A DNA stretch of 64,000 nucleotides from an uncultured Clostridium sp. (GTDB lineage: Bacteria; Bacillota; Clostridia; Lachnospirales; Lachnospiraceae): positions 1-64,000 of the forward strand of contig CANRZB010000010.1 of assembly GCA_947644195.1 (NCBI GenBank), given 5' to 3'. Under the pieces are notes generated by a model. The model saw only the letters and a list, made by a program, of their open reading frames with translations, made no database searches and was not told the origin of the DNA. The first letter of the stretch is position 1. Each line of letters begins with the position of its first letter. Both the position numbers and the translations under genes were made by a program. Positions 1-64,000 of this stretch are shown piece by piece.

Positions 1-492
1 ACAAGTACACGTGAAATTGCAAGAAGAGCTGGTGTCAGTTCGGGCTTGTTATTTCATTATTTTAGCAATAAAGAAAGTATTTATCTTGAACTGGTGAAGA
101 TTGGTGTCGAAGAGATGAAAATCAATACAGAAGTAGCAATGAAAGCACCTTGCGAATACCTTTTTCAAACCATCAAGAATGTATTTGAACAGCTAGAAAA
201 CAATCCCTCATTTGGGAAGATGTTTGTGTTTATGGATAATGTGCAATATACAATTGTTAATGATAAGGAAATAGAGTTACTTTTGAAATCAATAGATATT
301 TGTGGGCAGTGGATTCCAGTTATTTTAGAAGGGCAACAACGTGGCGAGTTTCGTGAGGGGAATCCTCATTCATTATGTGTCGCTGTTTTTGGTGGCATAC
401 AGGGAATTGCACAGGAAAAAGTCAGAATCCCCAACACGCCATTGCCAAAGATAGATTGGCTTATGGATATGATAGTTCGTCGTACCAAATAG
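1..492 (+). CDS. TetR/AcrR family regulator, 5'-truncated by window edge
   Basis: Frame is open from base 1 (TSTREIARRAGVSSGLLFHYFSNKESIYLELV), a typical TetR HTH; the ORF track begins only at an internal Met (46). Confidence 0.85.
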   Translation, partial: TSTREIARRAGVSSGLLFHYFSNKESIYLELVKIGVEEMKINTEVAMKAPCEYLFQTIKNVFEQLENNPSFGKMFVFMDNVQYTIVNDKEIELLLKSIDICGQWIPVILEGQQRGEFREGNPHSLCVAVFGGIQGIAQEKVRIPNTPLPKIDWLMDMIVRRTK

Positions 493-571
493 CAAACGCA
501 TTTATCTTTAAGGAAGTATAAATTGAAAATATTACGGAAGGGTAAACGGAAAAAGATAACATGGTGATATT

Positions 572-1603
572 ATGAGAACAAAAAGTTATGACAATTTATT
601 TGATGAATATATTCAGACGAAAAAGATTTATGAGAGTGTAGTCTTAATTGAAAGAGGGAGTGGGGAAACTATATTCTCAAGGGCATACGGGGGGAAAACT
701 ATAGATAGTCCAATAATAGCAGCAAGCATAACAAAAATGTTTACTGCTGCATGTATTTTTATTCTCATTCAACGAGGTTATTTGACATGGAATGATAGTT
801 TGTTAGAGTTTTACGAACCTGCTTATCTAAAAGGATTGCATGTTTATAAAGGTAAAGATTATTCTTGTGAATTGAAAATATCGGATCTACTCTATCAGAC
901 AAGTGGATTGGCAGATATATATGAGGAGGGAAAAAACAGCATCAAAAAACAAGCCATAATTTCGGATGCATTTCTTACTTTTGACGAAAACATAGCTTTA
1001 ACGAAAGAAAAAAATGCTCATTTTCCACCTAATTATAAAAACAATGCCTACTATGCAGATATTAATTATAACATATTGGGCGATATTATTGAAAAAGTTA
1101 CAAAATGCTCATTGGAAAGGGTGTTTGATAAATACATATTTTCAAGAATAAATATGACTAAAACGTATCTGCCTGTTTCGGAAAAAGAATACATACCTAT
1201 GGTTTACTTTGCGGATAAACAGTTATATAGACCGCAATTTATAATGTGTAGTAAAGCGAGTGGCGGATGTATTACCTCTACAAGAGATTTGATGATATTT
1301 ATACGGGCGTTTTTCCAGGGGGAACTTTTTGACAAAAAAATTCTTGATTCAAAACTCTATAGAAAATTGCAACTATCTATGTTTCCTATCTATTATGGAA
1401 GCGGCTATATGAGAATAAAAATGGGTGGATTTTCCACTTCCTTTTTGGGGCAAGGTGATTTGATAGGTCATAGCGGATCAACAGGCTCATTTGCATTTTA
1501 TTATCCTAGCAAAGAGTTATTTTTTGTTGGGGATTTTAATCAAATGAAATGTCCTGCACTGCCTATCAGGTTTGTGATGCAACTTGCTATGTTTGCTCCA
1601 TAA
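572..1603 (+). CDS. Serine hydrolase, beta-lactamase/PBP4-like family
   Basis: SxxK (SITKM), YxN-like (YADINYN) and HSGSTG motifs. Confidence 0.8.
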   Translation: MRTKSYDNLFDEYIQTKKIYESVVLIERGSGETIFSRAYGGKTIDSPIIAASITKMFTAACIFILIQRGYLTWNDSLLEFYEPAYLKGLHVYKGKDYSCELKISDLLYQTSGLADIYEEGKNSIKKQAIISDAFLTFDENIALTKEKNAHFPPNYKNNAYYADINYNILGDIIEKVTKCSLERVFDKYIFSRINMTKTYLPVSEKEYIPMVYFADKQLYRPQFIMCSKASGGCITSTRDLMIFIRAFFQGELFDKKILDSKLYRKLQLSMFPIYYGSGYMRIKMGGFSTSFLGQGDLIGHSGSTGSFAFYYPSKELFFVGDFNQMKCPALPIRFVMQLAMFAP

Positions 1604-1674
1604 AAATAATGAGGTAATAACAAGGTAAGTGATTTTCGATCTGTGTTAGGAGGGAGAGATGGTGAAAAAATTGC

Positions 1675-1703
1675 TTGACATATTATTCCTACAAGTGTAA
1701 TAT
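1675..1703 (+). promoter_or_regulatory. Sigma-A-like promoter of the PBP gene: TTGACA (1675-1680), 17 bp, TAATAT (1698-1703)
   Basis: Consensus boxes with 17-bp spacer; overlapped by operator TACAAGTGTAATATT. Confidence 0.75.
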
Positions 1704-1755
1704 TAAAAAAGTAGTTCAAATTTTTTTGCCATCAAATCCTACGTCTGTAATATTT
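1689..1755. promoter_or_regulatory. Two BlaI/MecI-like operator sites (TACAAGTGTAATATT at 1690; TACGTCTGTAATATT at 1740)
   Basis: Same motif TACRNNTGTAATAT recurs in the repressor gene promoter (7643-7656). Confidence 0.65.
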
Positions 1756-1892
1756 AGAAGAGCAAAAGAAAAGGAGTGATTTCTAAATCCAGTGTGTTCT
1801 TTGGATGAATTTTGAATAATGCAAAATAACGGCTTAAATGCTTTCTACAGATGGCAATGATTTGCAAACAATAGTACAAAGAGAGGTTCCGT

Positions 1893-4022
1893 ATGAAACA
1901 TAAATTTAATAGAAGATCAAAAAAAAGATTTTCTCGGGTTTTTCTTATAACGATGTTCCTTTGTGTAGCAATTTTGTTATGTTTCATGTTAGTAGCAAGG
2001 GAAATTAGGAACAGGGAAATGAGAAAAAATCCAGAACAGATTTTACAGCAAAGTTTGCTTGTTTATATGAATTATATTTCTGAGCAAAGATATGATGACA
2101 TGTATGAAATGTTGACTGAGGGAAGCAGAAAAACCATTAGTAAGAAAGAGTTTGTAAGCCGAAATTCTGCAATCTATAAAGGAATGGAAATGGAAAATAT
2201 GATTGTAGATATTACTGGATATGATCAGGAAAAGTTAACGGTGAAGTACAATACCTCTTTTGATACCGTTGCAGGAAATATCAACTTTGAAAATGAAGCA
2301 AGTTTTTGGGAGGAAGATGGTGCCTACAAAATAATATGGAATGATTCTATGATTTTTCCAGAACTACGTTCCCAGGATAAGGTCAGAGTTTCTACCGTTC
2401 CGGCAGAGAGAGGGGAACTATTAGATCGAAATGGACGGGTGCTTGCGGGAAAGGGATTGGCGTCTTCGGTTGGAATCATTCCAGGTAAGCTGGGAAACCC
2501 AAAAAAGGCAATAAAAAGGATTGCAAAACTACTGGGAATGAAATCAAAAGAAATAGAAAAAGAATTATCTGCAAAGTGGGTGCGGGATGATTCTTTGGTG
2601 CCAATAAAAACGCTTCCCAAAGTACGAGAAACAGATTTGCGTGTTGCCAATCCGGATAAAGAGGTGTTAAAAGAACAGGATCGCCAGGATAAATTATTAC
2701 ATATAGCAGGCGTTATGATTTCCGATACGGAAATTCGAGAGTACCCCATGAAAGAGGCGGCTGCCCATTTGATTGGCTACGTACAGAATGTGACGGCAGA
2801 GGATTTGGAGGAACATGCAGGTGAGGGATATACAAGCAGTAGTGTCATAGGAAAGACCGGGATGGAAGGACTGTTTGAAAAGGAGTTAAAAGGAAGAAAT
2901 GGGTGCAGAATCTATATTATCAATGCAGAAGGGAAAGAAACAGAAGAATTAGGCTGTATTCCTGTGCAAAATGGCAAAGATATTAAACTGACAATTGATG
3001 CGGATCTTCAATCCTGGCTGTACGATAGTTTCAAAACGGACAAAAGCTGCTCGGTTTCTATCAACCCTTTTACGGGAGAAGTATTAGCGTTAGTCAGTAC
3101 CCCATCCTATGATAATAATGCTTTTATCATGGGGATGTCCGGGAAACAGTGGAAGTTATTAAATGAGGATGATAAGAAACCTCTATATAACCGTTTTCGG
3201 CAGGTATGGTGCCCCGGCTCCAGCTTCAAGCCGATCACAGCAGCGATTGGACTACAGTCCGGGGCAATTGACCCGATGGAAGATTTTGGAGGGGAAGGAC
3301 ATAGCTGGCAAAAGGACAAGTCGTGGGGAACATATCATGTTACGACGCTTCACACCTATCAGCCGGTAATCTTAGAAAATGCATTGATTTATTCGGATAA
3401 TATTTATTTTGCAAAAGCAGCTTTGAAAATTGGCTCGGAAGAAATGGAACGGGCTTTATCCGAAATGGGCTTCCCTGGGGAACTGCCATTTGAAATAAAA
3501 ATGGGAAAATCCAGTTATTCCAATACGGAGCATATAGAGAGCGAGATACAACTAGCGGATAGTGGGTACGGTCAGGGACAAATTTTAGTCAATCCATTGC
3601 ATTTGGCATGTATTTATACTTCCTTTTGCAATCAAGGCAATATGATCAAACCTTATCTGCTCTATCAGGAGGATGCAAAAGCGAATAAATGGATATCCGG
3701 TGCGTTTTCCCAAGAGGTGGCAAAAAGAGTGTTAGATGGAATAACAAAAGTAGTAAATCAGCCGCATGGCACGGGATATGCAATACATCGGAAAGATGTT
3801 CTCTTGGCGGGAAAGACAGGAACGGCAGAAATAAAAGACTCAAAAGAAGATACCTCTGGAACGGAATTAGGATGGTTTACTGTTTTAACTCCCGATAGAA
3901 AGGAGAAGAAGGCAATTCTGGTGGTAAGTATGGTGGAAGATGTCAAGGAACGCGGAGGAAGTGGCTACGTTATCAGAAAAGACAAACCTGTTTTAGAAAA
4001 ATGGTTTCGTGAAGATCCGTGA
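1893..4022 (+). CDS. Penicillin-binding protein with MecA_N/NTF2-like N-terminal domain
   Basis: N-terminal TM, NTF2-like region, transpeptidase motifs SSFK, SDN, KTGT. Confidence 0.88.
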   Translation: MKHKFNRRSKKRFSRVFLITMFLCVAILLCFMLVAREIRNREMRKNPEQILQQSLLVYMNYISEQRYDDMYEMLTEGSRKTISKKEFVSRNSAIYKGMEMENMIVDITGYDQEKLTVKYNTSFDTVAGNINFENEASFWEEDGAYKIIWNDSMIFPELRSQDKVRVSTVPAERGELLDRNGRVLAGKGLASSVGIIPGKLGNPKKAIKRIAKLLGMKSKEIEKELSAKWVRDDSLVPIKTLPKVRETDLRVANPDKEVLKEQDRQDKLLHIAGVMISDTEIREYPMKEAAAHLIGYVQNVTAEDLEEHAGEGYTSSSVIGKTGMEGLFEKELKGRNGCRIYIINAEGKETEELGCIPVQNGKDIKLTIDADLQSWLYDSFKTDKSCSVSINPFTGEVLALVSTPSYDNNAFIMGMSGKQWKLLNEDDKKPLYNRFRQVWCPGSSFKPITAAIGLQSGAIDPMEDFGGEGHSWQKDKSWGTYHVTTLHTYQPVILENALIYSDNIYFAKAALKIGSEEMERALSEMGFPGELPFEIKMGKSSYSNTEHIESEIQLADSGYGQGQILVNPLHLACIYTSFCNQGNMIKPYLLYQEDAKANKWISGAFSQEVAKRVLDGITKVVNQPHGTGYAIHRKDVLLAGKTGTAEIKDSKEDTSGTELGWFTVLTPDRKEKKAILVVSMVEDVKERGGSGYVIRKDKPVLEKWFREDP

Positions 4023-4063
4023 CAAAAAAGGGACAGGTCCAGGAAGGGAGGTTTCGAATTATT

Positions 4064-5377
4064 ATGAAGCGTTTGGCTTTTTGTATGATTATATGCAGTA
4101 TGATTTTTTGTTCCTGCACAAAAGAAGAGAAAAGAACGGAAAGGAAAAAAGAGCCAGAAAAGGAAGTAATAGAAGAAAAAGCAGAAAATACAGTGAAAAA
4201 TACAATAGATAATGCAATAGAAAATGCAATAGAAAATACCTTGGAAGATACAGAGCAGCCTATAGTAATGGAATCTGAGATGGAAAAAGGTTATGATCTT
4301 CCGATATCAGATCAGGACAGGAACGAAGCGGAACAGGAATCCGACGGGATCATGGGGCTGCTTACGGATATTTATAAACATGCAGAGAAAGGAAACTCTT
4401 CTAATGTTGTTTTGCATAGTAAAGTTATGGAGAAAATGACGAGGATCATCAAGAAACAGGGTTATCCGGTCATCCGTTCCGAGAGATACTCTAATATGGA
4501 AAATTATCAAAAAGTGGAACGGTTTTTATCAGATGCAGCATTAGGAAAGAAAAGCGCTATTGTTATTTATAGAGTACATACAGATGGCGGGATTGGCAGA
4601 GAAAAATATGTTTATGATGGCAAAGATATGTACCTTTTGGCGTCAAACATGATCTGGGACGATGATGATAAGCCCTGCATGTCATTTATATCCTATACAA
4701 GAATAAAAGAATGGAGGTATTCGAAGCGGGGATGGTTTTGTTATGAATTGTGCGTGCCGGAGTATCCAGAAGTGACGGAAATGGTAGATGGGTGTTGCTT
4801 AATCCGTATCAAGCCAAGGAGCGGAAAGAAACGCAGGCTTTCAAAACAATGTGTCCAGGGTTTGGGATATCAGGGAAATAATCTCTTATGTTCTAATTGG
4901 GATGAGAATCATATGGAAAAGTTAGATTATAATGGATTATATGAGTATTTTTATGAAATGAAATATAAGAAAAAATATAATAGTAAAAAATATTCGAATG
5001 GGATACCAAAAGATTCATTTGAAAGTCTGATGATGGAATATCTTGCTGTCACTCCTGAGATGATACAGAAGTACGCAGTATTTGATAAAAAGAAGGGAAC
5101 CTATCTGTGGCAAAGGTTAGGATGTTTTAATTATGCCCCGGATTATTTTGGAACATCCATTCCAGAAGTGACCAGGATACAGGAAAACTCGGATGGAACA
5201 ATGACCCTGACGGTAGATGCCGTATGTGAAATGGTACTGTGTGATGAGGCAGTTATTACGCATGAATTAACGGTACGATTTGCAGAAGATGGCAGTTTTC
5301 GGTATTTAGGCAATAAAATTTTGGATGAAGGCATGAAAGAAATCCCTCCGTATCAGCACCGACTGGAAGATCAATAA
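4064..5377 (+). CDS. Lipoprotein of unknown function
   Basis: ATG at 4064 after AGGAAGGGAGG; signal peptide MKRLAFCMIICSMIFCSC with lipobox Cys. Confidence 0.75.
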   Translation: MKRLAFCMIICSMIFCSCTKEEKRTERKKEPEKEVIEEKAENTVKNTIDNAIENAIENTLEDTEQPIVMESEMEKGYDLPISDQDRNEAEQESDGIMGLLTDIYKHAEKGNSSNVVLHSKVMEKMTRIIKKQGYPVIRSERYSNMENYQKVERFLSDAALGKKSAIVIYRVHTDGGIGREKYVYDGKDMYLLASNMIWDDDDKPCMSFISYTRIKEWRYSKRGWFCYELCVPEYPEVTEMVDGCCLIRIKPRSGKKRRLSKQCVQGLGYQGNNLLCSNWDENHMEKLDYNGLYEYFYEMKYKKKYNSKKYSNGIPKDSFESLMMEYLAVTPEMIQKYAVFDKKKGTYLWQRLGCFNYAPDYFGTSIPEVTRIQENSDGTMTLTVDAVCEMVLCDEAVITHELTVRFAEDGSFRYLGNKILDEGMKEIPPYQHRLEDQ

Positions 5378-7194
5378 CCACGGAAACGGGATTGATCCCA
5401 AAGTCCCATGTCCGATAAAATGGACAGGGAGATCTCTGTGGCAACGCTTCCGTTAGCGTTAGAAACACCTTGAATGTTAGTCGCAAAATAGTAGACATGG
5501 CCGGATTTTTCAATGTATCCGATAAACCAACCATTGGTATCCTGTCCATCTACTCTGCCAGTTCCGGTTTTGCCGGAAAGAGTGCCGTTTGGTGAACGGG
5601 ATAAGAGAATGGAATCTTTGACGGCATTGATATTATCATAGGAAAATCCAAAATCATTATGATAAAATTTTTTCAATAATTCGACTTGTTCTAGCGGAGA
5701 AATCTTCAGAGAAAAATCGGTCCAGTATAAATCCATATCATTGCCGATTTGTTGATTCCCATAACCGATCTCTTGTAAAAATGATTTAACGTGCTTCCAT
5801 CCTACTTTATGATCAATCGTCTGAAAATACCAGTTGACTGATGAACGCATGGCGGAACTTAAATCCTGATCAGCTTTCCAGGCATCGAAAGGATAATCTT
5901 CGCCATTCCAGGCCAGCTTAGAATGTTCCGGTGAAATAATACCAGATTCTAAGCCAAGCAGGGCATCGTATATTTTATAGGTGGAATTTGGCGTAATTTG
6001 CTCCAAGGCTGCTTCTTTATGATAGATGGTCCAAGCATTTTTGCCGCTATCGTATAAAACAAAGCTGCCTTGATATCCTTTAAATTGAGAACGGAAATCT
6101 TGATAAATGATCCTTTTGCCTTCTTCATGAAAGGAATATGTATTCTGTCCGGTTGCATAGGTTGGCAGAACGGGTATTAATACAAGAAAGATTGCTAAGA
6201 TAAAAATACAGGCAAGACGGCTCTGCATTTTTTGGGGTCGAGTTTCTTTTTTGTAGTTTGCAATATTTAAAATTCTCCTTCTGATTTGTTTCCTGTTTCC
6301 GCCGATACCGGCGACAAAGGGAAAGGAAGAAACAGAGTGATTTTTTCTGGATATCTTTTCTGCAAAGTTAATCAGGGTATTACCATAATTTTCAAACTCT
6401 GTTTCCGGTAGCATTTGCAGAACCGAAGAATCACAGGCAAGTTCACGCTCACATTTCATTTCTTTCAAAGCATACCAGACAAAAGGGTTGAACCAGTACA
6501 CGATCCCGGCAAGGATAATCAACTGATTTACAGCCATGTCTTTATGTTTCAAGTGCTGTAATTCATGGTATATCATAAGCCGTATACTGGCAGCATGCTC
6601 ATCCGAGATTGTGTGGATTGGAAGAAAAATACGGGGTTTCAGGAAACCGACAATCGCAGGAGACTTTAGATAGGCGGTGCTATATACGGGAATGTCTACG
6701 TGGATTCCCGTTTCCCTTAAACATTCATAATATAGATTTCTGATTTTACGATTTTGCAGAGGAAGTGATGATTTGATGATTTTATGCAGATGCAATGAGG
6801 ATCTTATCAGGAATACTATCATGATAAAGATTCCGATAAACCATAGGAGACACAATAGATTGCCCACTGCTGACGGTGCCCTATGACTGACAGATATGGC
6901 AAAATCATTGACTTGCTTTGAAGTGTCGGCAAGGTAGGAGGTGGACAGTTCCTGGGGGGTAGGGTTCGTTTCCTCTGTGAAAGTACCTGCTATAACATTA
7001 AGCCATGTAAATACGGGGAAAGAACGAATCGGAAGGAACGGAAGCATCAAAAGAGCAAATAAAAGAAAACTAAGATGATATTGCATCCGATGGGATATCT
7101 TGGTTTGAAGTGCTTTTTTGGTGGTAAAAAGGATGAAGATAATACCACTAATAAAGAGGTTGCAAATAAAAAAGTATATTACAAAATTAGTCAT
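5371..7194 (-). CDS. BlaR1/MecR1-family sensor-transducer (M56 metalloprotease plus penicillin-sensor domain)
   Basis: Zn-protease HELQH; C-terminal STYK, SVN, KTG; start taken at MTNFVIYFFICNLF. Confidence 0.88.
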   Translation of the reverse strand: MTNFVIYFFICNLFISGIIFILFTTKKALQTKISHRMQYHLSFLLFALLMLPFLPIRSFPVFTWLNVIAGTFTEETNPTPQELSTSYLADTSKQVNDFAISVSHRAPSAVGNLLCLLWFIGIFIMIVFLIRSSLHLHKIIKSSLPLQNRKIRNLYYECLRETGIHVDIPVYSTAYLKSPAIVGFLKPRIFLPIHTISDEHAASIRLMIYHELQHLKHKDMAVNQLIILAGIVYWFNPFVWYALKEMKCERELACDSSVLQMLPETEFENYGNTLINFAEKISRKNHSVSSFPFVAGIGGNRKQIRRRILNIANYKKETRPQKMQSRLACIFILAIFLVLIPVLPTYATGQNTYSFHEEGKRIIYQDFRSQFKGYQGSFVLYDSGKNAWTIYHKEAALEQITPNSTYKIYDALLGLESGIISPEHSKLAWNGEDYPFDAWKADQDLSSAMRSSVNWYFQTIDHKVGWKHVKSFLQEIGYGNQQIGNDMDLYWTDFSLKISPLEQVELLKKFYHNDFGFSYDNINAVKDSILLSRSPNGTLSGKTGTGRVDGQDTNGWFIGYIEKSGHVYYFATNIQGVSNANGSVATEISLSILSDMGLWDQSRFRGY

Positions 7195-7225
7195 TCTATT
7201 TCCCTCATTTCTTACATACTTTTTT

Positions 7226-7618
7226 TCAGTGCTCTTTTTCCTTGTTATGAAAACGGTCGGAAAGCAGGGAACGTAAACTTTGGATTTCTGATTCAGACAG
7301 CCGATCATTTTCGATAAAAGAGGATAGCATAGCAGTGATGTTTCCACCATAAAAACGATCCAGAAAAGATTTGCTCTCCTGACCGATATAATCACATTCC
7401 TGTATCAAAGGAGTATATACAAACACCCGGCTTTCCTTTTCATAAGCCAGTACGCCTTTGTTTACCAGACGTTTGATTAAGGTTTGTATTGTTTTAGGGC
7501 TCCATGAGGATGTCGCTAAAAGTTTTTCTGTGATTTCGTTCGTGTTAATCGGTGCATATTTCCATACAATTTTCATTACTTCATATTCAGCTTCAGAAAT
7601 CTGTGGCAAAGTAGGCAT
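7226..7618 (-). CDS. BlaI/MecI/CopY-family repressor
   Basis: MPTLPQISEAEYEVMKIVWKYAPINTNEI..., characteristic of BlaI/MecI winged helix. Confidence 0.92.
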   Translation of the reverse strand: MPTLPQISEAEYEVMKIVWKYAPINTNEITEKLLATSSWSPKTIQTLIKRLVNKGVLAYEKESRVFVYTPLIQECDYIGQESKSFLDRFYGGNITAMLSSFIENDRLSESEIQSLRSLLSDRFHNKEKEH

Positions 7619-7642
7619 GATGGCACCTCCGCTCCTAATTCT

Positions 7643-7689
7643 TACGAGTGTAATATAGATAGTATAAGTCTCCAGCCGTAATATGTCAA
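7643..7689 (-). promoter_or_regulatory. Promoter/operator of the repressor-sensor operon
   Basis: Minus strand TTGACA (7689-7684), 17 bp, TATACT (7666-7661); operator TACGAGTGTAATAT at 7643-7656. Confidence 0.75.
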
Positions 7690-7704
7690 AGCTAAAAATG
7701 CCAT

Positions 7705-7760
7705 TCTTAAGAAATCTTAAGAAATTCCCTACCTGAATCTTAAAATTTTTTTTGTATTCT
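7705..7760 (+). promoter_or_regulatory. Tandem 10-bp direct repeats TCTTAAGAAA x2 (7705-7724) upstream of a TATTCT -10-like box
   Basis: Exact repeat read directly; third partial copy TCTTAAAA at 7738. Confidence 0.5.
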
Positions 7761-7786
7761 ATTCCTGACGAAGGAAGTTAAAAGCT

Positions 7787-10700
7787 TTACCATAGAGAAG
7801 GAGGGGGCTTATGCAAAGAAAAGAGAAAACGAACGGGAAAAGAGCAGAGAGTGTGATACGGGGGTTGTTGATTCTGGCTATAGCAGCGGCACTGTGTCTG
7901 TGGAAAGGCAATGTGTGCCAGGCGGAGGCAGATGCACAAAATGCAGAGTTCTATTATACGTTTGACCAGACGACAGGAACACTGAGCTTTTATGGGACTG
8001 GCATGTTGGGGCAGGGAACAGGAATCGTTTCTGAGGATTCTAATTATCGGTATTATGCCTACGACAGTTTTTATGGTTTCGATCTAGTAGAAAAGGGCTG
8101 GCGTACAAAAATTAAAGCAGACCAGGTTCGCAAAGTTGTGATAGGGAATGGCATCACAGGCATTTATCGAAATTTTTTCCAGTCACTGCCGAATCTAGAA
8201 ACGGTGGAACTTGGGTCCGGTGTCTGTGAAATTCAGGAGTATGCGTTTCTACTCTGTCCATCCATTCGGACCATTACTTTGGATTCTTCAAATTCCAGCC
8301 TTAAGGTTGTAGACCGGGGAATCTACAGTCAGGATGGCAAAAAACTTTATGCGTATCCGGTAGCGGACAGTAGTCCGGTCAAAATTGCTCCGGGAACGAA
8401 GACATGTAATCCCTGCGTGTTTGCTGACGGTAAAATGGAAGTAGTTACTATACCGGCATCTATGACAACCTTGAGTTCGGGGATGTTCCTGCGATGTGGA
8501 AACCTGAAGACCGTTCACTTTGAAAAAAATTCCCAGTGTAAAAAGACCGAGTACCAGGGAATGTGCTATGGCGCTTTTGAGAAGTGTGGAAATTTACAAA
8601 AGGTAAAATTTGGAGAGTGTTTGGAAACGCTAGCTCCAGCTACATTCAAGGATTGTTCGAGCTTAAAAGAAATCTATTTGGGTAAGGCATTTCGTGGATT
8701 TGATTCATGGTCTGTTGGTAAAGTTACGAAAAGATTTTTAAGTTACGAAAGTGAATATACTGACATAGCATTTCCAGCCTTGGAGAAGATTCGGATTGCG
8801 AAAGAAAATAAGGTGTATCAAACGAAAAACAATGTAGTTTTTTCCAAAGATGGTAAGAAATTGTATTGTTATCCAACTTGTCGAAAGGGGAAATTTTACC
8901 AGGTACCTCCATCTGTCACGGTAATAGAAGCTCATGCTTTTTCAAAAAATCAGACCTTGCGGTCTGTCCACACTGGTAAAAATACGACAAAAATTTTCTG
9001 GTATGCATTTTCCAGTTCTAAAAAACTATCAAAAGTGGTCTTTGGCAAAAAAATAAAAAGGTTAGAAAGATATGCCTTCGCTTTTTGCAAGAATCTAAAA
9101 ACGGCAAAAAATCTGGAGTATGTTAAAGAAATTTATGATGGTGCGCTGCATCGGACTCAGATCTATTTAATTACCGCAGATATCAGGGATCTTACCTATG
9201 GTACCATTGGAATGAATATGACCCTGTACTTACCGGCGTCAAAGCAGAAGTTTCATTGGAAAATTTTGTCAGGAAAGGACAAGATAAAAGTGGTAAAGAG
9301 GTATCCAAATTCCAATCGGATCACCCTTCGGATAAAAAAGAAAGGGAAGGTTAAAATTCAAGCCGTGGCAGGGCGGAAAAAATGGACGTGCTTGTTATTA
9401 AATGACAGGTATCAATACGATTGATGCGTTTTACCATAGAGAAGGAGAGGGCTTATGCAAAGAAAAGAGAAAAAGAACGGGAAAAGAGCAGAGAGTGTGA
9501 TACGGGGGTTGTTGTTTCTGGCTATAGCAGCGTCGCTGTGTCTATGGAAAGGCAATGTGTGTCAGGCGAAGTCAGATGCACAAAATGCAGAGTTCTTTTA
9601 TACGTTTGACCAGGCGACAGGAACTCTGAGCTTTTATGGGACAGGCATGTTGGGTCAGAAGGCAGGAATCATTTATGGGGAAGAGGATTATTGGATTTAT
9701 GATTACGAAGGTGCTTACTTTGAAAATGATCAAGAAGAAAAAGGTTGGCGTACAAAAATTGAAGCAGATCAGGTTCGTAAAGTTGTAATAGGGAATGGCA
9801 TTACAGGCATTTATCGGTCTTTTTTTCAATTATTGCCAAATCTTGAAACAGTGGAACTTGGATCCGGTGTCCGTGAAATTCAGGAATATGCCTTTCTGCT
9901 CTGTCCATCGCTGCAAAGGATTATTTTGGATCCTGCCAATTCCAGCCTTAAGGAGGTAGACCAGGGAATCTACAGTCAGGATGGCAAAAAACTTTATGCG
10001 TATCCAGTGGCAGACAGTAATCCGGTCATAATTGCTCCCGGAACAGAGACATGCAATCCTTGTGTATTTGCTGATGGTAAAATGGAAGAAGTTACTATTC
10101 CGGCTTCCATGACAGCCTTGAGTTCGGGGATGTTTCTGCGATGCAGAAATCTGACATCCGTTCGTTTTGCAAAAGATTCCCAATGCAAAAGAACGGAGTA
10201 TCAGGGAATGTATTATGGTGTTTTTGAAGAGTGCAGTAAATTACAGAAGATTATCTTTGGGGAACGCCTGGAAACTCTTTCTCCTGCTGTGTTCCAGGGA
10301 TGTTCCAGCTTAAAAGAGATTTATTTGGGTAAGGCATTTCGAGGATTTACCAATTATTATCTCGATATAAAAATAAATAAAACATTTCTTAGCCGTGAAA
10401 GAGATCGCTATGAGATTGTATTTCCTGCATTGGAGAGAATTAAGATTTCAAAAAAAAATAAGGTGTATCAAACGAAAAAGGATGTAGTTTTTTCAAAAGA
10501 TGGTAAGAAACTGTATTACTATCCAATTTGTCGAAAGGGAACGTCCTACCAGGTTCCTGCGACAGTCAGATCCATTGAAGAGTGTGCTTTTACGAAAAAC
10601 AGGATATTACAGTCTATAGATACTGGAAAAAATACGGAAACAATTTCTTATTATGCATTTGCATACTCTAAAAAACTATCCAAAGTCATTTTGGGGGGGA

Positions 10701-11035
10701 AAATAAAAAACTTAAACGAGGGTTCCCTTGCTTATTGCAAGAATCTAAAAGTGGTAAAAAATCTTGAGAAGATAAAATATATGCATTATGATGCACTGCA
10801 TCAAACTCAGATCTATTTGATTACCGCAGATATCAGAGATCTTACCTATGGAAATATTGGAAAAAACATGACCCTGTACTTGCCGGCATCAAAACAGAAG
10901 TTTCGTTGGAAAATATTGTCAGGAAAGGACAAGATAAAAGTGGTAAAAAGATATCCAAATTCCAATCGGATCACCCTTCGGATAAAAAAGAAAGGGAAGG
11001 TTAAAATTCAAGCCGTGGCAGGACGGAAAAAATGG
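7787..11035 (+). repeat. Tandem gene duplication, unit about 1.65 kb
   Basis: Shared TTTACCATAGAGAAGGAG...CTTATGCAAAGAAAAGAG leader and shared 3' block around 9299-9371 / 10949-11021. Confidence 0.85.
7811..9424 (+). CDS. Secreted leucine-rich-repeat (BspA/LRR_5-type) protein, copy 1
   Basis: Signal peptide; repeated F..C.nLk.v.f... LRR units. Confidence 0.8.
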   Translation: MQRKEKTNGKRAESVIRGLLILAIAAALCLWKGNVCQAEADAQNAEFYYTFDQTTGTLSFYGTGMLGQGTGIVSEDSNYRYYAYDSFYGFDLVEKGWRTKIKADQVRKVVIGNGITGIYRNFFQSLPNLETVELGSGVCEIQEYAFLLCPSIRTITLDSSNSSLKVVDRGIYSQDGKKLYAYPVADSSPVKIAPGTKTCNPCVFADGKMEVVTIPASMTTLSSGMFLRCGNLKTVHFEKNSQCKKTEYQGMCYGAFEKCGNLQKVKFGECLETLAPATFKDCSSLKEIYLGKAFRGFDSWSVGKVTKRFLSYESEYTDIAFPALEKIRIAKENKVYQTKNNVVFSKDGKKLYCYPTCRKGKFYQVPPSVTVIEAHAFSKNQTLRSVHTGKNTTKIFWYAFSSSKKLSKVVFGKKIKRLERYAFAFCKNLKTAKNLEYVKEIYDGALHRTQIYLITADIRDLTYGTIGMNMTLYLPASKQKFHWKILSGKDKIKVVKRYPNSNRITLRIKKKGKVKIQAVAGRKKWTCLLLNDRYQYD

Positions 11036-11098
11036 ACTTGCTGGTTAATAAATAAGAAATATACCAATGATGATTACAGTTTTTACAGTCTTTTTTAA
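9455..11098 (+). CDS. Secreted leucine-rich-repeat (BspA/LRR_5-type) protein, copy 2
   Basis: Nearly identical signal peptide, RBS and C-terminal segment to copy 1. Confidence 0.8.
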   Translation: MQRKEKKNGKRAESVIRGLLFLAIAASLCLWKGNVCQAKSDAQNAEFFYTFDQATGTLSFYGTGMLGQKAGIIYGEEDYWIYDYEGAYFENDQEEKGWRTKIEADQVRKVVIGNGITGIYRSFFQLLPNLETVELGSGVREIQEYAFLLCPSLQRIILDPANSSLKEVDQGIYSQDGKKLYAYPVADSNPVIIAPGTETCNPCVFADGKMEEVTIPASMTALSSGMFLRCRNLTSVRFAKDSQCKRTEYQGMYYGVFEECSKLQKIIFGERLETLSPAVFQGCSSLKEIYLGKAFRGFTNYYLDIKINKTFLSRERDRYEIVFPALERIKISKKNKVYQTKKDVVFSKDGKKLYYYPICRKGTSYQVPATVRSIEECAFTKNRILQSIDTGKNTETISYYAFAYSKKLSKVILGGKIKNLNEGSLAYCKNLKVVKNLEKIKYMHYDALHQTQIYLITADIRDLTYGNIGKNMTLYLPASKQKFRWKILSGKDKIKVVKRYPNSNRITLRIKKKGKVKIQAVAGRKKWTCWLINKKYTNDDYSFYSLF

Positions 11099-11151
11099 TG
11101 ATGTTTCCATGAGAATAATGGTGTTTTTTCGCAATATAAAATATAGTTAAA

Positions 11152-11186
11152 AACAATCCTCCAGGCTGCCAGCTAGGAGGATTGTT
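11152..11186. terminator. Hairpin AACAATCCTCC...GGAGGATTGTT
   Basis: 11-bp perfect stem; T-run only on the minus-strand reading. Confidence 0.5.
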
Positions 11187-11276
11187 GCATGCCAGGACAA
11201 ATTCCATGCTTTCCAACTGTGGATAGGTGTGCTATAATCTATATGGATTAGAATGTAAATAGAATGGAGATAGAGT

Positions 11277-12107
11277 ATGCGGGCAGCACTGGGGCAACTC
11301 GATATGGTGTGGGAAGATAAGGAAGCGTCCATGATCCGTGCCGAGAAAATGATCGGAGAGGCAGCGCGGGCAGGAGCAGATGTGATAATTTTTCCTGAGA
11401 TGAGTTTTACGGGATTTTCTATGAACCTGGACCGGATCGGAGAACCGGCGGAACAATCGTTTACTGTAGAGAAAATGGGTACGTTAGCGAGAAAATACCA
11501 GATTGCGATTGGTTTTGGATGGGCAGCATTACCGAACTCGGGAGAAACCAAAGGAACCAACAGATTTACATTGGTAGATCAGCAGGGAGACCGGGTGACG
11601 GAATATATCAAGATTCATCCGTTTTCATTTGGAGGGGAAGCGGATCGTTTTCAGCGTGGGGAACAGATTGTCAGTGTCCCGTTTTTGGGACGGAATATCA
11701 GTTTATTTATCTGTTATGATCTTCGTTTTCCTGAGCTGTTTCAAATAGCAGCGGAGCAGTCGGACATCATTTTTGTGATTGCGAATTGGCCGGGGATTCG
11801 GAGCAGTCACTGGCAGACATTACTTCGTGCCAGAGCCATAGAAACACAATCTTATCTGGTTGGGGTAAATTGTTTTGGCAGTCGGGATGGTGACAGTTAC
11901 AGCGGGGACAGCATGGCAGTAGATTCGATTGGAAATATTTTAGGAATGATATCTGGACGGGAAGGGGTTCTGATTTGTGATCTGGATGATCGGGCATGGA
12001 ACCTGCGGAAGAAATTTGCAACCCGGTTGGACCGTCAGGAAGACTTATATAGAGATTATTTTCGTGGGAAACGCAGGGCAGCAGAAACGGCATGGAGGTT
12101 AAGATGA
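11277..12107 (+). CDS. Carbon-nitrogen hydrolase (nitrilase/omega-amidase family)
   Basis: FPEMSFTGFS, KIHPFSFGGE, CYDLRFPELF catalytic E-K-C context. Confidence 0.88.
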   Translation: MRAALGQLDMVWEDKEASMIRAEKMIGEAARAGADVIIFPEMSFTGFSMNLDRIGEPAEQSFTVEKMGTLARKYQIAIGFGWAALPNSGETKGTNRFTLVDQQGDRVTEYIKIHPFSFGGEADRFQRGEQIVSVPFLGRNISLFICYDLRFPELFQIAAEQSDIIFVIANWPGIRSSHWQTLLRARAIETQSYLVGVNCFGSRDGDSYSGDSMAVDSIGNILGMISGREGVLICDLDDRAWNLRKKFATRLDRQEDLYRDYFRGKRRAAETAWRLR

Positions 12108-14686
12108 GACAGTATGAAATAGCGATCAGGATCGCACAGGTACATCATCTGGCAGATGAAAGGAAATATCGCAAAGCATTGACCGTAATTCAGACATTAG
12201 ACATACGCCAGATCCGTAATGTCAGTGACCTGAAGGTATTTGCTGAAGTTTTTACCCGTACAGAGCAGTTGGCAGAGGCCAAGGCAACCTATCTGCGGAT
12301 TTATAAAAAGTCCCGCACCAGAAAGATCTTATATCGTTTGATCTATCTGGCGATCCGCACAAATGATCTGGAAGAGGCGGAGAAGTATTATGAAGAATTT
12401 GTACGTATGAATCCGAGCAATCGGGATGCTTTAATCCTGCGCTATCGTCTGGATAAGGCGGCAGGGGTGCAGATTGGTCAGTTAATTGATACACTGCGTG
12501 ATTTAAAGGAAGAGGAATATATCGAGGAGTGGGCGTATGAACTTGCGAAACTCTATCAGCAGGCAGGACGTTATGAGGAATGTCGCGAAGAATGTGCGGA
12601 TATCCGTCTGTGGTTTGGCAGTGGTGAAATTGTAGAGCGCGCGAAACTATTATTGGAACACATCCAGGAAAATGATCCGATGCCTTTTCTGGATGATACA
12701 GATTTTACCGATCCGCTTCACCGGGAAAAGCCGAACCCGGATGATACCGGTTCCCTGCCGGATCTGAGCGAATATCTGGAAAGCGACAGTGAGCAGGAAA
12801 TGAAACTGTTGAAAAAAGCGGATCCGGCCAAATTTGAAGAGATCATTTCCGAGAAAGTGTCAACGGATGAATTTGCAACAGGTACGGATAGCAGTGTGGA
12901 CAAAAAACCGGAAGGACTGCAGAAATTGTCCGGTCTGTTATTTGGCAATAAATCTGCGAAAGCAGAGACTGAATTTGATCAAAATCCGGAAGAAGATCAT
13001 TTTGAACTTGCAGGAGAGACAAACGTTTCCGAGGAGAGAGAGGATCCACCGGAGGAGATGCCGGAAACGATGCAAGACAGAAAGGATACTGCGGGGACAG
13101 CAGAGCATCAGGCAGTGGAATCTGCCGTAGTGGAGGGATATCAGGAAGACAAAGTTGCAACAATAGGAGATAGCGTACAGGAGGATGCGGTATCGACAAA
13201 GGATTCGGATTCTGTACAGGAAACTTTGGCTGTGGCAGAAGAATCCGAGCAGACTGCTGCGAAAATAGAGATAGATCCTTCGGGATTTCCACCGGTATCT
13301 CAGTCTGGAACTGGAATTACGCAGGATTTGGCGAAAGAAATCTCTGCAATCTATGAAGCCGAGCATCAGGCACAGCTAAAAGAAAAAACGGTAACCGTGA
13401 TCCAGGAACTTCCGAATATTGCCAACGATGTAGTGGAGCGTATGACGGAAGCACTGGAACAGTCAGAAACCAGGCAGTATGTTCCGGTTTCCGTGGGGAA
13501 AGATTCTTCCTCCGAAGATTTATCCGGGCCAACCGTCGTGGTGCCGGATCTGGGAGGATCTGTGGTGGAGCAGATGGAGCGGATGGCAGAGAAGCTGCCG
13601 GATCCTTCGGCTGACACAAAGGAAAACCGAATTCAGGATATTGCCAGACAGTTGCAGGAAGCGGAGTTGTCTCAGGAAAGCCAGGAGGATAGTATTGAGA
13701 AACCGAAAGCGGAGAAAGCTTCCGAGTTGAATACCGAGTTACAATTGTTGCGGGCTTTGGAGAAAGAATTGCAGGAGGCGGAGGCCAAAATTGAGAGAAC
13801 GGTTGCGATTGCAGGCGAAGAGATGGAAGCGGCTGCAGGCGGTGAGATTGCTGTAACAGCTACTGCCCAGGAGGTAATAGATGCAGTGGAGGCAAATCTG
13901 GAAAATCATGGTAATCAAACCGTTCCAGATGTGGATGCTGCAAAGAGTACCGCAGCTACTGTGGAACCTGCGGAAGCCAGACCGTTAGAAGCTGCGGGCC
14001 AGCAGGAAACGAAGACGAGTCAACCGGAGGAGGCAGCAAGGCAGCAGAATACGATGGCGGAAGTGAATTCAGGGCAGCCGCAGGAAGCAGTAGGACAGCA
14101 GAATACGGTAGCAGAAGCGATGACGGGACAGCCACAGGGAACCGAAGGGGTTACGCCGGAAACAGTGTCTGTGAAGGAATCTTCTGAGGAAGTTCCATCT
14201 GCTACGGGTGAGGTTCTGCCGGAAAAAGATCTGCCGACTACCAGAGCATTGCATCGTTCTTTTGACGATGTCTTGATTCTGATTGGCGGCGAGATGGATC
14301 CTTCCCATTTTGTGTTGATTGGAGATGGGAAAGACCGGATCCTGGGGATTTCCAAGCGGATTGCCGTGGTAATGCGAGAAACCGGTTATCTGAGTTCGGG
14401 ACGAATTGCTCATATTACAGCGGAACAGTTAAACGTGATGGATTTATCGCAGTTTAAGAAGCAGCTCAAGGGAAATTGTCTGCTGATTACTCATGCGGCA
14501 GAGCTGCTATTTCCGACAATTACCAGGGTATTCGCGATTATGGATGAATTTTACGGAGATTTTACGGTAATTTTATCCGATGAAGGGGCGACGCTGGATC
14601 AGTTGTTCCGTTTTGTACCGGCGTTGGCCAGAAGATTTAAATATGTCATTGACATTACACAGTATACGGAAAAAGACTACAAATAA
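12104..14686 (+). CDS. TPR-containing protein with long acidic low-complexity middle and conserved C-terminal domain
   Basis: N-terminal TPR-like helices, Glu/Gln-rich linker, globular C-terminus; ATG at 12104 after GGAGGTTAAG. Confidence 0.65.
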   Translation: MRQYEIAIRIAQVHHLADERKYRKALTVIQTLDIRQIRNVSDLKVFAEVFTRTEQLAEAKATYLRIYKKSRTRKILYRLIYLAIRTNDLEEAEKYYEEFVRMNPSNRDALILRYRLDKAAGVQIGQLIDTLRDLKEEEYIEEWAYELAKLYQQAGRYEECREECADIRLWFGSGEIVERAKLLLEHIQENDPMPFLDDTDFTDPLHREKPNPDDTGSLPDLSEYLESDSEQEMKLLKKADPAKFEEIISEKVSTDEFATGTDSSVDKKPEGLQKLSGLLFGNKSAKAETEFDQNPEEDHFELAGETNVSEEREDPPEEMPETMQDRKDTAGTAEHQAVESAVVEGYQEDKVATIGDSVQEDAVSTKDSDSVQETLAVAEESEQTAAKIEIDPSGFPPVSQSGTGITQDLAKEISAIYEAEHQAQLKEKTVTVIQELPNIANDVVERMTEALEQSETRQYVPVSVGKDSSSEDLSGPTVVVPDLGGSVVEQMERMAEKLPDPSADTKENRIQDIARQLQEAELSQESQEDSIEKPKAEKASELNTELQLLRALEKELQEAEAKIERTVAIAGEEMEAAAGGEIAVTATAQEVIDAVEANLENHGNQTVPDVDAAKSTAATVEPAEARPLEAAGQQETKTSQPEEAARQQNTMAEVNSGQPQEAVGQQNTVAEAMTGQPQGTEGVTPETVSVKESSEEVPSATGEVLPEKDLPTTRALHRSFDDVLILIGGEMDPSHFVLIGDGKDRILGISKRIAVVMRETGYLSSGRIAHITAEQLNVMDLSQFKKQLKGNCLLITHAAELLFPTITRVFAIMDEFYGDFTVILSDEGATLDQLFRFVPALARRFKYVIDITQYTEKDYK

Positions 14687-14717
14687 ATATATTTGAATTT
14701 GATCAGGAGGTAACACG

Positions 14718-16373
14718 ATGATGACACAGGAAAATGATACTGTCATTAACGTGATCGGTCATATTAATCCAGATACGGATTCCGTTTGTTCTGCCATTGC
14801 GTATGCCTATCTAAAGAATCAAGGGACGGGGGGGCATTATGTTCCAAGACGTGCGGGACAGATTAACTCGGAGACACAATTTGTACTGAGGCATTTTCAT
14901 ACGCCGGCTCCCGATTACATGGGTGACGTGAGAACCCAGGTCATGGATATAGAAGTACAGCGTGTGCCGGGTGTCAGTGCTGAAATTTCCCTGAAAAAGG
15001 CATGGGAGATCATGAAGACGGACTCGCTGCAGACGTTGCCAATCATTGAGAAAGATGAGACGTTGCTGGGACTGATTACGATTGAAGACATTGCCAAATC
15101 CTATATGGATGTTTATGACAGTAAGGTGATTGCTACGGCGCATACGCCGTTTCATAATATTGTAGAAACTCTCGATGGGGAGATGCTTAACGGCGATCTG
15201 GAGGAACAGATCATGTCCGGGAAATGCCTGATTGCTGCAGCGAATCCTGATTTGATGGAGAGTTACATTGAGAAAGACGATATCGTAATATTGGGTAACC
15301 GTTACGAATCCCAGCTATGTGCGATTGAAATGGGGGCAAAATGCATCATTGTGTGTGATGGCTCTACCGTATCTTTTACGATTAGCAGATTGGCAGAGAG
15401 TAAAGGCTGCTATATTATAAAGACACCGTATGACACTTTTACGGCGTCCCGTCTGATTAATCAGAGTATTCCGATCTGGTTTTTTATGAAAAGCGAGGGG
15501 TTAATTACTTTTGGGCTGGGGGAATATCTCGATGATATTCGGGATACTATGGCAAAGAAGCGATACCGGGATTTTCCAATTTTGGATTGGAATGGCAGAT
15601 ATTACGGAATGATATCAAGACGCAGTCTCTTAGGAGCCCGGCGTAAGAAATTGATTCTGGTAGACCATAATGAGATGACTCAGGCGGTGGACGGAATTGA
15701 AGAAGCGGAATTGCTTGAAATTATAGACCATCACCGGATCGGGAGTATTGAAACGATGGGACCGGTTTTCTTTCGAAACCAGCCGTTAGGATGTACGGCA
15801 ACCATTGTTTACCAGATGTACCGGGAAAAGGAAGTAGAGCTGCCGTCGGATATCGCAGGGCTGTTGTGTTCTGCTATTTTATCCGATACACTGATATATC
15901 GGTCGCCGACCTGTACAGAGACAGACCGACAGGCAGCGGAAGAACTGGCGGAAATTGCAGGTTTGGATACACATACTTACGCGGCAGAGATGTTTGCTGC
16001 TGGGAGTAATTTATTATCTAAGTCACCGGAAGAGATCTTTTATCAGGATTTCAAGAAATTTGTGGTAGGCGAGGTAGTGTTTGGGGTGGGGCAGATTACC
16101 TCTATGAGCCGAAATGAATTGGAATCCATAAAAGACAAACTAGTACCATATATGGAAAAGGCTATGTCCGATCATGATGTTTCGATGATGTTTTTTATGC
16201 TGACAGATATTATGCAGGCACAGACAGAATTATTATACCATGGGAATGGTGCGTTGGAACTGGCAGTAAAAGCATTTCATCTACCGTCTGATACGGAGCA
16301 GATTGTACTGAAGAGTACGGTATCCCGTAAGAAACAAATTATTCCAGCAATGATGATTGCGCTTCAGGAATAA
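14718..16373 (+). CDS. Putative manganese-dependent inorganic diphosphatase with CBS/DRTGG insertion
   Basis: VIGHINPDTDSVCSAIAYAYL, CBS segments, DHHRIGS; RBS AGGAGG. Confidence 0.88.
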   Translation: MMTQENDTVINVIGHINPDTDSVCSAIAYAYLKNQGTGGHYVPRRAGQINSETQFVLRHFHTPAPDYMGDVRTQVMDIEVQRVPGVSAEISLKKAWEIMKTDSLQTLPIIEKDETLLGLITIEDIAKSYMDVYDSKVIATAHTPFHNIVETLDGEMLNGDLEEQIMSGKCLIAAANPDLMESYIEKDDIVILGNRYESQLCAIEMGAKCIIVCDGSTVSFTISRLAESKGCYIIKTPYDTFTASRLINQSIPIWFFMKSEGLITFGLGEYLDDIRDTMAKKRYRDFPILDWNGRYYGMISRRSLLGARRKKLILVDHNEMTQAVDGIEEAELLEIIDHHRIGSIETMGPVFFRNQPLGCTATIVYQMYREKEVELPSDIAGLLCSAILSDTLIYRSPTCTETDRQAAEELAEIAGLDTHTYAAEMFAAGSNLLSKSPEEIFYQDFKKFVVGEVVFGVGQITSMSRNELESIKDKLVPYMEKAMSDHDVSMMFFMLTDIMQAQTELLYHGNGALELAVKAFHLPSDTEQIVLKSTVSRKKQIIPAMMIALQE

Positions 16374-16401
16374 TCCTACCGAGGGGAAGGGGCGGAAGAA
16401 T

Positions 16402-17133
16402 ATGTTAAAGATTGCTATTTGTGATGATAATGAAATCGAGCGTATGATTCTAAAAAAGATGTTACAGGGAGTTCTCCAGGAAATGCACCGCAATGCGATG
16501 CTGATTGAATTTTCCTCGGGAGAAAAATTACAGCGTAATTTTTCCAGGGGAGATTACGATATTATTTTTCTGGATATTCGTATGAAGGGATTAAATGGGA
16601 TTGAGACCGGAAAAGCGATCCGGTCAAAGGATGCACAGGTGGAATTGGTCTTTGCCACTTGTAGCAATGAATATTTGCAGGAAGGGTACGACGTTCATGC
16701 ATTGGCATATTTACTCAAACCGTATAACATCAAGAAAGTCCGTGAGACCTTTTCCTACTATTTTTCAAAAAATCAGACGGGAGAACCGGAAAATGATTAT
16801 GAAATTCTGACCTTTTCCGTCCAACAGAAAGAAATCAGCCTGTTACAGCGGGAAATTAGTCTTATAGAGTCGGAGGGTAGGGTGGTTATGATCCACCACG
16901 GCGAAGAAGTTTACCGGGCATATGCCAGATTGTCTGAGATAGAGAAACAGTTGGATATGAGAATGTTTCTGCGCTGTAATCAGAGCTATCTTATTAACGT
17001 TTTGGCTGTGGATGGTGTGATTGACTACGATTTTTATATGCAGGATGGAAGTAAAATACCGATCCGGAAACGGGATAAAAAAGATATTGTCCAGAAATAC
17101 TATCAAAAGAGAAGTGAACTAGCGGGGACTTAG
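16402..17133 (+). CDS. LytTR-family response regulator
   Basis: MLKIAICDDNEIERM receiver plus C-terminal LytTR domain; no kinase adjacent. Confidence 0.85.
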   Translation: MLKIAICDDNEIERMILKKMLQGVLQEMHRNAMLIEFSSGEKLQRNFSRGDYDIIFLDIRMKGLNGIETGKAIRSKDAQVELVFATCSNEYLQEGYDVHALAYLLKPYNIKKVRETFSYYFSKNQTGEPENDYEILTFSVQQKEISLLQREISLIESEGRVVMIHHGEEVYRAYARLSEIEKQLDMRMFLRCNQSYLINVLAVDGVIDYDFYMQDGSKIPIRKRDKKDIVQKYYQKRSELAGT

Positions 17134-17137
17134 CAGC

Positions 17138-17166
17138 TTGACAAATTCGATTGGCTGCGATACTAT
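17138..17166 (+). promoter_or_regulatory. Promoter TTGACA-17-TACTAT for the thrS T-box transcript
   Basis: Consensus boxes, 17-bp spacing. Confidence 0.65.
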
Positions 17167-17204
17167 TACTGCGATGGGAAACCATCAGAAATAATTTGCT
17201 TTAT

Positions 17205-17500
17205 GGCAAGATAGAGTTTAAAACGCAGATGAGGACAGTACATGGCGTGCGTGATGACAGAGAGAGATGGGTGCTGGGAACATCTTATCACTAAGCGATG
17301 GAAGACCACCTCGGAGTGACCTTAATCCGGTCCGGCCGACACCGTTACCGTCATTGGATAAAGCTGCAAAAACAGGCAGGGCAGGATGCAGGTTTGCATG
17401 CACTGTGGGTGTGTCTGTTTTTGAATAAGGGTGGAACCGCGTAATCGAATGGTATTGCGTCCCTTCTGGCAGAGATGCTGGGAGGGGCGTTTTTTACTTT
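17205..17500 (+). ncRNA. T-box leader (predicted threonine-responsive)
   Basis: T-box sequence GGGTGGAACCGCG (17429-17441) followed by a G/C-rich stem and T-run; thrS downstream. Confidence 0.88.
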
Positions 17501-17593
17501 TAAAATAGGAGTAGTCTGGGTAGACGATTCTCTATAAAGTAGCAGTCCCTTAGGGGAGGATACATTCAATTTGTAATCATAAGGAGGTAGAAG

Positions 17594-17836
17594 ATGATGG
17601 AACAGTTAGAACAGGTAAAAAACATGACGGCTGCTTGGTATGATGGGGCGAAAGGAACAATGACCGATTATTTTGGGAAATCTCAGGTTCGCACCCGCTC
17701 GCAATGGATTACCATTGGATTGTTGTTATTTTTTGTGGGTATGGTTATTGGATTCCTGTGTGCACCAATCAAAGGGGGAATTTCCATTGCCAGCAACAAT
17801 GTAGATTCTTTTCATGATGCAGAGGAGGAAGATTAA
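17594..17836 (+). CDS. Small single-TM membrane protein
   Basis: 80 aa with hydrophobic WITIGLLLFFVGMVIGFLCAPI; RBS AAGGAGG. Confidence 0.7.
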   Translation: MMEQLEQVKNMTAAWYDGAKGTMTDYFGKSQVRTRSQWITIGLLLFFVGMVIGFLCAPIKGGISIASNNVDSFHDAEEED

Positions 17837-17926
17837 TCTGTAAAGGCAAAGAAATGTGTTGATTGCGGATCTTAGCTTTGCAAGAGTAGTCATAGAAACG
17901 TAATATAGAAAAAGGAGACGACAGAG

Positions 17927-19921
17927 ATGAAAGTAACATTAAAGGATGGTTCCTATAAGGAATATGACCAGCCGTTGGCGGTGATTGATATTGCGAAAGA
18001 TATCAGTGAAGGTCTGGCAAGAGTGGCATGTGTGGCAGAGGTGGACGAACAGGTTGTGGATCTGCGTACAGTGATTGACCGGGATTGCACCTTAAATATT
18101 TTGACGTTTGATTCCGAGGCAGGAAAAAAGGCATACCGCCATACTTGTGCCCATGTCATGGCGCAGGCGGTTCAGAATTTATATCCTGACGCGAAACTGA
18201 CGATCGGACCGGCGATTGACAATGGATTTTATTATGATTTTGATATGCCTAGCCTTACCAGGGAAGAGCTGGATGCGATTGAAAAAGAGATGAAGAAGAT
18301 TATCAAAAAGGGAGATCGCTTAGAGTACTATACTTTAACAAAAGATGAGGCAATCCGATTAATGACGGAGCGGAAGGAGCCATATAAGGTAGAGATGATT
18401 CAGGAGCATGGAGAGGACGAAACGTTGTCTTTCTATCAGCAGGGAGATTTTGTGGAATTCTGTGCTGGCCCACATCTGATGAGTACGAAGCAGATCAAGG
18501 CGTTTAAGTTGACTTCTTCTTCCGGGGCTTATTGGAGAGGCGATGAAAAGAATAAGATGCTGACCCGAATTTATGGAACGGCATTTGCGAAAAAAGCGGA
18601 TCTGGAGGAATACCTGGAGTATTTGGCGGATATCAAGAACCGGGACCACAATAAATTAGGCCGCGATATGGATTTGTTCACGACGGTGGATGTTATTGGA
18701 CAGGGACTGCCGTTGTTTATGCCAAAGGGTACAAAGATGATCCAAAAATTACAGCGCTGGATTGAGGATCTGGAAGACAATGAGTGGGGTTATGTGAGAA
18801 CCCGGACGCCGTTGATGGCGAAATCGGATCTCTACAAAATTTCCGGTCATTGGGGACATTACAAAGAGGGAATGTTTATTTTGGGGGAGGATGATGAGGA
18901 TGAGAATGGCGTCAGTGCATCCGGGAATGAAATCTTGGCGCTCCGTCCCATGACTTGTCCATTCCAGTATTATGTCTATAAGGCGAGACAGAAATCATAC
19001 CGTGACCTGCCATATCGTATGTCTGAGACATCTACTCTGTTTCGGAATGAGGATTCCGGCGAGATGCATGGCTTGACCCGTGTCCGTCAGTTTACAATTA
19101 CGGAAGGGCACCTGGTGGTGCGCCCGGATCAGATGGTGGAAGAATTCAAAGGATGTTTGGCATTGGCGAAATATTGCCTGCAGACCCTGGGAGTGGAGGA
19201 AGATGTAACTTATCATTTGTCCAAATGGGATCCTGAGAAACGGGATAAGTATATCGGCGAGCCAGAGGTCTGGGAAGAGACGCAGCAGCATATGAGGGAT
19301 ATCATGAATGAATTGGATATCGCTTACGTAGAGGATGTGGGAGAGGCTGCATTCTATGGGCCGAAAATTGATATCAATGCAAAGAACGTGTACGGAAAAG
19401 AGGACACGATGATAACGATTCAGTGGGATGCCCTGTTAGCTGAACAGTTCGACATGTATTATATTGATAAGGATGGAGAGAAGAAACGTCCGTATATTAT
19501 ACACAGGACTTCCATGGGATGTTATGAGCGTACTCTGGCATGGCTGTTAGAGAAATATGCTGGAAAATTCCCGACATGGCTGTGTCCGGAACAGGTAAGG
19601 ATTCTGCCGATTTCTGAAAAATTTGCCGATTATGCGGAGAAAGTTTTGGCAGAATTAAAGAAGAATGGAATTGATGCGACGGTGGATCTGCGTTCTGAAA
19701 AAATTGGCTATAAGATCCGAGAGGCACGTCTGGATAAGCTGCCGTATATGCTGATTGTGGGGGCGCAGGAAGAAGCGGAAGGCAAGGTATCTGTCCGCAG
19801 CCGTTTTGAAGGAGATGAGGGGCAGAAGTCCTTACAGGAATTTATTAATGCGATCTGCGAGGAGATCCGTACCAAAGAGATCCGAAAAGAAGTGGTGCAG
19901 GAAGAGAGCAAGAAAGAATAA
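17927..19921 (+). CDS. thrS: Threonyl-tRNA synthetase
   Basis: TGS domain, HTCAHVMAQAV, class II motifs. Confidence 0.97.
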   Translation: MKVTLKDGSYKEYDQPLAVIDIAKDISEGLARVACVAEVDEQVVDLRTVIDRDCTLNILTFDSEAGKKAYRHTCAHVMAQAVQNLYPDAKLTIGPAIDNGFYYDFDMPSLTREELDAIEKEMKKIIKKGDRLEYYTLTKDEAIRLMTERKEPYKVEMIQEHGEDETLSFYQQGDFVEFCAGPHLMSTKQIKAFKLTSSSGAYWRGDEKNKMLTRIYGTAFAKKADLEEYLEYLADIKNRDHNKLGRDMDLFTTVDVIGQGLPLFMPKGTKMIQKLQRWIEDLEDNEWGYVRTRTPLMAKSDLYKISGHWGHYKEGMFILGEDDEDENGVSASGNEILALRPMTCPFQYYVYKARQKSYRDLPYRMSETSTLFRNEDSGEMHGLTRVRQFTITEGHLVVRPDQMVEEFKGCLALAKYCLQTLGVEEDVTYHLSKWDPEKRDKYIGEPEVWEETQQHMRDIMNELDIAYVEDVGEAAFYGPKIDINAKNVYGKEDTMITIQWDALLAEQFDMYYIDKDGEKKRPYIIHRTSMGCYERTLAWLLEKYAGKFPTWLCPEQVRILPISEKFADYAEKVLAELKKNGIDATVDLRSEKIGYKIREARLDKLPYMLIVGAQEEAEGKVSVRSRFEGDEGQKSLQEFINAICEEIRTKEIRKEVVQEESKKE

Positions 19922-19966
19922 TTTTTTGAGGATTCGATGATATCATGGTTATTACAGATTGCTTTA

Positions 19967-19996
19967 GGGACAATGTGCCAATGGGTGCATTGTCCC
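19967..19996 (+). terminator. Hairpin GGGACAATG...CATTGTCCC (extends through G-U pairs, AATG loop)
   Basis: Inverted repeat between thrS and response regulator; no T-tract. Confidence 0.45.
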
Positions 19997-20027
19997 ATCT
20001 GTCAGGGGTTTGACAGGAGGGGGAGGA

Positions 20028-20690
20028 ATGGCGCAGAATAAAGTTCTGATCGTGGAAGATGAAGTTTCCATCGCGAAGATGATTGCGATGAATCTTAAAG
20101 TTGCGGGATATGATACCACTATTTTTCACAATGGAAAAGAGGCAGCGGAAGCACTGGAAGAAAAACAAGATTATGATATTGCCCTGTTGGATGTGATGCT
20201 TCCGGGAATGGATGGATTTTCCTTATTTGAGATTGTAGATTCCTATGGAATTCCAGCCATTTTTTTGACGGCGAAGGATGATATCAATTCAAAGATCCAA
20301 GGTCTGCAGGGAGGCGCTGAGGATTATATTGTGAAACCTTTTGAGATGTTAGAACTCATGGTGCGGATGGAAAAGGTGCTGGAACGGACGAAAAAGTTGA
20401 GTGACAGTATCCGGGTATTGGATGTGGAAATCGACTTACAGAAACGGACGGTGCATAAAAATGGAGTGGAAATTCCACTCAAACCGATGGAGTTTGAGCT
20501 CCTGTGTGTGTTGGCACGCAATAAAAATATTGCGGTCTCCAGGGAAGACCTTCTTCGACGAGTATGGGGCATGGATTATGTAGGGGAAACCAGAACCGTG
20601 GATGTCCATATCGGACAGCTTAGAAAAAAGTTATCTCTGAGTGAAAACATAAAAACGGTATCTAAGATGGGATATCGGTTGGAGGAATAG
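20028..20690 (+). CDS. OmpR-family response regulator
   Basis: Receiver domain (VLIVEDE...DVMLPGMDG) and winged-helix output. Confidence 0.92.
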   Translation: MAQNKVLIVEDEVSIAKMIAMNLKVAGYDTTIFHNGKEAAEALEEKQDYDIALLDVMLPGMDGFSLFEIVDSYGIPAIFLTAKDDINSKIQGLQGGAEDYIVKPFEMLELMVRMEKVLERTKKLSDSIRVLDVEIDLQKRTVHKNGVEIPLKPMEFELLCVLARNKNIAVSREDLLRRVWGMDYVGETRTVDVHIGQLRKKLSLSENIKTVSKMGYRLEE

Positions 20691-20692
20691 AG

Positions 20693-22084
20693 ATGCGTTT
20701 AAGAACAAAAATGATTCTGATTTGCTGTATCAGCATTTTGTGTTCTTCGGCAATTTGTAGCGCAGCAGTTTACAGCTTGGTAAAACGAATTTCCCTGGAT
20801 GCGGCAGAGAGCCAGAGTTATCGGAATACCTACCTGTTATTTTCGGAAATCGAGGAAAGAATTACAACCCTGATGGATGGTAAGGAAGAGGAGATAGAAC
20901 AAAAAGTGTTGGCATATCTCTTGAAGATGCAGGGTGATGAACTGCTTCTCGGCTTTATGGCCGGGGAACCAGGAGAAGAAATCTTTAACAACACGATTTT
21001 TCAGCAGAGAGAGTTGTCTGGTCTGTCTTATCATTCTTTGGAAGAATTGGATGGAAGAATTGATGTAGCAGAAATGAAATGGGAGGGCAGACATTTCCTG
21101 GTCTTTCGGCAAGAGTTAAACGGAACCTGTGTCTTATATAAATTAGAGGAAGTGACTTATGTATGGTCACGCATGAGAATGTTGGGATTGGGTTTGCTTC
21201 TGCTGACAGTTGTAATTGCGGCAGTAGTCTGTTTGATTCTATTTGTCATATTAAATCGAATGTTGCGTCCCTTACATCAATTAAACGAGAGTGCGAAACA
21301 GATTGCCAGAGGCCGGTATGAGGAACGGGTGGCTGTCGAGCAAACGGATGAAATCGGGGAACTCAGCGGCAACTTTAATGTGATGGCAGAGGCGGTACAA
21401 TCCCACATTCAAAAACTAAAAGAGATTGAACAGAAACGAACATTATTTATGGGGAATTTAACCCATGAGTTAAAAACACCGATGACGGCAATTTCTGGTT
21501 ATGCCAAGACCCTCCTAACGGTAAAACTGCCAGAGGAAGACCGGGAAGATGCGTTATCCTATATCTACCAGGAGAGCTGCCGTTTGGAGAGACTTTCCAA
21601 AAAGATGATGCATCTGTTACTGTTAGAGGAAGAGGATGATCCGATTAGCCTGACGGAAGTGTCGGCGGAACAACTATTTCACAATGCAGAGGAGGCATGC
21701 AGCCAAAGTTTGTTGGAAGCCGGAATCGACCTAGAATGTCACTCGGATGGCGCGCACTTTTTGGTGGATACCGATCTGATGACCGAGGTGTTGATCAATC
21801 TGATTGACAATGCCTGTAAAGCCAGTAACCGAGGGGATCGTATCATTTTATCAGCGGGAGAAAACGTGATTGTAGTACAAGATTTTGGCAGAGGAATCCC
21901 GGAAGAGGAGCAGGCAAAAATCCTGGAGCCATTCTACCGCATTGATCAGTCCAGGAGTCGGGAGAATGGTGGAGCCGGTCTGGGACTTGCGATAACGGTT
22001 ATGATTCTGAAACGCCATCACTGTAGTATCCGGATGGAGAGCAGGATCGGAGAAGGGACCCGAATGATTTTACAATTTGTTTAA
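20693..22084 (+). CDS. Sensor histidine kinase (HAMP, HisKA, HATPase)
   Basis: NLTHELKTPMTAISGYAK, GAGLGLAI; adjacent to response regulator. Confidence 0.92.
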   Translation: MRLRTKMILICCISILCSSAICSAAVYSLVKRISLDAAESQSYRNTYLLFSEIEERITTLMDGKEEEIEQKVLAYLLKMQGDELLLGFMAGEPGEEIFNNTIFQQRELSGLSYHSLEELDGRIDVAEMKWEGRHFLVFRQELNGTCVLYKLEEVTYVWSRMRMLGLGLLLLTVVIAAVVCLILFVILNRMLRPLHQLNESAKQIARGRYEERVAVEQTDEIGELSGNFNVMAEAVQSHIQKLKEIEQKRTLFMGNLTHELKTPMTAISGYAKTLLTVKLPEEDREDALSYIYQESCRLERLSKKMMHLLLLEEEDDPISLTEVSAEQLFHNAEEACSQSLLEAGIDLECHSDGAHFLVDTDLMTEVLINLIDNACKASNRGDRIILSAGENVIVVQDFGRGIPEEEQAKILEPFYRIDQSRSRENGGAGLGLAITVMILKRHHCSIRMESRIGEGTRMILQFV

Positions 22085-22106
22085 ATAATGATGAATACTT
22101 GTTGCA

Positions 22107-22144
22107 AACATCCATGTTAGAATGACTCTGACATGGATGTTTTC
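22107..22144 (+). terminator. Hairpin AACATCCATGT...ACATGGATGTTTT
   Basis: 11-bp stem after histidine kinase stop. Confidence 0.65.
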
Positions 22145-22216
22145 GTCTGAAATATTTTGGAAACCAGAAGCAAACAGACGAAAGGGTTATAAATTTTTAG
22201 TAAGGAGGGGCTGTTT

Positions 22217-23773
22217 ATGAGAAGATGTAAGATCGTTGGGATCCTTTCGGCTGTCCTGGTCTTTTCCCTGACAGGCTGTGCAGGAAATCCGGAGAAATCT
22301 GTAGTCCGGGAAAAGAATATGGATAAAATGCTGCAGGAGGCGAAGAAGAAAGAAGATACTAATTCCTATGAGCAAGTTAAGGAGGAAGTAAAACAATATG
22401 AGAGTTATCAGACAAAGATTCAGGATAAGGATCTGAAAGTAAATGTGGATGTAGATGCAAAAGTGGAGATTCCTGAGGTAGATCAACTTTCTGTCTATCG
22501 TGCCAGCCAGAAAAAAATAGATCAAAAGCTTCTGGATACGATTCGCAATGCGCTAACCCCGGATATCACCTACTATGATGGGGATAAGAGCAATGCCAGG
22601 ACGAAATCGGTCATTGCGAAAGAAATCAGGGAGATTGAGCGACAGAAAGCAAACGAGAAAAGGGATGATCAGGTTGAGGAATCGGAATATGAGGAAATGC
22701 TTGCAGACTTGAAGAAGGAATATAAAACAGCGCCGGATAAGGTTACTCTGACAGATTATCCGACGGACCATAAGATTCAGGAGATCCGAAAACAGCATGA
22801 AGCCAATCCAGGAGATTCTTTTTTTGACTGGTTGTACGATTTGCATGGCAACGGAAAATTCTTCTATGGTGTCAGTGATGGGAAAGATGGGAATTATCAT
22901 TCCCTATTTATGCAGAATTCCGCTGATTATGGCAACTGTATACGGTATTCCAGCAATCACAATGGATACGAAGCCAGAATGTACCATGCCAATGTGGAAG
23001 ATGACCTTGACAACATTGTTCCTATAGAAAATGGAAAAGAGCCTGATTTTTCTAAAAAGAAAGCAGGACAAGTAATAGAAACGGATACTACGATCCAGTG
23101 TGCAGAGAATGAGCCTTTGACAATATCGGAAGAGGAGGCCAAGAGACGAGCAGATGCGATTATGGAGCAGACGGGTCTGTCAAATTATGCAATTTATGAT
23201 CAAGGGTTGTATGCCCAAACGTTGGAAAAAGAGGAAGACACGGGTGATACGGCAGTCCGCTACCGGAAAATATATCGGTTTCTATATTTGCGGGAACTGG
23301 ACGGCGTCCTGGTCGACAACCGGGCAGGTTATAAATTGCTAGACGAATGGCAGGGAAAAGATTATGTAAAAAAGATGTGGGGGAGCGAAGCAGTGGCTGT
23401 GGCTGTCAATGACAGCGGCATCGTGGGCTTTTATTATCTTTCTCCGCTGAAAATCAAAGAAACCGTGGTGGGGCAGAGCCGGATCAAATCGTTCCAGGAA
23501 ATTAAAGAAACGTTTGAGCAGATGGTAGTAATCAAAAATACTGCAACAGACGTTGAAGGAATGGAGGATGCAAAAGTATCCATTAAAGTGACCGATGTCA
23601 GGCTGGTCTATACCAGGATCAGTGAAAAGGACAGTTTTGACACGGGATTGATTGTGCCTGTCTGGAATTTTGAGGGAAGCATTGTAGATGCCTATGGGGA
23701 GAAAACGACGGGTACGGTATTGTCGATCAATGCCATTGACGGTTCCGTCATTGATTACAGATTGGGGTATTAA
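22217..23773 (+). CDS. Lipoprotein of unknown function
   Basis: MRRCKIVGILSAVLVFSLTGCAG lipobox. Confidence 0.75.
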   Translation: MRRCKIVGILSAVLVFSLTGCAGNPEKSVVREKNMDKMLQEAKKKEDTNSYEQVKEEVKQYESYQTKIQDKDLKVNVDVDAKVEIPEVDQLSVYRASQKKIDQKLLDTIRNALTPDITYYDGDKSNARTKSVIAKEIREIERQKANEKRDDQVEESEYEEMLADLKKEYKTAPDKVTLTDYPTDHKIQEIRKQHEANPGDSFFDWLYDLHGNGKFFYGVSDGKDGNYHSLFMQNSADYGNCIRYSSNHNGYEARMYHANVEDDLDNIVPIENGKEPDFSKKKAGQVIETDTTIQCAENEPLTISEEEAKRRADAIMEQTGLSNYAIYDQGLYAQTLEKEEDTGDTAVRYRKIYRFLYLRELDGVLVDNRAGYKLLDEWQGKDYVKKMWGSEAVAVAVNDSGIVGFYYLSPLKIKETVVGQSRIKSFQEIKETFEQMVVIKNTATDVEGMEDAKVSIKVTDVRLVYTRISEKDSFDTGLIVPVWNFEGSIVDAYGEKTTGTVLSINAIDGSVIDYRLGY

Positions 23774-23775
23774 GG

Positions 23776-24396
23776 ATGAATAGCTTTGAAAGCGATATGA
23801 AACGGGCGTTTTGCAGTATTAATTTTTTCATCGCTTTACTCGTGGAGTGTGTGATTTTGTGCCGCGCTGGTTGGGAATCCGAGCTGTTTCGAATCAGTGT
23901 GCCGGTGCTGGCCTCTTTTCCTTACTCTACTGCATGGCTCAACGAATATCAGAGCGGATTTGTCAAGGAGTACCTTCCCCGGTGCGGGAGGAAGTCTTAT
24001 ATCTGGGGGAAGCTGCTTGCCTGTGGAATCAGCGGGGGAGCCCTGCCAGTCCTTGCTGGTTTGTTTGCCCAGTGTGTTGGGATCGAACCGAAAGGAGATC
24101 TGTTTCTCTTATTTTTCTCCGGGGTGTTTTGGGCAGTGGTGGCTGCTACGCTTGCAGCGGCAGCAAACAGCCGTTATGTGGCATATGGCGGAGCGTTTGT
24201 CCTATGTTATATGTTGGTGATCTTGTATCAGCGTTATTTCAAAGCTTTGTACTGTCTGTATCCCGTGGAATGGTATGCCCCGGAGCATACCTGGATTTTG
24301 GGGGACACGGGAATCCTGCTCATGGTAGGTGGATTCATCCTAATCGTTAGTATTCTCTTTTATGAGATTGTGGGGAGGTGCATAGAACATGTCTAA
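23776..24396 (+). CDS. Polytopic membrane protein (probable ABC-2-like subunit)
   Basis: Multiple hydrophobic segments; translationally coupled to the next gene. Confidence 0.65.
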   Translation: MNSFESDMKRAFCSINFFIALLVECVILCRAGWESELFRISVPVLASFPYSTAWLNEYQSGFVKEYLPRCGRKSYIWGKLLACGISGGALPVLAGLFAQCVGIEPKGDLFLLFFSGVFWAVVAATLAAAANSRYVAYGGAFVLCYMLVILYQRYFKALYCLYPVEWYAPEHTWILGDTGILLMVGGFILIVSILFYEIVGRCIEHV

Positions 24397-25276
24397 GATA
24401 CGGCAGATCTTTTATATTGCCTGTTCTAATTTTCGGAAATGGCATAAAAATCCTCAGATTATTCTATGCTTCCTGCTTGCCTTTATTTTCTGTTTTTTGC
24501 TTTCCGATAAGGTAATGCAGTTTGCACTGGCGCATGGAACCCACCTACAGGGTTTGGAAGCTTTTATCTGGACATTTGGCGATTCCCAGTCGGTACTTGC
24601 GATTTCAATTTTATTGCTTCTGCTCTTTTCGGGAATTCCAGATTTATCCAATGAAGTACCCTATTTCATGATTCGGACGGATCGAAAAGTATGGATGATG
24701 GGGCAGATTATCTACCTGATCCTGGCAACCTTTTGCTTCATGTTGTTTATTCTAGCAGCAACAGTGTTTCTATCTTCCAGCCGTGCTTATCCTGCCAATC
24801 TGTGGAGTGATACCGCAGCGATTCTGGGATATTCGGAAGTCGGAGAAAGTCTGGCAGTACCTGCGTTTGTGAAAGTATTGGAATTGACCGATCCCTATCG
24901 CTGTACCTTGCATATTTTTTTGTTGATGACGGGCTACACAGTAACCATGGCAGGCATCATTCTGTTTTGGAATCTTTGCAGAAACAACGGAGGTATGGTT
25001 GGGGGGCTGGTCTACAGTGTGTTTGGTTTGTTAATGAATCCAGATATCGTGGCTAAATGGTTTGGGATTTCCATGGAACGGATGAGGATTGCCAATATTT
25101 TAAGCGGCTGGATTTCTCCGCTAAACCACGCTACTTACTACATGCATAGTTTTGGTTATGATAATCTGCCCAAACTCTGGCAGTCCTATCTGTTTTATTT
25201 ATTCACCAGTATTTTGCTCTTTGTGGCTTCTCTCTACAAAATAAAAAATTATCCGTTTCAGTTTACGGGAACCTGA
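24389..25276 (+). CDS. Polytopic membrane protein (probable ABC transporter permease)
   Basis: Multiple TM segments; upstream of ATPase. Confidence 0.65.
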   Translation: MSKIRQIFYIACSNFRKWHKNPQIILCFLLAFIFCFLLSDKVMQFALAHGTHLQGLEAFIWTFGDSQSVLAISILLLLLFSGIPDLSNEVPYFMIRTDRKVWMMGQIIYLILATFCFMLFILAATVFLSSSRAYPANLWSDTAAILGYSEVGESLAVPAFVKVLELTDPYRCTLHIFLLMTGYTVTMAGIILFWNLCRNNGGMVGGLVYSVFGLLMNPDIVAKWFGISMERMRIANILSGWISPLNHATYYMHSFGYDNLPKLWQSYLFYLFTSILLFVASLYKIKNYPFQFTGT

Positions 25277-25353
25277 TTCCGAGACCGGAAAGAACAAGGT
25301 AAGTGAAATATGATATGTAATGTGGGATGAAATTCAGAAAATGGAGGACGGCG

Positions 25354-26007
25354 ATGGAAGAGAGCCAAGGAATTGTAGTAGATCATGTTTATAAATCTTT
25401 TGGAAAAGAGAGGGTGTTAAATGACATTAGTTTTACCATTCCTCCAGGCACAATCTATGGGGTGGTCGGTAATAATGGAAGTGGAAAGACGGTATTGATG
25501 AAATGCATCTGTGGTTTTATGAAATGTGACCAGGGAACCATTCTGGTAAACGGAAAACGGGTTGGCAAGGAAGTGGATTTTCCCGATCGTCTGGGTGTTA
25601 TTATTGAGACACCAGGATTTATCCCGAATTTGACAGGATATAAGAATTTAAAAATACTTGCTGCGCTGAAAGGGAGAATCGGGAAAAAGGAAATCAGGGA
25701 GACTTTGGAAAAAGTGGGACTTGCGCCGGACATGAAAAAACCGGTGGCAAAATATTCCCTGGGAATGAGGCAAAGGCTGGGAATTGCCCAGGCAATCATG
25801 GAGGATCCTTCGGTACTGGTTCTGGATGAACCTTTTAATGGACTTGACCGCTATGGAGTTGTGGAAATTCGTTCCTTGCTAAAAGAGCTGAAGGCAGACG
25901 GAAAATCCATTCTGCTTGCCAGCCACAATGCGCAGGATATCGAAGAACTTTGTGACCAGGTCAAGGATTTGATGGATAGGACAGGGTACGAGGAGGATAG
26001 AAAATGA
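25354..26007 (+). CDS. ABC transporter ATP-binding protein
   Basis: Walker A GNNGSGKT, signature SLGMRQRLG, Walker B VLVLDEP, switch His. Confidence 0.93.
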   Translation: MEESQGIVVDHVYKSFGKERVLNDISFTIPPGTIYGVVGNNGSGKTVLMKCICGFMKCDQGTILVNGKRVGKEVDFPDRLGVIIETPGFIPNLTGYKNLKILAALKGRIGKKEIRETLEKVGLAPDMKKPVAKYSLGMRQRLGIAQAIMEDPSVLVLDEPFNGLDRYGVVEIRSLLKELKADGKSILLASHNAQDIEELCDQVKDLMDRTGYEEDRK

Positions 26008-27932
26008 TTTTTGTAAAAAGGTGGAAACGAAAATACTTTATGTTGCTACTGTGTCTGGTAAGCTGTTTGATGGTGGAGATGGGAAAGAGCAATATCCTAA
26101 TCAGTAAAGCGAAACAGCAGACCCAGGAATCTACAGGAAAAGATACAGAGGGGAGTTCTGAAGATGGAGAGGGGATACCGGGGGGATCGGATGCAGGGAG
26201 CATGGGGGGATTTGTGATTGATAACCAGAACCGTTATGAGGACATGGACAAATCGTATTCTGGGGGATATCTTCCCAAGATCGAGGGAAAAAAAGCGGTG
26301 GTGGTGCTGCCATTATTGGCAAAGCGAAAGCTGTCCCAAAACCGGGTCAATGTTTCTCTGCGCTTTGGGGAATCGGAACATCTTCCGTTTGTGCAAAAAA
26401 ATTATGAAAAAACGGTTGCTTATGGCTATCATAAAACAGGAAACCAGGGGAAACTGTCAGGATGTTATCTGATTACTTTTGCCCTGGAGTTAAAGAAAGA
26501 ATATTATAATGGGAATTATCCGGTAAGTCTGTCCGTATCCGCTGAGGACGAATCCGGGGTAGAAATTAGCCAGGAATTTACGGTATCTGTAGCACTGACA
26601 AATGGAAAAGAGATGGATGGGGACAGCGCCCAGGGGACGGGAGAATCTGGCGGTGCATCTTATTTTTCTGTTGATAACCGCACGGTTTATCCGGGGATGA
26701 ACAGATCGTATTCGAGAGGATATGTCCCAAAAGAGGGATCGGGAAAAGTTCATCTGCTACTTCCATTGCAGGCAAAGCGTTCGTTGTCGAAAAAGGAGCT
26801 GACTGCCAGCGTCCGGTTTGGGGAGTCTGAAAATCTACCATTTGTACACAAGAATTATGATAAGATGATCTGCTATGGAAATCATCAGACTGGAAAGAAG
26901 GGGAAGAAAGCAGGCTGCTATCTGGTGAATTTTGATTTGAGCCTGAAAGCGGATTATTATAATGGCAGCTATCCTGTGACCGTCGCTGTCACAGCACAGG
27001 ACGAATCCGGGTTGGAAATCAGCCAGGAGTTTACCTTGTATGTTTCGCTAACAAGAGGGAAGCAACCGGAGGGAGACGCGGCACAGGCTGGTGCAGAAGA
27101 AAACCAGCCGCAGTTTGCACCGAAAGTCAGGGTGGCAGCTTGTCAGCTTTCCGATCATACCATTTTGTGCGGAAAGGAGTTTACAGCAAAGTTGACATTG
27201 CTCAATTCCAGCAAAACCAGCCCAGTCAAAAACATGTTGATTAAAATTGCTCCCGGGGAAAATGTGGAGTTGACGGAAGCCACGGGAAGCAGCTATGTGA
27301 ATCATTTGGAAAGCGGAAAAACTTGCACGGTCTCTGTTCCGCTTCGGGTCAAAGCGGTCGCTCCGGGCGGACAGTATGAATTCGTAGTAACGATGGACTA
27401 TGCCGATCAAAAGGGGAATCCGTATACGATGGAGGAAACGGTAAAAATATCGGCACAGCAGCAGGCAGAATTAGAAATTGCACCCCTGGGTATGCCGCGG
27501 GAAATTCAGATGGGAGAAACGATAGAACTACAGGCGCAGGCAATGAATCTGGGGAAGGGGAAGTTGTATAATGTCCGTGCATCCTTGGAAGCAGATGGTT
27601 TGGCGGCATCCGGCATGGCGTTTATCGGAGATATGGAGGCCGGGACTTCCATGAACGGCAGTATGGAATTGACGGTAGAGGGATTGTCAGGAGATTCCCT
27701 GTATGGCACGACGCAGGGAAAGGTCATATTTTATTATGAAGATGAGCAGGGGAAGGAAATGACACAGGAGCAGGAGTTTGAAACGACCATTTTATCTCCC
27801 TTAAAAGCAGAGCAAAATGATACCCCGGAAGATGATACGAAACAGTGGTGGATCATTATGGGGGTAATCGTATTTTGTCTGGTGCAGGCGGCAGTGATGG
27901 TTCTTTATCGTCGGAGAAAGGAAAAACTATGA
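26004..27932 (+). CDS. Exported, C-terminally anchored protein with a duplicated N-terminal module (COG1361-like)
   Basis: N-terminal signal, two homologous blocks (about 26209-26607 and 26659-27060), C-terminal TM WWIIMGVIVFCLVQAAVMVLY. Confidence 0.7.
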   Translation: MIFVKRWKRKYFMLLLCLVSCLMVEMGKSNILISKAKQQTQESTGKDTEGSSEDGEGIPGGSDAGSMGGFVIDNQNRYEDMDKSYSGGYLPKIEGKKAVVVLPLLAKRKLSQNRVNVSLRFGESEHLPFVQKNYEKTVAYGYHKTGNQGKLSGCYLITFALELKKEYYNGNYPVSLSVSAEDESGVEISQEFTVSVALTNGKEMDGDSAQGTGESGGASYFSVDNRTVYPGMNRSYSRGYVPKEGSGKVHLLLPLQAKRSLSKKELTASVRFGESENLPFVHKNYDKMICYGNHQTGKKGKKAGCYLVNFDLSLKADYYNGSYPVTVAVTAQDESGLEISQEFTLYVSLTRGKQPEGDAAQAGAEENQPQFAPKVRVAACQLSDHTILCGKEFTAKLTLLNSSKTSPVKNMLIKIAPGENVELTEATGSSYVNHLESGKTCTVSVPLRVKAVAPGGQYEFVVTMDYADQKGNPYTMEETVKISAQQQAELEIAPLGMPREIQMGETIELQAQAMNLGKGKLYNVRASLEADGLAASGMAFIGDMEAGTSMNGSMELTVEGLSGDSLYGTTQGKVIFYYEDEQGKEMTQEQEFETTILSPLKAEQNDTPEDDTKQWWIIMGVIVFCLVQAAVMVLYRRRKEKL

Positions 27933-28792
27933 TCAATAGAATCAAAGATCTGATCAGGCTGCGGAAACAAAATGATGCAGTAAAAATAATGCTGCTTTTT
28001 CTCCTGGCAGGAATCACATCAGCCTTCAGCATCCTTTATTATGCCTGGGAAATTTATTATTTTGTCAATACTCCGGCGGAATATGTTCTTTCATCGAATC
28101 AGATCATTTCTGGGAAGCAGGTGCAGACTTTGCTGCAGATGAAAGATGTTGTCAGGATCAGCCGTCAATTGGATACCTCGCTTACGATAAAATATAGGGG
28201 GAAGGAAGCTGTCATCAATGCAGTTTTGCTATCGCAGGATTATATTGAGAAAATGTATGATACGACACTTCCGTCGGGTGCAAAAAGAATATTTTTGGAT
28301 CCTGTCTCTTTTGAAAATCTACAGCAGGAGTGGTCGGAGGATGGGGTGGAGGGTGTCGGGATCGACAGCAGACAGGCGGAACACAATGAGGGGATGGATG
28401 TCCGCTATGCGATGATGGAGATGCTGCCGGATCAGACAGGGGAGACAGCGGAGGATATCTTAACCGATCAGCCGGCCCGCTTGATTGTGACAAAGCCGGA
28501 AAACCAGGAAGGGGAAGGACTGGTTTGTCTGGTTGGGTCGGAGAGCCAATTATTAAAAGGAGCAAACGGCCTGAGGATACAGTTTCGCAGTCATGACCTG
28601 GATGGACTTCAGGTGGATCGTCTGGAAAAGTTGGGATATCAGATTGAGAATGAGGAGAGGGTAATGGAGCAGGAGTTTGCAATGAAAATGAAGCTGCTGC
28701 ATATTCGGTATGGGTTATTGATTCTGGGGGGATGCCTGGTTGCGGTATTTGCGATAAGGAAGTGGGGAGTGTTGATTGGCTGCGAGGGGTAG
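27929..28792 (+). CDS. Membrane protein of unknown function (two TM segments flanking an extracellular domain)
   Basis: N- and C-terminal hydrophobic segments; ATG overlaps the upstream stop. Confidence 0.6.
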   Translation: MINRIKDLIRLRKQNDAVKIMLLFLLAGITSAFSILYYAWEIYYFVNTPAEYVLSSNQIISGKQVQTLLQMKDVVRISRQLDTSLTIKYRGKEAVINAVLLSQDYIEKMYDTTLPSGAKRIFLDPVSFENLQQEWSEDGVEGVGIDSRQAEHNEGMDVRYAMMEMLPDQTGETAEDILTDQPARLIVTKPENQEGEGLVCLVGSESQLLKGANGLRIQFRSHDLDGLQVDRLEKLGYQIENEERVMEQEFAMKMKLLHIRYGLLILGGCLVAVFAIRKWGVLIGCEG

Positions 28793-28872
28793 GAGGATTT
28801 TGGAGAGAATAGATAGTATTTATTACTTGAAATATATCAAGTAATAATATATAATATAAGTGCTGTTTGGTA

Positions 28873-28903
28873 AATATAGCGGTGGATACCGCTATATTTT
28901 TAT
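28873..28903 (+). terminator. Rho-independent terminator AATATAGCGGT-GGAT-ACCGCTATATT TTT
   Basis: 11-bp perfect stem, 4-nt loop, T-tract. Confidence 0.85.
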
Positions 28904-28969
28904 GGTATAGGTTTTGATTTATTAATAATGCATAAAAGTAGTTATGTTTAATAAGTCTGGAGGAATGAT

Positions 28970-29455
28970 ATGGTAGGAAAGGAGAGGTTGATAAAATTTT
29001 GTTGTGCACTCATTATTAGTTTCTTACTATTAAGTTTAGATAGAATATATCAAATACAATATCAATCTATTTGGTCAGAGAGTGACTTGGAGCCTATGTG
29101 GAAATATGATACGGTACGTATATCTGAAGGAATGTGGGCTTCACAAGAACCATTGAATAGAGAAGATAAGATTAAATTGTATTTTGTATTAGGAAGTGCA
29201 AAGAAATATAGGGAGAATGAGAAAAAATATAAATTAGATGAAATTAGTTTTATGTCTTATCCCAGCATAGCATTTATAACGGATAGATGGGATGGCATAG
29301 ATGATATTTCAATAGTATGGGAATATGAAGAAAATACACTTTTTGTGGGAGCGGATGATGATACAAAAACTCGATATTTTCTTGACGAAAAGCATGCAAA
29401 GGTCTTGTATGGTCTGTGTGAGAGATATCATTGCATACCCGCTGGTGCACAGTAA
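28970..29455 (+). CDS. Hypothetical membrane-anchored protein
   Basis: N-terminal TM; RBS-like TGGAGG. Confidence 0.5.
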   Translation: MVGKERLIKFCCALIISFLLLSLDRIYQIQYQSIWSESDLEPMWKYDTVRISEGMWASQEPLNREDKIKLYFVLGSAKKYRENEKKYKLDEISFMSYPSIAFITDRWDGIDDISIVWEYEENTLFVGADDDTKTRYFLDEKHAKVLYGLCERYHCIPAGAQ

Positions 29456-29547
29456 AAATTAAGTTAATTTTTATGGTTTTTTGTGTGATAATAGTAAAGC
29501 AATAGTGACAGAGGGGATTACATGCAATAATGTGGAGAAAGGAAATT

Positions 29548-31779
29548 ATGAAAGATGAGATTCAACTTTTTGCTGAAAGATCAAGAAGAAAACTAGTTCA
29601 TTTTTGTCAAATGTACTTGATTTTTATTTTATTTGGCATTGTGATCATCTGTTTGCTTTCCAATGGAAAGATAGAACAATACCAAGATTATTATATTGCA
29701 CTTGGTAGTATTGCTGGTATTTTTGTTGTTGCCATCATTGTTATTTCCTTTTTGGCAGAAAGAGGATTAAAGAAACAGAGGAAGAAGTTTTCCAGTGAAG
29801 AGATCAGGAGAATTAATCGAGAGGCGTCTAAGGGACCAAAATTGGAGCATTTGTTAATTACGCAGGATGTCATTGCGTATGCAGCGGGACTACGTATTGT
29901 TTTGATTCCGGTGCGTGATATTATTTGGATTAAGAGGCGGCGTGTTATTCGGGCAAAAATGATGCACGGAGCGGGGATGTTTTTTCCAATGGCATCTTCG
30001 GAGCGTTTTATTGATATCCGAACAAGGGATAATAAGGTACATCATATTCCAAATGATGTGAAAGAGGAGTTGGAATCGGAAATTTATAATTATCTTGTTT
30101 TTACTGTCAGGATGAAAAGACCCTTCGTACTGCTCGGACGAGAAAAAGATTGGAATCGTATTAACAAGGATGAATTTCAGGAGATTGTAAAGAGAGTAGA
30201 TGCGGTTGGAGAGGAGGATGCAGGTGAGATAGAGATGCTCTTCAACCGGGAACATCTTTATGAGCTTTGTCGTTCTGGTATTGGGGACAGTCGAGGATCT
30301 GAGGTAAAGCTGATGGCCACTGTAGTAATAAGTTATTTTGCTGTATTTTTCCTATTTAGAAATCCCAAATTATTATTTCATAGTGGTCATCAGTTAGAGA
30401 TGGATTTATTTTCAAGAGTGTTTCAGACCTTTGGATTAGGTTTCGTTATGTTTTTACCGATTATTTTTGTGTTGGTTTGCTTTCTGAAAAATGTAGTACT
30501 AGACAGGGAGAGAGCAGTCACACAAGTGACCGGGGCAATCTATTTTGTATTTGCGATGATTTCGGTCGGCGGCTTTGCCGGGTATACACTTATGGCAAGT
30601 GAAAATGTACATGGTATTGAGGCGATAAGGGACTGGCAGGCATATACAGGTGGCAACCTTGAGACATACGAAGGAACTTTGCTAAGTACTCAGGCCCCTG
30701 TGATGAATCAAATTGCAATTCATACGGACAAAAGATATGAATATTTTCAGGGGGAAGGCATTGCTTTCCGATCTTATTCTGGATTCTGTATTGTGCCAAA
30801 CTTGCTGCAACAGAGATACCGGGTTACCTATACTCCCAACTTGCATATTTTAGTTTCTCTCACGGATGAAAATGGCAATGAAAGGCTGGCATTAAGTGAA
30901 GCAGATCTTATAAAATGTCAGGATACTTTTGAAAAATATATTCAGAAAGAGAAGGGAAAATATGCAGATATTGGTGTATGGGAGATAGGTGATATTATGT
31001 ATCCTAAAAACCCACATATATATGGATATGACCTGCTGACAGAGGAACAACAGAAAGACTTTGACTTGCTTTACAGCGATATCATGCAGAGAGAGGTAGA
31101 GAGTACAAGAGTATTTTATCTGCCTGTTCCATTGGAAAAAAAGGAATTTCAAGAGATCAATGCTTTGTATGACTGTAATCATAAGTTTGATTCCTTTCAA
31201 CAATATACATATAGAACGGATGATAGAGAGGTTGTAGAAAAGGTATATGTGTCAAGAACCGTTTATTCTGAGGAGGCGTATAATTCCTATAGCGCCAAAT
31301 ATCAGAAAAAAGTTAAAAAGATTGTTGCGGGAATGTCCAAAGATCTTACGGGTAAGGAGAAAGTTACATGGATTTCTGATTACCTGTTAAAACATGTCGA
31401 GGTTTTGGATTCCATGGAATGGCTTGATCAAACCGATGGTGGGCAAAATACAGCAAGCCCGGAGTATAAGAAGGGAATTTTGGCGAATACAGGTTATGGC
31501 GCATTGTTTTGTGGTACGGCCTCTGGGAAAGGGTATATGGAGGCTTTTGGAATGATTGCAAAGGCAGTAGGAATTTATAGTATTGCGGCTATGGATGATA
31601 ACGAGTGTAAATATTGGAATCTTGTGAGATTAGATGATCAATGGTATGCTGTAAATGTATATGCGATGGCAAAGGAGAAAAACAAAGATAAATATCTATT
31701 GATCTCTAATTCCGCTATGGAAAAATATATGGAGGCAAAGGCAACCTATGGAACGAGTAAGCACTTTGCCTGTCCTTAG
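29548..31779 (+). CDS. Multi-TM protein with C-terminal transglutaminase-like domain lacking apparent catalytic triad
   Basis: TM segments; C-term YGALFCGTASGKGYMEAFGMIAKAVGI...CKYWNLVRLDDQWYAVNVYAM. Confidence 0.6.
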   Translation: MKDEIQLFAERSRRKLVHFCQMYLIFILFGIVIICLLSNGKIEQYQDYYIALGSIAGIFVVAIIVISFLAERGLKKQRKKFSSEEIRRINREASKGPKLEHLLITQDVIAYAAGLRIVLIPVRDIIWIKRRRVIRAKMMHGAGMFFPMASSERFIDIRTRDNKVHHIPNDVKEELESEIYNYLVFTVRMKRPFVLLGREKDWNRINKDEFQEIVKRVDAVGEEDAGEIEMLFNREHLYELCRSGIGDSRGSEVKLMATVVISYFAVFFLFRNPKLLFHSGHQLEMDLFSRVFQTFGLGFVMFLPIIFVLVCFLKNVVLDRERAVTQVTGAIYFVFAMISVGGFAGYTLMASENVHGIEAIRDWQAYTGGNLETYEGTLLSTQAPVMNQIAIHTDKRYEYFQGEGIAFRSYSGFCIVPNLLQQRYRVTYTPNLHILVSLTDENGNERLALSEADLIKCQDTFEKYIQKEKGKYADIGVWEIGDIMYPKNPHIYGYDLLTEEQQKDFDLLYSDIMQREVESTRVFYLPVPLEKKEFQEINALYDCNHKFDSFQQYTYRTDDREVVEKVYVSRTVYSEEAYNSYSAKYQKKVKKIVAGMSKDLTGKEKVTWISDYLLKHVEVLDSMEWLDQTDGGQNTASPEYKKGILANTGYGALFCGTASGKGYMEAFGMIAKAVGIYSIAAMDDNECKYWNLVRLDDQWYAVNVYAMAKEKNKDKYLLISNSAMEKYMEAKATYGTSKHFACP

Positions 31780-31803
31780 TTATATGATTCACAATTTTTG
31801 TAT

Positions 31804-31832
31804 TTGACAAAAAAGCTTAATGGTGCTAGTAT
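31804..31832 (+). promoter_or_regulatory. Promoter TTGACA-17-TAGTAT
   Basis: Consensus boxes upstream of the 20-aa leader ORF. Confidence 0.7.
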
Positions 31833-31876
31833 AAAAAACAATTTTAGTAACCATTGTATGAAGGAGAGCATACATT

Positions 31877-31939
31877 ATGAATCACAACTTATATTCCAGA
31901 CGTTATATGTATTGGTATGAAAGACGTGTCTGTTTATAA
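31877..31939 (+). CDS. Putative leader peptide MNHNLYSRRYMYWYERRVCL
   Basis: RBS AAGGAGAG about 10 nt upstream; lies between a promoter and an attenuator-like hairpin. Confidence 0.5.
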   Translation: MNHNLYSRRYMYWYERRVCL

Positions 31940-32041
31940 TTAGGCATAGGAGATGTGCTGATAATAAGCAGATAGGTCTTATTGTCTGGTGCATCGCTTT
32001 AGAATGTGAGTTGTTACTTTGACATAGCATCCTGGATAGAG

Positions 32042-32079
32042 AATCGCATCAGACAAAGAGTGTTTGATGCGATTTTTTA
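32042..32079 (+). terminator. Intrinsic terminator/attenuator ATCGCATCA...TGATGCGAT TTTTT
   Basis: 9-bp perfect stem plus T6; alternative pairing of GTCTGGTGC (31984-31992) with GCATCAGAC. Confidence 0.75.
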
Positions 32080-32130
32080 TATGATAGGAAAGTAGTCCAT
32101 ACTGGACTATTCCTATCATATAAAAAACGC
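32069..32130. repeat. About 62-bp imperfect palindrome GCGATTTTTTATATGATAGGAA...TTCCTATCATATAAAAAACGC
   Basis: Read directly; inner AGTCCA-TAC-TGGACT. Confidence 0.75.
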
Positions 32131-32256
32131 TCCGCGGGATGCGCACTCGCGCGTAATGAAGATGTCGTTTACACGACCGCGCTCTGCGCGAGAGTTTCAA
32201 AAGCGAACTGAGAGTTCGCTTTACGAAACTCTTTCTTATGCAAAAAGGAGGATTTT

Positions 32257-32742
32257 ATGGAGAACAATATCATAATACGGTTTGCAAGAGCAGACGAATT
32301 GGAGCAAGTGAATCAAATCAGGAAATCGGTGCATGAGTTGCATGTCCGAGGCAGAGCAGATTTATTTCAGCCCGATGGTTGGAGAGAGATCAAAGAGGTT
32401 GTTAAGGAACGATTTGATTCTGAGAAGAGCAGTGTCATCGTGGCATGTTTTGACGACCTAATTGTGGGTTTTGCCATAGTTCAGTATATTCACAGGGCAG
32501 AAACTGCATTTCGTCCGGCGCAGGATTTTTGCCATATTGAGGAATTTGGTGTGGATCAGAAATTTAGGCGCCAGGGAATTGCATCAGCATTAATTGATTT
32601 TATTCGTGAGGATGCATCAAACCATGGATTTCAGAAGTTAGAGTTGAATATGTATGAATTCAATGACAGCGCCCTAAAATTTTATGAGAGTGTCGGATTT
32701 CACACATATCGGAGGGATCTGGAATTGCTGGTAGAAAAGTAA
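32257..32742 (+). CDS. GNAT-family N-acetyltransferase
   Basis: FGVDQKFRRQGIASALIDFI acetyl-CoA motif. Confidence 0.88.
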   Translation: MENNIIIRFARADELEQVNQIRKSVHELHVRGRADLFQPDGWREIKEVVKERFDSEKSSVIVACFDDLIVGFAIVQYIHRAETAFRPAQDFCHIEEFGVDQKFRRQGIASALIDFIREDASNHGFQKLELNMYEFNDSALKFYESVGFHTYRRDLELLVEK

Positions 32743-32777
32743 TCCCGCTAAAGAGGAGAGTGTTTTCGATATAAAAG

Positions 32778-32814
32778 GAACCTGCCTATGGAAGATAATT
32801 CTATAGACAGGTTC
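32778..32814. terminator. Bidirectional terminator GAACCTG-CTAT...ATAG-CAGGTTC
   Basis: Between convergent genes; T-rich run on minus strand. Confidence 0.6.
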
Positions 32815-32836
32815 TGAATAAAAAGAAATACTTATG

Positions 32837-35800
32837 TTACAGCTTAAAACCTGATTTCACTATTTTTTGGTGATAGGTTTTCTTTCTGGAAGCTGGCAAT
32901 TTAAATTTTGCTTTTTTAGGTATCCCTTGAAATGCTTTAGTGCCGATCGTCTTTAGTTTTTTGCTTTTAATAGTAATTTGCTTTAAGTTTTTGCAGTGAT
33001 AAAATGCTTTCTTCCCAATTTTGGTCAGAGAGGAACCTAGGCTAACTTTCGTCAGAGATTGATTGCCAGCAAAAACATTGGCAGAGATTTCTGTCACCGG
33101 GTAACTGGTTCCCTGATAGGTAATTTTTGCAGGAATGGATACGGTCTTAGCCTTTTTGTTCGTCAATCCTGCAAACTTTACGGATTTCTTTCCGCTGGCA
33201 GTAAGTTTGACCACATATTTCTGTTTCTTTACAGTGATTTTCTGTCCATTCCGAACAGTCGGTGCCGCCGTTATTTGCGGTGTATTGTTCTTAGGCGGTT
33301 GATTGGTTGCTGTCGGTGGCTTAGGACTTCCTGGTTCTGCGTGCACGGTAACTGTCAGCTCTGTCTGTATTACACTATAATGTGTCTGATCTGCCGGGGT
33401 AAATACTAGACTGTATTTTGTTTTTTGGCTATCTGCAGCAGATGGTTTGATGGTAGCATCTTTCCATGAAAAAGTGCCTTCCACATCCGCTTTCCCGCCG
33501 GTCAGGGTAGCATTTGCCAGAGTTTGTCCTGTTTGGATTGCTCCAACTGCCGGCCATTGAATAACTGGGACTCTTTTATTAATGGTAAAATCTGTTTCTG
33601 CGGTGGCCGCTTTATAACAAGCGGTATAATCACTGGTCACACGTAAAGTATATTCTCCTGGCTCGGTCGGAACAACATCGGTAAAAGTTTCTTGCCCCTT
33701 CCCTTTATATGTATATGTCAATTCACCCAGAGAGGGATTCAATACCTCCGGTTGAATCTCCGTACCATAGGACACATTTTCACAGGAGACTTTTAATGGA
33801 TTATCAATTTTATTGATGGTAAAATATTGGGTAACGGATCCAAAATCAGCATATTCCTCTTTTCCCTTTACAGTTACAGTTCCCTGACCGGCAAGTACAT
33901 TGCTGCCATAAGACAGGGAATAATCTACACCTTTCTGCAATACCTGATCTCCCTGTTTTACCGTAATCTCCGGTTTAATCCGTTTCCCCGTAAAATCATA
34001 GGATGCAATCTTTGAAATGCTCAGATTTTTCATTACATCACTACTCCACTGTATTTCGCCTTCGTTACCGGTATTTTTATAGTATGTAATTACCTGTTCG
34101 CCAGCATCGTAAATGGCAATCTCGGCGTCCGTTGTATCATTATACTCTAACAGATAATAGACATGATCCGTTTCTTTACATAAAGACAGGTAGTCAGAAA
34201 ATTCAGCTTTACTCTTGTCAATTCGTCTGGTAAAGAAATCTAACATGTTACCATATGTTTTATTGGCTAAGATATCGCTCTTTGCACTGTTGAACATACC
34301 ACAAGCCATCTGATCAGATTCCACACTCTGGAATGTGGTAGAATCATAACCACACATGTAAATATCCGGAAAAAAGAATAAGATCAATTCGGCTGGAATA
34401 CTGGAGTCCACATCGGTCACTCCCAGTTCTTCCAAATCCTGCTGCTTCGATGGATATAATGCAGTTGGTGTCCCCGGATGCCCCTTATAATAATACTCAT
34501 AGGAATCTCCATAATGTTTCTTGATCAATCTGACATAATCCTTAAAATCCGGTTCGTTATTCACTGTGCTTCCTAGAATTAACATAATTGGTTTCCCTGT
34601 TTCACTGGCACTGCCGAACATATCGGCATCAAAGTGATATAGCTGCTGGAATGATTTATCATATCCAGATGCTTGCACATTCGCCAGCATTTTAGAAACA
34701 CCTTTTACCGTACAGTTACCAACCACTTTTGCAAGTAGTTCTTCATTTTTGATAGAAAAAGTACCGTTTGTCCGGGCTACCCACCAGTCCACATTTTCAT
34801 CCTCTGCCGCTACCGCCGCATATTTCGGCAGGCAGGTCATGGATAAATTCGTGCTGCTGGCATATTTTGCCCAGCTAGGATCAAACTTGCCCTCTTCCCT
34901 GGACTTTTGTTTCAATGCTTCCCAGTCAGCGCGCATAGCGTCATACAAGGTGCCATTATCATTGCGGAATGTATCATTAAAATAGGCATAAGTTCCACTG
35001 CCATCGGATAGAAGAATAACATGATACTGTGACTCAGGAATCTGATTTGCCTCCAAGAGCCATAACATATTTTCTACAAAGTTATCTGTATAATATAGAT
35101 TAAAAGTAGAATTCGGACTGATCTCGTATAAGTCTTTAATATAGGAAGACATTTTATTTCTACTGTCAATCCATGCCTGACCGCCCCATTTCACGCCTGT
35201 AAAATCGGAATCAGAAGCAGTTGGAAGTTTATATACATTCGCTGGTAGATTGTTCCAATCCCAGGAATCTGCTCTTTCAAAAACAGCAAACGTTGGAATT
35301 GGATTGCCCTCTGCATCTTCCGTAATATTATACTCACTTCCCTCCCATAGAGATAGTGAAAACAGAACAGCCGGAAAAGTTGCACTGATTGGTGCAAAAT
35401 TATAAGCAGATGCCGCAATTCCTACCGTAAGTTCTTCGGAAGCTCCAACCACATCATTTCCCTTCAAATATTCCACAGATATCGTATACTTACCAAAATT
35501 TTTCAGGTCCATCGTATACTGTGATTGATCTTTACTTAAAGAGATTTTTTTTGTCTCATTCTGGGTGACCGTATCCTGATAGTACATTTTTGCGGTAATT
35601 CTAACATGATCCGCTCGTGATTCTGCCAAGATATCATTTACCCCGGGTATCGTTAAGGTCAAATTTGTTTCGTTCAGTTTTGTTTGTTCCAGGCTGATAT
35701 CGCCAATGGAATTGCTTGCCGTAACAGCTGCCGCCGTACTTTTGGCAGACGCTTCTTTTTCGGTTGTCTGCTCTATTACCGCAGCTTTTGTGTCTGTACA

Positions 35801-35881
35801 CGCCGCCGTCCATGGTAAGAAGGAAGACAGCATCGCCACTGATAATAAAATAGCGAGACATTTTTTCATTTTTACGAGCAT
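32837..35881 (-). CDS. Large secreted protein: GT52/sialyltransferase-like segment, Ig-like (MBG) region and C-terminal LRRs
   Basis: Signal peptide MKKCLAILLSVAMLSSFLPWTAA; YYYKGHPGT and DSSIPAELILFFFPDIYMCGYDSTTF; C-terminal LRR_5 repeats. Confidence 0.6.
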   Translation of the reverse strand: MLVKMKKCLAILLSVAMLSSFLPWTAACTDTKAAVIEQTTEKEASAKSTAAAVTASNSIGDISLEQTKLNETNLTLTIPGVNDILAESRADHVRITAKMYYQDTVTQNETKKISLSKDQSQYTMDLKNFGKYTISVEYLKGNDVVGASEELTVGIAASAYNFAPISATFPAVLFSLSLWEGSEYNITEDAEGNPIPTFAVFERADSWDWNNLPANVYKLPTASDSDFTGVKWGGQAWIDSRNKMSSYIKDLYEISPNSTFNLYYTDNFVENMLWLLEANQIPESQYHVILLSDGSGTYAYFNDTFRNDNGTLYDAMRADWEALKQKSREEGKFDPSWAKYASSTNLSMTCLPKYAAVAAEDENVDWWVARTNGTFSIKNEELLAKVVGNCTVKGVSKMLANVQASGYDKSFQQLYHFDADMFGSASETGKPIMLILGSTVNNEPDFKDYVRLIKKHYGDSYEYYYKGHPGTPTALYPSKQQDLEELGVTDVDSSIPAELILFFFPDIYMCGYDSTTFQSVESDQMACGMFNSAKSDILANKTYGNMLDFFTRRIDKSKAEFSDYLSLCKETDHVYYLLEYNDTTDAEIAIYDAGEQVITYYKNTGNEGEIQWSSDVMKNLSISKIASYDFTGKRIKPEITVKQGDQVLQKGVDYSLSYGSNVLAGQGTVTVKGKEEYADFGSVTQYFTINKIDNPLKVSCENVSYGTEIQPEVLNPSLGELTYTYKGKGQETFTDVVPTEPGEYTLRVTSDYTACYKAATAETDFTINKRVPVIQWPAVGAIQTGQTLANATLTGGKADVEGTFSWKDATIKPSAADSQKTKYSLVFTPADQTHYSVIQTELTVTVHAEPGSPKPPTATNQPPKNNTPQITAAPTVRNGQKITVKKQKYVVKLTASGKKSVKFAGLTNKKAKTVSIPAKITYQGTSYPVTEISANVFAGNQSLTKVSLGSSLTKIGKKAFYHCKNLKQITIKSKKLKTIGTKAFQGIPKKAKFKLPASRKKTYHQKIVKSGFKL

Positions 35882-36273
35882 AAAAACTCCTTTCTTTTGC
35901 ATAAACAATTATTTCCTTATGTATCGTTACAAGTTGCAATGTATATTCTAGTTATTGCAAACAGATAACAAACATTATAATAACATAAATTGTATAGCTC
36001 GTAAACAATCTTATTTATGTAACATATTTCCTAAATGGTTTATTTGGGCATGTTGTTGGGGGAGCAATTAAAAGTTAGCAAAAAATGGTGATATGGGAGG
36101 AAAATAATTCAAAAGGACTACTAGATCAGGAAAAAGAAAGTTCATTCTTTAAAAAAATCTAAAAATATGTTAAACTTATTTTAATATTAAAATAAATTAT
36201 AAGGTGATTATTTGTTTTACCAAATTAATGTTAGTAGTATAAATACGATTTAGGAAAGATTAAGGAACGCAGG

Positions 36274-37281
36274 ATGAATAAATTGACCGAACAAGCAATA
36301 GAAGAGTTTTATAAATATAATAAAATTGATGATAAAATATATAGTTTGAATGGAAAAGATAGACTTTTCGGTTTTATTTTGGATAGAAATATTCCCCGTG
36401 AAATTTTAGAAACTAATCTTACTCACTGGTTAGACAATTTTGGTTTAGATGATCAAGAAACTTTTTTAGCGCTGTTTTCCCATTTTCGGTATATTCCGAA
36501 AAATATATTTGAATATATGGTTACCTGTTTTGTTGACAGGATGAAAAAAGAATTAAGTGAATATGATTTGAAAGAGACATTATTTGTTTTTGTTGAATCC
36601 CCAAAAGGATGTAAATCAGGAATTGATGATTTTGCAGTTGCACTATGGGAATGTCTAAAAGGTGAGATTTGGAAGGAGCAATTAATTACTCATTTTTCTA
36701 TGTTAAACGAGAAAAAGATTTTAGAAAATCGAAATATTATCTTTGTCGATGATATCATTGCGACGGGGTTTTCAATGAATGAAAATATCAAAAAATTTTT
36801 TGAAAAGTTTCCTCAATGTAAAAATTCTAATATTAAATATTATGTAGCATCTCTGTTTTTGACAAGGAGAGGAAAAAAATTTATAGAAAAAAAGAGAAGC
36901 AATATGACTTTGATGGTAGAAAAAGGTTTGTTGAAGTCAGCATTTAGAGGTAATTATATTTTTTCAAGTGATGAATTGAAGAAAAAAGAAGAATGTGTTT
37001 TACCATATGAAGACAAGGCGGGGAAGGAATATGATGGGAAAAAATACGTGATGGGATTTTCGGAAAGTAAATTATTAATTGGATTTTACTATGAAATTCC
37101 CAATAATACATTATCAACTTTTTGGAGACATACAGAAGACTTTACCCCTTTATTTCCAAGGAGTTCAGAGCATGCCTTTTCGAGTAAGTTAACTTTAAAG
37201 GAAATTATTGAAAAGAAGAAAAAGATGGCGAACAGAGCGTATGTGATAAATAGCATGGGAGGATATGATGAAAGCGAATGA
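36274..37281 (+). CDS. Phosphoribosyltransferase-like retron effector (PRTase)
   Basis: PRPP-loop-like NIIFVDDIIATGFSM; directly upstream of small wHTH gene, msr-msd and retron RT. Confidence 0.75.
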   Translation: MNKLTEQAIEEFYKYNKIDDKIYSLNGKDRLFGFILDRNIPREILETNLTHWLDNFGLDDQETFLALFSHFRYIPKNIFEYMVTCFVDRMKKELSEYDLKETLFVFVESPKGCKSGIDDFAVALWECLKGEIWKEQLITHFSMLNEKKILENRNIIFVDDIIATGFSMNENIKKFFEKFPQCKNSNIKYYVASLFLTRRGKKFIEKKRSNMTLMVEKGLLKSAFRGNYIFSSDELKKKEECVLPYEDKAGKEYDGKKYVMGFSESKLLIGFYYEIPNNTLSTFWRHTEDFTPLFPRSSEHAFSSKLTLKEIIEKKKKMANRAYVINSMGGYDESE

Positions 37282-37558
37282 GAGGATACTATTAACTTAT
37301 ATTGGCAAATATAAGAAAGTTGATTTTGCATTTTTTGCAGATGAGTTTAACATTTCTCCCATGGTAATTTTAGACTTGGTTGTGCAATTAATTAATGATG
37401 AATTTATTAAGGTTTGTGAGGATGAACTTATTCTTACAGAAAAAGGAATGAAAGAAGTATATGAATCATTTAACAAGATTTTTCTGGAAGAAGAAAATAT
37501 ACCAAAATTTGATTGGACAGAACTATATATTCCTCAAAACTTTGGGGAAGTATTGTAA
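37265..37558 (+). CDS. Small winged-helix-like retron accessory protein
   Basis: 97 aa, ERILLTYIGKYKKVDFAFFADEFNISPMVILDLVVQLINDEFI...LTEKG; overlaps upstream stop. Confidence 0.65.
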   Translation: MMKANERILLTYIGKYKKVDFAFFADEFNISPMVILDLVVQLINDEFIKVCEDELILTEKGMKEVYESFNKIFLEEENIPKFDWTELYIPQNFGEVL

Positions 37559-37584
37559 TGATGGAAGATTATATGTTAATATAA

Positions 37585-37738
37585 AAAGAGAGTAACTGGA
37601 TTGGAGTGTATTCGCTCCCTTGAAAAAGGGCACTAACATCACAATATATACGAGTTGTTCGCAGGTAAGGCGTTTGCTCACAACTCGAATATATTGTGAA
37701 TTTTTGCAAGGTATTGATATTAAGCAGTTACTCTCTTT
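37585..37738 (+). ncRNA. Retron msr-msd RNA
   Basis: Perfect 14-bp a1/a2 pair AAAGAGAGTAACTG (37585-37598) / CAGTTACTCTCTTT (37725-37738); msr hairpin GGAGTG-TATT-CGCTCC (37603-37618); msd stem TCACAATATATaCGAGTTGT / ACAACTCGaATATATTGTGA (37639-37699). Confidence 0.88.
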
Positions 37739-37754
37739 GAATGAGGAATTTGAA

Positions 37755-38747
37755 ATGGATAAAACCGTTTATTTACATAGGTTAAAAGTAAATATGCAGG
37801 GCAAATATGAATCTGAGTATATTGACAGATGCGTTTTTTATGCAGAAAGTCTATTGGATCGAAATCTGCCTGTAATATTTGATATGAACCATATATATGC
37901 TATATTACAGCTGGGGTGTATCAATTTAGATTGGTATAACGATTTTGGAATCAAGCGGAGGAATGGAACGGTTCGAATTATTTCTGCACCGAGTCGGCCG
38001 CTAAAATATCGACAGCGATGGATCTTAGATGAAATTTTATCTAAGATAGAAATAATGCCCTGCTGTGAGGGATTTACGAAAGGACATTCTATTGTTACTA
38101 ATGCAAGCAAGCATATTGGCTATGCTGAGACTCTGACGGTAGACATGAAGGACTTTTTCCCTAGTATAAAGGAGAAACAGATTGTTGATGTGTTTCGGGA
38201 AGTTGGTTATACGCAGGAAGTAGCCGTAACTTTATCTAGTCTATGTTGCCATGAGGGATGTCTGCCACAGGGAGCGCCTACCAGCCCGCAATTATCCAAT
38301 ATTATCTGCAAATCATTAGATAGGGATCTTATAGAGTTTTCGAAAAAATATGGTTTGGTTTATAGCAGATACGCAGATGACTTAACCTTTTCAGGTAATC
38401 AGGATTTAAATTGTACTGTTTCTCAAATAAAAGGAATCATACAAAATCATGGGTTTAGAATCAATGACAGAAAGACGAGATTATATACTGGAAAATACAG
38501 AAGAATTGTAACAGGTCTTATCGTTACGGAACATGGATTACGTGTTCCTCGTGAATATAAGAGAAAATTAAGGCAAGAAATATATTATTGTAAGAAATTT
38601 GGAGTAACGCAACATTTAAAGAATACGAATTCTTCTAAAGTAGTTAATTTTAAAGAATTCTTGTATGGAAAAGCATATTATATTAAAATGGTTGAACCAA
38701 AGACGGGGAAAAAGTTTTTGGAACAATTAGATGAAATAGAATGGTAA
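37755..38747 (+). CDS. Retron reverse transcriptase
   Basis: YSRYADDLTFSG catalytic motif, retron-type NAxxH (VTNASKH) and VTG (RRIVTGLIV); start set to ATG 37755, 16 nt after a2. Confidence 0.9.
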   Translation: MDKTVYLHRLKVNMQGKYESEYIDRCVFYAESLLDRNLPVIFDMNHIYAILQLGCINLDWYNDFGIKRRNGTVRIISAPSRPLKYRQRWILDEILSKIEIMPCCEGFTKGHSIVTNASKHIGYAETLTVDMKDFFPSIKEKQIVDVFREVGYTQEVAVTLSSLCCHEGCLPQGAPTSPQLSNIICKSLDRDLIEFSKKYGLVYSRYADDLTFSGNQDLNCTVSQIKGIIQNHGFRINDRKTRLYTGKYRRIVTGLIVTEHGLRVPREYKRKLRQEIYYCKKFGVTQHLKNTNSSKVVNFKEFLYGKAYYIKMVEPKTGKKFLEQLDEIEW

Positions 38748-38803
38748 TATCTCAAAAAGTTTCCGGTATTCATAGCACATTCCGTCGTAATCCCCCAGGA
38801 GAT

Positions 38804-40066
38804 TCAAACCGTGTGATCTAGATACAGGATAATGTCAGCTTTGAATACCCCATTTTCTGTACGGAAGCTGGATTCGCCGTGATATTTTTCAATTACGGAA
38901 TGAATATTTTTGAAGCCGTAGCCGTGTATCTTCTGATCCTTTTTGGTTGTCTGGAAATAATTATTTTGTCTGCAGAGGGTTCCCTGGAAGGTATTGTAAA
39001 TGCTGATATAAAGAATGTTTCTGTCAAATTTCATTGCAATATTTAGATATTTGTGATCACATTGGGTGGTTGCTTCAATCGCGTTGGTAAGGAGATTGCT
39101 GATTAAGATATTTAGATCCAGGGCAGACATGAAAGTTTCGGATGGGATTTTAATAGAAGTATGAATTTCACAATTCATTTGATGGGCGAGTTCAAGCAGG
39201 TAATTTAACACGCAGTCGGTTTCTTCGTTACCAGAGTGGACATAGGTATTCATTGTGTTATGTGTCTGGGTAATGTCTTTGATATACTGTATGGCTGATT
39301 CGATTTTGTTGGATTCCAGATAGGTTTGAACTAATAACAGATGATTTTTCAGATCATGCCGTAGGGAGCGAAGATCTTCCTGGGATTGCTGCATGATCTG
39401 AAATTGATTTTGGTACATGATAACCCGTTGTTCCAGTGTTTTATTCTCAACTTCCCGTTGCTGCATCACACTCAACCGGGAATACATCAGCAGGGTTAGA
39501 ATATTGATGAGGTAGATTACGGATACACAGATACATAGCGTAATAGGGGAGATCATCGTTACTGAAATTAGGATTCCGCATAGTGCGATGCTGCTTAGAG
39601 CAATGAAAATAATTTGGAAGTTGTAGACCGTACGGGGTGTCTCAGAACGTTCATAATCAAAAATGTGTTCCCAGATAAGAATCAGCGCGAGCGTCAGAAC
39701 ACAGGGGAGGAAAGGACAATAGATTTCATTTCTGGGAAGCAGGTCGGAATAACGATGCAGATACCATACAACACCTTGTGTGATGCCGGTTAAGCCAATC
39801 GAAATGGAGATAACAGACAGGCATTTTACGACAGTGGTCTCAAATTGATACATAGTAAAGAGAAACAACAGGAAAAAGAAGAGGATCATAAAAATTTTTC
39901 TGTTTTGAATTATGGAATGGGAGAGCCAGCTTGCAGAAGCCAGGATGCCGTAAAAGGGCAGGACAGAGAGGGGATTCCGTTCTTTTTTCGTTAAAAATAT
40001 TCTGATTATCCTTATATTTAAATACACATATAATAAATGAATGAAATAAGAAAATAGTGTATCCAT
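38804..40066 (-). CDS. GHKL (AgrC-like) sensor histidine kinase
   Basis: Six or so TM segments, LRHDLKNHLLLVQTYLES, HATPase_c_5-like C-terminus. Confidence 0.85.
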   Translation of the reverse strand: MDTLFSYFIHLLYVYLNIRIIRIFLTKKERNPLSVLPFYGILASASWLSHSIIQNRKIFMILFFFLLFLFTMYQFETTVVKCLSVISISIGLTGITQGVVWYLHRYSDLLPRNEIYCPFLPCVLTLALILIWEHIFDYERSETPRTVYNFQIIFIALSSIALCGILISVTMISPITLCICVSVIYLINILTLLMYSRLSVMQQREVENKTLEQRVIMYQNQFQIMQQSQEDLRSLRHDLKNHLLLVQTYLESNKIESAIQYIKDITQTHNTMNTYVHSGNEETDCVLNYLLELAHQMNCEIHTSIKIPSETFMSALDLNILISNLLTNAIEATTQCDHKYLNIAMKFDRNILYISIYNTFQGTLCRQNNYFQTTKKDQKIHGYGFKNIHSVIEKYHGESSFRTENGVFKADIILYLDHTV

Positions 40067-40090
40067 AGTCCTTTTCCTCCGAAATCGTTT

Positions 40091-40810
40091 CTAGCGGTTT
40101 TCTATCTGTTTTTTCATGATGAACTCTTTGACGGATTGCCGCCTGGCTTGGCTGATCGGTATGCGGCAGGAATTCATCATGATTAGTTCGTTTGCCTTAT
40201 ATACGTTTATATAATTGATGTTGACGATATAGGATTTATGTACAAGGATGAATATATTGCTATTTAGCTGCTCCATACAATCGGATAATTTTCCATAGTG
40301 TTGATATTCCCGTTCCGTCGTAAAGATCGTAATAATTTTTCCGGTGCTCTGCATACAGACGATGTTTCTTTGGTCGATACGATAGAAGGTTTTATTGATA
40401 CGATATTCATAGAATGACCGAAGATGAATGAACAGGGAGCAGTAGGTATCAATTACCCTGGAAATCTCTTCATAGGAAATGGGCTTGATGAGAAAATCCA
40501 AAGGCCGTATTCTGAATAACTGCATGGCGTAATCATTTCGAATAGATACAAATACAATCTGCGTACTTTCGTTTGCTATATTCTGGCGTAGCTCTTTGCC
40601 AACGGTAATTCCGTCTGTAGTTTGTAATTCAATATCCAGAAAGAGCAAATCCAAGGAATCTCCGCTATGCCAATGTTCTAATAATTCTTCTCCTGAACTG
40701 AAAATCACAGTTTCGATTTCCCAATGTATTTTTTCGCAATAATCAAGAATCATACTCTCCGTTTCCCAGCAAAATAATTCGTTGTCATCACAAATACCAA
40801 TTGTGTACAT
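40091..40810 (-). CDS. LytTR-family (AgrA-like) response regulator
   Basis: MYTIGICDDNELFCWE receiver, C-terminal LytTR; RBS AAAGGATGG. Confidence 0.88.
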   Translation of the reverse strand: MYTIGICDDNELFCWETESMILDYCEKIHWEIETVIFSSGEELLEHWHSGDSLDLLFLDIELQTTDGITVGKELRQNIANESTQIVFVSIRNDYAMQLFRIRPLDFLIKPISYEEISRVIDTYCSLFIHLRSFYEYRINKTFYRIDQRNIVCMQSTGKIITIFTTEREYQHYGKLSDCMEQLNSNIFILVHKSYIVNINYINVYKANELIMMNSCRIPISQARRQSVKEFIMKKQIENR

Positions 40811-41014
40811 GATGTCATCCATCCTTTCGTATATCATATAGAATATAGTTTTCGGGATAATAATGCAAGTGCTATCCATCAGGTTTTTTGCGGGGATTTT
40901 TGGGAAAAATATATTGCAAGGACACCATTGTAGTGTATTGAGTTACAATAGTAATTTTGGGGAAGATTTCAATAATTTCTATAGATGTTAGAATAATAGA
41001 AATGAGGTGTGATT

Positions 41015-41278
41015 ATGAAAAAAGAATTGGTACAGGGTCAATTCGATCAACGTTATATTGAGATCGGTTATAAAATTTCATATTGTAGAAAACATTTACA
41101 GCTTACACAGGAGCAATTAGCAGAAATTATGGGGATATCCAGAGAACATTTAGCTGCGCTGGAAGCGCCTAATTTAGTGAAGAAACCATCCTTAGACCTG
41201 ATCTTTCTGTTAGCACAAATATCTGGCAGAAAACCCAGTTGGTTTCTGGAATGTGATGAATTAGAGGAAGGTAATTAA
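41015..41278 (+). CDS. XRE-family HTH regulator
   Basis: IGYKISYCRKHLQLTQEQLAEIMGISREHLAALE. Confidence 0.85.
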   Translation: MKKELVQGQFDQRYIEIGYKISYCRKHLQLTQEQLAEIMGISREHLAALEAPNLVKKPSLDLIFLLAQISGRKPSWFLECDELEEGN

Positions 41279-41390
41279 GCCCGATTAATATGGCTCTGTA
41301 TCACAATGTGTTTTATGAAAATATTACTGCATACTCTTTTTAGGGATATACGTACTCGAAATTGGAGTATGCATTATTTTTGGATTTTTA

Positions 41391-41417
41391 TTAGCACTCA
41401 CTATTGACGAGTGCTAA
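41391..41417. promoter_or_regulatory. CIRCE operator (HrcA binding site)
   Basis: TTAGCACTC-ACTATTGAC-GAGTGCTAA, exact 9-9-9 inverted repeat. Confidence 0.95.
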
Positions 41418-41563
41418 TAAAAGTGGTATAACATAGAAGAAAACTGGTACAGCGAATGACGGATTAGTATTCATTGTACTGGACAGGGGAAGTCTATCAT
41501 TAGGCAATTAGGAATAGGAGTACGTGAGCAGGTAGTGAGCGTAGTCCAGTCAGGAGGTGGCAT

Positions 41564-44140
41564 ATGAATATTAGTAGATTTACTCAAAAATCACAGGAAG
41601 TAGTGCAGGGCTGTGAAAGGGTTGCAATGGATCATGGTCATCAGGAAATTGCGGAGGAGCATTTGCTGTTATCCATGATGACGGTGGAAGATAGTCTGAT
41701 CCATAAACTGATTGATAAGATGGGAATAGAGCCTCCCGTATTTGAAGCGCAAATCGAAGGACTTTTACAGAAGCGGCCGAAAGTCAGCGGAGGAGACCTC
41801 CATATTGATAAATATTTGAATGAAACCCTGGTCTACGCAGAGGATGAGGCGAAACAGATGGGGGATGAATATGTTTCCGTGGAACATTTATTTCTCAGTC
41901 TGTTAGCACATCCGAGCCCAGAGATCAAGGAATTATTCCGCACCTGTCAGATTGATCGGGAACGGTTTTTGCAGGTACTATCGGAAGTGCGTGGAAATCA
42001 GCGTGTGACCAGTGACAATCCAGAGGCAACCTATGATACGTTGGAAAAATATGGTCAAGATCTGGTGGAGCGTGCCAGGAGTGGGAAGATGGATCCGGTT
42101 ATCGGGCGGGATGCGGAGATCCGCAATGTCATTCGGATTCTTTCGCGCAAGACCAAGAATAATCCGGTGTTGATCGGGGAGCCGGGTGTCGGCAAGACGG
42201 CGGCGGTAGAAGGATTGGCGCAGCGTATTGTCCGCGGGGATGTCCCGGAGGGACTAAAGGATAAACAGATCTTTGCGTTGGATATGGGAGCTTTGCTGGC
42301 AGGGGCGAAATATCGTGGAGAGTTTGAGGAACGCCTCAAGGCGGTGCTCGAAGAAGTCAAAAAAAGTGATGGACAGATCATCTTATTTATTGATGAGCTG
42401 CATACCATTGTGGGCGCAGGCAAGACAGACGGGGCCCTGGATGCTGGCAATATGCTTAAACCAATGCTGGCGAGGGGAGAGCTGCACTGTATTGGTGCCA
42501 CGACGCTGGATGAATATCGTATGTATATTGAGAAGGATGCAGCGTTAGAGAGACGGTTCCAACCGGTAATGGTAAATGAACCGACCGTGGAGGACACCAT
42601 TTCAATCCTGCGTGGTCTCAAAGACCGTTATGAGGTCTATCATGGAGTTAAGATTACCGATGGATCTCTGGTAGCGGCGGCGACTTTGTCAAACCGCTAT
42701 ATCTCTGACCGGTTTTTGCCGGATAAGGCTATTGACCTGATTGATGAGGCGTGTGCGATGATAAAGACGGAGTTGGACAGCATGCCGTCTGAACTGGATG
42801 AGGTGCGCCGTCGGATCATGCAGATGGAGATTGAGGAGGCTGCTCTAAAAAAAGAAACGGATCATCTGTCTGCGGAGCGATTGGCAGAGCTACAGCAGGA
42901 GTTGGCAGAATTAAGAGATACCTTTAATGAGCAGAAGGCGCAGTGGGATAACGAGAAAGCTTCTGTGGATAAAGTGAATAAATTGAGAGAGCAGATTGAT
43001 GAACTCCGTACTGCTATGGAAAGTGCACAGAGAAATTATGATTTGAACCGTGCCGCTGAAATTCAGTATGGTCAGCTGCCGGAACTGGAGAAACAACTGG
43101 CGGCTGAGGAAGAACGGGTAAAATCGGAAGAGCGCACTCTGGTGCAGGAAAGTGTGACAGACGAAGAAATCGCACGTATTATTTCCCGATGGACGGGAAT
43201 TCCGGTCTCCAAATTGACCGAGGGAGAGCGAGAGAAAACTCTGCATTTGGAAGAGGAACTGCACCGGCGTGTCATTGGGCAGGAGGAAGGCGTCAAGATG
43301 GTGTCAGAGGCGATTCTGCGTTCTAAGGCGGGGATTAAAGATCCGACGAAACCGATTGGTTCCTTTCTGTTTCTGGGGCCGACCGGCGTGGGAAAAACGG
43401 AACTGGCAAAATCTCTGGCAGCCAGTATGTTTGATGATGAGACAAACATGGTGCGGATTGATATGAGCGAATATATGGAGAAGTATTCTGTATCTCGCCT
43501 GATTGGGGCGCCTCCGGGATATGTCGGCTATGAGGAAGGCGGTCAACTGACGGAAGCGGTGCGGCGGAAACCATATACCGTGGTGCTGTTTGATGAAATT
43601 GAGAAGGCGCATCCCGATGTCTTTAACGTACTGCTGCAGGTATTGGATGATGGGCGAATTACCGATTCGCAGGGGCGGACGGTAGATTTCAAAAATACCA
43701 TCCTGATTATGACTTCCAACATCGGATCGCAGTATTTATTGGAGGGAATTGATGAATCCGGTGAAATCCGGGCAGAGGCAAAAGAAGCGGCTATGCAGGA
43801 TCTGCGTGCCGGATTCCGGCCGGAATTTTTGAACCGTCTGGATGAAATAATTATGTTTAAGCCGTTGACGAAGCAAAATATCAGTGGTATCATAGATATT
43901 CTGATGAATGATCTCAATAAACGGTTGGCAGATAAGGAACTACAGGTATCTATGAGTGATACGGCGAAAAACTTCATTGCGGAACATGCCTACGAACCAG
44001 TGTTTGGCGCACGTCCGCTGAAACGTTATTTGCAAAAAAATGTAGAGACTTTGTTGGCGAGAAAGATTTTGGGTGGAGAAGTCCATCTGGGAGAAACCCT
44101 TACCCTGGATGTGAAGGATGATACCCTGATCTGTCGTTAA
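41564..44140 (+). CDS. clpB: ATP-dependent chaperone ClpB
   Basis: Clp_N, two AAA modules ([18 protein letters not shown]), coiled-coil middle domain. Confidence 0.96.
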
Positions 44141-44211
44141 TGCAAGGGATAACCGCTTGTTTTATCAGTCCTAAATAAAATGACAGAGAATGTACAGGTA
44201 GATTACAGATG

Positions 44212-44248
44212 ACGGGATTTCATGAGAAGTTGGAATCCCGTTATTTTT
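44212..44248 (+). terminator. Terminator ACGGGATT...AATCCCGT TATTTTTAT
   Basis: 8-bp stem and T-rich tail after clpB. Confidence 0.7.
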
Positions 44249-44457
44249 ATCGAACAAGGATGTAAAAGGGTCTGATCTTTATAGAAAAGCATAAAAAGAT
44301 CTTCTGGTGGCAGACTATACGGCAGACACCGAGATATGCGATATGGCGCTTGGTGTTAGGAATGGAAGCTGCTCGTCGTGTGGTGGTATGTCAAAGAAAT
44401 TCGCAGAATTTCTTGCCGTGTGGCATGCTGGCGTAGCGCTTAAAAGGGAGGTCTGGT

Positions 44458-44775
44458 GTGATAGATGTAATCGAGGAGATCCTGGTGGAAATTGTCAATG
44501 GCTCGATCCTGGTATTGGAATTTATGGGAGTTTGCGTGATTGTAGCTTCTGGACTTCGGGGGTTTTATGATTATGTGAGGCATGTGCCGAGTATGAAACT
44601 GACATTGGCAAAAGGACTGGCCGTAGGCTTGGAATTTAAGATGGGCAGCGAGATTCTCCGTACCGTCATTGTGCGGGAGTGGAAAGAAATCATCGTAGTC
44701 GCAGGGATTATTGGCCTGCGTGCTGCCTTGAATTTTTTGATCCATTGGGAGATTCATGAGGAAATGACAAATTAA
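44458..44775 (+). CDS. DUF1622-like membrane protein
   Basis: Two/three TM small protein with RGFYDYVRHVPSMKLTLAKGLAVGLEFKMGSEILRT. Confidence 0.75.
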   Translation: MIDVIEEILVEIVNGSILVLEFMGVCVIVASGLRGFYDYVRHVPSMKLTLAKGLAVGLEFKMGSEILRTVIVREWKEIIVVAGIIGLRAALNFLIHWEIHEEMTN

Positions 44776-44861
44776 TACAGAAAATGTGTCATTGGGAATC
44801 AGAAGGAGATCTATTCCCGAAGGACAGTTGCGCAATAAATTGTGCAGGAAAGAGGTAAATT

Positions 44862-46439
44862 ATGAATTTTGAAGAAATGTGTTTCGATCCCCGTATTATG
44901 CGTGCCATTACAGAAATGGGATTTGAGCAGGCAAGCCCGATCCAGGCGCAGTCGATTCCGATTGCCATGGAGGGAAGGGATATGATTGGCCAGGCGCAGA
45001 CCGGTACAGGAAAGACTGCTGCTTTTGGGATTCCGTTGCTGCAGAGAGTAGATCCGCACAATCGAAAATTACAGGCGATTGTGTTATGCCCCACCAGAGA
45101 ATTGGCGATCCAGACAGCGGGAGAAATTCGTCGTCTAGCAAAATTCCTTCATGGAATTAAAGTTTTGCCGATTTATGGAGGGCAGGAGATTTCCAAGCAG
45201 ATCCGTTCCCTCAAAGGAGGGGTGCAGATCATCATTGGAACGCCGGGGCGAGTGATGGATCACATGCGCCGCCATACGCTGAAGTTGGAAGAAGTCGGTG
45301 CTGTCGTGTTAGATGAGGCAGACGAAATGCTGAACATGGGATTTCGCGATGACATCGAGATGATACTTAAAAAACTGCCGGAGGAGAGGCAGACGTTATT
45401 GTTCTCGGCAACCATGCCGAAGCCGATTATGGAGATTGCCAGAAATTACTTACAGGATCCTGAGATTGTGAAAGTGGTTAAAAAGGAATTGACGGTTCCG
45501 AAAATTGAGCAATATTATTATGAAGTCAATCCCCGCAGAAAAAATGAAGTGCTGTCCCGCTTGTTGGATATTTATGATCCCGAACTATCCCTGGTATTTT
45601 GCAATACCAAACGAAAGGTGGATGAACTCGTTGCAGATCTGAAAGGGCGTGGATATTTTGCCGAGGGATTGCACGGTGATATGAAGCAATCCCAGAGAGA
45701 CCGTGTTATGAATGGATTCCGAAATGGCAGGACGGATATCCTGGTGGCAACCGATGTGGCGGCGCGGGGCATTGACGTAGATGATGTGGAAGCGGTATTT
45801 AACTATGATGTTCCACAGGATGACGAATACTATGTACATAGAATTGGCCGGACCGGACGTGCGGGCCGAACCGGGCGTGCCTTTACTCTGGTAGTGGGCA
45901 GGGAGATCTATAAGCTGAAGGATATCCAACGCTACTGCAAAACCAAAATCAAGCGGCAGCAAATTCCTTCCATGGATGATGTGACGGAAATCAAGGTGGG
46001 TAAACTTCTGGAGCAGGCAGGGGACTTGATCGAGCGGAACCGTCTGGACCAGACGATGGATCTGATCGAAGAATATCTGGACACGACGGAACATTCTACG
46101 TTAGAACTGGCAGCGGCGCTTCTTCAGTTACAGATGGGAGAGGATGGCAATTCTGCCGCTCAGGATGAGATCGAATTTGGGGATACCGGGGCCGAGCCAG
46201 GAATGGTGCGTCTCTTTATCAATATTGGCAAGAAGCAGCGCATCAAAATTGGCGATATCTTGGGCGCTGTCGTAGGAGAATCCGGGATTGGCGGAAACCT
46301 GGTCGGCGCGATTGATATGTATGATAATTTTACCTTCGTAGAAGTGCCGAGAGAGCATGCGGCGCAGGTTCTGGATGCTATGAAACATGCTAAAATCAAA
46401 GGAAAGTCCATTAATGTGGAGCCGGCGAAAGGGAAATAA
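44862..46439 (+). CDS. DEAD-box ATP-dependent RNA helicase (DeaD/CsdA-like, DbpA RNA-binding C-terminus)
   Basis: AQTGTGKT, DEAD, SAT, HRIGRTGRAG motifs. Confidence 0.95.
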   Translation: MNFEEMCFDPRIMRAITEMGFEQASPIQAQSIPIAMEGRDMIGQAQTGTGKTAAFGIPLLQRVDPHNRKLQAIVLCPTRELAIQTAGEIRRLAKFLHGIKVLPIYGGQEISKQIRSLKGGVQIIIGTPGRVMDHMRRHTLKLEEVGAVVLDEADEMLNMGFRDDIEMILKKLPEERQTLLFSATMPKPIMEIARNYLQDPEIVKVVKKELTVPKIEQYYYEVNPRRKNEVLSRLLDIYDPELSLVFCNTKRKVDELVADLKGRGYFAEGLHGDMKQSQRDRVMNGFRNGRTDILVATDVAARGIDVDDVEAVFNYDVPQDDEYYVHRIGRTGRAGRTGRAFTLVVGREIYKLKDIQRYCKTKIKRQQIPSMDDVTEIKVGKLLEQAGDLIERNRLDQTMDLIEEYLDTTEHSTLELAAALLQLQMGEDGNSAAQDEIEFGDTGAEPGMVRLFINIGKKQRIKIGDILGAVVGESGIGGNLVGAIDMYDNFTFVEVPREHAAQVLDAMKHAKIKGKSINVEPAKGK

Positions 46440-46477
46440 AATGGAATATGTCGGTATTCCTTAAAGGCAGGGGCTGT

Positions 46478-46507
46478 ACGCAGAGTAGCTGGGCGTGCAG
46501 CTTCTTT
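46478..46507 (+). terminator. Terminator GCTGTACGC...GCGTGCAGC TTCTTTTTT
   Basis: Stem plus T-tract after helicase. Confidence 0.7.
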
Positions 46508-46743
46508 TTTGTCCCAAAAAATAAGTGCAGATGTCAGAGTTCATTACTCTCTAACAACTACATTTTGATAGTACTAAAAGAAGAAGTAACTCAATCATAC
46601 CATAGGGAGAATGTTTGTAATTTATCAGATGGTTTTTTGAGAAAATATTTTTTTGTTTGACGATTTAACTCTATTCTGCTATAGTGAGTATGTAGAAATA
46701 TTTTTGTTAAATTTAGTCGAAGTTAGAACAGGCAGGAGGTTCT

Positions 46744-47145
46744 TCATGAAAAAGAAACAAAAAGGGTGGATAAGCATCTAGATTATCGTTGCCATACTGG
46801 TATCGGTAATGTTTCCGGCGTCCAATAGTCTGGCAGACAGCCAGCAGCAAAGGAAAGGGTTTTATGAGGGAGAGGGCTTTCAGGTGCAGTTTGATGTGAC
46901 AGAAGCCTGGGGTGGTGGCGCTGCTGCCGGAAATGAATGAGATGGACTATGCCTTTCGTAAGGATGATTGTTTGGGGTCGCTCAATAATCTGCAAAAGGC
47001 GATTACTATTCTGAAAAAAAATGGGGATAGTAAGGAGCTGCTTCATACCCTGCAGACAAATTTGCAAAATCATAGAAAGGAATGGAAGGGCGATATCGTC
47101 CGGCTGAGAGAAAAAGAAGATAAGATTGAAAAATATGGATATTGA
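46744..47145 (+). pseudogene. Decayed secreted/membrane protein gene
   Basis: ATG AAA AAG AAA CAA...AGC ATC TAG then open frame IIVAILVSVMFPASNSLADSQQQRKGFYEGEGFQVQFDVTEAW..., then a second break and continuation in another frame. Confidence 0.6.
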
Positions 47146-47205
47146 TTTCATGAAATATCAAGTATGTCAAATAACTACAATATAGTAAAAAGGAGAATGA
47201 TCATT

Positions 47206-47931
47206 ATGAAATGTAAGTTAATAATATTAACAATCTCTCTTTCCGTTTTTAGTATACTAGGCTCTGCCTGCGGAAAGGAAGTCGCTTCTGACAATATGGT
47301 AAAGAAAGAGAATGTGTCACAAAAAACAGTGCAAAAAAGTAAAGAGATTGCAGATATATTTGGAGAAAATCTGATACCAAAAGAACAAAAGAACTATTAC
47401 AAAAAATATTTTACACAGGAATTTGCGGAGGGCAGGAATGATGACATTTCTGATTGGAAAGACAAAGAAGGAAATTGGTGCTACCCTGCTGGATACCAGA
47501 TTACATGGATTCCATCTGATGATGAAAAGATGGCGGCACAGCAGTTCCCAGAAGAACTGTTGGCAGATATGAGTACGGATGAATTGTATCAGTTTATTAT
47601 GAAGGCGCATGGTCAGTGGGCACAATTAGCTTTTGATACATATGCATACGCCTTGAGTTCGTATTATTCCTACTATAATTTCATTGCGGAGTTGATGCAG
47701 AGAGTGGATTGTGCAGAGGTTGTCCATAAATATTATGCTCAGACTACAGATGATGATGTGAAGCGTTATTCAAAGAAGTCTCGCGCTTCTTATTCAGATC
47801 CAAGTGATACAGAAAAGCAGGAATTATTTCAATTGATGGAAGGGATGGAGTGGTTCTTTCTGTATGAAGAAGGAAAATCGGTTCCTGATGAACGTGTTTT
47901 TGGATCAGCTCAACTAAAACCAGAGAATTAA
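47206..47931 (+). CDS. Lipoprotein of unknown function
   Basis: MKCKLIILTISLSVFSILGSACGKE lipobox; RBS AAAGGAG. Confidence 0.7.
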   Translation: MKCKLIILTISLSVFSILGSACGKEVASDNMVKKENVSQKTVQKSKEIADIFGENLIPKEQKNYYKKYFTQEFAEGRNDDISDWKDKEGNWCYPAGYQITWIPSDDEKMAAQQFPEELLADMSTDELYQFIMKAHGQWAQLAFDTYAYALSSYYSYYNFIAELMQRVDCAEVVHKYYAQTTDDDVKRYSKKSRASYSDPSDTEKQELFQLMEGMEWFFLYEEGKSVPDERVFGSAQLKPEN

Positions 47932-48156
47932 TATGGGGGATGCAAAGGAAAGACTCAATCAATTTGACTGCTTCTGTTGTATTAATACTAACGTCAAGAA
48001 ATTCATGTTAATATTAATGTCAAAAAATCCCCCTCTTGACGGATACCAGGGATAGGTATAAGATAGAAAAGTAGACCGCAGAGAGATCAACATAAGTGGA
48101 TCTGCAAAAGGCCGGAAGCCAGTGCTTCTCGGCTTCATTATGAAAAAGTTCACAAT

Positions 48157-48254
48157 ACTCTTATTCAGAGTGGTGGAGAGTGAAGGCTCTGTGAAACCAC
48201 GGCAACCCCATTGCGGAAGGTGCCAATCTCAGCGAGGAATCGATCAATAAGAGG
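48157..48254 (+). ncRNA. SAM-I (S-box) riboswitch aptamer
   Basis: P1 CTCTTATT/AATAAGAG; cores CAGAGTGGTGGAG, GTGAAACCACGGCAACC, GGTGCCAA. Confidence 0.95.
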
Positions 48255-48279
48255 GTTTGAAGTCTATACGATGAAATTC

Positions 48280-48310
48280 AAGTCCATCTTTTGGTTAGGT
48301 GGACTTTTTC
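48280..48310 (+). terminator. SAM riboswitch expression-platform terminator AAGTCCA...TGGACTT TTTC
   Basis: 7-bp stem and T-tract between aptamer and metK. Confidence 0.8.
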
Positions 48311-48434
48311 TATTGGTTTTGTTGTGTTATCCAGTGTCATGGCGAAAGATCTTGCAGGATAACGATGCAGCACAAAAGAATAGGGATCTGTCGGGAGGTA
48401 CTCGTCGGCAGGCAGTAGAAATGGAGGAATCAAT

Positions 48435-49631
48435 ATGGAAAAAAGATTATTTACGTCAGAATCAGTTACGGAAGGGCATCCTGATAAGATCTGTGACAAT
48501 ATTTCAGATGCCATTCTGGATGCATTGATGGCACAGGATCCAATGAGCCGTGTGGCGTGTGAAACGGTAATTACCACGGATTATGTGATGATTATGGGTG
48601 AGATCAGTACGACGGCACAGGTGGATTATGAGAAAATCATTCGAGAAACTATTCGGGAGATCGGCTACGATGATGATTTGAAAGGATTTAACTGTGATAA
48701 CTGTGAGGTCAGGATCTTGTTGGATAAGCAGTCGATCGACATTGCCATGGGAGTGGATCAGGCATTGGAGGCGAAAAACGGAGAGAAAGATATGTCCGAG
48801 GAAGAACTTGATGCGATTGGTGCGGGCGATCAGGGAATGATGTTTGGTTACGCCACCAATGAAACCGAGGACAGGATGCCTTATGCAATTTCGTTAGCCC
48901 ATAAGCTGACCAGGAAATTAACTGAAGTCCGCAAGAACGGGACATTAGATTATCTGCGTGCGGATGGCAAGAGTCAGGTTACCGTAGAATATGACGAAAA
49001 GGGAACGCCGGTACATATTAATGCGGTAGTGATTTCTACGCAGCATGCTGCCGGGATTAAACAGGAGCAAATCCATCAGGATATCCGTACTCATGTGATT
49101 GATCCGGTATTACCGCAGAATCTGGTGGACGATCAGACCAAATTTTTTATCAATCCGACCGGAAGGTTTGTCATCGGTGGGCCAAACGGGGACAGTGGGT
49201 TGACCGGGCGTAAGATTATTGTGGATACCTATGGCGGATTTGCCCGTCATGGTGGCGGTGCTTTTTCAGGGAAGGATTGCACTAAGGTGGACCGTTCCGC
49301 GGCGTATGCAGCCCGCTATGTGGCTAAGAATATTGTCGAGGCGGGGCTGGCAGAACGTTGTGAGATCCAGCTTTCCTATGCAATTGGCGTGGCGCATCCA
49401 ACTTCAATTATGGTGGATACTTTTGGGACAGGAAAATTGTCCGATAGCCGTCTGGTAGAAATTATCCGGGAGAATTTTGACTTGCGTCCAGCCGGGATCA
49501 TTAAGATGCTCGATCTGCGTCGGCCAATCTATAAACAGACAGCAGCTTATGGACATTTTGGCAGAAATGATTTGAATCTACCATGGGAAAAAACCGATAA
49601 GGCAGAAGACTTGCGGAAATATGCCGTATAA
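48435..49631 (+). CDS. metK: S-adenosylmethionine synthetase
   Basis: [35 protein letters not shown]. Confidence 0.97.
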
Positions 49632-49656
49632 GCTACAATAGTATATCAGGAGCAGT

Positions 49657-49709
49657 TGTCCGCAATGATGGATAGGGAAGTTTGCTATCTGTGATTGCGG
49701 ACATTTTTT
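49657..49709 (+). terminator. Terminator TGTCCGCAAT...ATTGCGGACA TTTTTT
   Basis: 10-bp stem, T6 tract. Confidence 0.8.
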
Positions 49710-49731
49710 GAAATCGGAGGAGGATTTTGTG

Positions 49732-64000: not shown

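Follow-up and report, generated by a model that had tools for sequence, protein, structure and literature searches.

A compact msr-msd RNA predicted in a type III-A retron operon from a Lachnospiraceae-like lineage

We propose that positions 37585-37738 of the window (the whole stretch of DNA analyzed here, 64 kb) encode the msr-msd noncoding RNA of a complete type III-A retron, made up of a phosphoribosyltransferase-like (PRTase-like) effector, a winged-helix (wHTH) protein, the RNA and a reverse transcriptase (RT), and that this retron works as outlined below; we give this reading a probability of about 0.88. Retrons are bacterial antiviral alarm systems whose enzyme makes a DNA copy of part of an RNA. 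The locus is clearly a new example of a known retron type and not a new kind of system. The first-pass annotation had delineated the RNA from the sequence, and its reading as an msr-msd RNA is supported by its place in a complete type III-A operon, where it immediately precedes an intact retron RT (Table 1).

Operon, proteins and genomic setting

The order of the genes, with the RNA between winged helix and RT, is that of type III-A retrons. None of the three reading frames is interrupted, and each retains its motifs; 27 bases separate the stop of the winged-helix gene from the start of the a1 arm of the RNA.

The RT carries the retron motifs NAxxH (as NASKH), YADD and VTG, all of them invariant among four relatives (alignment A1). 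Its best five PADLOC models are all RT_III-A, with the next type about 150 bits below the best, and by these model scores the RT is assigned to the III-A clade. Pfam returned RVT_1 and PRTase-CE for the operon, and the solved structures closest to the RT are retron RTs, that of Ec86 first (phmmer, 7.5e-47 to 7v9x_A). NCBIfam also gave weak RT matches to Drt2 and Drt3a, as might be seen if the RT came from another defense class (DRT/UG or Abi) and the inverted repeat upstream of it were incidental. We find such an origin exceedingly improbable, given that the retron III-A models score hundreds of bits higher and that the retron motifs, the covarying RNA and the nearest solved structures all point to a retron RT.

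The PRTase-like gene matches PADLOC PRTase_III-A (4e-50) and Pfam PRTase-CE (7e-29), and the PRPP loop of its product, IIFVDDIIATG, is intact. The structure model (pLDDT 87) matches the fold of uracil and other type I PRTases, with a best E value of 2.5e-5 and low TM-scores. Among the RT loci that were fetched, there were 36 PRTase ORF matches. The winged-helix gene matches PADLOC WH_III-A (6e-5), and its model has the topology HHH-EE-H (pLDDT 87). The third fold match of this model, among many winged helices, is the effector chain of retron Ec86 (7v9x_C, E 3.6e-3), a resemblance that is weak evidence because the winged helix is a common fold. Several III-A relatives encode PRTase and winged helix as a single protein. 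A conserved C-terminal tail of the wHTH protein, [YF][ILV]PxxF (YIPxxF) or a near version of it, is present in 23 of the 27 loci compared (the window and 26 relatives), both in free proteins and as the C terminus of PRTase-wHTH fusions. Possibly, this tail is a docking peptide.

The GC content of the operon is 27-36%, compared to roughly 40-50% farther out on both sides, and the 27 further genomes of the genus that were examined yielded no III-A-like RT; together, these fit horizontal gain. A more distant RT, of 32-33% identity, is present in 4 of the 27. In an empty-site comparison, the matching contig of a sister genome (G1485) ends at the junction. Beside the retron, at 38804-40879, lies an agr-like pair made up of a GHKL-domain sensor kinase and a LytTR response regulator. 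An Rfam search of the whole window returned only a SAM riboswitch at 48158-48253 (73.8 bits), with no match at 37585-37738.

Structure and conservation of the RNA

The a1 and a2 arms are exact reverse complements at precisely the positions first assigned to them. The window has no second perfect inverted repeat that is 14 bp or longer and spans no more than 300 nt; by chance, as judged from dinucleotide shuffling of the window, 0.12 such repeats are expected on average. The region 37575-37748 folds to -58.8 kcal/mol, whereas shuffled sequences reach -33.7 +/- 3.7 (z -6.9), and none of 200 folds as well. The 19-bp msd stem with one A-A mismatch, also described at the outset, is present as 11 bp (37639-37649/37689-37699) and 8 bp (37651-37658/37680-37687) around the mismatch at 37650/37688. 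Past a 2x2 loop, the stem has an extra 5-bp tip (37661-37665/37673-37677) that the first-pass annotation missed. Of the two short msr hairpins that had been described, the first is conserved, with compensation. The two share positions 37617-37618, so that only one can be complete, and the second has a pair broken in the closest relative, L006.

Table 1. Features of the retron locus, in window coordinates
Feature	Position	Strand	Basis or remark
PRTase-like effector, 335 aa	36274..37281	+	First gene of the operon
Winged-helix (wHTH) protein, 97 aa	37265..37558	+	Start overlaps end of PRTase gene
a1 arm of msr-msd RNA, AAAGAGAGTAACTG	37585..37598	+	Exact complement of a2; covaries with a2
Predicted 2′-5′ priming (branching) G	37599	+	First base after a1; G in 20/20 loci; rule per PMC6868368
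msr hairpin GGAGUG-UAUU-CGCUCC	37603..37618	+	Type III-A GUGnAnUCGC hairpin; 2 compensated pairs in L006; found by model R1
Second short msr hairpin CCCUU-GAAA-AAGGG, weakly supported	37617..37630	+	MFE fold; 1 pair broken in L006
Conserved single-stranded CACUAACA between msr and msd	37631..37638	+	Same in L006 and L007; ACUAA kept in L095
msd hairpin: 11 bp, A-A mismatch, 8 bp, 2x2 loop, 5-bp tip	37639..37699	+	Fold; compensated pairs in L006
msd 3′ spacer, where reverse transcription likely begins	37700..37724	+	Position between hairpin and a2; by inference from validated retrons (PMC6868368)
a2 arm of msr-msd RNA, CAGTTACTCTCTTT	37725..37738	+	Exact complement of a1; covaries with a1
GAGGA ribosome-binding site of RT gene	37743..37747	+	Sequence; 7 bases 5′ of ATG
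Retron RT, 330 aa, intact	37755..38747	+	PADLOC RT_III-A 6e-128

A lack of covariation had been named beforehand as the finding that would speak against this RNA; the comparison was run, and both a1/a2 and the msd stem covary. The set of relatives comprised about 100 loci with related RTs. A contig scan that used one RT sequence alone gave no relative, a profile scan recovered them, and further close relatives were not found in the class and phylum genome samples. For 38 loci, the best stem between a locus's own upstream and RT-proximal stretches was compared to those formed with the RT-proximal stretches of the other 37, a test that is free of alignment bias. The mean stem score was 29.1 for own and 18.2 (SD 2.6) for foreign partners, and the own a2 beat every foreign partner in 25 of the 38 loci; the p-value of 6e-20 is only descriptive, since the comparisons are non-independent. 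Some relatives (L038, L044, and L078) did not stand out; their arms were probably missed by the fixed test windows. In the 20 loci read in register, the nine a1/a2 pairs closest to the priming G are standard without exception, and pairs 4 to 9 show four or five pair types per position. Because the register of these 20 loci was chosen via pairing, it is the own-versus-cross test that provides independent evidence.

L006 has an RT 59% identical to that of the window. Between the two RNAs, 37 pairs are identical, 8 carry double-sided and 2 single-sided changes, and 2 are broken. We also built a covariance model (R1) from the 5′ half of the RNA in seven other retrons, leaving out the window and L006; its source retrons adjoin III-A-like RTs, and a PRTase gene was found in 6 of the 7. 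The best match of R1 in the 64-kb window is at 37595-37638 (19.6 bits, E 0.009), with the next at E 3.1. The RNA is also carried by L098. L095, from the same order as the host and with an RT 51% identical, has the same layout, with a compact RNA (AAAAGAGCAACTA-G...TAGTTGCTCTTTTT) and a perfect 24-bp msd hairpin.

The a1 stem of validated retrons includes the priming G or ends right before it, and UAGC is the commonest context (PMC6868368). The branching G had been placed at or next to 37598-37599. G37598 is the last paired base of a1, and with the help of the relatives the predicted priming base is thus narrowed to G37599. Of the 20 loci, 18 have UA as the last two bases of a1, with G next. 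The window and L006 have UG there, again with G next, and their a2 starts with C in place of U, so that the closing A-U pair has been turned into G-C. The priming context in the window is CUG-G (UGGA), compared to the usual UA-G.

Other arrangements were seen among the relatives. L105, from the same family, encodes a fusion of winged helix and RT (3836-5017) that leaves no room for the RNA between them; the RNA is relocated upstream of the PRTase gene (2670-2793), with a1/a2 arms AAGCAGCTA/TAGCTGCTT and the usual GCGAGUCGC hairpin. In four Bacteroidota III-A loci (L041, L048, L010, and L030), the a1 arm reaches into the end of the PRTase-wHTH gene and the a2 arm into the beginning of the RT gene, so that the same bases serve both coding and RNA pairing. 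L103 (OR844994.1), deposited as a wastewater Staphylococcus phage, has a III-A RT with a complete a1/a2 RNA; this record is unverified, and contamination is possible.

The RNA of the window lies directly 5′ of the RT start codon, with a2 ending 4 bases before the ribosome-binding site, and such a position would also suit a cis-regulatory hairpin or terminator that governs RT expression and does not serve as a template for reverse transcription. However, no terminator-like site is called at the RNA, and the msr hairpin, the priming G and a1/a2 are common to retron loci across phyla; in L105, moreover, the same RNA stands before the PRTase gene. We consider a purely regulatory role very unlikely.

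Decay is a further concern, and it does happen to III-A retrons, as the L003/L106 genome indicates: there (1-2130), a lone III-A RT, 52% identical, sits near the contig start with no PRTase and no recognizable RNA beside it, and an ORF upstream of the RT may be part of an insertion sequence. The retron of the window might likewise be decayed or silent, its parts recognizable and no msDNA made in the host. The three open genes with their motifs kept, and the perfect 14-bp a1/a2 helix with its compensated changes, argue against this, and we regard it as unlikely.

Proposed mechanism and significance

For a working type III-A retron, we imagine that the transcript would fold via a1/a2 pairing and that the RT would bind the msr hairpin and prime from the 2′-OH of G37599. 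The spacer and msd hairpin would then be copied by the RT into a branched RNA-DNA molecule (msDNA). The template between msr and a2 does not exceed about 94 nt, and the msDNA length of 70 to 90 nt predicted earlier is plausible. Priming at G37599, the msDNA and the RT-msDNA complex are proposed here by analogy with validated retrons. The RT-msDNA complex would keep the PRTase effector inactive, probably docked via the winged-helix protein; phage interference with the msDNA or the RT might release the effector, which could then poison the infected cell through its PRPP site. Docking by the winged helix, the phage trigger, and the chemistry and target of the PRTase are the most tentative parts of this scheme.

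One can also envision that the window, L006, L095, and L105 make up a distinct Lachnospiraceae-like subgroup of III-A, marked by a compact msd of one hairpin and by a movable RNA, which in L105 would serve the winged-helix-RT fusion from in front of the operon. We offer this as a tentative suggestion, with the odds against it. If true, it would mean that the RNA need not adjoin the RT and that the winged helix physically links the RT-msDNA to the PRTase effector.

Type III-A is a widespread retron type. The mode of action of PRTase effectors has been called unknown (PMC9122126), and a May 2026 paper names them among the effectors yet to be characterized (PMC13158370). The interest of the present locus lies in its clean anatomy together with this open effector question, and not in a new system. 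Being compact and delineated in full, with only one msd hairpin and its priming base named, it is open to direct synthesis and testing, and its msd is a candidate template for DNA production in cells. The covariation set provides a basis for a type III-A RNA model, Rfam being without one at this locus. The relocated RNA of L105 and the YIPxxF tail may inform more than the window itself.

Comparison with known systems

The retron types were reportedly defined by Mestre et al. in 2020. The PADLOC type III-A models for RT, PRTase, and WH all match the operon of the window, and its order of PRTase and winged helix, noncoding RNA and RT is shared with the type III-A retrons Retron-Bpu1 (Bacillus pumilus) and Retron-Ppe1 (PMC12548924). 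The window has the priming context CUG-G and not UA-G, and its host is from a different, Lachnospiraceae-like lineage. Compared to type III-A retrons of Bacillus, the RT of one Bacillus relative (L009) is only 40% identical to that of the window, and the window has one msd hairpin, whereas the Bacillus relatives have two. Retron-Bpu1 yields RT-DNA in E. coli and gave no defense against 12 phages tested, so that type III-A defense was not demonstrated there; Retron-Ppe1 was not transformable into E. coli, and the authors took this as a sign of toxicity (PMC12548924).

The type II-A retron Ec86 (Retron-Eco1) has an RT homologous to that of the window, and its effector chain has a winged-helix part that the wHTH model of the window weakly resembles. 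The catalytic part of the Ec86 effector is a nucleoside deoxyribosyltransferase, whereas the effector in the window is a PRTase, with the wHTH as a separate gene. The DprA-PRTase anti-phage system of P2-like phages (PMC9122126), which, unlike the retron of the window, is without an RT and without msDNA, can be likened to it by arrangement, in that a PRTase-like effector stands beside a single-stranded-DNA binding partner.
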